From NCBI GenBank assembly GCA_019828545.1, contig JACVRA010000248.1, positions 248,001-312,000 of the forward strand: a DNA stretch of 64,000 bases, in the 5' to 3' direction. Positions 1 to 64,000 of the stretch are shown in pieces (position 1 is the stretch's first letter; every line of letters starts with the position of its first letter). The notes beneath the pieces were generated by a model. That model ran no database searches. It saw only the letters and a list, made by a program, of their open reading frames with translations, and was not told the DNA's origin. The stretch comes from Paracamarosporium sp. OC-R06-R3. Lineage: Eukaryota; Ascomycota; Dothideomycetes; Pleosporales; Didymosphaeriaceae. Position numbers and translations under genes: made by a program.

Positions 1-1451
1 TTCCAGAAATCGCTCCGATGGAAAGACGACCGTCATTATCAGCTGCTCTGCGTTTCAACTCCTTAGGTAGCTTAAAGATGGGTGGAGTGTATGTAGAACT
101 GTAAATCGGAACGATATCTTGGGCAGACATGGAATTATCGTATATGGCAGGTGTCACTGTGAAGTTCGCCCGCTCGTAATCAACAATGAGGTATGATTCC
201 TGGAGGAAGGTGCGTCCAAGAATGAATTTGCCATTTGGCGACTTTTTGATTGGAAAGTAACTTGTTGTATTCGAGACAATCGGCCAATCGATTTGAAGGT
301 CGAAGGCATCGTAAGGCAGCACAATTCTCGTGGATGTTTCGTTGTTAAAGTTCTCGCTTCCGATCTTGAAGGATACTGTAGCATTTTTGTTCCTGTTGTT
401 CTGCCGTGCCGATGCGTTCATGGTATAAAGGTTGGAGGCGTCATTGTATTCCAACTGGAAATGCTGTGCGAACTGATCGCAAATGTTGTCGGGTAACCAT
501 AGGTATGGTAATGCAGAGTCAATCGTAGCGAGGAAACGTGATTCGGACGTGAGAAATTCGATGGAGGAAAGATTTTGATCCGGCGCGTATGTAATTGACT
601 GCATGCCCACTACGAGGCTGTTGTTCTTGTCATTGGACATATTAATACTGATACCACTCGAAATTTTCGCTCGAGACTGGTCGAATCCGCCAAAAACAAG
701 ACTTCCAACCGCGCCTTCACCATTATTGCCTGTATATTCATTAGTATATCGTGGAATCAGCGTTAGCAGTGTGGTAAGGCATTGGATTTTGGAGCGCTCG
801 AAGTCGATTAATATATATAGAGCCATTTACGGGACGGGGGGACTCACGGTAGTATGCTCCTGCAGTATAGCCATAAGATCTACTGGGGAGCGAGTGGCCT
901 GAATTGTAGAAATTATCAAGAAGAGGGAGTGCTTCCACAGCGTCTCCGATAATGTCTAATGGGTAGAACCCGATTCCGAGCATGCCTATGTAGAAACCCG
1001 GGGCGTGAGCCACTCCATTATTGAGCAAGATGACGCTCGCTTTGGAACTTTCACCCAGCCCTATGTTATCTGAGCCCCAAGTGACGGGTAGACTTTCGTC
1101 ACTTGACCACCATTCGTGAATTGCGATATCGTGGAAGCCAGTATATTTCCAGGATGATGACTCTTGGTGGCTGAAACCAAGAAGCTGTTCTCCTTTGAAG
1201 GTCCCAATTCCGCGTTGTTCTGCGCAGTATTCATCGCACCATTCAACCTTCTCGGGTAGGAAGGTGACTGGTGATGAAGTCGATGGCAGGATTCTGAAAT
1301 TTTGACCATGGCCGGTTCCGTCATCTCCGACATTGATGTAGAACGAAGACCATTTTCCATCGTTACCATCGAAATCTCCACTTGGTGCTAAAACAATGGG
1401 CTCGAGAGGCAAAATAGCCTTGTTCACATTCATATATTTATCGAAGAGCAT
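1..1451 (-). CDS. Aspartic-protease-like (peptidase A1 fold) protein, truncated by the window edge, first catalytic motif missing
   Basis: Two exons: 848-1451 and 1-729. The intron at 730-847 (118 bases) has a GTGAGT donor and an ACAG acceptor and joins in phase. The gene runs off the start of the window, so the C-terminus is absent. The pepsin fold is recognisable from DGKWSSFYINVG near residue 31, a VGSLVFGGFD segment after the intron, IDSALPYLWLP at the second active-site loop, and FILGRTFLQESYLIVDYE near the end, followed by the start of a linker. Where active pepsins have the first D-T/S-G motif, this protein has LPSTSSPV, so the first catalytic Asp is gone. That is typical of a fungal class of membrane-anchored A1-like proteins that are probably not proteases. 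The ATG at 1451 gives no signal peptide; a hydrophobic stretch lies just upstream in another frame, so the true 5' end may differ. Confidence 0.8.
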
Positions 1452-2991
1452 TGTAGGTATAAGAGCATGATAAGTAGAACAAAGATCAGGAGCTACAAGT
1501 GATGAAAGTCAAGCACAAGAAGATTCGGTCAATCAAGTAAGTCCTAGTTTCGGCGGCGCAGTGTTTTGACTACGCTTCCAAAAAATCGGAAACTAGCGAA
1601 GAGGCTTCCGCAGTTCTCTGGTTACAGCCTTGCAGGGTGCCTGCGCTGTCTCACCGGTCGTGGACTTACGCGATCCAGTACAAAAGCTGTTTAACGGAAA
1701 GAGCAAACGAACCAAGGCCTATCAATATTCAAGTTCGCACTTTCTTTCAAACGGCCCCTGGCACGAGGAGGATCACACTGCAGGTACGAGGCTGAACTAG
1801 GCGGCGTTGGGTTTTACGCGGTACATTGCACAGAGTATACATAAAAGGCAAGAGTCAACTGAACCAGCTAACAGTATACATATGGTAGTTTACGATGACT
1901 ATCAAATTGAGGTTCCGAAGACAGAAGGTGGGGCAGATGGCGCATAGATACCTGAGATGAAAGAAAAGCTAAATTAGAGGCCCGCGGGCAGTTTTCGTCC
2001 CGCCCACAATCTTAACACAGCCCTGCGTGAGCCCTGCGTCAGCGCGCCCCTCCTTCCTTATATCTATGGGTCTGCTTCTTGCGCATGTGTTGGGGAAATT
2101 AAGATGTAACAGTATACAAATCAAAGACACCATGCTTACTCAGTGATAAACCTGTTGGGATCGATAACACTAAAGATTCTAGTTGGCGAGTGTCCTCTCT
2201 TCAAGTGGGCTAGGGCTTGCAGTGCGCTGCGCTGGCAAAGCTTAGCAATGAGATCTCACCGGAACCCAATGTCTATGCCCCGCTTTCTAAGCTCTAACAA
2301 GATATACAACCAATCACAACCATGCGACTCTCTAACCTTCAGTGATTGGTACGTTCCAGAACACCTCGCTCAAAATAAAATTGCAGTACCACGCCTCACT
2401 TACGGCATCGTCGGAGTGCAGTTATTTGCAACACACCTCCATATATGTCACCAATCCGCCCCAATTGGATAATCCGTCGTGGAACGAAAATCACTCTGCA
2501 ACCTCGAACACCTTCCACACTCATTTGTATAAATACAGATCAGGCTGATATCTATGGATACAAAAATATGGATTATTGAGAAGGACCGAATATGTAGTTG
2601 AAAGAATGAACATGTTTATCTGACGAATCTACAGTATTTCGATATCCAGTCCGTCTATAACATCTATCATCTCGTCAGGGCTAGACATTGCAGTGTATGT
2701 AGCCACCAGCAGCTTCAAGCATGGTTGACCTTACCGGTCTCTGAAATGCAGTACAAGTTCCAGGTGAACTTGCGGGCAGGGTTTGCATCCACAATGCTTA
2801 ACGATGTACACCTACCTACAGAGTTGGCCTTCCTCGTTCCTTGTCTTTCGAGAACGAGTGCTCGTCAGCGCCAAGGACTGTAGTGAAAAGTCCCCATTTT
2901 CAGGCGAACCGTGAATCATTTGTGCTGCATCTGAGCCGCGCATACACGAGCCTAAGTCAGAGCGAGACCACCTGAATAAGAACGACACACG
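1452..2991. other. Intergenic, no gene recognised
   Basis: No reading frame here looks like a protein family I know, and frames are short on both strands. The stretch is moderately AT-rich and lies between two accessory-type loci. Confidence 0.4.
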
Positions 2992-3564
2992 GTGTACAGG
3001 ATACACAGAACAGCGAAGAAGGTTGACCTACAGGAAAATCTGCAATTGAAGTTTACAATAAGTTTGAAGTTCACGTGGAAAGAGGGTATGATCCTCAAAA
3101 TTCGCCGGGGAGAGGAAGAGGAGATTTTAATCGGGAAGGTGGATGTTAACACAGCTGGAGATCCTTTTACAACACCGAAATCTATCCACATAACAGTACG
3201 GGGACGACTCATCGAAGCGGTGGTAAAGAAGCCGCAGAGTGGTACAAGAGAAGGGCCTTCTGGATACGGCTAGTCTTTAGTGAGTGCGAGGAACAGTGAC
3301 GTGGGTTCCATCATTCCAGATGATGAAGGACTTTTGCTGGAGCATGAGAGTGTAGTATGTCTGTGGATAGATGCTGAGATTGCACAAAATGCTGATTTGG
3401 AACCAGAGCTTGAGAGATATACTGGAAGGTTTGGAATTGTGTTGTTGCATCAGACAGGTACCGACGACATGGCAACGTATACACGTGTTGGGTTTGTGAG
3501 ATTTCGTGGACATATCTTGAAGCGGATACAGAGGGTTAAAATATCTAGATTTGTTATAGCATAG
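2992..3564 (+). pseudogene. Fragment of a HET-domain protein C-terminus
   Basis: Two frames can be joined by an intron at 3242-3319 (78 bases, GTACAA donor, TTCCAG acceptor) that keeps phase. The result resembles the region downstream of the HET domain in fungal heterokaryon-incompatibility proteins: a GDPF...ITVRGRLIEAVV segment as in the usual DPFG..G.L.LRG.L, then a stretch ending in LLLHQTGTDDMATYTRVG, like the closing LLL.P.......Y.RVG segment of this family. The HET domain itself (ALSYVWG, WIDAICINQ) is not found upstream, so this is a 5'-truncated relic. The full-length HET gene 700 bases away on the other strand supports a local HET cluster. It could also be the last exons of a highly diverged gene. 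Confidence 0.4.
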
Positions 3565-4241
3565 TTAGGTTAATAGTATCACTTTAAGTCTAAAACACCT
3601 ACAAGTAATGTACTTTACTACTAATGAATCAATCCCCTCCCACATGTATAATAGCCTTGCTCTATGCAGATAGTCCACATAGGATCATGCTACATACAGA
3701 GATAATAGGAAGTCACCCCACAGTTCGTACCTTCTACAGCTACTCCTTGTGATTAGGCTATCATGCGAATAAACTCTAGATGTGTGCGTTTGGGTGAGTA
3801 GCGAGGTGTTGCGGGCTAAAGTCAGAAGCGCTACCATCTCAACCTTGTCTCACCGCCTTGAGGTCGAGCGGCTTCGTAAGCACAACCATGAGCACCTAGA
3901 AAATACGTCAAAGAAGAGAAGCTGGTAATCATAAAGTCGTCACTATAGGCCACAAAGACAGCCGCGCCTCGCCAGCCCTGACCTTGCGTGAGAGGCATTT
4001 CCGATTTTCAAAGTGTGTGAGGAGAAGAACGGAATGCAATGAGCGGCCACTACAAGCATCTGGTTAATCAATCCTGCTTGAGGAACTTTCTGCGGAAACA
4101 ACTGGAGGATGTGATGGAATAGAATATCCGACTAATCGAAGCCACGGAAAAACAACCTTTTCTTTATATCTTGTGATACTGTGTCTCAGATCAGTTGAGG
4201 GAAATGTGCTAGACCATAGCTTTGGACACTTTCTTGTAGAT
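3565..4241. other. Intergenic, no gene recognised
   Basis: This lies between the HET fragment and the 3' end of the HET gene. No supportable coding frame is seen. Confidence 0.4.
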
Positions 4242-6262
4242 TCATACAAAACGCATGAACTTCCACGCAAGTCCAACCAAATCCCACAATTCTCCATCCA
4301 TTAGCCCGTGAATATAACAAGCTCCAATAATTTCCCATCGATCCCCTCGGGACCTTAAGACCAGTGGCATTCTCATCCCTTGGAAAACGCAAATTTGATC
4401 TCCAATCCGCGTGCGGAAAGGGACCCAGCCAATTCTGCCATGTTGGGACACAAAAAAGTGTCTTGCGTCTCGAACTCTACCCTCAGCTTGCTCAAAAGGC
4501 TCAGCTAGCTTTCCGAGCAAGGTGCCGTAGAATGCCCAGGTCATGGGGTCATACTGCCAGCGTTTTTCCATCTGTAGCTTTTTCAAGAGGTACCAATATC
4601 CGAATGCGACCCCTAACTCGTTCCCAACCGACTGGTTTGGAGAGCTGTAATCAAAGCGTGGCCCACGATTATACAGGAGTGTCCGCCAAAAAGCATCGAA
4701 TGATTGTCCGTCCATAATGCTTTCTTGAGGGTCTAAAGAAGGATCTGCCAGTAGCCTAATCTCTGACAGCCAATGGACCATGTCGGTTTCATACTTGGAA
4801 ACTACTTCCAACGCCATGCACCCGTCGACGCGACCATCTCTTATGTGCTGTTCTGACGAAGGTACTTTTGGCCGCTTCCTAGCAATAATCCGGACTTGAT
4901 CAAAGACAGCTCCTTTGATTTCTATCTCCTGGGTTCGATTAGCGAGTCTGCAGAATCCGGTATCTATGCTGTCTTGAATAGACTCACATTCGGAACACAA
5001 ATTTTCCAGAGATTTGTAGACAAACTCGGTATTTTATGGAAACTTTTATCCATACGAACTTCTGGGGTTGGTAAAGGTCTCTTCTCTTGTAAGTAGAGAC
5101 TTTTATAGAATCCTGTCATCAATAATCCAGGGCTATGAGGCGAAATAAGATCAGGAACCCAAGAAGGCATACCCAATTCATGATTTTGGGGGTTTGCATG
5201 AAATGCCAACCATTCAATGAGGAATCTGTGCTCCTTGGGGTTTTTCTCTAGCACCAATATTTCAATTCCATCTTCTGTGATTCGATATTCTGGTATTCCC
5301 AGCAAAGTCATTTTGCCGACAAGGCAAGCAAGATCGGTGAAACTTTTCTGGTAGGAAATGAACGCTTCTGAAATCCCAGAAGACACTCCGGCAAGCGCAA
5401 AGAACCTATCTCGATCGTCTGTCGCTCCCATTCCCGGGTGTCTTGACAACGTGTCGTACAATGGAAGTGGGCCTTTCTTTTTGAAATCATAGTAGCTCTC
5501 TGCAACATTTCGAGCCTTGAGAGCAGACGCTTTGGGGCTGCCCATAAATATATCGTAATTTTCGTATAAGTTTCGATGTCGTGCAATCTGTATGGCTGTC
5601 CAAAGCACTACATCCGTGTTCAGGTTCAAAGATCCCTTCCATATGATAGATTTTCGGGCCATTAGAAGTTCTTGAATAACCCAAACTCGACTAAACCAGG
5701 AATTACTGATGATTCTGAAAAGTGCAATCCATTCAGAATTGAATCTAGGATTAGGTACTCCCCTGGATCTCCAATCAAAGTCGTGGAAGTCATAACGGCC
5801 GACATCTGCGTCATATTGGTTTCCGCGGCACTTTTGGTATAAGGCATTAGCGATATCCAACCCTTTCAAGTCGTCATGGTGTTCTTTCCCTAGCCAAATG
5901 ATGACGCGGTTGGCTTGAGCGTAGATTTTTGACATCAACCGAACTTGACATGTCTTCTCATCGGTATTATCTTGATTGATGCAGATCTGATCAGCCCAAA
6001 GTAACTTCATGGACCCGCGAAGACGCCTCTCATGTAGAGCTGCATGAAGATTTACTCCAATCTCCATTGATTTACCATCACATCTAATCCGTATCTTTTC
6101 AGTTTGGTCTCCCCATACGTATGAAAGTGCTTCAAACTCCGAACCGTCAAGGTTGCACTCCAAAAGCTGAATTGACAGTATGCTCTGCCTAGTGTCCGGG
6201 ATGATCTTTATAAGCCGGATGCTCTTTCCCTGTAGCGTTCGATGGTAAGTAAACGCACCCAT
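4242..6262 (-). CDS. HET-domain (heterokaryon incompatibility) protein
   Basis: Exons 4988-6262 and 4242-4928. The 59-base intron at 4929-4987 has GTGAGT, a CGCTAATC branch site and CCCAG, and joins in phase 0, giving 653 residues. The N-terminal HET domain carries the family hallmarks FEALSYVWGD (residues 43-52), LLWADQICINQD (88-98) and ANRVIIWLG, then WFSRVWVIQE and a DDRDRFFALAG segment. The C-terminal region has the usual GRIGWVP, GDQICVFQGMRMPLVLR and CYIHGLMDGE motifs. HET domains are TIR-like and trigger programmed cell death when unlike fungal individuals fuse, or on other immune triggers; the protein acts in the cytoplasm. The ATG at 6262 lies immediately before the typical N-terminal segment. 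It looks intact. Such genes are usually fast-evolving and lie in accessory regions. Confidence 0.9.
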
Positions 6263-7437
6263 TACGGTTTATCTAGTCGCGAAAATGAACAAGAGGGAAG
6301 AAACCCGGGTTTTGCAAGACCAACTATGAAGGTTTTGACGAAGGCTGCTTGAATGCATATAGTGTAGATATGCCAACCCTCGCTTTCCGGTGAGATCCTT
6401 GACCGGTAGCCGGTGAGCTTAGCAGGTGCCTGCAACATTTGAGTTATTTAACTTGTTAGATGAAACCCTTGTCTAACTACCGACATATATCTTCACGTTC
6501 CACAGATTCTGCCTAATTCGATTGAGTCTCAATCTAGGAACTTCTATAAAATTGAGCCTAAGATACCTTTGGAGTTTCACTGCGTAGCCTGCCATTGATA
6601 GAACATTCAGTGCTTTCAGTGCCTGATCCACCAGTTCCATTCATATAAAGGTTGTGTGCTTCCAACTGTTAGCGTCTGAATCCTTATAAGTTTTCTAAGG
6701 GGGGTAAGGCTTCGATCTAACGGCGCTAGAGATTAAGTCTAGCGCTCTTGCATTGAAGATTAGCCAACAATAGGACTGAGGGTGCTCAAATATTGAAAAA
6801 TAGTTGCGCATTTATCAAAGCCATTTCCGTATTAGGAAGACTTACTTCAGCGTCAACGAGACGAGCCGTAATTGTCTGGGAAGATGTCTAGTCAAAGCGC
6901 GTGAGTTGCATTGGGCATCCTGCACATCATCATACGAGGGTAACGCTTCACATTAGGACTCGCTCCCAAAGGAGAATCATAATACGAATCCTGCCATGGC
7001 CAGAGCTCTTTTCAAGCTTCAGGCCAAAAGCTACAGAGCTTGTTCAGCTGAGCGGTCAGCGATGCCAAGGCTGCTAAAAGCGTGCCAAGCTCACAGCCCC
7101 ACGAATGCCTGGAATATGATTGGTCAGGCAGCTACCGACGTCACCGCGCTCCCTTTGCGAGGAATTGCCTGATCTTGCTTCAGGATGTATGTTGGCTGTA
7201 CTGGCGATCTTTCGATGTGCGCAGCATGCCACCGTCAAACGACGCAGTGCTAGGTCATGGGTCCGGAGCTGAAGTCATAGCTTCTCGCGTTTATATCCTG
7301 CGATGTCCCCAACTTTCAACACTCCATACACATAGCATCAATCGATCCACAATAATCTAGAGTGTCGGCCTTCTCATCCCGGGTCTTTTTATTCACTTAT
7401 CTACAAGTCCAATCCTCCAGCTATTACACATACCAAC
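6263..7437. other. Intergenic, promoter regions only
   Basis: No coding frame is supported. The stretch must hold the 5' region of the HET gene and the promoter of the small secreted-protein gene; a TATATC box at 7292-7297 lies about 145 bases before that start. Confidence 0.4.
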
Positions 7438-7731
7438 ATGAAGGCCACAGCATTAATCACCCTCGCCTTCACGGCCGTCGCGCTGGCCAATCCTGCACCT
7501 GTCGCACACCCAGAAGCAGCACTAGCACCCCTCAGCGACTCACCATCATTCGCACCTGAAATCGACGCTCGCGCAGCTGGCATCATCCTCGAATCTCGTG
7601 AACCGAAAAAGAAACCCGGCAGCAGCAGCGGCAGCAAAGGCAACAACACAGACAGCGCAGCTACCATGATCTCGTCAAATCGCGTATTTGAGCTTGGTGC
7701 TCTGGGTTTGGGAGTCATGCTTTGGGTCTGA
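7438..7731 (+). CDS. Small secreted protein, possibly GPI-anchored
   Basis: The product has 97 residues in a single exon. A clean signal peptide (MKATALITLAFTAVALA, cleavage about residue 17) is followed by an Ala/Pro/Glu-rich segment, then EPKKKPGSSSGSKGNN and a short hydrophobic C-terminus (ELGALGLGVMLWV). A Ser/Gly/Asn-rich spacer before a hydrophobic tail suggests a GPI attachment signal, so the mature peptide could be only about 50-60 residues on the cell surface. There are no cysteines, which argues against a classical disulfide-rich effector. I do not recognise a family. The CAACATG start context and the TATA-like box upstream support a real gene. Confidence 0.7.
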   Translation: MKATALITLAFTAVALANPAPVAHPEAALAPLSDSPSFAPEIDARAAGIILESREPKKKPGSSSGSKGNNTDSAATMISSNRVFELGALGLGVMLWV

Positions 7732-10263
7732 AGATTTTGTGGAGATGGCTATACGGTGTTAAGATGACAGATTTTGGAACGAGAATGAGATTTGAGCTCG
7801 AGACCTGGTGTTCTACTGGCGCCGAACTACTTTTGGTCGCGTGTAGACCTTGAGCATGCGACAACGCATTGAACCGACAACTTATGTACGACTAGAACGA
7901 ACGACGCCTGCTTCTTATTGCTATATATCACTTCATGTATAATGAATTATTGTTCTCTACAAACACCAATTGAAAATTTATCCTCTAGCCCGTGTTCTCT
8001 GCAGCTTGTGCAACGTCATGAGAAGACTCGCTTAGTGCTTCTCTCAACCCTTCCTCTCGCCCACCCAAGCCCACTATCCCAATGAAGGAATTGATCGGCC
8101 TCTCGATCTTACATCATGTTAGCTTCCAGATCTGGTTGGTGGCTTAACATTTCCAAGCTGGCCATCTAGATAAACAACCCTGGGTATCTCAAAAGTTCAG
8201 CTGTAATCTGGGCTCAATGTTAAACCGAGCACAGCCACGATTGCAATTGCGTGTTACTGCCCAGAAGCAGAAAAGAAAGTGCAGGGACAAAACGAAGACA
8301 CAGCCTCATATTTCGTATTGGTCTTGGCGCCGACGTTTACATTATGCCGGTGCAATCAGCTACACTGTTTTGCACATGGTTGATGTAGATCGACGAGCAG
8401 TTCCATCCTCACGTGCATGATTCATCACTGTTGCCTTGATGATGCCGCATTGTCGGTATTGTCGAGTCTACATACCAGCTGTTCGAGATGCTGGTGCTAG
8501 ATAATCAATGTTATGTACCGCATCATAGTCAACATAATTCTTCAGCCTGCTAAGTGAGGGCCGTCAATTCTCTCATCAAAGCATTCCTCGAATCAGAATT
8601 TCTCGGTAGTTTCGAGCAACATGGCATGCCTCCTGTACTGGTGATTGAAGGATTTAAGACATTTTATGTTGGGGCTAGTTCTATTCTAATGGCACATGGA
8701 TACTTAGGATTTCGTTGGTAGAGCATGTTGCTCTTTCACGGAGGCAACATGGCTTGAATGCAAAGAGTAGACAACGCGCTTGCGAAACCCGAATTAGTGC
8801 CTGATCGACCATGTTAATCATATTTAGTGAGCTTACTAAAAAGTCAAACAACACTTCACGACTCGAAGGAAAGATGAGAGCTCACCATAACGTGATGTTT
8901 CAGTCTCGCACTATTTACGTTACGCTATCATAGAATCGAAGGAGCCGATTAAGTCCAATACGCCAGTAAAGGCCAAACAGCAAGTAGAGGCAACAAGAGG
9001 CAGATAGCTACACATGTAGAACTTGTAAATGTTCTTCATAGAATCCACCACCGAGACCTATCTAAAGATATTTTGGGAAAGTTTGTAGGTCGCGCAACTA
9101 CACAGTATAGAGAGCAGACGCAGGCCATACCGAGATCGAATACTCACATACATGCATAGGATGTGGCAGGATGAAATTCCTTGAATATCCGAAGTAACCC
9201 GATTTTGATAAATTAAGAGTCAAGTATATCGGCAAGCGGTAATTGTATCAGCAGCGTAGATCTGTAGTCCTGATATATAAATCCACCAATGTCTGAGATC
9301 AAGGCTCCAACACTCGCATGCGGCATCCCACTGAGCGAAATCTGCACGCTCGACCAGAATGGTCACAATGAAGCCTCTCAACACATTTTCTGCAGGGATC
9401 CCCGCTGCAACTGTAACAATAGCATTATTGGAAAGCACCAATCCTGATGTTCTTGGTGATAGTCTCAATCTGGCAGGTGTTGTTCGCTCGCTCTTTTCAG
9501 CATCCAAATTTTTTTTTTTGGTTGCCGGTACGAACGCCCGTGCCATAGGGCCATAAGGTGTTCTAAACTTCTACCAAAAACTACCAACAAACCACACGGA
9601 CTGTTGCAATTAAAGACTTCATTTTTGATCTAACAACAACAGCTGTATTTCTTTCTATAACAAGACTTAAAGCGGGAGGTGAGGGTCGAATCAGATAAGA
9701 CAAGCCAATCGCGCAATGTTGTTTAATTGTTAAATGCGTTGAGGGAAACCATACCCTGCTTCACATCAAAGATTAAAATGTTTGCTGTTCGAAATTGCCC
9801 GTGGCGTGAATTGAGATTGACCCTGGTTAATTCGCAGCGCACCATCCATGCCTAGATTAGAGCCTGTGGCTGAAACGTTCCCACTTTTGTCCGTTCCCCG
9901 CGTTCCTCCAATTTTCCGACCTCTCTAACTGTTCTAACGCGCCTAATATTCCCGTCCAGTACCGTTCGCTAACCATGTGTTGTTTCATGCCGGCTACTGA
10001 ATAGGTCGTAGTTGCACTTGGCCCACCTTGGCCTTGTCTATTTCATGCTATAGAAGCATTCCCAATGGAGACAATGGCCCTTAGTTCTTCCTTATTGAAT
10101 TTCGACAAGATTGGTCTTCCCTGCTGTGGCCTAGGAGGCTCTTGGTCTTTTTCCGATATAGTATTTGAACGGGCGATCGGCCTCTCAACATGAGTACACG
10201 GCGCATCCCTTCTTTCGAATATCCTTCATCTCTTCTTCCAGCAAGTAGCGCAGGTCGTGCAAA
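7732..10263. other. Long gene-poor stretch
   Basis: About 2.5 kb with no convincing coding frame on either strand; the longest frames (near 8217-8420 and 9220-9556) have no recognisable motifs. I see no inverted repeats or transposase motifs. The last 150 bases must hold the promoter of the secreted HExxH protein. Confidence 0.4.
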
Positions 10264-11538
10264 ATGTTCAAGCAAGCCTTGGCCCTTTCTTTTCTCCAGG
10301 CCGTTGTTACGGCTGCCCCTGCGGGCACCCCAGTCCGGGCGGCTGCCGCACCTCCTGCAACATTTACAGCAAACCCGAACATCGGCCCAGGAGGTAGTAC
10401 CTACACGGACTCTGCGCACTTTCGTGTCTATGGAGCGACGGGCACGACAGCGAACAATGCCCTCAATATGCTCGAGGCAGCTTATTCCTGCTTTGTCGAC
10501 ACCTTAGGCTGGCGATCTTCTGGGTTGTCTTACAACGACGCTTCTGATACTGGCTCATACACAAAAGTCAATATCTACTCAGTCGGTTCATTAAGTAATG
10601 CCGCTGGTGTCATGCACTCGGACTATAACACGGGCATGTCTTGGCTTGAGGTTGTCAACACGTATCTGACGGTTCCCGGTGTTACTGTACACGAGTACGG
10701 TCACGGCCTGACCTACCACGCTAAGAACTGGGTAGACCAAGGTAATACCGGAGCATGGTGGGAGACTGTAGCGAACTGGGTTGCCGATACCTACAAGACG
10801 TCACCGCTCTGCGCGTCTGCACGCTCAAAATACGGACAGTCGACAAGTGCGACGGAGATAAACTTAAACACCATCATCAGCAATTCATACCTCGTCCTCG
10901 TTGACGGCGCCGCCAACTACTACGAGCAGTGGCCATTCCTATCGTACCTGACATACAATCCGGATAGCTTCTCGGGTCTCGGAACGAACACCATCCGCGA
11001 ATCTTTCGCGCAGTACAGCAAGAATAGCAACGAGACTCCACTGCACACGTTCGCTCGCCTCTCCAAGAGTGCCACGATTCAACAAGTCGTCGGTCGCTAT
11101 TGGGCACGCATGGCTTTTGCAGACATCGGCCATCCTACTGCACAGTCTGTCTTCCTCGCGCAACGTGGCTCACTCAACTACGCCAATCTTGATTCCCAGT
11201 CCAACGGCGTATACAAGGTCAAGAGCGCACGGCAACCCCGTTACATGGGCGCAAACATCATCCCCCTGAAGAAGTCCGGCACTGTGACCGTTACGGCAAA
11301 AATTACGACTAGCGGCACGTACACGGCGACACTGTCAATACGCAATACCAGCACAGGTGCGACCAGATACATTGACTTCGCCAGCGGGTCGGCGTCGGCT
11401 TCCGTTTCGAGCAGCGAGGAGGCAGCTGTTGTGGTCGCGAACACGCCCGCATTGATTCAGTACGACCCCTTCAATATCCCTAGCTCGGTCAGCAAAGGCC
11501 TCGACTACACCCTCACCCTCACCGGGGCGGCCGCATAG
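10264..11538 (+). CDS. Secreted DUF6055-like protein with HExxH zinc-protease signature
   Basis: Single exon, 424 residues. A signal peptide (MFKQALALSFLQAVVTAAPA, about 18-20 residues) directs it to the secretory pathway. The central region has HFRVYG near residue 52 and VTVHEYGHGLTYH at 141-152, where His143-Glu144 and His147 form an HExxH motif, followed by GAWWETVANWVAD. Glu167, twenty residues after the second His, sits where gluzincin metallopeptidases have their third zinc ligand. The layout fits the DUF6055 family, found in fungi and bacteria and not well characterised. The C-terminal part (about 320-424) is Thr/Ser-rich and beta-like (TVTVTAKITTSGTYTATLSI), probably a beta-sandwich. 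Family assignment is from memory of the motif; protease activity is inference. Confidence 0.8.
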   Translation: MFKQALALSFLQAVVTAAPAGTPVRAAAAPPATFTANPNIGPGGSTYTDSAHFRVYGATGTTANNALNMLEAAYSCFVDTLGWRSSGLSYNDASDTGSYTKVNIYSVGSLSNAAGVMHSDYNTGMSWLEVVNTYLTVPGVTVHEYGHGLTYHAKNWVDQGNTGAWWETVANWVADTYKTSPLCASARSKYGQSTSATEINLNTIISNSYLVLVDGAANYYEQWPFLSYLTYNPDSFSGLGTNTIRESFAQYSKNSNETPLHTFARLSKSATIQQVVGRYWARMAFADIGHPTAQSVFLAQRGSLNYANLDSQSNGVYKVKSARQPRYMGANIIPLKKSGTVTVTAKITTSGTYTATLSIRNTSTGATRYIDFASGSASASVSSSEEAAVVVANTPALIQYDPFNIPSSVSKGLDYTLTLTGAAA

Positions 11539-13611
11539 GAAGTCTGATACGACTTTGCTGTCTTTACCTACTTAGTGTTCGGTTTTTTCTTTAGTACCTA
11601 TTCTTGAGAGTCTTTGCCTAGATTTACTTTTCCCCCCATCCGCGTTGACGAGAGATCGTATCGATCTCAGGCGGAGGGGTTTCTTCATTCTTGTCTATAT
11701 TCTATTCTGATTATTGGCTTGCTTGTATATAGCTTTTCAATTAAGGAGGTTGACAGCATCGAATCTTGAACATGAACCCGTACTTGATGACAACTGTACT
11801 AACTAATTAATGCATAACACAATTCAAGCGCAACGATTTGCGCGTTCCAGAGCTAGACCAGGATAAGCAATGCAAGGTATGAATGGCTCAAATGTCTATG
11901 GCTAAAGTGGCTCGTGTTCATGCCAGGCTTCGGACGACACTTCTTTATTTAAGACACCCTTTCCTAGAGCATAACCTCCCTCTTCACGCAGCACTCACAC
12001 AAGACATGCCTTAAAATGGATTTGCCAAAACACGCACGCCCGGCTTCCATACTTTCGGAAAGCAACTTCAGATCCACATGTCGATTTTTTGCACCATGCA
12101 CATTGCCATCATTTTGGGTTTGGAAAGCAAAACATTGCTCTACCAACTATAGAAATCGGGTGGCAGGTGTCCGCATGCCCACAAAAGTTATGATCACTCA
12201 ATTTAAATGCGGAGCTGGAGCGCCCAACCCAAGAAAACGTGATCGTGTTTTATGGGGACCAGATACCAAGTCCATCAACGTGTTTTTGGCTCAATGCTCT
12301 GGGTCACAGTGACGCCAACCTTCCCACCTAAAGGTACAAAAAGCCCTTAAAACCCCGCAATGGGATTCGGAGAGACTCAAAAGTAACAGCAGCACTAGGC
12401 GATGTGCCCGTTTCTCAGTCAGCTCCAACCAGTTGCGTGTCGGCCGTGCGTGGCATAAGGAAACAAAGTGCCACTGTTGATGGAATCGTGACTTGAGCTC
12501 CCCAAAACTTTTGACAGCTTCTTTCCATGTGGGGTTTCAGTGTCTTGGAAACCAAGTTTGTCGAAAGGCCAGTCCGAGAATTTCATGTTTGGAAACTATG
12601 GTAATCAATATGATGAACCACCCACCCCTCGCAGCACCCAGCTTACTATGATACTCCGCCAGCAAATTTCTCCATAAGACTGCTTTGGTGCACACAAACA
12701 AGTGAACGAGCAAGCAATGTTGGCGAACGTCGAGAGCCGCCCAAATTGATGTTCCGGTCCACTATCTCATGACTTTCTATCATGCCACGAGAGTATAAAA
12801 CGCCTTCTCTCGCTCCATGTATATTTTCCTGTACACTAAATCGATTATTCGAGTATTCTAAAAAACATATACTCAATCGTAATGGTGGTTGGAAGTGTTT
12901 GAATCGAGCCTTGAAATGCGTTGCGTTTTCGTGTGGAGTGCATATTTCGTTGCAGGCTCTTCCGGTGCATCCATCTGCCTGGATGTTATGCGTCTTACAT
13001 ATCTGGACTCAGTAGGCTTTTATGTGTTTCATGAGATCATAAAAGCTTTTTACCAAGATCGTATATGGCGTCGGTCGTGCAGCGTTGACTTTGGGACATT
13101 GTACGTAGAGGCAGCGCGTCTAGAGCTTTGTAATTGCTGGTGATCAATAGCTAAAGATGCAAGGATAATATCAGATTCAGTATACGATGGTAGAGTATGT
13201 AGAGGTAGAGCCATAGTGGTAAGAAGTAATTGCGTTGCGCAAAGTTGGTGGGGTGTCCGACTCGCTTGTATGTCCGACTCGCTTATAAACTACGTTATAA
13301 GATTGGCCCATGCAAGCTTGATGAACGTGTCGGTACTTGGGCGCAAAACAAATCCTTGTCCCATTTGCGGTGCTGCCCAGCGTCGTGTTGTAAGGCAACT
13401 TCTTTTACAGAATGATAATGCAATTCCATTGCGCCTTGATCCGAAGAATAGCCATGGTCGAGATTATAGATCTACAAGAGACCCATGCTACGATTACATC
13501 GTGCATTGCGAAGTATATGCGAACCTAGCGCCCAAAATCTGCCTAACCCTAACGCCTTGCTGAACCAGCCAATTGGTATCGTTTCAAGAAAGGATTTGTG
13601 GGATTGGGGTG
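11539..13611. other. Intergenic, no gene recognised
   Basis: Two kilobases with only short, motif-free frames. The first part is presumably the 3' UTR of the HExxH protein gene. Nothing else can be supported. Confidence 0.4.
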
Positions 13612-14231
13612 CTACTCCTCCTCTTCCTCGTTCTCCTCATCTTGAACGCCATCATCCTGTTCTTCTTCTTCTTCGTCGTCGTCGGCGGTTTGTGCGACTT
13701 CGCCATTGTAATTCGGTCGAACGACTTTCTCTTTTCGTTTGGTGAGGACAGACTCGAGAAGCGGTGCGGCAGCGAGGAGTGCGTTGTATTGCTCGAGGGA
13801 TAACGAGATGCCCTAGAGGACGAAGGTTAATTTGCGTTGTAGATATTGTCGTGATAAACGCACCTTCTTGCCCGGTCTCATCTGACCATTGTCATCTTCG
13901 TAGTACTCTCGAATGCTGACAAGAGTCTTGCCTTTGAAATCGCTGACCGTGACACGTCGCGTGCTGTTCGCTTTCAACTGTTCACTGTCAGCCTTGCGTT
14001 CCTATGGATGCACAGTTGGGTAATGCCAGCACTGACTGCAATGAAAGGGTTTTTGTCATCGTCTGTGTCTAGCTGTGGAATGAATGGACCGTCTTCTGCA
14101 TCGCTCTTCGCTTTCTTCGCTGCAGGCGCAGGTTCCTCGTCGTCTGGCGATGAGCGTTTTTTGGTAAACGTCTTCTTGTAGTTGCCAGCGCCGCGGAAAC
14201 CTCCTCGCGAGCCGCCGCGTTTCGAATACAT
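13612..14231 (-). CDS. SUB1: Transcriptional coactivator SUB1 (PC4 homologue)
   Basis: Three exons: 14037-14231, 13864-13977 and 13612-13812, 169 residues. Intron 1 (13978-14036, 59 bases) has GTCAGT, a GCTGAC branch site and ACAG; intron 2 (13813-13863, 51 bases) has GTGCGT and CTAG; both are phase 0. The N-terminus is Arg/Gly-rich then acidic with a KKAK basic patch. The PC4 single-stranded-DNA-binding domain follows: [20 protein letters not shown], then [19 protein letters not shown]. The C-terminus is a run of Asp/Glu. The protein is nuclear and stimulates RNA polymerase II transcription. For intron 1 a nearer acceptor (after CATAG) would give a 35-base intron in the same phase; the longer one is preferred because of length and branch site. 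It is divergent from the dienelactone hydrolase relic. Confidence 0.9.
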
Positions 14232-14725
14232 CGTTTATGATAGGGCCTGGGACCAAAAGCAGTGGCGTCGTCGGAAAGAGAGGATCACGGATATTTGCAG
14301 GAGGATTCGAGCGTTCTTTGGGATGACGCGGATGTGGGGCTACGGCTCGACGCGACAAAACACGCTAACCCGATGTCACGTGGCGCTTCCCTTCGTCTCG
14401 GTAGGATTGACCGATTCATTTACAACATGTACTTCCGACACTGTAATGTCGAAAATCACGACTATAAACGACACTGTCGTTCTATCTATTTCACCGCAGC
14501 TTGATCGTGTTGTTAACGTTGCACATTGCTGATCACGATGAGCATGCAATGTCAGAGCAGCTCGTATCCAACGCTCTTATGGCTCTTTTTGTCTACCTGC
14601 ATGCATCTCGCAAAGCTACTCATGTGATGACTCTTCCTGCTCGTACCGAGCAATAAATTGTGATACGCGCACCCCTTCTTACCGAGTTCTGCAAGTCTCT
14701 TCCTCTGCACACAAAGCTTATCGAC
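14232..14725. promoter_or_regulatory. Divergent intergenic region between SUB1 and the dienelactone hydrolase relic
   Basis: 494 bases between two divergent starts, so it should hold the SUB1 promoter. No canonical TATA box was spotted and no coding frame is supported. Confidence 0.4.
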
Positions 14726-15761
14726 ATGACGACCTTCAAGCAATCCGAAGTATGCTGCACGATCCCTCCCATCGATCCAAACGAATACAAATACACGCCC
14801 AGAGGTTCATACGAGGATATTGGTGGGCTGAAGACATGTACGGTCCTACTTCTTGCCTAATCGCTTTTAAGGTGCCAGCCAATGTTCTGTTACAGTTGGT
14901 ATCTGTGCCCCTATCCTGGAGCAACATAAAGCCAAGAATATGAAAGTTTGTATAAGACTGCAATCTGAGAATTTTACCTGGACGTAACAATGTAAGCATC
15001 CTGACCCTTCCCAGACGTGGCTGGAGACAAGTCCGCAAAAGCATGTCTCATCATCCTCTACGATATCTTCAGTTACCGACCCAACACGATCCGTGGCGCC
15101 GACATCCTCAGTTCAGAGTACCTTATTCTAATGCCTGATTTCTTCGAAGGCGAAGCCGCGGAGTCGGAATGGTAAAACATCTTTCTTTATAAATACGCTA
15201 GACTTTCTCACTGAACTGTAGATAGGTTTCCCGACGACACTCCAGAAAAAACCGAAAAGCTCGAAAGTTTTCTAAACGGTCCTAGAAACACTCAGAAGGC
15301 TGTCGAGAAAGTTGCCTGCGTATAAGTAGAGGCGCAGTCGCGATTCGCCGGCGTCGAAAAATGGGGTATCGTCGGTACATGGTATTCTTGTCATTTCAAA
15401 CGCTCTTGTTGATTGTATGCTAGGATACCGTTGGGGTGGCTGGGTTTCGAGCTACTGTTCGGGGCACCTATCACCCTTCTCCGCTGTCGCGCAACTACAC
15501 CCTGGCTTCGTAGATCAAAAGATCGCAGAGCAGATCCGCATCCCACTCTTCATCATCTGTTCGAAAGATGAGACAGAAGAACAGGCGCAAGCGTTCTTGG
15601 GACACGTAAGCTCAGATGTTGCCTATAAAGATTACGTTCGCTTCGAGGATATGGACCATGGATGGCTTAGCGCAAGAGGCGATCTAAAGAACGGAACAGT
15701 GAGGAAAGCATACGAAGAAGCGTATTGCCCTGTTCTCGATTTCCTCGGAAACTGTCTTTAA
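14726..15761 (+). pseudogene. Dienelactone hydrolase family, in-frame stop and nucleophile Cys replaced
   Basis: Exons can be read at 14726-14837, 15015-15171, 15226-15374 and 15424-15761, all joining in phase. The N-terminus has CCTIPPIDPNEY and a YEDIGGLKTYVAG segment, then ILYDIFSYRPNT and PDFFEGE, all typical of fungal dienelactone hydrolase-like alpha/beta hydrolases. The C-terminus has AQLHPGF, CSKDE and DHGWLSARGDL with the catalytic His. Two lesions stand out: a TAA in frame in exon 3 (15324-15326, between VACV and VEAQ), and GYRWGGW where the family has GYCWGG, so the nucleophilic Cys is an Arg. The first intron (177 bases) is also unusually long. An intron of only 18 bases would be needed to remove the stop, which is unlikely. 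Read as a decayed gene. Confidence 0.8.
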
Positions 15762-15973
15762 ATGAAGCGATGGGTTCACGAATCCAATCAAACGAACAGT
15801 GAAGGAAAGGACGAACGCCACAGCTATGCATTGAAGCTACTTCTATAATGATATCCTGCAAGGAAACAAATGCTACCTATCCAAATCCCTATAGTCCAAC
15901 GAAGCGAAAAAGGGTATATAATCCCCGTACATAATCTCCAAACCACATCCCCAAACATTCATCAGCATCAAGC

Positions 15974-18900
15974 TTACAACATCAACATAGCAAGGAAAGC
16001 AAAGAAGACCGCGCCCACGGTCGGCATCATCATAGCGGCCGCACCAGTGAACTCGGCAGGCTTAGATGGCACCGGTGGGGAAGCAGTGCCCGGAGGAGGC
16101 TGGTAGGCGGGCGTCGTAGTGTTGTATGGGAGCGTCACGGTGATCGTGGTGCCCGTAGTGCACGGGGAGCTGGTTGGTGGCGCTGGCGGAGGAGTCTCCG
16201 TTGTGCAGGGAGTTGAGGGAGCCTCTGGTGGCGGCGGTGCGCTGCTCGACTCAGCGGGTGTGGTCTCCGGTGGAGGCGGGACATCGGAGCTGCTCGACTC
16301 GACTGGTGTGGTCTCCGGGGGCGGCGGTGGGACATCAGTGCTAGTCGTTTCGCAGGGAGTTGAGGTGGACTCCGGAGTTGTCTCTGGTGGTGGCGGAGGA
16401 ACCTCGCTGCTGCTTGACTCAACAATCTCGGTGCTGCTAGACTCAATGACTGGGGTAGTCTCAGGCGGCGGGGGAGGAGGGGTGGCAGTCGATTCGCAAG
16501 GTGTGGAGGTGGAAGAGCTAGGCGTGGGAGTAGCCGGGGTGTAAGGCGGAATGTCAACACCATATCCATACTGACGCCTCCTTAGCTTGAAGTCGGTGGC
16601 ATTGTTAGTCGGGACAGCAGTAAACTTGGGCTTGCCAGCAGATGCAATACCAGTGCCGATCGTGCCAACACCAGTGCCAACACCAGTACCAATGGTTCCA
16701 ACGTCAGTCTCAACGGGGTCGGTGTAGACATCAGTGGCAGGACGGAAGCCCTTCTCAGGAGCAAGGCAGAGGGTGGGCATGGGCTTGACCGTGGTGAAGA
16801 CGTGCTTGTGCTTACGGATAGGCTTGAAGGGGTTGAGCTCGTTGGGGTCGACGCCAGGAATAACCATAGGCATAGAAGGAAGGACGAAGTTGAAGCCGAG
16901 ATTGACAGACATGGAGACGTTCCACTCGATGTAGACAAGCGACAGTTTGTCGGGCTGGGTGCTGTTGGTGCCGTTGGTGAGAGGGAAGGGAGCTTCAGAT
17001 TGGCGCTTGAGGTTGCGCACGCGCTTAGCCTGTAGAGAAGCGGGAGCGCGGCGGACCTTGGAAGCGCGACGAATGGCTTTGACGTTGTGCTTCGGAACAG
17101 ATCGCTTCGCGACAGATCTCTTCTCAGCGGAAAGCTCTTCGTCATCATCAGCGGGAAGTTCTTCATCGTCAGTAGAGAGTTCCTCGTCGTCCGTAGAGAG
17201 TTCTTCGTCATCAGTGGAAAGCTCTTCATCGGTTTCGCCAGTCTCGCCGGTTTCTTCGTCAGTCTCACCAGTTTCCTCGTCGGTCTCGCCGGTCTCCTCT
17301 GTATCACCAGTCTCCTCTTCGGTCTCACCCTCTTCGGTCTCACCGGTCTCCTCCTCGGTCTCACCGTCCTCAGTTTCTTCCTCAGTCTCTTCCTCGCCTT
17401 CTTCACCCTCTTCGAACTCCTCTTCGTCATAGCTGAGGTCATTGCATTGGGTGTCAGCGTCGTCAATGGTAGAGATAAGCGCATCAAGACGAGGAAGGTC
17501 CATTTCAGCCTCAACACCAACATCAAGCACGGACAGAAACTTGAAACCAATGGGGATGGAGGGAACCATGGCAATACTGACGAAGCCATCAAGCTGCTTG
17601 CGCTCGAAGTTGAACGGAAGAGGGGTAAGGGTAGAATCCTGGAAGCCATGGACACCGGTGTTGGTCATGTTGCCAAGGTCGATGCGCATAGTGGAGTTGC
17701 TCGGGACCTACTATTGTTAGCTTGGCTAGGCATACAGATCGGACGAATACATACCTCGAGGTTCATACCGTAGCTCATCTCGAAACCACCCTCGAACTCA
17801 TAGTCGGCCTCAAGGAGAGCCTCGAAGACAGCACCGGCACGACCGACACCGGGGATAACGAAACCAAGAATGGGAAGCTCGAAGACACGGAAGGTGAAGT
17901 AACCGGTGCTCTTGGGCTTAGCGCCCAACTCGAAGTAGGCCTCTAGGTTGTTGGCCTTGAGCTCAACGAAACCGCCAGTAACAATCTTGCCCAAGTTGAA
18001 GTCAACACCGCGCCTGGCCATCTTGGTACGGCGATCGAAAGGGTTGAGGTCAGGAATGTCAGGGAGGTCTGGGAGGAGCGAAGGGATTGACTCGACAACA
18101 CTCTCAATCTTGGAGGGAACGGCATCGATGATGCTAGTAACAGCACTGACAGCGGGTGCAGCAACGCTCTCAATCTTGGAAGGAACAGCGTCGATAATGC
18201 TAGTGACAGCGCTGACAGCGGGTGCGGCCGCGCTCTCAATCTTGTCGCCGGCCTCGTCAATCTTACCAGGGATCGCATTGATAAGGCTAGGAACTGCGCT
18301 GGCGACCATGCCAGGGATCTGCTTAATCTTGTCGGGGATACCCTTGAGCGCTGCGGTATCGATCTCGATGTTACCCTGAGAGAGGATGATCTCTCCCCTA
18401 GTCAAGCATTTCTTGCAAGTAAGCTCGAGCGGGAGGTTAGCAATGTTGGTAAGAGTGAAACCAACAGGAAGACCAGCAAGAAATTCGTCGGGCCTGAAAG
18501 TCTTGTTGGTAACTTCCCAGTTGAGGTCGAACTTTGCATCGTGAACATTGGGGTCCGAGTTCTCAGGAACGTTGCCCAAAACCTCAGTGGTGTTCTTTGC
18601 ACCCTTAGCCAAGCCCTCAGCGGTCTTCGCATCCGCAGCTAGACCTTCAGCAGTTGCAGCCGCGCCCTCCAGTCTCTCGATTTCTGACAAAAGGCGCTTC
18701 CGAAGCTTGAGATCGGAGTGCTCTCGAATGGTGTGGTGCTCCTCGGTGTGACCAAAGCCAACCTCGATGCGGTCAAAAGCGTGCTCAAACAAGGACTCGG
18801 CAACAGAAAGTTCGAGAATTGACCCATCACCAGCGGCTGAAGCACCGTGTACGCTGCGTATGTTAGTCGAAGCATCTTTCTATGTTTTCAGCGACTTACG

Positions 18901-19394
18901 TGTAGACGGATCGCTCGCCCTCCTTGTTGCAGCCGACATGCGACGTGACGATGATACCACCTTCAGGACCGTGGCACGCCAACCGGGCATCAACAGCCGA
19001 AGTGGTGTCAGCAAATCGAAGTGTGACCTTTCCATCAACGCACTGAACATCCTCTAGATGATGCTCAATGTCTTCCAAGTTGAGAATGGGCTTCTTGGAA
19101 GCGACCTTAAGTTGTGAAGCGAAGATGGAATGACCGTTGTATCTTGTTGGTTCTATTGAGCTGTTAGTCGAAGCTCACAATACTCGATGGAGTTGATGTA
19201 CCTTCAACGTATGGCAACTCAAGCTCAAATGTGGGCTCAATCCTTGCGCTACGCTTGAGGTGAGCGGACCTCTTCGTTCCCGCACGCAGCACTCTGTCGT
19301 TGTCCGTAGGAGTACGAGCCGCAACACTCGCTGCCTCCGCACCCATCGACCCCACCAGCAGAAGCGCCGCCGCTTTGGAAAGACTGTAGAACAT
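15974..19394 (-). CDS. Large acidic, Pro/Thr-rich GPI-anchored cell-surface protein (possible DUF7029/DUF7223)
   Basis: Four exons: 19202-19394, 18900-19152, 17755-18853 and 15974-17707; introns of 49, 46 and 47 bases with GTACAT, GTAAGT and GTATGT donors, all in phase; 1092 residues. There is a signal peptide (MFYSLSKAAALLLVGSMGAEA). An N-terminal domain with LEDVQCVDGKVTLRF and IIVTSHVGCNKEGER precedes a second region with CKKCLTRGEI and LELKANNLEAYFELG-like beta-rich sequence. I think these are the fungal DUF7029 and DUF7223 domains, but cannot confirm it. Within it lies a tandem repeat, VSAVTSIIDAVPSKIESV, occurring twice. Then follow a long Glu/Asp/Thr tract with repeated ELSTDDE units, a basic stretch with several KR pairs (possible Kex2 sites), Pro/Ser/Thr repeats of the PPPPETTP type, and a hydrophobic GPI-type tail. 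Probably a wall-anchored glycoprotein. Confidence 0.85.
16119..16520. repeat. Degenerate repeats coding for PPPPETTP/ESSS units
   Basis: The 3' part of the GPI-protein gene holds imperfect repeats of GGTGTGGTCTCCGGTGG type (+ strand), encoding Pro-rich PPPPETTP blocks separated by Ser-rich blocks and Thr-Pro-Cys-Glu motifs. These cause open frames on other strands, which are artefacts. Confidence 0.7.
17145..17420. repeat. Acidic tandem repeat region in the GPI-protein gene
   Basis: Short repeats encode ELSTDDE (three or four copies) followed upstream in the protein by EETGET/TDEETGET units. This is a length-variable, highly acidic spacer. The antisense reading is a Ser/Val-rich open frame without meaning. 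Confidence 0.75.
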
Positions 19395-22111
19395 GATGTA
19401 ACTTGCTTTCAGATGTGTACCTTAATGAATGATAAATGATAAGGAATAGAAAAGACTGTCAATCGAGTACCTCGCAGAGAGTACTGTAAAGAGCGAATGG
19501 ACGTAGAGCTACCCTTTCGGGATGAAGCTCTAGTGGAAAAGAATGACTGAATGAAAAAAGAGAGAACGCAAAACACCCAAGTGCAATGCAACACACAAAA
19601 GCCTGTGAGGAAACGTCCAGCTTGGGAGCGGAGGCCGTTTGTATAATGCCCTCATCGCGGCGCAGTAGGCTACTGGCTGATCCACCGGACAAGATCCTGC
19701 TCGCTGTTGCTTGGTACAATCTGAGCTCAAGTCCATCTTACCGGGGTGTACGCCCCAGGATCAGAGCTACCCAATGTGCGAACTGGATGCCCTACGAAAC
19801 ATCATGCGAAGGTCCGTTTCATGGGTCCGAAACAAGATTAGCCCGGGGTACAGAACGTCCGGAGGACCCATCGGGCGAGACCCTCACAGCAGCTATTATT
19901 GGGCCGAGGTGGGCCATTGCAGAAAACGGCATGGGGAAAGGGAAAAGAATGCAAGATCAAACGTGAGAGATCTGCGGCTTCCATGCGGGCTTCGGAGCTA
20001 GCGATGAATGAGGTCAAGCGCATTCGCTTCGCCTGCCATGTGGGGTCGATGGGGTTGAGAACCCCCGACTTCCTCACTCTGCAATCCCGAGGACGAGGCC
20101 GCTTTGTGAGTAGCTTTCTCGCGAATTCACTTGTGATGACGCCATTTCTCTTCATATTTGCTCTTTGCATCGTGAATGTGGTTAGAAGTTCCTAGTCGCT
20201 TCCAATGCTCTACTGCACAGCAACAATCAAAAACAGCTGCACCTTCGGACATCGCGCTGCCACTGTTCATCGGACTTCGCAGGCTCATCTTAGCATTGTT
20301 CACTCTACTGCCAGAATTATATCTCCGGTCGGATAAGCCTACGCTCCGCCTGGGCCATCCAATCTCCATAGCTTTCAACGTTACAACCCCACCACGCCAC
20401 GCGTTTCGCACAGCCCGCCCGTCGCATTCACCTAATCGGTGGCACGGAATCATCTTTAACCAGTAGCATATCATCAAACGGAACATCGTTTTGAATTGTG
20501 CTCACCCGAAATGCGAAAACGCGAGGATTTTTCCTTCTTCGAAAGTCAAAAATTAATGTACGTCCCGAACTCGCGATGCGCAGACATGGCGCAACGTTAG
20601 CTCTTCGCCAAGCCCAGGTAGGGAATTCGAAAGCTGTCTCCGCTACTGCCTAGGAGGATGAACCCACCACACTGTGGGCCTCCTACAAGACCGAGTCGGA
20701 GGGCTCTCTATTAATCGCACGACACTCTGGCAAAGCGTTCTGTGCCGGACCGCACAAGGCCCTGGAGTGACCTTTGCGGCCAGGTATCACAGTGCTTTGC
20801 GGCGCGCTCACGTGCCAGTCCGGACTTCGTCAGGTGCACAGACACTTGACTGCATGGGGTATACGAATTGTCCGTCACCTACCTTGTTGACAATTAGCAT
20901 TTTGAAAGACAAGAATAAATCGATAAGGCTGCTTGACGATAGATGCGGCCAAATGTCTGGCCGTTGCAGAATGTTCATTGACTGGATTTTTCGTGCGCTT
21001 GACTCTGCGTCTGAAAGCGGTTGCTGCTGTTCCTCTTGCCTCACAGTGTACGACTCCTCTAGAATATAACATGCGTATGCACTGTATATTGTGGCAGTGA
21101 TATCCGTATCCGCATTGGCCATGAATCAGCGTGAATGAGGCCTTCAATTCTCATTAGTGTAAGAACCGTTCATCAATGCTGGAGACCTAGATAGCGAATC
21201 GTAGAAAACATCAATTTACACCTAGCTATGGCGCCCCGACTATCCACCTCCCCATAGCTCCGAAACTTAATTTCAATCAATCCAAAGTGCAAACCATACA
21301 ATCTGCGCATCGATCTACAACTCTTCCTCTCCGCTTGTATAGAGCCCCTTCACGAACACAATCGCAACATCTACTCTAATATAACACGCGTACCTCCCCA
21401 TGAAGCAATCTTTCCATATCTAAAATCGCGGCGCCCTTCATAGATGCCATTTTGTAGTTGTGAATAGCAATACAAACGTGCAAACACTACGATGTTGACC
21501 CAACCCCATCCAGCTACACAACCATATCCACAAAAGAAAATGTATCACATATCTTGATTTCCTGTCACATATATTCTTGCGAGACAAGTAAAGTACTCGA
21601 AACTTCGAATCATTCGTTGAAAAATTTATTCCGTTGAAAATATCTTTTACATGATTAATATTCGATTATGACAGCGTTCACCAACAATGAGTTATTCAAA
21701 GCACTGCACCCCAATCAAATAAGATATTAAAATAAACCAGAAGACAAAAGGGAAAGGAAAGGAAAGTTGTTCTCTGAGGAAGGGGAAATAGTTTTACTAT
21801 TTTCATCTCGCGCAATATTTTTTTGGTTCTTTTAAAAGGCCGGAATTCGTTGTGCTTTTTTTTTTTTCGCGTTGTACTTGGAGATATGTGCGATGAGTGT
21901 ATTTAACACATAATAATGCGATGCAGATATGCTCTACACATTCTTGGTCATTGTTCCATTTCTCCACATTTGACCTATATTCCAGATCATATCCTCTCTC
22001 ATCGCGAGAAACAATCCCAGCCCAATCGTCCTATATCCAGCCTTTATCGTACCACAACTACAATACACACCACCCTCCACTCCCAAAACAAACCCCACAC
22101 CCAAATCCAAA
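19395..22111. other. Long intergenic stretch
   Basis: 2.7 kb with no supportable gene. The first few hundred bases are the promoter side of the GPI-protein gene. The last 400 bases are AT-rich with purine runs and a poly-T tract near 21858, as expected downstream of the GH125 gene. Confidence 0.4.
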
Positions 22112-23879
22112 TCACTGAAACCCCCTCCTCAACAACCACGGCTTCCTCCTCTCCAGATCCAAAATCGCCTGACCAAACAGCCCATTCGCCCAGGAAAACC
22201 TAATCCCCATCAGCACCCGCACGTCCAAAACCCACACGCAAAACGCGGTATTAAAAAAAAAAAAAAAAAAAAGGCACCCCAAACCCAGGTCAAAAACGCC
22301 ACAAGGAAAGGGGAAGAAGGAAAATAACTCACCACTGCCTAGTCCAAACCCCCTGACTATGCGCATCAACACTCTCATGCATAAGCCCATACCCATCCGT
22401 GCTCCTAACCAAAACGCCCAAATGCCTTACAATCTCGTCGTCGTCGTCGCTCGTCAGGATAGCCATGATGTTCGCCATGGGCCACGCGCTCCCGGGCAGC
22501 GTGTGCATGCTGCCCACACCCTCGATGACGGGGCCCCACGCGTAGTACGGGTTGTCCCTACTGAGGATCTTGCGGCGCGTGTTCTGGTAGATGGGGTCGT
22601 GCGGCGAGGTGTAGTTTAGGTAGGGGGCTGAGAGGAGGGAGGGGATGTTTGGGTCGTCCATTAGGATGGCGGAGCCGTAGCCGTCGATTTCGTAGGCGTA
22701 GATTGGGCCGTGGGTTGCCGTGGGGAAGATGGCGTGGGCGGAGATGCCGGTGCGGATGTCGGTGCTGAGCGTGCGCATCCATGTCGTGAGGTTGCTGCCT
22801 GGGGGTTGGATGCGCGACATTATGGAGGCAGAGGCGTTGAGCGCGACGCTGTACATCATGTTGCTGGGGATGAGGTATTGGTATATGCAGCTGTCGTCGG
22901 AGGGGCGCTGGAAGCTGCGGACGAGGCCGATGTGGCCTTTGTGCGGGCTGCCGTTGCACGAGTTGATGGGCGTGCCGCCGTAGGGTGCGCAGTATGTGTA
23001 CGGCGTGTGTTGCCAGGTCCCATTTGCGTCGTAGGAATCGATCATCATGCTGGTGGTTATTTCGAGGATCTTCTGCACGGCTTTAGTCCAGCTGTGGCGC
23101 GCGAAGAAGGCGTAGTCGCCCGTCTTGAGCGCGTAGTCGGCCGAGAGCTGGAGGAAGGAGGCCACGCTGTCGAGTTCCCACTGGCAGCTGAAGACTTGCA
23201 TGTAGTCGTATGAGGGCGAGATGGTGTCGCTGTTCGCGCTGCTTTTCCGTGCAATTTTCGATTCCACGGGCGCTTGGAACGCGTTGCAGAATGGGTCGCC
23301 CAGGATATACCGTGCTTGCAGGTTGATCGCGCCGCGGAATAGACTCGCCAGTGTACCTCTTCCTTTGCCGCCGTCGCTCCTGAGCACGCTCGTATACGCC
23401 TGCAATTGATTTGCAGAATCTCGTAACCACATCGCCTCGATATCACCTGTGACTATGAAACTCAACTCTTCATCCTCGCCATCCTCTTCCTCTTCTCCTT
23501 CCGGGATGATCTTTTTATGACTTGCGTCCCACCTCACCGTCTTGTTCGTCACAGGATCAAGTTCCTCAATGATGGTCTTGTTGGCAAGTCCGGTCCAAGC
23601 AATTGTCGTATCTAGCGTGCTAGGCCATGTGTTTTCGAACAAGCGCAAAAGATCCGGGTCCACGATAAGCTTTCCCAGCCGGGCAATCGTGTCTTCTACT
23701 TCCTGGCTCTTGAAGGTGCGGCAGGGAGGAATGGGCCGCATAGATGCGAGTTGCCATTTTCCTGTAGAGAGAGGTTCGTGTTTCTGGTAAGCATAGTTTG
23801 TGTAGATGGGGCATTGTGCGTAGGCATTAGGTGTGAGAAGGGTGAAGATAAGTCCGAGCAGGGGTCCGGGGAGCAACAT
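22112..23879 (-). CDS. GH125 exo-alpha-1,6-mannosidase, secreted
   Basis: Two exons: 22333-23879 and 22112-22199, 544 residues. The intron at 22200-22332 (133 bases, GTGAGT, ATTAG) contains a 20-T tract on the coding strand and joins in phase 2, restoring the conserved end SWANGLFGQAILDL. The ATG at 23879 is chosen because it starts a signal peptide (MLLPGPLLGLIFTLLTPNAYA); the frame is open further upstream, but that part lacks one. Family motifs: DIEAMWLRDSANQLQAY, YMQVFSCQWELDS, CYIQ-like CIYQYLIPSNMM, and IYAYEIDGYGSAILMDD with the catalytic acidic residues, then AWGPVIEGVGS. GH125 enzymes remove terminal alpha-1,6-mannose from N-glycans or mannans. Several N-glycosylation sites agree with an extracellular or luminal enzyme. 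Confidence 0.92.
22253..22272. repeat. A20 homopolymer (T20 in the GH125 intron)
   Basis: Twenty consecutive A on the + strand inside the intron of the GH125 gene. Such runs are length-variable and could be a sequencing weak point, but it is non-coding here. Confidence 0.9.
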
Positions 23880-24302
23880 TCTACATAGATGCTGGGGTGG
23901 GGCACCGGATCGGCGAGTTAGGTCACAGAGGACGCATAGTAAGACTCGTGTAGGGCAGATGAATGTCGGCGGGTCACACAGAGCTGTCTTTTTTGTTATA
24001 CAGATGTTGGACGAAGTCTCGTGCCGAGTGCACAGAGTGCAAGGTGGCTTGATGCTGCCAAGCTTCCGGGGCGGGTAGGACGGACGTTGGTGGTGAATGC
24101 TCAAACGCACTAGGATGATTACAGTGTGGTGGGTATCGTATTGAACAAAGAATGCTCTATAAACGCGCGCAAGAAATGGTCATTTTGAAGAAGACAGTGG
24201 GTAAAGATGGCGCAAATGTAAATGTGCGCGGCATGTATTTGTCCTTGGCTGTAAAGCGACATAAATTAATTGCCAAGGTTATCAGCACATCCCTGCATCA
24301 CA
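23880..24302. promoter_or_regulatory. GH125 promoter side and COG4 3' side
   Basis: About 420 bases between the GH125 start and the COG4 stop, both on the minus strand. The GH125 frame stays open to 24110 but without a signal peptide, so I read this as 5' UTR and promoter. Confidence 0.45.
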
Positions 24303-26694
24303 TCACCTCGGCCCCTTGACGATGCTTCGCGCAAAGCTTCTTTCGTCGGCGGTAAGGACCCACGCAATGCCGGAATCGCCCGTCTCCTCTGTCGATACTT
24401 CTTCCCACTCGTCGTCCTCCATGTTCATGATTAGGGTCATTTGCGTACACTTGGTGAACGCATCTCTGAGTGCGTACTTGCCGCCTCCTACCGCTGCTGT
24501 GACGATGCCTGAAATATCGCGCTCGAGGCGCACTGCTCCAAGCTCGTTCACCAGACCGTGGTAGCCGCGGATACGCTTCTCGAGGGCGCTCGCTAGGTAG
24601 GCTAGGGCGACAGTGAGCAGGCGATCAAAATTCGCCGTGGTGAGAATGCGTTTGATGGGCCGAATGAGGGCTCCCCAGCCCCGGTCGAAGCGGGACTTGA
24701 CTAGATCTGCGTCATCTTCGTCGCCCTCTTCGCCGTTTGCCTCTTCTTCCGACGGTTTGTAGTTAATCTCGCGAAAAGCTTCAGTGAGGATTGGACGAAC
24801 ACGAGGTTTGAGGACGGTGTGGAAGGCGACCTGAATGCCGTCGTTGAGAAGTTCACCGCTATTCACGGCGAACGAATGCTCTAGGTTTTTCAATCTCGTC
24901 TCGACGAATTTTGCATCGTGTCCGAACGGGAAGAGGTTGTCCAAGGGTGAGATCGACACGTCTCCAGAAGGCTGAGTCTGGCCACCAAGCTGTTGTTCGA
25001 CGATGCGCTTGATATAGTCGTTGGAAACGTCTAGGTTGTTGATCAAGACTAGAAAAGCAATCACTTTGTCTTCCGGCGGCAGGCCACCTTGTATAACAGG
25101 CCTAGGGTAGCTCTCATCTCGCATCTTGCGTTGTGTCATACCAATAAAATCTGTGCCCAGGACACTGCTAACTGATGGAATGACATTGGAGACGACGTCG
25201 CGCTGTGATGTTGCCAATGCTCGCTGGAGCACTTGGTTCAGAATGTACATGACGGTATCTACAGCGGTGGTGATGAAGGGCGGATCAGCATTGAGGGGTT
25301 TTGTAGGGTTGAGGCTGAGGCCCGAGGGTGACTGGTCCATCTGGAAGGCTTTTTCGACTGACCGCCTGAAGAAGAACGTAGTCATAAAGTTAAAAGGTTC
25401 AACTAGGTGGCTAGTAACCTTTCGTTGGAGGTTACTCGTCGCTAGGAACTGCGGCATCACTAGACCGTGGTCGATGCGGTCTTCGGGCTCAGTAGGCTGG
25501 AAACGTAAATAACATGGTACAACGAGGAAGCGATAAACATACTGCGCACTTGTCCGAGATGAAGCGGGAGTAGAGAGCCCATCGGCCGAGCATGAGAGCG
25601 CTTTCAGCCAAAAGACCATCGACCTCTTTCATGTCAACGCCTTCGTCTTCACTGTTGCGTCCGGCAGCATTGGCCGGTGAGTTGGATCGGGGCGTTCCAT
25701 TGGCGGGCTTGAAGCTCTGCAGCAGGAACGAGTAAGCATACGATTTGATGTCAGTCAGTTTACGATCAATATTGCGCTCGTCATGCCACGTGTCCAGCAC
25801 AATGCCTCCCTGAACGTCGGCCTCGATCTGCAGGCGCTCAATGACCTTGGCCATCATGCCGGGGCCATAGTGGCGTTCTACCAGCGGCTCGTGACCGTCT
25901 ACAATCTGGGCGATGTGTTCGAACAACTTGGTGAGGGTCTGCCCGTAGAAGTAGCTCTCCTGCCTCTGGGATGGCGGGGCAGAATTGAAGTTTGAGCGGG
26001 CTCTCGCAGCCACGCCCTGGCACACATAGCGGCCGTATGCATCGAGACCCGTGTCCGTTCTCCCAATCAAGGGGAACAGCTTGAAGAACCTCGTGACGCG
26101 CGAGCCGTCGCCTTCGCTTGCAGCCTTCTCGAACTCGCGCAGGAACAGGCCGCACAGCGACTCGGCAGCGGCATTGAGGGTGACACGCGGGGGGTCTGGC
26201 ACCTCGGCGGTGGGCACAATCTCCTCCGCGAAGCTGCCGTCTATGACCTCGTCTGGTATGTTGGAGGCACGACTGAGGTACCCCGCGGCCGTCTCCCAGT
26301 CTTGCGGGGCACCCATGGAGCCGTGGACGCCCAGCACGCATGCCTTGAGCTCGGCCACCTGCTCGACCACCTCGAGGGTCGCCTTCACGTTGGACTGCTC
26401 GTGGTCCAAGCGCTTCACGGCGCTCGATATTCGGTTGGCGGTGGAGGCGGCGTCGGAGAGCATGCCATTGCTGATGGCGCGGGTGTTGACGACCTGGGTG
26501 CCGAGATTGGCGCGCAGCAGATCGAGGCGGCCGAGCTCGCGGGAGAGATGCTTCTGGGAGGCGATGAGGTGGTTCAGGCGCTGGGTGACGGAGGCTTCCT
26601 GCTGGTGCAGCTCCGCAAGCGCGGCATGGAGCTCAGCCACGGACGTGGCGGCGAAGACGTCGTGAGCGGGGGCAGCGAGGGTGCCGTTCTCCAT
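24303..26694 (-). CDS. COG4: Conserved oligomeric Golgi complex subunit 4
   Basis: Two exons: 25543-26694 and 24303-25496; the 46-base intron (25497-25542, GTATGT, TTCCAG) is phase 0; 781 residues, about the usual length. The N-terminal half is helical with the coiled-coil segment LHQQEASVTQRLNHLIASQ and an RISSAVKRLDHEQSNVK stretch typical of COG4. The middle has GLDAYGRYVCQGVAAR and ADVQGGIVLDTWHDERNIDRK. The C-terminal half carries LINNLDVSNDYIKRIV and FDRGWGALIRPIKRIL, conserved from yeast to human. COG4 belongs to lobe A of the COG tethering complex on Golgi membranes and is needed for retrograde vesicle traffic and glycosyltransferase retention. It is divergent from the NIPA-like transporter across about 775 bases. 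Confidence 0.95.
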
Positions 26695-26987
26695 GGCCGG
26701 GAGCAGAGTCGCAGAGGCGAGAGGCGGATGCGGTTCGATTGACGTCGTCGATGAATATCTTTTTTAGAACGCGGGCGGTTAATTTGGCAACGGTTGCTTG
26801 GATGACGGCGGCCCACAGCGCTGCTGCAGGGGGGCCGCCCGCTCGCAACCTTGGAAGAAGGCTGGGGCCGCGAAACAAGATCCCAACCACGCCCGCGTCC
26901 GTGTGTCTTGCTATAGATGCCCACATAATTCGCTTTGTTTGTTTAGCCAGCATTTGCACTCGCATCGAACATCGCAGCAGCTTACCT

Positions 26988-27036
<49 letters not shown>

Positions 27037-27470
27037 CTACTCTGCTCTACTCTCCGCCTACGCCTACGCCTAGTGGACCCCACGCTCTAGACCCTCCACG
27101 CGGCGCCATTACGAAGGCGCAGCGCTGCATTGCTACGTCGTCCGCAGCTGATGCCAGACACATAAAACACTTCCCTCGAGTGCCGCTTTCGATCGTCTTA
27201 CGCATCCGTCCTCGAACACGCCGACGCATCCTCGGGCCACCTGCGCAGCCGCGGGCTCGTGCGACAAAACACATTTCCCCTTCAGTCGAAGCCCGAGCCT
27301 GTGCTCCAGACCGCCACGGCGAGGCTGTCCACCCGCTGAGACACCGAAGTCCTGCCTGTCTTGCCCACCTATGCCTCCGCCGTGCCCGTCGCCATCATAA
27401 TACCAAGTCTCTCCCCGCCAAAGGGTACCGTGCTTGGCCGCGCTGAGAATTGCACCCCTCGCCCGCCGTC
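26695..27470. promoter_or_regulatory. Shared intergenic region between COG4 and the NIPA-like transporter gene
   Basis: 776 bases separating two divergent genes, holding both promoters and a (CAA)16 microsatellite. GC-rich near the ends. Frames seen inside are low-complexity artefacts. Confidence 0.5.
26989..27036 (+). repeat. (CAA)16 microsatellite
   Basis: Sixteen uninterrupted CAA units, in the presumptive 5' UTR or promoter of the transporter gene. Likely variable in length between strains. Confidence 0.95.
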
Positions 27471-29519
27471 ATGGACTCCGCCGGCCAGCTGCTTCACGAT
27501 GCCCACCAGTTATACGACCGCTCCGGCGGCATGGGAGGCGATACCTCCTCGCGGCCCGCTGCATACAAGATCGTCGGTATAATCCTTGCCATATCCTCGG
27601 GTCTGTTTATCGGTGTCTCCTTCGTGCTGAAGAAGCATGGCCTGCTCAAGGCCAACGAGAAATACAACGAAGAGGCGGGAGAGGGCTACGGATACCTGAA
27701 GAACGTATGGTGGTGGTCTGGCATGACGCTCATGATCATTGGCGAGATCTGCAACTTTGTCGCATACGCCTTCGTCGACGCCATCCTCGTTACCCCCATG
27801 GGCGCTCTCACCGTCGTCGTCGCCGCTATCCTGTCTGCCATCTTTTTGAAAGAGCGCTTGAGTTTTGTCGGCAAAATGGGCTGCGTCAACTGCATCATCG
27901 GCTCCATCATCATCGCTCTGAACGCCCCCCAGCAATCTGCCGTTAGCAACATTCAGGACATGAAGAGGCTCGTCATATCGCCGGGCTTTTTGAGCTATGC
28001 CGGGGTTGTCATTGTTGCTAGCGTTGTAATAGCCCTCTGGCTGGGGCCGAAATACGGGAAGAAGACTATGATGGTATACCTTACCATCTGTAGTCTGATT
28101 GGCGGTCTTAGTGTCGTTGCGACCCAGGGCTTGGGAGCCGCTATTATAGCTCAGATCAACGGCCAGTCCCAGTTCAAGGAATGGTTCTTATACGTTTTAC
28201 TCGTATTTGTGGTTGCTACTCTACTAACTGAAATTATATATCTCAATGTAAGTCTTCCACACGGTCTCGCCCAGTTTGACACTAATCCCTCCTAGAAAGC
28301 ACTCAACCTTTTCAACGCCGCCCTCGTCACACCCACCTACTACGTTTTCTTCACATCCGCTACCATTGTCACCTCGGCCATCCTTTTCCGGGGTTTCAAG
28401 GGCTCCGTCATAAGCATCACCACCATCATCATGGGCTTCCTACAGATTTGCACTGGTGTCATCTTGCTTCAACTGTCCAAATCCGCCAAAGACGTTCCCG
28501 ATGCAGCCGTCTTCAAGGGAGATCTTGACCAAGTCCGCACAGTCGCCGAGCAAGAAGAGCCAGAGTACGAACCAAGAGCCGATACGATCCGTGGCGGTGG
28601 TGCTATCCTGCGGTCGATTTCAAAGGCGAGGAGTGAGAAACAAATCATGGAGGCAAAGAGATTGCAAGAAGAGCGCATGCAACCCATCGGGGAAGGAGAA
28701 ATGGTCGAATTCGACGGCTTGCGGAGACGGAAGACGGTGCTCGACCCGAACCGTCCGCCCACGCGGAGCGCCACCATCGTTCACAAAACCGTGCATCCGC
28801 CACTCGGCATGTCGCATTTCCCAGAAGACGACGATTCTGACGACGACACGTCATCCTACCACCCCGGTTTCTTCCAGCGGCTGCGCTCTCGCGGCAAGTC
28901 GCAAAGCAGCCACAATACTGCAGTTGATCTCAGCTCCCTCCCGCCCCAGACCTCTGACGGCGCATCCGACTACGCCAGAGCCATGCAGACCGACACTTCG
29001 TACAAGCCCCACGAAACAACCATACAATTCGGCACTCTCCCTCACCCGCCTCACCCGCAAGATCCGGATTTCGAACAATCACCCGGCGAGCTGCATCCTC
29101 CCAGACCACCTCCCCACACCGCGAAGCGCCAGTTCTCCTTTCAAAACGTCTTCTCGCGGAAACGCTCCGAGTCTGGCACCGGTAGCTCGATAACGAGCCG
29201 GCCCGTCAGCAGGCACAGCCGAAAGGGCAGCCGCGAGGGCAAGGACGCCACGGAAGAAGAGCGCCTCGGCCTCGTGAAGGGCGACTCCCGCATCCTCATG
29301 CCCATACCCAGCCGCGACAGCCGCGACGGGAGCCCGCCTAGCTACTCTGACGAAGACTGGCGCATGACGAGAAGTCCGAGCCCCGAGCGGACGCTCAGCC
29401 CCGGGCGGGGCCCAAGCCAGTCGCAGGGCCATCCGCTGAGGCGAGTCGACACCGAGGAGTGGGATCCCAACGACGACAAGGACTTCGAGGACTCGAAGGG
29501 GTCGGGCGCTTTCTTATAG
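27471..29519 (+). CDS. NIPA-family magnesium transporter (DUF803)
   Basis: Two exons: 27471-28247 and 28296-29519; the 48-base intron (GTAAGT, CCTAG) is phase 0; 666 residues. The ATG at 27471 is used because the frame upstream has only a TTG. The N-terminal 330 residues form about nine membrane segments of the drug/metabolite-transporter fold, with IISSGLFIGVSFVLKKHGLL-like, GEICNFVAYAFVDAILVTPMGALTVVV and LKERLSFVGKMGC motifs diagnostic of NIPA. The C-terminal half is a long hydrophilic, Ser/Arg/Pro-rich cytosolic tail (RKTVLDPNRPPTRSATIV, several RxxS sites), likely phosphorylated and disordered. Long tails like this are usual in fungal members. Predicted to move Mg2+ across the plasma membrane or an endosome membrane. 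Confidence 0.92.
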
Positions 29520-31184
29520 CGCCATCACTCTTCCTTCCATGGCGTGACGAGATGAAGAAAAGGCGGCAACGTTTTCCTTTGCGCTCATGAATGATACCAA
29601 CGCTCTTCCTGTTCTGTTGTGCTGGTGTTCTTTGGTTCTGCGTCTGGTCTGCTTGTTTCCCAGACGATGGTGTATAGCGCTTTTTTCATGTGTGACGATC
29701 TTGTTCGTGCATTGGGTGGCGCTGTGGCGTTCGGTGCTTGGGCGAGGCGCAGGCGCATGGTGGGTGTGTACGATAGGATAGGATGGTGCGCCCGGCGTAC
29801 AGAGCCTCGGGTGCGGGTGTGGGCGCTTGGAGGAGAATCGGTTTGGATTGGATTGAATTGGATACTGCGCATGTACATGTATATAGGGAGCGAGTGGGTG
29901 AGTGCGTAGTGCCGTGTCATGGCATGGCATGCCTATCATGCCGAGAACGCTACGCTACGCACAGTACACAACATAATAACGATATTTCTGCGAACTTCAC
30001 TCTTGCTCTTTCTCCTGTGTAATCCTTTTTCTTTACGGCGTGTGGGCAGTGAGGTGGATACGTGTAAAACGGACGTATCTTCGAATTTTCCACATTGCCG
30101 GACTCATAATGGTTGATCGAGTGTGATCTCTCACAGACCATTTAAAAACAGTTTATTTTCCAGTCTTGTCCACGTACGCTGCTGCCCCAAGCCTCTTACT
30201 CTTTTACACAAATCCCCAAATTTTCCATATTGCCAGGTTACTATTATTCATCGAGGGACATATATATATCAGAGTAATGATAAATGGCTTTTATCTGTCT
30301 TATTCGCTTTGGGCCTCTGGCTCTTTTTTTCTTTATTTCTCCCGTGCATGTCACTGTCATTGTCGCTATCTTCTGTCGCTATCGCTATCGCTATCGTCAT
30401 GGCTTCTACGAATCTTCCCGTCTCAGCTTATATCGTTACATCCTGCACGATTTACTCCCTCATCTGCAACATCGCGTGAAAACCGCGTCCCTTTTAAAAA
30501 AATGATAGAGTAAAAGGCTTTGGTATATGTGCATGAATGGGTGTCAGATGATTTATCCTCGCCTGAATGCCTGCGGTCCTAGCATGTTATGGCAAATAAG
30601 CGGTAGGTTGGTGGGATGACATTGTAGACGTGAGTAGATGATTTGAGAAGGGAGGGGTGGTGGACGGCGCCTTCTCATGTTCAACCTTGTCCCAGGCTAG
30701 CCAATACGCTCTTCTACATGAGCGTCACGGTACACGAGGTGTTAGCCATGCGTGTATGATAAGAGTGCGTGTACGTGTGCGCGTACGTGTTCGTGCGGAT
30801 AGAGTGGTCTTACTGTTTCTGGATCTGATCTTGGGGGTAAAGGGCTGGGAGATGGGGTAAGGTAGGGCGGAATAGGATAGAGTAGGGAGAGACAGGTATC
30901 TAGAGGGTTATAGTGAGTGGCTGGGAGGTGCGCACACGGGTCTGATGTAGGGTGAGTGCTCGGGGGGTAGGATCGTAAGTTTGAAGTTTGCTTGTGCGTG
31001 GGGTGGTATGAACTGGGTAGATTTGGGAATGGAAATGGGATTGTATATACAGATTTGGATTGGTTAGGGAAGTGTATATACAGATTAAGATAACCCTTCA
31101 GTCCTACTTAGTGCTGTGCGCTTTCGAAAAATCAACGTGGAGGCGCACCCACGGTGCCGAGACGTCCTGCTAATGTTGTGTTGC
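29520..31184. other. Long convergent intergenic region, 3' sides of transporter and GH71 genes
   Basis: 1.7 kb with no supportable gene. It contains simple-sequence patches: a CTATCG hexamer array near 30375-30397 and a GTGCGTGTACGTGTGCGCGTACG alternating purine-pyrimidine tract near 30764-30797. G-rich from about 30830 to 31000. Confidence 0.45.
30375..30397. repeat. CTATCG short tandem repeat
   Basis: Three to four consecutive CTATCG-like hexamers in intergenic DNA. Confidence 0.8.
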
Positions 31185-32671
31185 TTACGGGAATCCAACC
31201 ACTTGCATGTTGTAGTTACAGATCGGGGCCGAAGTCTGGACAGTCTGGTTGCTGTAACCGCCGCCGATCATGGTGCTGCCGTCCCCTATTCGCATCGTGT
31301 TAGTAAACTCGCATTCGTTAGCTGCAAGAGCGGATATAAACTCACAAACTTCCAGCTGGACCTTTCCAGCGTCGAGGTTGTCAAACTTAAATTTGTTGTA
31401 TCCCTCGTTGAGCGTGAACTTGCCGAGTTCCTTGTCGCCGTTGTTTACCACAGCAACAAGTCCCGTGCTGCCCTTCGCCACGAGCACCACGCCGCTGACG
31501 GAGTCCTCAGCCGGTAGGGGATCCGGCTTGCCCTTGGGATCGGCACTGCAGTCGCCGCCTACGGTGAGAATGTGGTGCCAGAATGCACCCTGGACCTTCT
31601 GCCCGTTGGTAGGCACCATGTTGTCAGTCGTCGTCTCGCAGTTATGGAATGCCTGGGTGAACGACTTAAGAACCTGTTGGTACCCAGTGTGGTCGAAGCC
31701 CTTGTACCAGCCCTGCGCCTCGGTGTTACCCGAGTTGGGCTCGTCCCAGATGTTTCCGATGTAGTGGCTCTCCGGCGCATCGTTCCACGTCTGGATCTCG
31801 ATCATCTCGGGTTGGTCCTTCAGGAGCTCCACCATGCGGAACTCGAGGTTCTGCTCGCCACGGCGATACCAGTTCTGGCCTTCGTAATGTTTGAAGTTGA
31901 GCGGGGATAGGCCGGCGATCCGGACCTTGCCTTGCGAGTTGCTGACGGCTTGCTTCCAGACGCCATCATCGGTGGTATCGTCATTGGTCTCGACGTTACC
32001 TGCGCCCTGAGCGGGCCAAGAGTTCCAACCAAAGACGCCATCGTAGCTGGGATACGTGTTGAAGAGGTTGGCGTCGGGTGCATTTTTGTAGAGACCTGGC
32101 ACGAAGAGAATGTTGCCGCCGACATCGCTCTTGAACTGTGCAATCGTGTTGTCCGGGAACTGCTCGCCGCCAAACGTGCTTACGAGCTGCTTTCCATTAT
32201 ATTGGAAGTATGAGGGCCTCTGCAGAAAGGGTTTGAGATACTCCGTGACTTGGCTTGGGTCTCCAAAGTTGTTGTCGCCAAAGTCAAAGGAGAAGAAAAG
32301 CTTGAAGCCGAGGGTGTCAGCATTAGTGAAAAGGGCGTCGACCGTGTTGGTTGCCCATGAATCCAGAGAATCTTTTGTGTGTTAGGAGATGTACAGTTAC
32401 AATAGGGCAGGCGCAATACTGATGTTGAGGGCGAATGCGTCAAGACCTAGATCCATCGCATCCTTAATGTCTTTTTCGGTGTGATCAGGGTTAATCTGTC
32501 CGATCATGTAATGGGCGAAGCTTTCACTGTAAGTTCTCGTTTTTAGAGCAAGACACTAGCCTGCACTTACATTGATTTGCCTGTGCAATCACGACGCGAA
32601 AGAGGAGCGCTCGGCGCACAAGAAGCCAAAGCCGCCAGGGCAGCAGCAGACCAGCCTGCAACAAAACGCAT
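31185..32671 (-). CDS. GH71 alpha-1,3-glucanase (mutanase), secreted
   Basis: Four exons: 32571-32671, 32421/32420-32526, 31346-32371 and 31185-31285; introns of 44, 48 and 60 bases, the last with a perfect TACTAAC branch site; all in phase; 444 residues. A signal peptide (MRFVAGWSAAALAALASC) is followed by SFAHYMIGQ and the TEKDIKDAMDLGLDAFALN segment, then DTLGFKLFFSFDFGD with the acidic cluster of the barrel, KPFLQRPSYFQYNGKQLVSTF, and EIQTWNDAPESHYIG. The C-terminal part is a small beta-domain ending CNYNMQVVGFP. GH71 enzymes cut alpha-1,3-glucan, a fungal wall polymer, in wall remodelling or in attack on other fungi. No binding module is seen, so it is a short-form member. Confidence 0.93.
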
Positions 32672-34083
32672 CGTGAAACGAATGACTGTGAATAATAGAA
32701 CGAATGAAAGACCCGCTAGCGAATCGAAGAGCAAATGAAGAGCGTGACCGTGTTTGTCAATACCTCATCGCACCGCAGCCATCTCTTATAGCAAAGCTGA
32801 ACATGCGCATGTCACTACACCGAATGACGCTCGAAACGCTCGCCCAAGTAAGGCAAGCGACTACGCCGCCACGGCAAATTGGGGCCTATGGATGGGGCTG
32901 TCATCACTAGGTTCGGAAACATGAAACTTGTGTAAAGTCCGCCACCCGCAAAGCTAGCGCGTGAACGCTCGCTCAACCAGCGTTAGTATATCGCTGAAGC
33001 CGATATGCAAGGGTCGGCAGAATGTGCATGCGGCAAACGCATGGGAGAAGTAACGTTTCAAGCCTCAAATGCCGAGATATCGGACGGCGCGTGTGAAAAG
33101 GCCGGCCAATCAGTGCGCATTGGAATGACTACACCCAGCCTTGCCTAGGAGCTTCAACAATGCGATCTAGTACCGTAGTGTGTAGTAAGTCCATTGAATC
33201 TGTTCTCTTGAGAGTGTCAAGCCATCCCCGTAAGGGTGGGTCGAACTCGAATTACGGCCCCGACGGTGTCCGTTCGGTTACGGCTAGCCCCCACTCACAA
33301 CGTTGTGAGAAAATGGGCATCCTGGAGAGCTTTACGCAGGCCTTCAAGAAAAGAAGGCAACCTTGTGCATTATACCGTCAAATATGATTTAGGAAATCTA
33401 TGTGTTGGCCAGAAAGATGGGGCATAGGAGATGATGTATGCCGGATACTAACCAAGATAGGGAAAGTACGTGAACGCATCTGTTGATCGCGCTTGCTAGT
33501 CCGGACGTCAACCACTTTTCAGCTTGCAGTGACCTTCAAGTTTTCGAAGTAACGGACTCCCTTAGGGATTTCACCGGACTAGATCTCATGATGAATCATT
33601 TATTTGCAACGTCAAGTTATAGTATGTCTGCGGAATGTGCGCAGAAAGGCACGGACGAGGCAGATGCTTGAAACGGTTGCGAACTAGCATTCAAAGCTCG
33701 CAAACATTCATCCGCAAGATATTGAGTCTAAAGGCTCAACAGGTAACCAATAGGGTATAGAGAGTTCGTCGTTGGAGCGTCACATTTTAGGATCAGAGCC
33801 CGATCAGGAGAGGCGATCCTTGACAAGACGAAAACTAAGTTTACCTAGACTCCTAAAAAAAATTATGCTCCCAACTCGTCAGTCGAAAGCCATGTATCTT
33901 CCTGAATCCTCCAACACAGTTCCATAAACAAATCAAAGCGCAGTTCAGAAAAACCCTAGCATTGTGGCGACTTGAAAAAAAGTGGTACGAGACAATCCTT
34001 TGTGACAGTCTGCAATATCGTCTTCCTCAATGCGCTCGTAATTGGCATGTTATTCACTTTCCAATCACTAGCCCTTATACCAA
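32672..34083. other. Intergenic, GH71 promoter side
   Basis: 1.4 kb. A TATA-like box lies near 32785. No convincing frame elsewhere; the segment 33160-33430 has short open frames without recognisable motifs. Confidence 0.45.
32785..32790 (-). promoter_or_regulatory. TATA-like box of the GH71 gene
   Basis: TATAAG on the minus strand, about 115 bases before the GH71 start codon, a plausible distance for a fungal core promoter. Confidence 0.45.
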
Positions 34084-35198
34084 TCACAACCCCTTCAACC
34101 ATGACTTCAAAACCTCCGCCGTCTCCTTCGGCGCCTCCTCCGCCCCAAAATGCCCAATCCCCCCTCCCAACGCATGACTCTTCAACTTCCCATCCTCCAC
34201 CCACCCCGCCCACACCTCAGGAAATTCATACCTCTTCCCAATGTAGCTCTCACTATACAACACCAACGTCTCAGCCCCAATCTTCTTCCCCTCTTCCCTC
34301 CACCCCTTTTCGACATCGACATCTACCGTAGCACCAGCCTCATAATCCTTGTTACTCGCATCAAGCGTGTGCGGCTGTTCGAAGAACTGCCTGTATACAG
34401 ACAGTGAATCGTCGGCCTTGAAAGAAGCCAGGCCAGAAGGAGTCTTGCCCGCCCAGCGAAGACACATTTCCTCACACCAGTTGCCGGGACCGAAGGCGGT
34501 GATGAGGCGAGTTGCGAGGTCCACGTTGGCTAGGAGTGGCCAGTGGAAATAACCTACTACTTCGGCCGGGTTCTTGGCTGTGGCTTCCCACTGGACTATT
34601 GTTGGGACCTGATTTTACATCAAAAACTTGCCCTTATGCTATCTGCTAACTCAGGTGCAGTAGAAAGGTAGTAAGGATGGAAAACTTACAATGTCGATCA
34701 GACAAACTCCTTTGATATCTACGCCGTCAAAACCGTGAACAGCGAGATGGTGTACAACTCTGGCGCCCCGATCATGTCCAATGAGTATAACGGGGATTCG
34801 TTCTAGGGACTTGCTGCTCGTGCGTTTGGCTTCTGTGAGTAGAGCTGCTAGGACGGTGGATCCGACGGAGTATTTGGAGTTGTTCTCGATTGGGGCGCTG
34901 GCGCCGTAGCCGGGAAGGTCAGGCGCAAAAATGGGTGCATCTTCTGGGAGGAGAGTGATTAAATGTCTCCACCTGCAGTATGTGTTAATTGCGTTGGATA
35001 TTGATTGGTAGGCACAGTAGCTGTTTACATGTAGGATGACTGCGGATATCCATGGAGTAATACTAAGACAGGATTTTGCTCGGATGCTGCACCTAGACTA
35101 CGACTATAGCTGACAACCTGTTCTTTGTTGACCGTCATCTTCTGAAGACCCAAGCTCTTGAGTTTCGCATCCTGGATGGAGACTGCTGACGCCGACAT
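34084..35198 (-). CDS. Alpha/beta hydrolase, fluoroacetate-dehalogenase / epoxide-hydrolase-like
   Basis: Three exons: 35029-35198, 34690-34972 and 34084-34608; introns of 56 and 81 bases (GTAAAC/CTGCAG and GTAAGT/ATCAG); 325 residues. Motifs in order: LLHGYPQSSYMWRHL (oxyanion HG at 49-50), DLPGYGAS, GHDRGARV with the nucleophile Asp124, YFHWPLL (His173-Trp174), VWAGW and GGIGHFGAEEAP with catalytic His304. An Asp nucleophile in HDRGA marks the epoxide hydrolase/haloacetate dehalogenase branch, and the His-Trp pair in the cap sits where bacterial fluoroacetate dehalogenases bind halide. That makes a dehalogenase-like activity possible, though fungal relatives are usually annotated as epoxide hydrolases. 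No signal peptide, so cytosolic. Confidence 0.88.
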
Positions 35199-35592
35199 AG
35201 TGGGTTGGTCAAATGAACGCTGAGTCGCAAAAGTGTATTAATATCTACGGTATAACGAACCGCTCGCTTTGCAAATGCTTTTATGTCGATGATGTTGTTT
35301 GCGCCCTTCAGATGATACCCAGCAGCTTTGTAATCACACTTGGGGGTGCCAGTAATGACGTTAGCGCACCATACTGCGGTCGGACTAGCCGAGCTGCAAG
35401 CGTAGCAGCAGTGGCAGAAGATGCAGCAGATTGCGAACCATGGAACTAAGAACTACAGACTATGACAGGGTATATTGTAAGTTCGGCGGATAGATACTCG
35501 TCCATTGATACATTTTGGTAGAACCGCACCTCGAAGGGTTGCAGATAAAAACCTGACGCCGTCGCTATGCAAAAGCAATCCTCATAAACCTC
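35199..35592. other. Intergenic between SOF1 stop and hydrolase start
   Basis: 394 bases; promoter of the hydrolase gene and 3' UTR of SOF1. A short open frame at 35213-35449 has no recognisable features. Confidence 0.5.
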
Positions 35593-37037
35593 TTATTGTT
35601 CCCTCGCCAAAATCATCTTCTCTCGTTCGGCTTGTCGTCTCACTTTGCCCTTCTTGCTGTGCCGTCGCTCGTTCTCTTCTTTCCTCTTGATAGAAGCTAG
35701 CTCGTCTTTCTTGATCTCACCAGCCTTCTTCACCTGCTTGGGCACATGTCTGTGTCTTGCGATGCGCTTAATCTCAGGCATGTGTTGATAACGTTCCTTC
35801 AATGCATCGTCGTACTGCAGCTTCTGTCGAAGTGCGGCTGATTTCACACCTTGCCTGGAAGACGCCTTTGCTCTCCACAGACGGACGTTACCGTCATCAC
35901 TGCCGCTGAGTACGTAGTTGTTGTCTGCACTCCATGCCACAGAAAAGACCCTCTGCATCCGTTTCGTGTGATAGATGTCTCTTGCGTGACCCTTTTGGCG
36001 TTCCCAAAGGCGCACCGAGCGATCGTAAGAGCCAGAGACCAATTCTTCGCCTGTAGGGCTGTACTCGACGCTCATAACAGCTGCGACATGACCCTTGTAA
36101 ACGTTCAACGCTCGCTTCATGTTCCTCATGTCGAATCTATCACCACTTGTCAGCAATGTCCACTACACGAGACAGGGGTCGATGACTTACGCATAAACAT
36201 TATGATCTTCGTTCGCTACCGCAAAGTTGAAAGCCTCCATAGGATTCCAAGCAATGCAGTTCGAAGCTAGATGGAGCACTGTTCGGTGCAACGGAGAGTT
36301 CGTCCTGAGATCGTACAATATTATAGCACGATCTGTTGCTGCAGAAGCTATGATGGACGTCTCGACCTGGTTCCATGCTAAGGCGTTGATGGTATCAACC
36401 GTTGTAGGCCATTGCAGGGTCTGTACCGGCGCGCCTGATGCTCTCGATATGTCGTATATGGAAACATTGTCCGATGCGGCCGCGAAATTAGGCAAATTGC
36501 GATGATGTGTGACAGATGTGAATGCGCCTCCGTGCCATGTTGCTTTCGGCGGACTCCTCGAGGACGTGGTATATGGGTCGAACAGCTGAATCTTCTGATC
36601 ACTTCCGCAAGTGAGAAGCTTCCTGTCTCTTGTCCAGCACATACCCTTCACCATGTTCTCATGCGCCTGTGCCTGCCACTTCTCCTCCCGCGTTGTCATG
36701 TCCCATACCTTCACAATGCCGTCACCGCTACCGGACGCGAAGTGTTCGAGGCTTTCGGGGTCTTTCGCGAAACTATACACGCCATCGACATGGCCGGGTT
36801 CGAAGTCACCAAGGAAAGGTTGCGCAAACATGCCTGTTTATATCAGCTACTGATCGCATAAGTGCAGATGTCCAGGATTTCCATACGCTCAAGTTTCGTC
36901 GCATTTAAGGCACGAGTGTATTCGCGCGCGCGCTCGAAAGGATGTTGCGACGGATCCAAATTGCGTGTCAGCTTATTGACATTGGATCCAGGCGTCTGGG
37001 CCGACGACGCCGGCCTGCTCAAAGCCTTAATCTTCAT
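35593..37037 (-). CDS. SOF1: WD-repeat protein SOF1 (DCAF13), SSU processome
   Basis: Three exons: 36887-37037, 36191-36833 and 35593-36136; introns of 53 and 54 bases, both in phase; 445 residues, matching the family. The N-terminus (MKIKALSR, then REYTRALNATKLERMFAQPF) is the Sof1 signature. Seven WD repeats follow, with HFASGSGDGIVKVWDM, LLTCGSDQKIQLFDP, IIASAATDRAIILYDLR, ELVSGSYDRSVRLW and YVLSGSDDGNVRLWRA. The C-terminal Sof1-like domain (QYDDALKERYQHMPEIKRIARHRHVPK, then a very basic tail) is clear. The protein acts in the nucleolus in 18S rRNA maturation as part of the U3 SSU processome. It shares a 215-base promoter region with eL27, so two ribosome genes can be co-regulated. Confidence 0.96.
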
Positions 37038-37252
37038 CTTTGGTGATATTGTCGCCCACTCAGTCCATAGTCGCCAGCGGCAAGATCGACCTTCGAAAAG
37101 TTACCGCCAAGTCTTTCCTTTAGCGGGGCGCGGCCAAAAATTTTAGCGAGCCGCCGCACGAGCCACCGCACAAGAGCCGACCCATTTCGAACCTTGCGAA
37201 CCTCATCCAACATCAACGACCGCCCATCCACACTAACCGCAGGACAGCAAAG
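37038..37252. promoter_or_regulatory. Bidirectional promoter of SOF1 and eL27
   Basis: Only 215 bases lie between the two divergent start codons. The centre is GC-rich with a GCGGGGCGCGGCC stretch near 37123-37135 and no TATA box. Both products serve ribosome formation. Confidence 0.7.
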
Positions 37253-37880
37253 ATGAAGTTGTGAGTACTGCCCAAATACTTCAGTGGGAGGATCGCAAGC
37301 TTGCGATTGGGACCTTGCATGCGCATAAAGGACTGCGGGTGTCTTGAACAAATCGCTAACAGCTCTTTCTACAGCCTCAAGGTCGGACGCGTTGTCGTAT
37401 GTCGCACACCAGTCGAATTTCTCCCTCGCACGAACTCACGATTCTCTAGATCATCACCCGGGGCCGCTATGCCGGCAAGAAGTGCGTGATCATTTCTCCC
37501 CTCGACAACGGCACCAAGTCGCATCCCTTCCCGCACGCCCTCGTCGCGGGCATCGAGCGCTACCCCTCCAAGGTCACCCGCCGCATGTCAAAGAAGAAGC
37601 AGGACAAGAAGAGCAAGGTCAAGCCCTTCGTTAAGCAGGTCAACTGTGCGTTATCACCCACACCGTGGTGCTTGCAGGCTCGTTGCTAATCCCTGCAGAC
37701 ACCCACATCATGCCCACGCGATACACCCTCGAGCTCGAGAACCTGAAGGGCGTTGTCTCGGCCGACACATTCAAGGAGGTCTCGCAGAGGGAGGAGGCAA
37801 AGAAGACGGTCAAGAAGGCCTTCGAGGAGCGATACACGTCCGGCAAGAACAGGTGGTTCTTCACTCCCTTACAGTTCTAA
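37253..37880 (+). CDS. rpl27: Large-subunit ribosomal protein eL27 (L27e)
   Basis: Four exons: 37253-37260 (8 bases), 37375-37396 (22 bases), 37450-37645 and 37699-37880; 135 residues, one short of yeast length. The 8-base first exon (Met-Lys-Phe, split codon) joined to a 22-base exon gives [21 protein letters not shown], the exact family start; the join is confirmed by this homology. Further motifs: [48 protein letters not shown] and the C-terminal [10 protein letters not shown]. Introns near the 5' end with a tiny first exon are usual in fungal ribosomal-protein genes. A KOW-domain protein of the cytosolic 60S subunit. Confidence 0.97.
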
Positions 37881-38519
37881 GCTTTCTTTCGGTCACGGCT
37901 GGGCGTCGACGGGCATGGTTTGGCAATCGAGATGATAATGCATGAGCATGTCAAGGGATATGACCGGGTGCGCAGGGCCGAGAGAGGTCTGCTCCTCGGG
38001 CGTGTATTTCGATAAACAGAGCACAAAAATCAAGGCTTTGGGTCGATTTGGCAGTGTTCGAAAGTGAGGAGTTGTTCGTAACGCCGCTGATGGAGTACCC
38101 GTATGACAATATGACGAATACAATGGACTAGGGCGGCACCGACCATGTTGGGTGATGAAGCAACGAGGCGCCCACCGAATTGCCCTCTGTTTCGGCTCCG
38201 AATGCATTCTTGATTCGGCCCAGGCTCACTGCACAAACAGATTCACTTAGAATACCCATTTTCATAGTTGGCCTCTATAAAGCACATCATGAACTAACGC
38301 ACAGTAGGTTCCATCGCAAACCTCGAATCAACTTGCGCACACACCTCGATCAGCACCTGCAGAACATCAAAACGTTTCTATCCCTATAGGCCAACGAAAA
38401 GGTATCTGAGCAATACAAGAAAGCATCTACAGTGTAGACCCATTATTAAACCGACAAGCCGTTTGTAACCAAGCCGCCATAATGATTCAAGAGTGAAGTT
38501 GGAAGTCCCTACGCCAAAC
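37881..38519. other. Convergent intergenic region of eL27 and the perilipin gene
   Basis: About 640 bases, both 3' UTRs, no supportable gene. Confidence 0.5.
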
Positions 38520-39270
38520 CTACTGCTTCACCTGCATAGACAGTCAGCTTGGCTCATACACTAAAAGGACGAAGACACGCGATTGTTTCAAAGACGGCTC
38601 ACCTCGTTAACCTTCTTGCTCGCCTCCTTTTGCCCCTTGTGCCAGTACTCAACCAACAACGTATACCCATCAAGTCCAATCTTCAGCTCCGTGCTAATGA
38701 GCGCCTTAACGTTCTTGACCACACCCTCGCCCTTCGTTTTGCTGTATTCATCCTGCCATGTGCCGACGACGTATTCCCTTCCCTTGCCAGCGAGTTGAAA
38801 CGGCAGGCCAACGTACTCGGACACAGTCTGCTTGAGCTTGGATGTGTCTTGCTTGACGATGGGAAAGCGGTTGTCAACCTTGTCGAGGCCCGAGTCGCCG
38901 AGCTCGTCTGCGCGCGAGAGGTACGGCGAGAGGTACGAGTAAGGTGTTTGGAGGTAGGGGTGTAGGGGTGCGACGAAGGACTGGTAGGTGTTATGGAACA
39001 GGGAGAGGGATTTCGCGCCGTAGGGATGCGATTTGTAGAATTCGAGGCCGTCGTGGACTACGGGGTAGGTTTGGAGGTGCTAGGGTTGTTAGTGTGTTGT
39101 ATCCAGGGTGAATGTACATTCGTGGGGTGGGGTTTGGAACGTGGGATGGAATGAATGCAAGGGAGCCAGGGAATGGTACATACCGATAGGACTTTGGATT
39201 GCGGCTTTTCACCGTTGGTGAGGTGCGTCGTCGCCTCGCCGTTGACCGTGTCCTTCTCTGCGTGAGGCAT
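38520..39270 (-). CDS. CAP20: CAP20-like perilipin (lipid-droplet coat protein)
   Basis: Three exons: 39184-39270, 38603-39079 and a 12-base last exon at 38520-38531; introns 104 and 71 bases; 191 residues. Family features: VVHDGLEFYKSHPYGAKSL, PYLSRADELGDSGLDKVDNRFPIV and QLAGKGREYVVGTW, all shared with the Colletotrichum CAP20/perilipin group, known to coat lipid droplets and to be required for appressorium turgor in that genus. Amphipathic 11-mer-like helices explain droplet binding. The final exon codes only Val-Lys-Gln-stop, so without splicing the protein would gain a slightly different end (VSRL). No signal peptide. Role in this species is inference. Confidence 0.9.
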
Positions 39271-41627
39271 GACGTGACTGTTGAGCTCTGTGTGAGTATG
39301 GTGTACGGACGCAATGTTGTTGTGACAAGCGCGCCTAATGCCGACATACCTTATTTATGCCAGACTGGTAGGAAATGACGAATGCTGTGGCAGCGCGGCA
39401 CTGAAAACGGCGGCTGCGTCTCTGTAGTGTGTGTCAGTCGAGGCGCGGGCGTGAATAACATGTGACAGGCGTGTTATCGATAGCAAATGGAGCGTACCTG
39501 GGTGAATATCTGGAGTGCTATGCGCGACAACAGTTATGTCGAAGCAACAAGAGGGACGAAGGAAGTTTGGAGGAGGGCGGGGTCGCACGATATTATCAGC
39601 ATCGTCCTGCAGCCCAGCACGCAAAATATAAGGCGCGTTATTTCGTGCTTGCCCGCGACGCATTCCACTGAGCAGGCGCAGACGGCGCATGTGAAAGGCG
39701 CACGGGCCAAATCCGTTGAACGTCACGATAAGGCGACAACTTTGGGCCTGTCTTGGATTCGCTTTTTGTTGATGCGCCGCGCTCTTGCGAATACAGTTTC
39801 TGCGGGCCCCGGGCGTTTGATGCGCCGCTGGTCGACAGTTGCAGAAATGCCAATTTCCGTGTGATGAGCTTAAGCACAAGGTTTGCGGGGTGCACGTCTA
39901 CAGCTGCAAAAAGACGTGCCTTCATCGGTGGCCGCTCTGCACACGCCTTTCTCGAACGCAGGCCTCCCGCCCCAGTCATTTGAGTGGACCGGTGCGCTCG
40001 GCCGAATGATTGAGTGCTGATTGCTGTGTATGAAGAATGAGGGGTCTGGCATGCGCCGCGGTCTCTACCGTGGGCAGAGCCATCGTCAATTGGTTCTCCC
40101 TTGTCTTATCTGCGAGCGCTTCGAAAGACGCGGTTCGACAGGGTTTCCAGATTATGTTTCATTGCGATATTGGTGCAATGGATTCGTGGTATGGCATTAG
40201 TCAAGGAGCCGCCTATGCGGAGCTGCGTCAACCGTCGTGTAATGTTGAGATGGAAGCCAGGTCGGAGCATGTGAATGGGGACGGCACGAAATGATCCGCC
40301 TCCGTGGCGCGGTCGGGCCAGGCCTTGGCATCTGATAGCCAACAATCGCACGTCGACATGCCATAGAAACCTTCAGCTGCTGCCGAACGTCGCCTCGGCA
40401 CGGCGAGGTTTTCTATTTTTCGTTTGCCCAGACTTCGAAAACGTGGCAGGACGCTCTTTTGGGGTGACACAATTCTGACATTGGTGGGGCCTTCACGCCA
40501 CTTTGTTTAGAGTTACTCACGTCTTTCACGTGTCGATGTATCAGCCTCTAGGCTCTTGCAGCGAAGCGAGCTCAACGGCCTTGGGCGCAGCTGGGGTGCA
40601 GCTTAGCTCAACGGATCACATCCGACGGTCGTTGAGTTTAGCTCGAGCACGTTTTTTGGATTCACCTGGATCTTCATTGCATACAAGCATCGCTGTGATT
40701 GGGTCCGTACGTCACCTCTACGAGTCCATCTCAGGCGGCACGGCCTAGCTGGTGAACAGTCGCGGATGAGGCGTAACGTGAGCTTCAGGAACGACGTCTA
40801 CTATGGTATTGCCACGCGCATCGAGTTCCTCTCTAATTATGTAACGACTACTGCAGTCATACGGCAGATATTCGATTAGGCTATCTTTGGCCTAGTCCTT
40901 CCTTTCTTCTTCTTGTTCAGACATGTTGAAGCCTACCCTCAGACAGGACGAACATCGGGCCAATGGACACAATGAACCTTGGTAGTTTTTCGGTCTCGTT
41001 CACTTGTACTATCTCCGTGGTTAAGTGTTATTATGCTTCGTCGTGCAAGTTGGTTGATGCATAGCTATATCAGCTGAACAACAGTGACATCAAGGTATGC
41101 ATACGGCTGGACCGGGTCACCAATTCATCCTTGTCATTATAATCGAACCAAATGGACAAAATCATGGCCAATAAAGGCAGATGGACATATTGTATCACAC
41201 GTGCCGCAGTCTCCTTAACCAATACGAGAAAGTCGATCCGTATGAACTTCTAGATTCCAGGGTTCGAGCGAGGAAACCTGGAGCCGGCAACCGTCATTAT
41301 CATCTGAAGATTACCAGGAATATGTGGGTCACCTAAGGTAGGCAATACAAGGACTAACAGTGTCTTCGAAATGTGATTGAACCTTCATCCAGTCACTATG
41401 ATTGTAGCTCCGAGCTATGACAGCGCAAAGGCAGATGAGAAGACTCTTCCCATAGTGCAAGGTTTGCCTTCAGTAGTCATCTGAAGTCCATCCGTAAAGC
41501 AACGTCGGCATATTTTCGCGTGGAATAGAGTAACTGCTACAAATCTCAATCATCAAAACTATGTCTCCAAGAGTTCCTTACCACGCCTCGATACTTCCCA
41601 ATAGCACGACCTCCGCACTCACGCCCT
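39271..41627. other. Gene-poor stretch of 2.4 kb
   Basis: The first 200 bases are the CAP20 promoter. Several moderately long frames (39355-39879, 39487-39864, 40037-40294) show no domain or signal that I recognise, and overlap in many frames at once, as GC-rich non-coding DNA does. No repeats seen. Confidence 0.4.
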
Positions 41628-41951
41628 TCACAAACTTGCCTCGATAGCCTTCCTCAACTCCTTCGGCCTCGCTCCCGTAACCCCCTCCTGGATATCCCCA
41701 TCCTTAAACACGCTAAACGTCGGCATCTGGCTAACCCCTAGCTCCTGCGCTATGTCCGGCGTCTCCTCCACGTCATACGTGTAGAAATGTACATCCGGGA
41801 ACTCAGAAACCAGTTTTTGAACCTCGGGCGCAATGGCTTTGCATTGTGCGCACCAGGTGGCTGTGCCTTCGAGGACGGTCACGCCTTCGTACATGACGGC
41901 TTTTAGGTAGGCGGTTTTGGAGTCGAGAGTTTGGATTGTAGGGGAGGACAT
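41628..41951 (-). CDS. Thioredoxin, cytosolic, with WCAQC active site
   Basis: Single exon, 107 residues, normal thioredoxin length. The strand order and motifs fit: VTVLEGTATWCAQCKAIAP with the redox Cys34 and Cys37, VHFYTYDVEETPDIAQELGV, and the cis-proline loop SQMPTFSVFKDG (Pro77). The active site reads WCAQC instead of the standard WCGPC, which should shift its redox potential or substrate range; Ala-Gln in this place is seen in some fungal thioredoxin-like proteins. No targeting signal. It would reduce protein disulfides with electrons from thioredoxin reductase. Confidence 0.93.
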   Translation of the reverse strand: MSSPTIQTLDSKTAYLKAVMYEGVTVLEGTATWCAQCKAIAPEVQKLVSEFPDVHFYTYDVEETPDIAQELGVSQMPTFSVFKDGDIQEGVTGARPKELRKAIEASL

Positions 41952-42501
41952 TTTGGAGGTTTGAGTATTGGATTGGTGGAAGATGGTTGGAATGTGTAGG
42001 GGTGTAAACTGCGGAGGGCTATTGCGTCATGTGGTAATGAGCTAGCCAATCATGGACTAAAAGTTCGGCTAGTGTTGGTGTTGATCATCTCAACGCTATG
42101 GTGCTGAGTTGGCACCTGGCCTTGTTGTTCAAAGTGTGCAAATGCATGCCTTTCAATCACTGAGCCATTTACATGTTGCATGGCATAGAACGTTCAAGTT
42201 GAACCATGCCTTGGTGCTCCCAATTTTCGTTATACCGTGTGGAGATAGTCGAGATGAGTGAAGAGCAGGGCAGGCATAGGGTAGGAGTTACGCCTCACCG
42301 GTCCCTAACATCCAAAAAAAACTGCGCAAGTGGACTAGACCAGTCCTCGACGGAAAGCGTGCTGTAATATCATACAGGGACACCGAGATACTCAAGGTGT
42401 TCTTATCCTTACGAAACATCACTAAGAGCCGAAATAAAAGTTGAACATGCTCCCGAAAATCTATTATCGACTTGCTGAGAAAATGCGACGGCCTGTTCAC
42501 C
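41952..42501. other. Intergenic, promoter of the thioredoxin gene
   Basis: 550 bases between the thioredoxin start and the GH45-like stop; nothing else seen. Confidence 0.5.
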
Positions 42502-43150
42502 CTAATGAACAACCTTCCCACTCCACTGCGAGCAATCCACTTGCTGTGCAGACCCAACCGCAAGGCCAACACCACTGTTTCCAAACAGCGCCTTGGAAGC
42601 ACCGCTATCAATGCAAAGGTCGAAGTTGAGGTTCGCTCCATACTGGTTGGTACCCGAGAGACCATTTTGCGCGCAAAGAGGGTTGCCGCTGGCTGTTTGT
42701 CTCATTAGCAACTATCGTCTTACAATTAACAGGAAACAAATGTAAACTTACCAGGGCACAAGTTCGTCACCTGCACCACGATACTGTTCCCAGCATTCGA
42801 CAGCTTGTTCCCACTGCTGTCTGTCTGCGCCGTGAGCTTCCAACAGGTACCACACCCTGGGCCCGCTCCTGCACCAGGGCCGACCCCAAACTCGTTCTGG
42901 GATACGGCGGCGGAGTATCCGGGCTGTTATGTTACTTATCAGTTCATGCCGTTTACAATTAAGCACTTCTCTGTTGCGAAGGTTTACTTACGGATGTGTA
43001 GAAACCACATGCTGTGGTGGCAACATTGCAGTTACCGGAGCCCCACGTATCGGTCGAGCCATACTGCGTGAAAGAAGCCTTGTACGATGTTGCAGCGGTG
43101 GCGGTCGCGCTGAACGCAGCGACTGAGAGAAGCAGAATTTTGGAGAACAT
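42502..43150 (-). CDS. Secreted GH45-like / double-psi beta-barrel protein (endoglucanase or expansin-like)
   Basis: Three exons: 42992-43150, 42752-42923 and 42502-42692; introns 68 and 59 bases with GTAAGT donors; 173 residues. Signal peptide MFSKILLLSVAAFSATATA. The mature protein has SFTQYGSTDTWGSGNC, CGFYTS, GPGCGTCWKLTAQTD, VVQVTNLCP and TNQYGANLNFDLC, with conserved cysteines. This is the barwin/RlpA-like double-psi barrel used by GH45 endoglucanases (Trichoderma Cel45A type) and expansin-like loosenins. The Asp in NFDL is at the general-acid position of GH45 subfamily C; no cellulose-binding module is present. Cellulose cutting or wall loosening outside the cell is likely; which one cannot be told from sequence alone. 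Confidence 0.85.
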
Positions 43151-43263
43151 GGTGACTAGTTGTAACGGTCGAGCGCGAGTGAGCAAAATGATGAATGAAC
43201 GGGAGTTAGAGTGTGTGATCAAAGTCGATGTAGACTCGGATACGGAGATAGGGCATCCGTTTC

Positions 43264-43271
43264 TATATATA
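43264..43271 (-). promoter_or_regulatory. TATA box of the GH45-like gene
   Basis: TATATATA on the coding strand, about 115 bases before the start codon; the strongest TATA box in the window, fitting an inducible secreted protein. Confidence 0.65.
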
Positions 43272-44452
43272 CTGTTACCTGACCATCTTCCACGAACCCG
43301 GTTCCTTCCTTCCTTCCTACGAGGCGACGATCCCAACCTGGATTCCCATGCTTCTTCCTACAAGCATTGACCCATCACCATCTCATGGTCTCTATCCGCA
43401 CCTCGGTTGCACAAACCTAAGCCTTTCGCTACACATAGACAAGCTTTTTGGCTCCGGGAGATTATCCGCGGCATCATCGGCAGGGTTGCAGGGTGAAAGT
43501 GTGGGGTGACGGTCCGCGTAGGGGCCACGGAGCTACGAAGCGATAGAAAGCAATTTCGGCACGCTGGATTGTGTTGCGTAGTCGTTTCTATTTCAAACGC
43601 CCGTTCGAGTCTGGATTTGAGCGTGGCTGATGATGGGCGTCAACTTGCCCGCGGAGGATAGCGTGGATGGGCCGCCGACGTTTCAGGTTGAGCGCTAGTG
43701 GGATGACTTTGACAAGTCGATATGCAATGTGAGTTCATAGAGATCCATTTGAGTTCTTTTTTTTTAATTTGTTTTGTTAGGGCGGGATCACGGTGCCACC
43801 CGTAGTATCCGATTTGTACTGCGCGTAGTGTTCTGGAAAAGATCGAGTATCTGTTTTAGTAATAGTATGCGCAAAGAGAAAAGCTAAGCACTATATTCCG
43901 TCGTGAATTTACCGGTTTTGTGGTTGTGTTTTGTAAACTGATTATAGCATCAAGTGCTTTCAATAGTAACAATCTTAATTCAAAACTGCTGTCTAGCTGC
44001 AAGTCCAATCTGACAAACGGCATCAACGTACTCCGAATTTCCTGCGATGAGCAACAAGGCCCGATAACTACCAGGGAAGAGACTTGAGGCACAACCACTG
44101 GCACCATATATATTCAGCACCGACCTCCGCTTTTGTTTCTTCATCATTTCATTGACGAACACAGTGTCGATCCAAATTGGAACATAATGCTGATTACACA
44201 CCGAGAAAACGAACTCGAAATTCGTACAAAGACTTGCTCCTTTGCGAATCTATGTTGACTTCATATTCTTTGGCCCAGTGATACGTTGTAAACATCGATT
44301 TGAAAGGCTCAAAGTATGATCCATCATATACATTGTAGTAACATAGATATGGATATTAAAGTGTATTAGAACGAAACAATACGTATACATTGATAAAATA
44401 TAAGCGTATGATCAATGTCCATTACAGACCTTATAAGACCACTACTCTTAGA

Positions 44453-44486
44453 GTGCTATACCAACAAAGCTCTTAGAGTATAGCAC
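44453..44486. repeat. Small inverted repeat (9-base stem)
   Basis: GTGCTATAC at 44453-44461 and its perfect complement GTATAGCAC at 44478-44486, with a 16-base loop that shares CTCTTAGAG with the flank. It lies just beyond the last stop of the NLR locus and could be a 3'-end structure or footprint of a small element. Confidence 0.6.
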
Positions 44487-44495
44487 CAATTGGAA

Positions 44496-47400
44496 TTATT
44501 GATCAAAAATTAGATCCAGCATACCGTCAGCCCCATCAATGTTCTCAAGATGTAGTTTGACTGCTTGTCGCAGTGCCGCAGGCAGTGGTAAGCCATGTTG
44601 CTTTCCAATGATCAGGCATTCTACAAGAGCTTTAAAAGCCTGCTTTTGAATTGGCCCTTGGCATTCTTGGGATATCAAAGCACTCATTGTTTGTGGGACT
44701 GCCTCAGCAATCAACCATCGGTGAGCACTGGGGTTGTCCTGGCAGAGGAGTAGGCATGATGCAGTAAGCATGTTGAGGAACTGACCCCGTCCATTTGCTT
44801 TTGAGCATTGAGCGAATTGGAAGATAGCCGTGAGGAAGAGAAATAACCTGGGGGAGTCGTGGGCTTTGCTGATTGTCATCAGCTCATTGGCGCATGCCTG
44901 GCTTGCATCACTGAACAGTTGATCCTCATAGCTGCTGCCGATATATCCTTCGTAGTACTCCGCGATAACAGTAGAAAAGTATTCAATCGGCCTTGGGTCT
45001 TTATTTTCAAGCATGCCGATGTGCGCTGTGAGAAGAACAGTCGTCCGGGTCACAACCTCTGTCCTTTTGCCACTCTGGATGCAGCCATCAAAATCAATCA
45101 GGAATTCGCAGACACCGTAGTGCAAAGACTCTCCCGCATCTCTGTGATAAGCAATGGACGCCCAGTGTGAAAACGCCCTGACGGTGATGGTATCCCCTTC
45201 TCTCTATTTGTGTCGGACTGTTGCGAGCTTGACTTCCGAGCCTACCATGACTGGAATTACCAGTAAAGCTTTAATATATGCAGTGGAGACTACTTGAAAT
45301 ATCTTGGTTGGGAGATCTGTCATGGCGGCTAGGTTTCTGGGGTTCCTGCCTACAACCACCCGTACTCCAAATTCGCGATATGCTTGCGTCCATTTTCGTA
45401 GTTTTTCCGTCTCATTGTTTTTGACAAGATATTGTAACCCGGACATCGCCTCCCAGCGACCAATCGACGAGTACTTCAGATAGAGTGTCACTAGTTGTAG
45501 AACGAACGGTATACGAAAGGAAAGACTTAGAGTTTTGATCATGATATCGACTTGTCTCGACGAATCTTCATACCGTGCTGCAAAAAGCTGTTCACGAAGC
45601 CGCAGCAGCTGTTCAACCCGCTCTTTCAATGATTCTGTGGGTTTCTTTAGGGAGATGACCCCTGGAGGAGTGGGTAATCCATCCACACGCGCTCCTCGTT
45701 GGAGTAGCAACTCGATGATCTCTCTGGAATTTGCCTGGATGGCTCGGATTAATGGTGTTTCGCCAAATCTAGCTTCGCCCTCGATCTGAGCGTTCCGACC
45801 TAGCAGTAGAGACACAACGTCCTTATGCTCCCCAGTAATTGCAATATGGAGTGCAGTTAAACTGCTTCGGTCTTTAGAATTTACACGGGCACCATGATCG
45901 AGCAAAAACTCTGTCACGTCTCGGTGGCCCCGAGTGGCGGCCCAGAAAAGTGGCGTCCTGCCGTAGTTATCCTTTCGCGAGGTAAGACGACGAGAGAAAA
46001 CATGGTCGGAGGCTTGCTGATCGAGTAACATCTTGGCCCAGGCTAGATTACCAAAGTACGCTGCTAGGTGCAGGAGCGAGAACGAGGGCGCAGCGCCGCC
46101 GTATTTCTCCTGCTCCCAATAGAATTTCCACCAATCATCCCGCACTGGAGATTCAGCTTGGAAAAAAGGACGCGAAAACTCAGACGGTCCATCGATCACA
46201 TTGACCGCATACCGAAAATGCTCTGGCCAGTATAGGCCAGCATAAGCCAAGAGCGAATTTTGAACAGAGTCGTCGCCGATGCTTCCTGAAGATTTGTAAT
46301 TTTCTTCAATAATTTCCAGGCACGTCCGCATAAGAGTCCAATGGGTGGTATGGGTCATGTGAAACATACTGATCCCATCAACATTGACTTGATTACTCTG
46401 GAAGAACTCTTTTGCTGACTCATGGACCAGATTTACTACATCTTCTTCAATCTTCACCAACATTCCGCAAGATACAAGCCGATTCTTCACCACTTCGGTT
46501 AATGTAGTTTTGTCAGATGCCTCGATCCTGGCTGCCACTGCTAATTCATTTACTGTAAGAGGTCGGGCGGCGAGAACGATCCATTGAAGGATGGGTACCA
46601 ACTTTTCTTTGTCTTCGACTTGATCGAGTAGCCGCCGATATATTCCACCAAGGCCTTTAGGAACACCACGAAGGATATTATTAATTTTGCGCCAACTCCT
46701 CCCTTTCAGCTCATTGGTGACGAAACCAACCCATAAGAGGGTTCCTTCAGCGCCGGCTAACAAGGCCCGCTGAACTTGCAGGATCATTTCCTCAGAAAGA
46801 TTTTGCTCGGATGCTAGCTCGGCAACCTTAGCGAAGATATATCTCTCGACATCATTCGAGATCTCTACATCCGATTCATCTAGTTTAATTCGATGATACC
46901 AGCTGAGCTTGCCGTCCAAAAATGCCGGCTGTGGGCGGGAGAGAAGAATGAGCTTCAAGCTTGGCCTTGTTTTCTCTTCAGGTCTTGATAGATAGTTCCC
47001 TAGGGCGTCAAGAAATTGCTCGAGAGATTCTTTATCGCACTCATCCAGACCATCCAGCACACATACTATCTGACAAGATCCTCTCTGTTGAAGTAGGGTT
47101 AGGAAAAGTCTCCACAGGGAGACAAAGCTGGAAATGGTGTATTTGGTCGTTTCAGACCCTTCAAAGGAGTCCTTGATGTGTTGTGCCAGGTGGGGATGAA
47201 GGTTGAGCCATTGATGTATAATGCCTCGCATTATCGTCACTGCCGTGTTCCGGTTCTTGTCACGGTTACTACAGAAGTAGTAAAGAAGAACATTCTGGGT
47301 CGAGTCAATGACTGACTGCAACACCTCCGTGATATAAATGGCTAGCATTGTTTTCCCTTTCCCAGGGCCACCTGATATCCAGAGTAGTGGTGGATTCGCG

Positions 47401-48494
47401 CCTGATAACCACTTTTGGTAGGTAGGGTGTTGTACCAGCCATTCACAGGTGCCGATTACATTCCGTCCTTTCAGTAAAATGAGAGAGTTTCGGTCAACTT
47501 CCGGTCTAGTCAAGAGCAAAGCATCGAGAACAGGTGCAGCCACCGCATACATATCTGCTGTCGGAGAAACTGGTTTTTGGACCGGGGGAATCGACGACAG
47601 AATCTCTTTGGCATATGCTGCCGCTACCGAGAATTTGGAACTATGTGAATCTGCATAGTCACAGATTCCTCGGATGACCAGGCACTGAGACGCATCCATC
47701 AAGCCAGCCGCCTCTGTCTCGAAACAAAGGATCCCATGCTCACGCGCCAACTTGTCTCGTGTCGCACCTTGTGTCATCAACTGGCTGCCAGACGCAACCA
47801 GACCATAATGAACACTAGGGCCCTGGGTCTCACGTGGTGGCCGATGACAGATCTTATCTGGGTTGCAGCCATTGCAACCGTCTTCCGCGGGCTCGTGGGT
47901 TGTATGATTATAATCCCAGTCAAAGAGAGTGTCCTGCTCCAGGCCTGGATGTGCAAATATATGGGGGTCTTTCTGCACAATCTCGGATAGGTAAGTGCGG
48001 ATCTGACTTTCGCCAAGGATGCTATTTGCCTCGGCCTTGCCCATCGCTGTGAGAAGTAGAGCTAATGGTTGATTTAAGACCTCGCTGCTTATAAACCAGT
48101 CTTCTGCGCGCCCGCTCCCCAAATTGTACTGGACGAGGCCGGGCCGGGCCGCTGTCGATTTACCCACAACAATATCGCCAAGAAAAATATCCTCCTTCGT
48201 ACTTAGCACGCCTCCTCCGATGCCGACCATCAGACTGAACCGGACGGATTTGAAGTTCGCGCGCAACTGCGTCTCGATGGCCGCGGCCGAAGTGATGCCG
48301 TACAGCCCAGAGTTCGGATAAGCAAGTACAACATTATGGTTGTTGAGACTCCCTAAAACATAGTTGTTGGTGTCGTTTGTAGTCGGATCAGCAGGTAGAC
48401 TGGCATGAATGTGATCAAGCATGGCCTCGGCTGCCGCCACCTCGACGGGCAAAGCACAAATCCAACCGACTATATAGTCATCTCGGAAGGCCAT
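44496..48494 (-). CDS. NLR-like immune receptor: PNP-NACHT-ankyrin, with in-frame stop before a further C-terminal segment
   Basis: Single-exon frame 48494-45204 (1096 residues), then a TAG (45204-45206), then the same frame continues 235 codons to 44496. The N-terminus is a nucleoside-phosphorylase-like PNP_UDP domain (VGIGGGVLSTKED near 90; CFETEAAGLMD near 257; RGICDYADSH near 275). A NACHT NTPase follows, with Walker A GGPGKGKT at 375-382 and Walker B VCVLDGLDECDKES near 478. The WHLVHESAKEFF-like VNLVHESAKEFFQ segment closes the NACHT region; then come about four ankyrin repeats (NYGRTPLFWAATRGHRDV and so on). The segment beyond the TAG is helical and HEAT/ARM-like (FSDASQACANELM, RLFLFLTAIFQFA). 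Fungal STAND proteins of this build sense non-self and trigger cell death. A 42- or 54-base intron ending AAATAG could remove the stop in phase, but its donors are weak. Confidence 0.85.
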
Positions 48495-49484
48495 ATCTAG
48501 GCGGTATGCGGCGGACCCGCGGTAAGGGACTATAGGGAGAATCGCTCTGGATAGGTAAAAGAATCAGTAAAGTAGAAAGTAGAGGACCCGGCCTCACAGG
48601 ATGTATTGAATTAGCTAGGGACGATACCCTAACAAATAGCACTACCGTGGAGCTAAATGTAACGCACGTCAGGCCACAACGCGTGCCTAACAATAAAATA
48701 ACACAGTTAGATCCACGGCTGTGTGGTTTTTCTTTTTTCTTTTTTCCAAAGAAAAAAAAGGGAAGGAAGATACTGAAGGCATAAGCAGTTCCACACGCAG
48801 CTCTGAGGCAAGACTTAGCGCACCAACCCCCTAAACCGAGCGGTTCTTCCGAGCATCCTACTCGTCCAATGCAATGATCACCTTCCCCACGTTTAGCCGA
48901 TATTGGGCGGTACGTTATACGGTGGTAGGAGGCGTAAGTAGTGTCAAATCTGGGGGAGCCTAGATCAAAAATAAGAGCCAGTTTCTGGCTCGTGAGCGTA
49001 ATTGGGGGGTACCTAACGCTCGGCGTCTTGAGCGATTTTTTTATGCAGCCAATCATTGCATGGGAATAGAGTGTGCAAGCTATAAATGGAAAGCTGTATT
49101 TTATTGGCAAAACGCTAGTCCTCGTTCCACAGTAGCATCGCTCTTACCCACCTACATCTCTAGAAAATGGCGGATCTTGACGAGTTGGCCTCATTGTCGC
49201 AGGAGCATTTTTTTCATCCTTCTCTGAGGACTGAGGTGACGCTGGACTCCATTATACTTATCTGACGCGCGACGTTCAAGCGGCAACCAATCCAACCCCA
49301 CCTTTATTGAACGTAGGATAACGCGCTTTGGCATGTGGCTAAGGGCACTGTTGATTACCTGGCTATCCTCATCGTTATCACCATCAGGCGGGCGGAAGTA
49401 TTCGAACATATCGAGATAGCTAGGCTTCTCCCTGCAGTGATCGTGGGCGGGGAATTCCAATCTCATCGGCTAGCGTTGAGAGTA
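48495..49484. other. Intergenic, NLR promoter side and an orphan TATA/ATG
   Basis: Holds the NLR promoter. A TATAAA at 49081 precedes an ATG at 49167 in good context (AAAATGG) that opens a frame of only 32 codons (MADLDELASLSQEH...), ended by TGA at 49263-49265. This looks like the 5' end of a lost gene next to the transposon. The minus-strand frame 48478-49110 has no recognisable features. Confidence 0.4.
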
Positions 49485-49760
49485 GTTGATTGAAGGCATT
49501 ACGACTCTGTACTCTGGACCAGATATTGCAAGGCTCTTCAGCCTACAGCAGTGAAATACTCGACTTCTGCATCAATTGTTGAGGCATGACTCTTCACTAT
49601 CCTCACCAAACCATACATTTGCAATGACACCAAAGGGGACTGTTGACGAGCAGAGCTATACAAAACTACAGGTTAGTAACTACAAAGCGTTTAGTGCTTA
49701 GCTCCACTTTAGAGCCTAAAGCTAACCCGCTGGGACCAAACCTGGCCTAACAACAACTTG
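49485..49760 (+). repeat. Left inverted arm of the transposon
   Basis: Aligns with the reverse complement of 50662-50905; inner edge at CCTGGCCTAACAACAACTTG (49741-49760). Outer edge set where similarity fades. Confidence 0.75.
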
Positions 49761-49772
49761 ATTACATGGCTG

Positions 49773-50000
49773 GGCGCTGAACCCGATCGATTATTTGGCC
49801 AGCCTTCTCACTAGATTTGAACCCGATTGAAATAGTCTAGTGTTGATTGAAGGTCTATATTGAGTTAAAATAAGGCCCTAATGACTCGTTTACGTGTGAT
49901 CAACTGCGGGTGGCCGTCCTGGGCGCATAGAACTCAGTGGACGAGCAACAATTGCTGAAGCTTGTAAGGAGTATTCTAGAGCGTATACAGACTGTAATCG
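49773..50000 (+). pseudogene. Tc1/mariner transposase remnant (C-terminal part)
   Basis: Conceptual reading contains WPA, SLDLNPIE, LKVYIELK, then DQLRVAVLGA, NSVDEQQLLKLVRSILERIQTVI, in the order of the C-terminal DDE part of Tc1-type transposases (R..L...V..AW..V....L..LV.SM..R...VI). Four stops interrupt it, most at places where the family has Trp. The earlier catalytic Asp motifs are absent, since the left arm begins at once upstream. Confidence 0.75.
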
Positions 50001-50661
50001 TTACCACATAATACAAGTAATAGGAGATTGCGCGGGGGTCGCGATCATCGAATATAGAGGCGTAAAATAGGTAGAAAAGCAGAGGTTGAGCGTCAAATCG
50101 AGCGTCTGTTTGCCATAGAAATCTCGTCGGAATCTTTGAGAGTACCTGTTATTTGGATTTATTGTTATCGAGCAATGCTCTCTGGCTAAGGACATAGTGT
50201 CGAGATGTGATGGCTATTACCCACCTGCAAACATTTCTAATCATCGCATCGGATGGCGAGGTGGGGGATATGGGAATAAGGCATGGGGTCGCGACAGTAT
50301 TGACTGTACGAAAGGCAATTTGATGGTCTATCATTCATTGAGTTACCTCACGATCCAAGATACAGGATACACCGCCGCGCGGTCTCCGGCCCTCTCCTCG
50401 ACACGAAGTCTTCAATCTAATAAAAGTCATCATCTATCTACAGGTCCAACGTATATGTTGTAAAAAGACTCCGCGCTGCTATCTCCAACACAAGGTACTA
50501 CCACCACATGTACGTCACTCCGAAATCTCCTGACGCACAGGCTCACAGTGACATAGAATCCACAAAGCCAAAGATATCTTTAGCAGGAACAGCTACCTGA
50601 GGTCAATTGTACTAATTTCCAGGCTATGCAGGTACTGATTCGTATAATAGACTAAGACTTT

Positions 50662-50905
50662 CAAGTTATTGTTGGGCCAGGTTTGGACCCAGCGAGTTGG
50701 CTTAGGCTCTAAAGTGGAGCTAAGCACCGAATGCTTTGTAGTTACTAGTCTATAATTTTGTATAACTCTGCTCGTTAATAGTCCCCTTCAGAGTCATTGC
50801 AAGTGTATGGTTTAGTGACGATAGCAAGGAGTCATGCCTCAACGTTCGATGCAGAAGTTGATTATTTCAGGTTTAGAAGACAGAGTCGTAACGTCTTTAA
50901 TCAAC
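50662..50905 (-). repeat. Right inverted arm of the transposon
   Basis: Reverse-complement partner of the left arm. Inner edge CAAGTTATTGTTGGGCCAGG (50662-50681); outer edge near GTTGATTAAAGACG read on the minus strand. Confidence 0.75.
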
Positions 50906-51173
50906 AAAGATAATTCAAGCAGCAACAGCCGCCTGAGACTAAGACTTTGACTTCGCTCACAACGCAATTCTGAATTGCATGCGTCCATCACTGTAGTGAG
51001 AATCACAGGTACGTCAGTATTGATCTCACGCAATCGTCCGACGATCGATGGCGAGTTTAGTAGGTAATACACGATTGTCGTTCAGTATATACCAAATTAT
51101 GAGTAGAAATGTTGTAACACTGCGCGTCCTATTCCAAGGATTACTATACTTTGCATAACACTACTTCGATAGT

Positions 51174-54100
51174 TTACTGTCCTCTTAGCCGTTTCCAAAA
51201 TTTGGTCATGTAGAATCGGGGCTCCTTCTCTTTGTCTGTTGGTTCGATTTTTTTATGAATATCCGCCTGTGAGGGTGTCGACGATGGCTGGTCCTGGATA
51301 CAGGATACGCCTCGGTTTTTGACGGCGAGTCTTATCTGGCGATCTGTTTCTGGATCGGTGGTTCGCTTTCTGTAACCTGCTTGCTGAAGCCGTGATAAGA
51401 CTGTTTGGTCAGGAATGAATTCTTCCCATGTCATGCGTCCTGCTGGGAGGATATTGGGATTAGCACCCCTAGCTAGAAACAGGTTTATCATAGGAACAGA
51501 GCCAATTTTGACAGCGTAGTAAAGTGCAGTCCTCCTCCCCGAATCTGTGCCATCGATAGAATATCCTTGTTCCAAAAAGAAGTTGACCATGGGGACATTG
51601 CCTTTGACAACAGCCTGCCGTAAACCTGTGACTGTCCTGCAGCAACGTGACTTACTGAAAGCTAAGTCACCGGTTGTTTTGTGGAGATAACTGCCTGGTA
51701 CAAAGTCTAGCCATTCTTCTGCAGCGAGACCATTCTCGTCGCCTTGGAGGCTGGACTCTGAAATGGTAGGACTACCAAGTAGAAGAGTTCTAACAGTAGC
51801 CAAATGTCGAATATGAACTGCCAAGTGAAGGGCCGACCAGCCATGATTATCCTGATGGGAAGCATCGAATCTTACCTGATCATTCTCCAAGAGGTATTTC
51901 ACGATGTGAGAATGACCCATGAAAGCAGCATGGTGTAGTGGAGTCCAGCCATGACATGTCGATGTGATAGGATCGGCCCCATGTTCAAGGAGTCGGCGTA
52001 CGATACTGTTGTGTCCTCCGTTTGCAGCACAGTGTAATGGTGAAGTACCATAGGAACTGACCGCATTCACATCGGCCCCATGCTTCAACAATAGATCCAC
52101 AACCTCTAGATGGCCCTCCTCCGCTGCATAATGTATAGCGGACCATCCTTCGAGATCACGATAATTTGGATCTACGCCGAATTTGAATAGCAGCAACCGT
52201 ACTGTGGAAGAGTTACCACATGCTGCCGCCTCTTCCAGTGGCACTATTTGCGAGTTTCGAGTCTTAGACATGACATCTGCTCCATTCTCTATAAGTAATT
52301 CCGCAATTGATGAGTAATTCAAACTGGCTGCCCAACCTAATGCAGACTTCCCATCGTTACTACCAGAGTTGACGTCGACGCCTAGGCTCAGTAGTAATAG
52401 GGTGGCGTGTTTTTGCCCAGTAACAACAGCCCAGAGGTATGGAGAGAACCCATAGTTGTCAACAATAACTTTGTCGCCATCGTTCTCAATCATTAGTCGT
52501 ATCGCGTCAGTAGAGTCCCTCTGGACAGCGTAATGCAGGGGTGTCTGGCCATAGTTATCTCCCGAATTGATCATATCCCTAGTCCCACATTCCAACAGCA
52601 GTGTCATCATATCTAAGCCCCGGGAACTGTTCATGGAAGCGTAATGCAATACTGTCATTCCGTCGCTTGATCTGCTGCGTAGATTTGCACGTTGGTCTAT
52701 AAGGGACTGAACCACGACCATATTGTGGTCTCGTACTGCGTGATGAAGCTTCGTAATTCCAGTTGTATCTTTCGCCTCCAAGTCCAGTCTTTGTACAGAG
52801 GGATTGATGTCTTCGTTGCTATTGCTAAAGACGTTATCTTCGTTTTCATTCTTGAAATCTAGGGCTTCATCATCCAGTACACTATACATGGATCCGCGCA
52901 ATTTTGCAAACCCAGCCCCATCATCCTCCAATGGTTGGTCGCTATCGACGTCAGTATTTTCATCTACATCGCTAGGTAGTTTTTGTAACGCAAGTAAAGC
53001 AATCTCTTTCATATGAGCGGCGACGTGTAAGTGGAGGGCTTCGCTCGAGAAGATCGGATTTGATGCGGCATCCTTCGGGGGTTGGAAATCGTCGCCAAAG
53101 GGACACTCCAAGATCTTCTCAAGATTTAGCGTTCGGGTTGCACTGCTAAGCGTTTCCACATGTGCCTCAGGGACGCTATGTTCGTCACGTAAGTGTTGCT
53201 GATATGGAGCCACCTGTTCAAAAATGATTGGGTCGTGAGAAGGGGCTCTACACTCCCACGCATGCCCGTGAGCGTTTTGCATGTGACTCATCCAGGCTTT
53301 CGATGTCTCGAATGTCAAAGATCCAGGCTCGTGTTGAATTGAGTCCATGCATTGGGGAAAGGTACAGACAAAAGGTTCTAGATCTCTGATAACATGATCA
53401 CTATCGCCGGTTAGATATGTCACTATGACAAGAATGATATGCTTACTTCCACATCATGTACTTTGTGGTACCTTTGAATTCAACAATAACGCCGCAGTAT
53501 GGACACTCGCTTGTGTTTGGCACCGGAGGGAATGATAATTTATTATTCACAAGAACTGACTTGGCCTGAGGACCCTCCACCGTTGAGTTAGCGTACAGGG
53601 ATTCGATAGCAGTTTGTCGAGCAGTAGTTGCATAGGTTATAGGTGCTGGTGGACGTCCAGTCGGGTTCAAACTTTCGTCGGGCGTGTTAGGCTTCGGTTG
53701 CACGCTTGTGGCGAAACGCACGATAGGGGCACTATTCGCTATCCTAGGTAGCTGATTATTTCTTAGGGTTTCCTGAGGATGCTGAACGCTTAAGTTAAGG
53801 CGTCTACGGTGTGATCTCTGATAACATAGTCGTCGAAGTCGCAGCGCATTGCCGTCGACCAATGTCGAACGAAGAGCTTCTGAGGCCTGAGGGAACCGGA
53901 AGCGAACGTAGCATTCTGTATAAAGACGCAACTCAGATATTGCCTTGTTTGCTTCCTTGTCCGCTCTGTATTTTCCGATTTTAGACATTCTCTTCGCTTT
54001 TGCGGACTTTCGAATGTCGCTTGACAAACGTACCAGACGTGTCACTGTTCCTCCAATATTATGGATGATCAACGAAATATTCGCCTGGACCTGATCCTCA

Positions 54101-54591
54101 TCACTTTCCATATCGTTTAAATCATCGTCGGCTCTCTTAATGGCTTCCTCGCCGCCTTTATCCGATATGCGTTGTCTCTTCGTACTCGGAGTCCGCGGTG
54201 GATTGTCGTCTGTCTTAACTACCATCAAAACTCTTATTAGCCTAAGGTCTAGCATATAATCTTACTGTGGTAACGTCTTACGAGATTTCAAAGAGTCACA
54301 AATTACGTCCAGAAGTTGATGGATTATCTCCGCAACCGTTGGACTGAATCGGAGCCTGTAATCTAACGAGACGTTGAGCGGCCCAAAGACATCCATGTTT
54401 GATGCCCATAAGGAAAAACGTGCTAGTTGATCGTCCATCATAGTAGGATCTGAAAGTATCCCCGGCATAGCCATGTATTTCTGGAAGAGATGGTGGCACT
54501 GCAATGCGTGTTCGGCGATAGTTGGGCCAAGGTTATCTTGGAGAAAGACATCTTCGATGGAGTCCAACTCGATGCGAGCCGGAACTGCCAT
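51174..54591 (-). CDS. C2H2 zinc-finger and ankyrin-repeat protein
   Basis: Three exons: 54282-54591, 53447-54218 and 51174-53400; introns 63 bases (branch GGCTAATA) and 46 bases (branch ATCTAACC), both in phase; 1102 residues. The start at 54591 opens the typical N-terminal helical segment; the frame is open further upstream. The middle has a basic stretch with an NLS-like KRQR, then a string of Cys/His motifs: ECPYCGVIVEFKG...MMWNDHV, FVCTFPQCMDS...WMSHMQNAH, and HLHVAAHMKEIALLALQ, as in the fungal C2H2 proteins linked to NLR and ankyrin families. About ten ankyrin repeats follow (GWSAIHYAAEEGHLEVVDLLL, GTSPLHCAANGGHNSIVRRLL and others), ending with a basic tail. Role unknown; likely a signalling or immune scaffold. 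It is divergent from the gasdermin-like gene. Confidence 0.88.
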
Positions 54592-55005
54592 AATGAGAAG
54601 GCTGTGCTGTGGACCATGGGAGATAGCTTGGGTTTGCACCAAAGATACGCAAGGTCGGCCTTTCGGGTCGTGAGAATGGGATCGCCTTGACTCTGAACAA
54701 TATATGAAGAGTCTAGAATTTAGTACAAGGATGTTGGAAGGCCCACGGCTCCGAACACGTCGTCTAAAGCAGCGATAAGGGGATGTGCACGAGGCTCGGC
54801 TAGGCAAATCCAGCCTCAAACTTGTCACCTCGACAAGAAGCAGAAATTGCTTGGCGCTTTTCGTGTGCAATGCTGCACAAAGCGGGGCATCATATGCCAC
54901 TATTTGAAAACTCAAGATTGAGAGAAGGCAGAACTCTACAGATACACGAAAGTCATCAAGAAGCTAGAAGTTAAGTCTGAAACTTAAACTTAGACGCCAA
55001 AAACC
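54592..55005. promoter_or_regulatory. Divergent promoter region of C2H2-ankyrin and gasdermin-like genes
   Basis: 414 bases between two divergent starts; could co-regulate both. Context of the gasdermin start is AAAAACCATGT. No canonical TATA box was seen. Confidence 0.5.
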
Positions 55006-55827
55006 ATGTCTTTCATCAAGACCTATTTTCTCTGCCCGACATCCGAATTTATCCATCCGCCTCCAGCCAGACCGCTGTTCCTCGGCTCTATCATCCGTTC
55101 GACATCAACACCGAATTTCCCTCTTAACGGAGCAAATATCGTTCCCGTAACCGACGAAAATCCACCTATAGTAGAAAATGATTGGAAGAAGACCGTTTCA
55201 GCCGTGACAGCGCATGGATTGGGTGTTTATGGACAATTTTTGCAGCTGGCTATAGGAGGGCAAGGCATAGGCCCTGAAGTGGATGCTGGACGTTCCAACC
55301 GAACGATGCACATGTTCGCATTTGACAACATCACGACCGTGTCGTTTGAGCCGACATTACAGTATGTTGAAGAAGCCATCAAAGCACCTGCTGTGCAGAC
55401 CTGGTTGAGAGAGCCCAAGCAGCGGTTTGCTCCTGTTGTCTCGCTCTTTCTCGTCACTGGTATGAAGCTAGTTAAGGGCGCAAGAATCAAGTACTCGAAT
55501 TCGGGTAGTACGGCAGCCAGGGGAAACATTGGCATCGATGTGGCCCCGCTTGGCGTGACCTTTGGCCACTGGAGCAGAATGAGTGATGAGACGGAATTTA
55601 ATCGTGGTTCTGAGTTCGTTTTTGCGTTCCGCGTCAGGAGGCTTAGATTCGGGCGCAAACTCAAGGTCGAAGAGCACAATAGGGGTGCTTTCCTGGCAAT
55701 TGGAACATATGAACATGACGATGAGGAATCTGTCTTAGTGGAAGAGGTGGATGATTCTGAGATCGAAAATGCGAGACTCGTTCAGGATGCAAACGAAAAT
55801 GGTAGTGTGTACTGCATTTCGGCTTGA
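55006..55827 (+). CDS. Fungal gasdermin-like pore-forming protein (RCD-1 / HET-Q1 type)
   Basis: Single exon, 273 residues, the usual size of fungal gasdermins. The N-terminal pattern (FIKTYFLCP, then PPPARPLFLGSII, about residues 3-30), the middle segment FEPTLQYVEEAI (114-125), FLVTGMKLVKGARI (148-161) and the late FVFAFRVRRLRF (204-215) match my recollection of the fungal gasdermin family, whose N-terminal domain inserts into membranes and kills the cell. After residue 233 a strongly acidic tail of about 40 residues follows (EHDDEES, EEVDDSEIEN). In HET-Q1 of Podospora a comparable C-terminal fragment is removed by the neighbouring subtilisin-like protease to free the pore-former. The protease gene is tail-to-tail here, 81 bases away, which is the main support. 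Family call by motif memory; no search was possible. Confidence 0.75.
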   Translation: MSFIKTYFLCPTSEFIHPPPARPLFLGSIIRSTSTPNFPLNGANIVPVTDENPPIVENDWKKTVSAVTAHGLGVYGQFLQLAIGGQGIGPEVDAGRSNRTMHMFAFDNITTVSFEPTLQYVEEAIKAPAVQTWLREPKQRFAPVVSLFLVTGMKLVKGARIKYSNSGSTAARGNIGIDVAPLGVTFGHWSRMSDETEFNRGSEFVFAFRVRRLRFGRKLKVEEHNRGAFLAIGTYEHDDEESVLVEEVDDSEIENARLVQDANENGSVYCISA

Positions 55828-55908
55828 TTATGATCCCCAGATCTTGCACTCGTCAAAGATATACACAGGATACGAGGATTTGAGGGTTGAAATATCAGTT
55901 TGATGCTT

Positions 55909-58900
55909 CTAATGATACATTTGTCTTTTGATATCCCTGATCTTGTTATAGACATGCTTTCTTGATAAACCCATATCAAACAGTGCATGAGGCGTGATAT
56001 AGTCATAGCTTGCCCCCCTCCTCTGCCTGACCATGCTCTTTAGTACCGCGTCCATGGATTGAAAGTCTTTTAACCATGGTCCCAGAAGGTCACTCCCTAC
56101 AACAAAACCCTGCTCTTGCTGTCGAACAAAGGATAGGATCGAAGCAGCAAGCCCAGCGGCAATCGGTGTTGCTACAGATGTTCCTGACAAGACATTGACA
56201 ATGTCATTGTGGCCATGCTTTCCTGCTGGCCAGTAAGAACAGACATGCTCACCGAGCAGACTGAAGTTGACATCTTTATCGTCAGCTGTCGGGTTGAACA
56301 AAGAAGGGTTCCCGTAGCCATCAGTCGAGTGTATACAATAAACGCCGGGATACTTCGCTGGAAAAGCTCGACCAAAGTTTGCTCCATCGTTTGAGGTTGC
56401 CGCGAACATTAATGTACGATTGTGTAATGCATTCGATATTGCGCTTTTCATAGGCTCGTGGTATTCACGAATTCCAAATGACATCGAGATTATGTCTACA
56501 TTCCATTCAGTGACTGCGTGATTAATCGCCTGTATGAATTAGCTTATGTACCATATCTGATCTGCTAGAGTAAGCCTTACCTTTGTGACTGCATCGTAGC
56601 TGTCGCTTGTCAGGGTTTCCCGATTTGCAACTCTAGCAATATAAATTTCGGCACATGTGGCTAGTTTAAGGAGAAGACCAAGAGTTTGGGTGCCGTGTCC
56701 AATTTCATCTTGAATGTCTAAGGGCTCTGTTTTGTGTACAAAATTCTTTACTCCCTTAATTCGTGGATCAAGCCGTCGGTCTTCTGTCATCAGAAGCGGA
56801 TTTTTAGGATCAAATCCGGAATCTAAGATTGCTATTCGTACCGGTTCGAATGTCCTGTACTTAGATAGTTGCATGGCAGTATCGAACGAGTCAACATGGT
56901 GATGAATAGAGGACAAAAGTCTGTCCATCCATTTTTCTGATAGTGCAGTACTGGCAAACTTTCAGTAAGGATTAAACCTTGGAAGAAATGGAAAATCACT
57001 TACTTTTGCCCAGAGATGGCCTGTTGGCTCGCGTCAAAAAAATGCACGCTTTCAGCAGATGAATGTCGGGTTGGCATTTGAAGTATCATGGTCGGGTCGG
57101 GTGAAGTACAGCTTTGAGATTTTGTCCTGAAAGCCGAAGGCAACGCCAACCTCAAATCTTCATTACTTTGTGCAGAAAAGCCGGACTTGCTTGTTGGTTG
57201 GCGGACAACCTCTCGGCCAATGACACCCCAGCAGAGTTCGTTCTCCCGAGGATCGAGGGGATTCAAATCCTCTAACCGAAGGTGCCACGATTTGAATATC
57301 TCTGATTCGAGCCGTTTGATGACATTCTGATAGAAGAGCCTTTGGACACTAGCGGATTCGAAATCAGCAGGCTCTCCCGCAGGATAGTATTCCCACCGTA
57401 GGCATGCTTTCGTGGCGAGGTAATAGTCTAAACCAGCGTCAACTTCTAGACTCTTGAGAATATCAAGGCTAGTGTAATAGTCGGTGATGACGTTTTGAGT
57501 GGTCTCTGTGTCATTTCGCCAAGACTCTACTGCTGTGCAGTAGTGAAGCTCACACAAAAGGATACCCAGTGCTAACACACTAGCATCAGGATGAATCATG
57601 TGTTTGGAGCTGATCAATTCAGCTTGGGCATTTCCAGGATCCATGTGATTAGCACGGATGGTTGGAACATGTTCCATGGCTAGGAAGGGTTTCGTGATGT
57701 CGGGTAGCTCTCCGTCCTGTAGCGGCCGAAAAAATTGAATCTTTGAGTGATCAAAGGAAGGTCGTACCCACGGCGTCTCTAAGAACGGGAGTAATGCTGT
57801 GGCAATTATGACTGCCAGGATTCGTTTCCCTTTGAGTGGTAAGGCCGATGAACCACCGCGTAATTCTTGTTGACGCTTGAAAAGAGCTGACAGAGATACC
57901 ATCTGAGGCAATTGAAAATCACCAAAAGTCTTGGGTTGAGGACGGAGCCTCCTAAACAAGCCACCCTCAAACAGAAGATGCAAGCAATTTCGTTGACTTA
58001 GTGACTCTGTGATACACTGGCAGATATGAGCGTACTCGGGAAGGACACTAGGTGCAGCCCCAGTTGCTATAGCCATGTCATTCTGTATGTCTCTAATTTC
58101 AATGCGTTAGTGAAAGCCATTGCATACATCCTTGAAGGCTTACTTGACCGTTATCTTAGCTTCCTGAAGTGTGATTGAAAGTAGAGATCGTACCCCAAAG
58201 AACACTTCGAAGCACGACTCGAGCTTAGAACCCTTGTTCCGTCGCGGCAGTGAAAGTCTCACACTTATTCCCGAGCAATTCTGACAAACACAAGTCCAAT
58301 GTATCTGTAGCCCGTAATGTAACGACATGGAATGTTTTCTCATCAGCATAGTAAAGTCAGCGTCGGGATCTACTATATCATCGCCCATAGGTGCCTCATC
58401 TCGAGGTAGGACTCGGCGCTTCTTTTCATCGATGTCCAGTCGTGCAAGCTCCTCGATCGCAGCGTCGTTGTCTCGTTTGCGTTTACTAATGCGGATAGTT
58501 GTACCTAGATTGGAATACGCATCGCAATTCGGGCACTCGACCAAGCCTCGAATTGCCTGGAGCTTTGGATACGGTACGGTATGGTTTAAGTCCTTTCCAT
58601 AGCCTCGAATTAGTGACCAGGAAATGAGAGGCTGAAAGACTGAACATCGCTGTGAGGGAATGTTACTTACGGAGACTGATGCCCGATCAGAGTCATATTG
58701 CACAAGATTTTCGAATGCTTTTAATGTTCTTGCTATTTGATCAGGATCGGACTCGTCGAATCTTTCGGTATTGTGATGTAGGTACGCGTCCGTTCGTACC
58801 CAGGCGTCGAGCACCTGTGACCTCAAGGAAGTGGGTGGCGTTGGTTTGTCCTGTGGTTTTCGAGCAAAAAACCCAAGGATACTCTTCAGGAGGCCCCGAG

Positions 58901-58946
58901 AGTCATCGCAATCCATGGGCGCACATTTGGCAGCTGTGGCTTCCAT
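55909..58946 (-). CDS. Subtilisin-like serine protease with long N-terminal regulatory region (DUF7580-like), HET-Q2-type partner
   Basis: Four exons: 58144-58946, 57004-58092, 56581-56950 and 55909-56529; introns 51, 53 and 51 bases, GTAAG donors, all in phase; 960 residues. No signal peptide, so cytosolic, unlike digestive subtilisins. Residues 1-630 hold a helical N-terminal part and a DUF7580-like region with kinase-C-lobe-like pieces (VIIATALLPFLETPW; ASVLALGILLCELHY). The S8 domain (about 640-900) has a full triad: Asp674 in RIAILDSGFD, His716 in EIGHGTQTLG, Ser872 in LSGTSVATPIAAG, and the oxyanion Asn801 in FAATSNDG. By analogy with HET-Q2 and related NLR-proteases it should cleave the adjacent gasdermin-like protein upon activation. 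An optional 39-base in-frame intron in exon 1 (GTAAGT...TTTCAG) cannot be excluded. Confidence 0.88.
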
Positions 58947-60073
58947 CCTGCCAAGAGGATTCAGAGGTCTAAGTCAACCGCACCGCAAAAGGCCGGAAGC
59001 TACAACCCCCAAGCCAGACACAATCACCTGGCCACCCTGGGTCCCACCAAATACGTCTCACCAATTATTTGACGCGTCCCCCCACGTTAGTAGCACTCAC
59101 CAATATCTCAGCGTAGCACATTAGACGTTTGCTTGTGGGTCCTTACGCTAGGTAGTACGCGCCTGACGAAAAAGAACACTCGCCATGCCCACCAAGAGTT
59201 AGTGAACATGGAAAGTATGTCTATTTCACCCTATATTTTTACTACCACAATCGAGAATAACTAGCAAATAAACTTTTAATGGTATATTTACAGTCTTATT
59301 CCTAAATTATGAAAGTATTTAGACTATGTAAAGGTGTTATGGCCGTGTCGCAATATAATTACACAGTAGAACAGCTCCGGTGATCTCATTTACGGTGATA
59401 TTGCTAATCATATAAAAGCGTGACCAGAGCCACACAATTAGCCCCGCGTTTGTGCTACCCATGATCTAATTGGTACTACCGGTAGCCTAGTCCGGTCTTC
59501 CTGGGCGTCTATGTCATCGCTGCCTTCGCCCATCTTCCCACTTATCTCCCTGTTCACTGCATCTCAAGATATACTATCGTACCCACCACTGCGCATTCCC
59601 CCTTTGGACCTGCACCCGTGATACCATACTTACCTTGGCACCCGATCTCCTTTAACCCAGAAAGCTAGGGTACGGGTGACCCCAGTCTAGATCTCTGAGG
59701 AAGATCGTTAGTGTCAGGGGAGTAGCAGTAGTCAGTGGAGATCATATTTGCCGAAGAGAAGGAGCACTCTCTGGCTTTGGTAAGTTTTCTAAAAAGAGAA
59801 AAGAAATCATTGTCAACAATTGCAGCGGCTGATCAGTTGTCTAGTTTCTTTGTGTAGCTGACTTTCTGCACTCAGCACGCAGCTCCGCTGTGGAGCCGAC
59901 TCGACCTGGCCCAATATCCATTCAATCTATCATCCATCCTCTGCTACAATCGGCCAATCTTCCGCTTTTCCTTACGCAAAGCGATCCTTCGGATATCCTT
60001 TACCTCCTCTCAAATTCACTACCAATCTCGAGCTCCACACTTAGCGTGTCTAAAATACCTGGGCAAAGAGGAT
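58947..60073. other. Intergenic, end of the immunity island
   Basis: 1.1 kb holding the protease promoter and the 5' side of the PAQR gene. AT-rich near 59220-59340. No supportable gene. Confidence 0.45.
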
Positions 60074-61136
60074 ATGTTCGAATCGGAAGTTACAAAACGA
60101 TACGTCCAGGGCGCCAAGGCAAGCACTATGAACGTGTTGACATCGCCACCAAAGGCTAAAGCTCGGGCCGTGACATGGCATGATGTCACAGATTGGCAAC
60201 GGGACAACAAATTCATTCTCAGCGGATATCGTCCCGAAAAGGCAGATTATGTGGAAATCTTCACCAGCCTAACGTTTCTACATAACGAGACATGCAATGT
60301 GTACACCCACTTAATCGGGGCCCTACTCCTACCGCTCATTGCGACCGCCTTCATACGGGAGCTCTCCGGACCACAATTCTCGAACGTACCTGGAATCGAC
60401 TATGTCATGTTTGGAATCTTCTTTGGGTGTGCCGAGTTTTGTTTGGTCTGCAGCGCTGCTTACCATCTACTGGGAGCTCACTCGCGTGACGTAGAACAGT
60501 TCTGGCACCGATTGGATCTACTAGGAATTGTCATTGTGACAGTTGGCACGTTTATCCCGGGCATCTATTATGTCTTCGCCTGCGAACCGGGCCTACAAAA
60601 GTTACACTGGGCGATTGTTAGTCATTAACAGCCCTCCCAATTCAGTTTTTTGATGTGCTGACATGATAAATAGATTGTGTTCTCCGGTTCTGCCACTGCT
60701 ACCCTGATCTGCATACCCAAGTTTAGAACGCTACGCTGGTGAACAGTGAGGGTGGGCGCTTACGTTGCACTTGGCGCGTCATCATTCATTCCTCTACTGC
60801 ATGGAGTCCAGCTATACGGGCTTGACTACATGTTGCGATACTCAGGATTGAATTGGTATCTACTAGAGCTTGCTCTCTATGGTAGCGGAGTTGGTCTGTA
60901 CGGAGTAAGCCGCGCTGCCCTTTCATCTATCACCTACTAACTGGCAATTGCAGTCTCGAATTCCAGAGCGCTTCGCACCGGGCAGATTCGATATTTGGGG
61001 GAGCTCGCACCAAATCTTCCATGTCGCTATCTTATGCGCCATGTACGTACACACAATCGCCCTTGCACAGGCTTTCACATCCTATCACACGTTGGAATTA
61101 TGCAAAATCCAAGCGGCTTATTTAGCGTCTGTTTGA
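60074..61136 (+). pseudogene. PAQR family seven-pass receptor (adiponectin receptor / Izh type), with one in-frame stop
   Basis: Exons 60074-60616, 60674-60904 and 60954-61136; introns 57 and 49 bases, in phase. Features: DWQRDNKFILSGYRP, ETCNVYTHLIGALL, CSAAYHLLGAHSRDV, FWHRLDLLGIVIVTVGTF and SHQIFHVAILCAMYVH with the His residues that bind zinc in PAQR proteins. In exon 2 a TGA (60740-60742) interrupts between TLRW and TVRVGAYV, where the frame is otherwise intact on both sides; CGA to TGA is one transition. Seven membrane segments would span this point. No splice site removes the stop. ATG at 60074 or 60128 are both possible starts. Either a recent null allele or an error in the sequence; such proteins act in sterol, lipid and zinc homeostasis. 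Confidence 0.85.
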
Positions 61137-61386
61137 ACAAGCCTAGCGTCTACTCTCACAAAGGGCCTCGCTCCATCGTGATCAGAACGAAAGGGAAGAA
61201 GACTTCCCTATCGCCTAGTCCATTCAATCGGAGATGGGTCAAGTACTAGTGAATGGATGGAGCCAGGATGGATAGCTTGCTGTGGGGCAGATTAAGCCTC
61301 AAGGGATGCTTTTATGAACGGCTGTTGCTCTCATTGCTTCCATTTCTCTTATTCGTGGACTGTCATGATGAGTGCATAAGAAAGAA

Positions 61387-62049
61387 TTAAGCTGTAAATA
61401 TCTTCTCATTCTTTTCATACACCATGACTTTAACTGCAAATCGTGCATCATCATGGCGAGGCTTGACAACCAACGCGTCCTGAAGCATAAGGCCTAAATA
61501 CTTGTATAACGGGAATCCCATAGGGCAGGCCTCTACCCCTATGTCTATGCCAGCAACCAAACCTTGATCAATGCCCCACTGGCCGAGAGCAGTACCCGCC
61601 CCTTTTCGGCGATAGTCCGGATGCGTCGCGAGTAGCACGAGGTGATAGTTCTGAGGATAGAGCGTCTCCTAGTACTTCGTCTGAACATCGCTCATAGTTT
61701 TTGAAAAGACTACTATGCGATTTAGATCTCCGTCTCTTCGAATACGCTCTTTACTGATAGCCTGCTTTTCGAGTCTCGAGATATAACCTATGGTGTATGT
61801 AAGGATCTTCAAGCAGTGGCGTCGTATGCATTTGCTTACGGTGCAGCGTCGCTAATGCGCCATGGATAATCAACGAATCGATGACTGGCGGTATCGTCGA
61901 TGTATACCCATTACGTTCCCGCACTACGAAAGCGACGATAGTGGCCATTGCTTCTCCGCGATGTTCGCGCTTACTGTCGCTTGTTGCTGGCTCTTCCGCA
62001 ACAAGAAAAGCCTTCTTCGGGTCAAACGATAATTTTGGAGTCTTTGCAG
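61387..62049 (-). pseudogene. GNAT N-acetyltransferase, with in-frame stop, 5' end uncertain
   Basis: Exons about 61839-62049 and 61387-61787; the 51-base intron (GTAAGC, CATAG) is in phase. The acetyl-CoA motif is clear: HLVLLATHPDYRRKGAGTALGQWGID, then GVEACPMGFPLYKYLGL, typical of fungal GNAT proteins of the LACTB-like unknown-substrate group. A TAG (61669-61671) stands in frame between VQTKY and ETLYPQNYH; TGG or CAG to TAG is one transition. Upstream of the first exon a possible short exon begins at ATG 62147 (weak GTGCCG donor), so the N-terminus is not settled. Convergent with the PAQR relic, 250 bases apart. Confidence 0.75.
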
Positions 62050-63194
62050 CTAGAAGAAGTAATTATCATCGGGATACTAATGTCGGCACCTCCTTGGGAA
62101 ATTGATACAAGCATCATCAACTCTTCATTTACGATCGAGCATTCCATTTAGCACATCCACATGTCAAGGAGTCAGAAGTGAGCTAATTGTAAAATGTGAA
62201 GCATGGCACTGTCTCCATTACAGAAGGATCTCCACATACTGAAGGGAATGTTGTGTGACAGCTTTGATTTGCCACGCGAACGTCGGATACTAAGGGACTT
62301 TACTAATAGATTGTACCAGAGAACAACACCAGAGGATATCGACTAACTCTGCGTTAAACGCGGTGAGGTGCTCGGCATAGGCAATCAATTGTATGACGGG
62401 CAGACCGCTTCAAACGCCCTGACTGTACTTGTTGGCTCGGGTGCCCACTTGTGGAGGCAGTTCCATTCAACGCCTGGCACTATACGCGTGGTTGCGCTGA
62501 CATCCAAAGTTATACCCCTGAAGTCGAGCCATCGCGTAGCAGTAGACGTCCGCTGCGGTCGTGTATAGCTCGTCCAACTTAAAGAGTGTTCAACACAGAA
62601 AAACCGCTTTTCGAAGCCGAAATTGAGGACATGCTGAACGTTTGCTTGTTTATCGGTAGTATCAATGATAAGAATTGACCAAGTAGATCAGACAACCGCT
62701 GCGCCTACGCTCCGCCACCTACACATCGAAGCTGGCACTCAATCTGCCTGCGGTACACACGGACATGTCTACTAACCCGTATATTATCCCGCACATGCAT
62801 ACACGCATATTCGTAGAAGTCTTCTCATAGGCTGTCGACATCAGCTGATGCAGAATCGTGTTTGAGGTTGTCGGCCCCCAACAGACCTCACGGATCTCTC
62901 AGTGAGCTAAAATTAATTACACACATCCGCTCAATTTACCCTCCTTCCCTTCTAAGCCTGCGGTTCATCTTTTCGGAGCTAGCGCCGAAACCCAATGGAA
63001 ACATGTGGTGTTCTTGCGCGGCGAAGCGAGCCGCTTTGCGGCACAGCACCACCCAGCCTCGTTTGGCGGGACTTTCATATCCAAGAGGACCACGATTGAA
63101 ATGTATATGTATAGATCTTACTCTGTGAACTACTTCAGATATTAAGTTTCACTTCGCGCAATATAACTTGGGAGTTACGGACGTCATTTCCACC
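62050..63194. other. Intergenic, no gene recognised
   Basis: 1.1 kb with only short frames; the last part is the promoter side of the gene that starts at 63195. Confidence 0.4.
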
Positions 63195-64000
63195 ATGGCC
63201 TTCCAGCCATCACTATCACCATCAGTTTTTCCAACCCCCCAGCGGCGCTTTCAACATGATCTTTCCCCACCGCCCGAATACATCATACCTGGCATGCAAA
63301 AAGCTGCTGCTTCATCTGCAAGTGAAATCTCAGTTCCGACACGTCCCGAATCGCGACACACAGGGGCGGAAAGCACGCTAACTCCCGTTCGACGGAGCCT
63401 TGGAAAGAGACCACGATCAGAATTATCCAAAACATACAATGAACGGCGCCCTTCACTCAGCAAGAAAACTCGATCTGCCCCCAATAGCACTTCGAAGGTT
63501 AGAACAAATGTTTCAAATGATGACTCCATTCAAACACCAAACTCACAGAAAGACAAAGTCACTCCGTGTGGCAAGGAATACAGCTACCTAAACTCGCAGA
63601 AGAAACACGAAAATAGTTGTGATAAGTGTCGAGCTATCAACTTGAAGAAGACACAAACACAGGAGATTTGCGAGACCGCATTGGACTCAAAGCGGCAAAT
63701 CTCTCCAGAGTTGGAAGCGACATGTGCAACCGAGGTACCGGGTGAACAGGAGGAAGTAATAGCCGACGCAAGACTCCAAGTGGATCGTGAAGCGCCCGAA
63801 GAACTCGGATTAGGCCGTGACCGGGTGTCATCCCTCCATAGGACTGATAACTCAACTCACTCAGATCTTGGGCTCCAAACACCAAATCGTAACGAATACG
63901 ACGGAAGCCACGTGTGTGGAACGACAGATAAGACATCGAGCGTGAAAACGCCACGCAGCACAGAAAAGGGCTTGCCAAAAGCCAACGGAGACGATGGCCC
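63195..64000 (+). CDS. Unidentified Ser/Pro-rich, basic protein, truncated by the window end
   Basis: An ATG at 63195 in good context (CCACCATGG) opens a frame with no stop up to the window end, 268 codons. The start MAFQPSLSPSVFPTPQRRF and PPPEYIIPGM are Pro-rich; PVRRSLGKRPRSE and a later LSKKTR look like nuclear-localisation signals. A Cys/His cluster at about residues 124-145 (CGKEYSYLNSQKKHENSCDKC) could bind zinc. The rest is hydrophilic, Glu/Asp/Lys-rich and probably disordered. It may be a chromatin or DNA-binding protein; I do not recognise the family. The C-terminus lies outside. Confidence 0.65.
   Translation, partial: MAFQPSLSPSVFPTPQRRFQHDLSPPPEYIIPGMQKAAASSASEISVPTRPESRHTGAESTLTPVRRSLGKRPRSELSKTYNERRPSLSKKTRSAPNSTSKVRTNVSNDDSIQTPNSQKDKVTPCGKEYSYLNSQKKHENSCDKCRAINLKKTQTQEICETALDSKRQISPELEATCATEVPGEQEEVIADARLQVDREAPEELGLGRDRVSSLHRTDNSTHSDLGLQTPNRNEYDGSHVCGTTDKTSSVKTPRSTEKGLPKANGDDG

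What the first reader, a model, noticed from the sequence alone, without database searches (positions are those of the whole stretch)
55006..58946. Gasdermin-like gene tail-to-tail with a cytosolic subtilisin-like protease: a candidate fungal pyroptosis-like module
A 273-residue protein with fungal-gasdermin motifs lies 81 bases from a 960-residue S8 protease that has a complete Asp/His/Ser triad, no signal peptide and a large N-terminal regulatory part. Established: Podospora HET-Q1 (gasdermin) and HET-Q2 (subtilisin-like) are neighbours and the protease cleaves the gasdermin. Inference: this pair works the same way and is an allorecognition or antiviral/antifungal death device.
Basis: partly seen in the sequence, partly recalled or inferred. 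Interest (0 to 1): 0.92.

Follow-up and report, generated by a model that had tools for sequence, protein, structure and literature searches.

The report
Fungal gasdermin, protease and sensor-like cluster
This fungal genome carries a gasdermin gene tail-to-tail with a subtilisin-type protease gene, and on the other side a gene for an ankyrin-repeat protein with a zinc-finger-like region; together they are likely a cell-suicide switch in which the third protein would sense trouble, the protease would cut the gasdermin, and the gasdermin would then punch holes in the cell's own membrane.

Summary
The pair is real. The 273-aa protein is a gasdermin by sequence: a profile of its family finds Neurospora RCD-1-2 at E=1.4e-11. 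The convergent gene encodes a DUF7580-S8 subtilase with intact Asp648/His690/Ser846; the best gene model has 934 residues, not 960. All five gasdermins found by direct search of this genome sit beside an S8 gene. So this is a fungal gasdermin-protease cluster, a published kind; cleavage and killing are inferred. New: the protease carries DUF7580 rather than ANK/TPR/WD40 repeats, and a C2H2-like ankyrin gene starts 414 bp from the gasdermin. In this genome 7 of 11 relatives of that gene lie within 5 kb of a DUF7580 gene (0.036 expected), including the three DUF7580-S8/gasdermin loci. I read this as a three-gene module whose separate sensor signals through DUF7580. That rests on one genome; the cross-species test could not be made, and the gasdermin model was too poor to show the fold.

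The parts
55006..55827 (+). Gasdermin-family gene, 273 aa, single exon
   Evidence: ORF; RCD-1-2 E=4e-5 by phmmer, 1.4e-11 by profile; bGSDM profile E=0.0011
55690..55692 (+). Codon of Phe229, the candidate P1 residue for cleavage; would leave a 44-residue C-terminal piece (inferred, not tested)
   Evidence: G227 and A228 in 120 of 120 and F229 in 118 of 120 listed relatives, followed by the least conserved stretch 232-242; HET-Q1 is reported to lose 40 residues after F238 (PMC10989679, passages)
55813..55815 (+). Codon of Cys270 near the C-terminus; Cys10 (55033-55035) near the N-terminus is also conserved
   Evidence: C270 in 116 of 120 and C10 in 119 of 120 listed relatives
55909..58946 (-). 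DUF7580-S8 subtilase gene, five exons: 58946-58671, 58592-58144, 58092-57004, 56950-56581, 56529-55909; 934 aa
   Evidence: splice model, no internal stop; agrees with relatives
57004..58592 (-). Region coding for DUF7580 (main match within 57000-58076; its N-terminal part reaches into the exon 58592-58144 by comparison with relatives)
   Evidence: Pfam DUF7580 E=1.7e-21 on the ORF 57000-58076; residues 170-502 of relative P0121, E=7.1e-28
55909..56950 (-). Peptidase_S8 domain with Asp648, His690, Ser846
   Evidence: Pfam on two exons, E=2.7e-6 over the cut-off and 0.0047 below it, whole domain in relatives; subtilisins best in PDB by profile of relatives (E=1e-20) and by Foldseek on the model of relative P0121 (E=2.9e-12)
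51174..54591 (-). Candidate third member: ankyrin-repeat protein with a C2H2-like Cys/His region; exons 54591-54282, 54209-53447, 53400-51174; about 1099 aa
   Evidence: splice model; Ank_2 E=2.5e-74; no Pfam zinc-finger match, the Cys/His region is shared with relatives beside other DUF7580 genes
54592..55005 (.). 414-bp region between the start codons of the gasdermin and the ankyrin-repeat gene (possible shared promoter, untested)
   Evidence: coordinates

Best explanation
This stretch holds a gasdermin-family gene convergent with a gene for a DUF7580-S8 subtilase, and the protease is predicted to stay inactive until signalled and then to cut the gasdermin near Phe229, which would free a pore-forming part that likely kills the cell. 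Shown here: family membership of both proteins by sequence, the intact catalytic triad, linkage of the two genes in other fungi, and the same arrangement at other gasdermin loci of this genome. Inferred: cleavage, its place, pore formation and death. Inferred with less confidence (about 0.45): the neighbouring C2H2-like ankyrin protein is the sensor, and DUF7580 is the receiving domain that passes its signal to the protease. What triggers it is unknown; surveillance of parasites or damage inside the hypha fits the conservation better than allele-based self/non-self recognition.
For: Gasdermin by sequence. S8 with triad. Nine have ordinal locus tags on both rows: 7 consecutive, 1 two apart, 1 (Cladonia) 123 apart. 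Co-inheritance: trees of the two proteins for these 27 species plus the window correlate (Mantel r=0.83, 0 of 9999 permutations as high; 0.82 with class removed), and both hold a clade of eight, window included, that mixes four classes (class labels from recall). Own genome: 5 of 5 gasdermins found by direct search lie within 3 kb of an S8 place, all convergent. A sixth, found by looking beside an S8 gene, is in tandem. Eight further S8 loci examined had none. Third gene: 7 of 11 family members within 5 kb of a DUF7580 place against 0.036 expected.
Against: The gasdermin model is poor (mean pLDDT 41.5); Foldseek's best three hits are RCD-1, but at E=0.013-0.052 with TM-scores of at most 0.29. 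No cleavage, pore or death was observed. Phe229 rests on conservation and a published analogy, without an alignment to HET-Q1. In 4 of the 27 linked species (Kalmusia, Pyrenophora, A. melleus, Capronia) the listed protease row has DUF7580 but no precomputed S8 domain. 4 of 11 C2H2-like genes (C67, two at C64, C169) have no DUF7580 place nearby, and 7 of 14 DUF7580 places, all weaker partial matches though over Pfam's cut-off, have no C2H2-like relative nearby. In the window the C2H2-like gene is head-to-head with the gasdermin, not with the DUF7580 gene as at the other six loci. Linkage of that gene in other species could not be tested. The permutations do not control for the species tree within classes, and only 8 of 25 bipartitions are shared.
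Confidence: 0.75

Rival explanations
1. Two-gene module only: DUF7580-S8 is both sensor and protease, and the ankyrin-repeat gene is an unrelated immune-type neighbour in a region with several such genes.
For: [quoted passage not shown] The window also holds a PNP-NACHT-ANK gene and a HET-domain gene. The C2H2-like gene here adjoins the gasdermin, not the DUF7580 gene. 4 of 11 C2H2-like genes lack a DUF7580 neighbour and 7 of 14 DUF7580 places lack a C2H2-like one.
Against: The six strongest DUF7580 places of this genome and the partial one at C234 all have a C2H2-like relative within 5 kb. The 10-kb stretches at C81, C49 and C209, whose gasdermin-linked S8 genes show no DUF7580, had no match to the C2H2-like profile at E<=0.01.
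Confidence: 0.4
2. Allorecognition (het) locus as in Podospora het-Q1/het-Q2: alleles in different strains meet after fusion and set off cleavage and death.
For: Same effector and protease families; HET-Q2 is reported to cleave HET-Q1 (PMC10989679, passages).
Against: High conservation (62-80% identity to the query in the 120 listed relatives). Both genes are intact and closely linked. HET-Q2 is a much shorter protein (388 aa).
Confidence: 0.12
3. The gasdermin works without cleavage, as RCD-1 does, and the protease has another role.
For: RCD-1 is the closest relative with a solved structure, and it is reported not to be controlled by cleavage (PMC12881547, passages).
Against: Linkage and correlated trees with a protease. 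A conserved C-terminal segment after a variable linker, beyond the stretch that aligns with RCD-1.
Confidence: 0.08
4. A regulated pore used for release of proteins or for hyphal development rather than death.
For: Conservation is compatible with a regular use, and a review raises secretion as a process to explore for these clusters (PMC12881547, passages).
Against: No positive evidence here; the characterised fungal gasdermins in the reviews kill cells (passages).
Confidence: 0.06

Closest known systems
Podospora anserina HET-Q1 / HET-Q2
   Same: Gasdermin of similar size (278 aa against 273) with an S8 protease partner; a short C-terminal piece would be removed
   Different: HET-Q2 is 388 aa (passages), this protease 934 aa with DUF7580; no evidence of allelic incompatibility. 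HET-Q sequences were not aligned here
Neurospora crassa RCD-1-1 / RCD-1-2
   Same: Gasdermin family; significant profile match over positions 20-217 (RCD-1-1) and 85-217 (RCD-1-2)
   Different: RCD-1 is reported to act by pairing of two allelic forms without cleavage (PMC12881547, passages); this gene has a protease partner and a conserved C-terminal extension
Q2L proteases, S8 or CHAT, clustered with fungal gasdermins
   Same: S8 protease next to a gasdermin
   Different: Reviews name ANK, TPR or WD40 repeats or an NLR core as the annotated architectures, and mention kinase-like domains (passages). Here DUF7580, a name found in none of the held papers, with repeats on a separate neighbouring protein
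Bacterial gasdermin-protease defence genes (bGSDM)
   Same: Pore former encoded beside a protease (reviews, passages); bGSDM profile matches at E=0.0011
   Different: Distant in sequence; eukaryotic, spliced protease gene; trigger unknown

Membership tests
Fungal gasdermins (fGSDM) | Sequence relation to a characterised gasdermin | tested here: met
   RCD-1-2 E=1.4e-11, RCD-1-1 4.7e-10 by profile; bGSDM 0.0011
Fungal gasdermins (fGSDM) | Gasdermin fold | tested here: inconclusive
   Model pLDDT 41.5; RCD-1 ranks first to third at E=0.013-0.052, TM-score at most 0.29
Fungal gasdermins (fGSDM) | Short C-terminal inhibitory segment behind a linker | tested here: inconclusive
   Conserved segment 243-273 behind variable 232-242; inhibition not tested
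Fungal gasdermins (fGSDM) | Oligomeric membrane pore and cell death | not testable with these tools
   needs an experiment
HET-Q2-like (Q2L) gasdermin-linked proteases | S8 domain with complete Asp/His/Ser triad | tested here: met
   D648, H690, S846 in the window protein; D in 33, H in 32, S in 33 of 34 aligned relatives
HET-Q2-like (Q2L) gasdermin-linked proteases | Gene next to a gasdermin gene | tested here: met
   81-bp gap in the window; linked in other species and at other loci of this genome
HET-Q2-like (Q2L) gasdermin-linked proteases | Cytosolic, no signal peptide | not tested
   no predictor was run; by eye no hydrophobic leader
HET-Q2-like (Q2L) gasdermin-linked proteases | Cleaves its gasdermin | not testable with these tools
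   needs an experiment
HET-Q2-like (Q2L) with fused ANK/TPR/WD40 repeats or NLR core | Repeat or nucleotide-binding domain in the protease itself | tested here: not met
   over Pfam's cut-offs only DUF7580 and S8, in relatives P0121 and P0126 and in the window exons
Protein-kinase-like fold for DUF7580 | Profile or sequence relation to protein kinases | tested here: inconclusive
   hhalign E=0.0023, probability 12.5%, register over the C-lobe; controls 0.043 and 0.7. phmmer of one DUF7580 relative (P0225) against PDB found nothing at E<=1; the 60 listed PDB hits of the protease profile are subtilisin-type proteases
C2H2 zinc-finger proteins (for the ankyrin-repeat neighbour) | Curated zinc-finger match | tested here: not met
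   no Pfam zinc-finger match in the window protein; zf-C2H2_4 at 0.043, below cut-off, in the C229 relative; the label rests on the shared Cys/His pattern
Fungal NLR (for the ankyrin-repeat neighbour) | Nucleotide-binding domain | tested here: not met
   over the cut-off only ankyrin families by Pfam; at C229 a separate following ORF matches NPHP3_N at 3.5e-9
Allorecognition (het) gene | Old balanced alleles causing incompatibility | not testable with these tools
   one genome only

The most novel reading that the evidence does not exclude
DUF7580 is a general signal-receiving domain of a fungal immune system: a neighbouring C2H2-like receptor with interchangeable C-terminal parts (ANK and TPR, perhaps also NACHT, kinase and Macro) signals to a DUF7580 protein, which drives death either through its own hydrophobic N-terminal helix (HeLo-like) or through a joined subtilase that cuts a gasdermin. 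One receptor family would then feed both necroptosis-like and pyroptosis-like endings.
Probability: 0.27. Interest if true: 0.78.

Novelty: new variant of a known kind. Interest (0 to 1): 0.5.

Why it matters
The stimuli that activate the putative sensors of these death pathways are called a major open question (PMC12881547, passages). If repeats and protease are split between neighbouring genes joined by DUF7580, the sensor becomes a defined gene that can be deleted or co-expressed. The C2H2-DUF7580 pairing at C46, C60, C172 and C234, where the genome searches found neither S8 nor gasdermin, would tie two kinds of fungal cell death to one receptor family.

Tried and rejected
Allorecognition as the first choice was set aside because of conservation and a full-length protease. 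The 960-aa model was rejected for the 934-aa one; an intermediate 922-aa model (used as query) was also dropped, because relatives keep the YPKLQ stretch it removes. A kinase-like fold for DUF7580 was tried: the first hhalign held two wrongly oriented sequences (L010, L013), and the DUF7580 scan used the same flawed set; the corrected run gave a better but not significant score. A bond between Cys10 and Cys270 was considered; a few relatives lack the tail cysteine, and the model is too poor to measure. A link between a C-terminal Cys and a DUF7580 partner was considered and dropped: C81, without DUF7580, also has a Cys near its end. A C-terminal CaaX motif was rejected because several relatives extend past it. 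The protease model of relative P0121 was good only for the S8 part. A PDB search with the sixth gasdermin (C21) found nothing. PF26164, precomputed for some gasdermin relatives, is not reported by the Pfam copy held, even for P0005 and P0006, so its name is unknown to me.

Literature: the primary paper on HET-Q1/HET-Q2 is not held. DUF7580 occurs in no held paper. Four searches (1, 0, 1 and 2 papers listed) showed no description of a C2H2-DUF7580 pairing in the listings; of PMC12258605 I read passages only.

Rows dropped before counts: the C306 match (outside the C2H2-like part of the query) was left out of the 11; for the 33 S8 matches were entered as 26 typed midpoints.
Full report
What is there. 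The window lies in a 43-Mb fungal assembly of 337 contigs. At 55006-55827 (+) an uninterrupted ORF encodes 273 residues; 81 bases beyond its stop codon lies the stop end of a convergent gene running from 58946 to 55909 (-). The second gene needs four introns. No RNA evidence was available.

Gasdermin. phmmer against PDB sequences gives RCD-1-2 at 4e-5 and RCD-1-1 at 1.1e-3. A profile of the window protein and 34 relatives gives 1.4e-11 and 4.7e-10 over positions 85-217 and 20-217. The PADLOC bGSDM profile matches at 0.0011. Pfam has nothing. AlphaFold2 on that alignment was poor (mean pLDDT 41.5, pTM 0.41). Foldseek still ranks RCD-1 first to third, but at E=0.013-0.052 and TM-scores of at most 0.29, so the fold is not shown here. 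Among 120 listed relatives Gly227 and Ala228 are kept in 120 and Phe229 in 118; residues 232-242 are the least conserved and 243-273 are conserved again, mostly ending in Tyr-Cys-[Val/Ile]-X-X. HET-Q1 is reported to lose 40 residues after Phe238 (PMC10989679, passages). I therefore place the likely cut near Phe229, by analogy and without an alignment to HET-Q1.

Protease. Pfam gives DUF7580 (E=1.7e-21 on the main exon) and Peptidase_S8. The triad is Asp648, His690, Ser846. PDB subtilisins are the nearest solved relatives by profile (60 of 126 hits shown) and by Foldseek on the model of relative P0121 (that model is reliable only in the S8 part). DUF7580 matched a small protein-kinase profile over the C-lobe at hhalign E=0.0023, probability 12.5%, against 0.043 and 0.7 for two unrelated profiles (the earlier one search is superseded). 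One DUF7580 relative found nothing in PDB by phmmer. A degenerate kinase-like fold is suggested but not established.

Linkage in other fungi. The protein searches give no gene neighbourhoods, but rows carry contig lengths and names. In 4 of the 27 the protease row has DUF7580 but no precomputed S8. Nine have ordinal locus tags on both rows: seven consecutive, one two apart, one (Cladonia) 123 apart. Trees of the two proteins from these 27 species plus the window are similar (Mantel r=0.83, none of 9999 permutations as high; 0.82 after removing class). Both contain a clade of eight, window included, mixing Dothideomycetes, Sordariomycetes, Eurotiomycetes and Lecanoromycetes (labels from recall), and within-class distances are only somewhat smaller than between-class ones (0.42 against 0.49; 0.58 against 0.66). 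The two genes have thus travelled together, by old paralogy or by transfer; the permutations do not control for the species tree within classes, and only 8 of 25 bipartitions are shared.

Other loci of this genome. A direct search found five gasdermin places. All five lie within 3 kb of an S8 place, on the opposite strand and converging (C104, C229, C81, C49, C209). A sixth, at C21, was found with an iterated profile while looking beside S8 genes (E=7.5e-14 in a small set; no PDB match), so it is no independent count; it is in tandem with its protease. Eight further S8 loci, fetched as 10-kb stretches, had no gasdermin above threshold; the remaining S8 places were not fetched. Three of the six partner proteases carry DUF7580: in one reading frame at C229, in spliced exons in the window, and in adjoining exons at C21.

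The third gene. From 54591 to 51174 (-), 414 bp from the gasdermin start codon and head-to-head with it, lies a spliced gene for about 1099 residues with a CPYC...HV..DL.PFVC region and ankyrin repeats. I call the region C2H2-like: Pfam finds no zinc finger in it, but its Cys/His pattern is shared with the relatives. Four searches of the genome with different members give together 11 relatives (C104, C67, C229, C60, C172, C46, two at C64, C21, C234, C169); C169 and the second C64 copy were each found by one search only, and the C169 match contains stops. DUF7580 has 14 places over Pfam's cut-off, six of them strong (68-113 bits). Seven of the 11 relatives lie within 5 kb of a DUF7580 place, against 0.036 expected for random placement (binomial 1.2e-15; clustering of immune genes would make this less extreme). 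These seven cover the six strong DUF7580 places and the partial one at C234. The other seven DUF7580 places (27-51 bits, matched only from profile position 114 on) have no such neighbour, and four of the 11 relatives (C67, two at C64, C169) have no DUF7580 neighbour; a corrected local DUF7580 profile found at most marginal matches there (E=0.0052 at C67 in a small set). At the six loci other than the window the C2H2-like gene is head-to-head with the DUF7580 gene; in the window the gasdermin lies between. In the window and at C21 the C2H2-like region shares its reading frame with ankyrin and TPR repeats. At C229, C172 and C60 an ORF that follows on the same strand matches NPHP3_N, protein kinase and Macro, but I did not resolve whether it belongs to the same gene. 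At C46, C172 and C234 the DUF7580 gene begins with a hydrophobic M-[SA]-G-L-E-[IV] stretch, and no S8 place was found there. The likeness to HeLo-type death domains is recalled; a HeLo match at C60 was 0.04, below cut-off.

Mechanism. The core (gasdermin held by its C-terminal segment, cut by the S8 protease, pore, death) follows the published pattern for fungal gasdermin clusters: about 80% lie near protease genes, about 60-63% S8 and 17-19% CHAT or cysteine protease (PMC10989679, PMC10197012, PMC12881547; passages). My addition, at about 0.45 for this locus, is that the C2H2-like repeat protein is the sensor and DUF7580 the receiver. Against it: a single genome, the unpaired members on both sides, the different gene order in the window, and no cross-species test, since the protein database was switched off.

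Novelty. Gasdermin-protease clusters are known, so the pair alone is a new member. The DUF7580-S8 architecture with a separate repeat-bearing neighbour is a new variant in what I could search: DUF7580 is in no held paper, and four searches listed no such pairing. Most subscription papers are not held, and the primary HET-Q1/HET-Q2 paper was not readable, so the protease architecture may be catalogued there, perhaps under the kinase-like domains that a review mentions.

Noticed in passing
window 45207-48563 (-): A fungal NLR: PNP_UDP_1 - NACHT/NPHP3_N - ankyrin repeats in one ORF, about 2.6 kb from the C2H2-like ankyrin gene; the region may be an island of immune-type genes.
   Followed up: partly
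window 4967-6268 (-): A HET (heterokaryon incompatibility) domain protein, E=1e-32.
   Followed up: no
window 55033-55035 and 55813-55815: Cys10 and Cys270 of the gasdermin are conserved in 119 and 116 of 120 listed relatives. A Cys near the C-terminus also occurs at C229, C21 and C81, not at C49 or C209; lipidation, docking or a bond are all possible.
   Followed up: partly
L052/L009 (C46), L053/L011 (C60), L054/L014 (C172), L055 (C234): Head-to-head C2H2-like and DUF7580 genes without S8 or gasdermin found; ORFs with a protein kinase (C172) and a Macro domain (C60) follow the C2H2-like region on the same strand.
   Followed up: partly
L032:670-1092 and L032:1697-2263 (+): Short ORFs on the far side of the C21 gasdermin resemble the start of the C2H2-like gene there by eye; one matches HEPN_Toprim_N at E=1.1e-4, below its cut-off.
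   Followed up: no
window 60074 onwards (+): An ORF that by eye looks like a PAQR/haemolysin-III-type membrane protein flanks the protease gene start; not tested.
   Followed up: no
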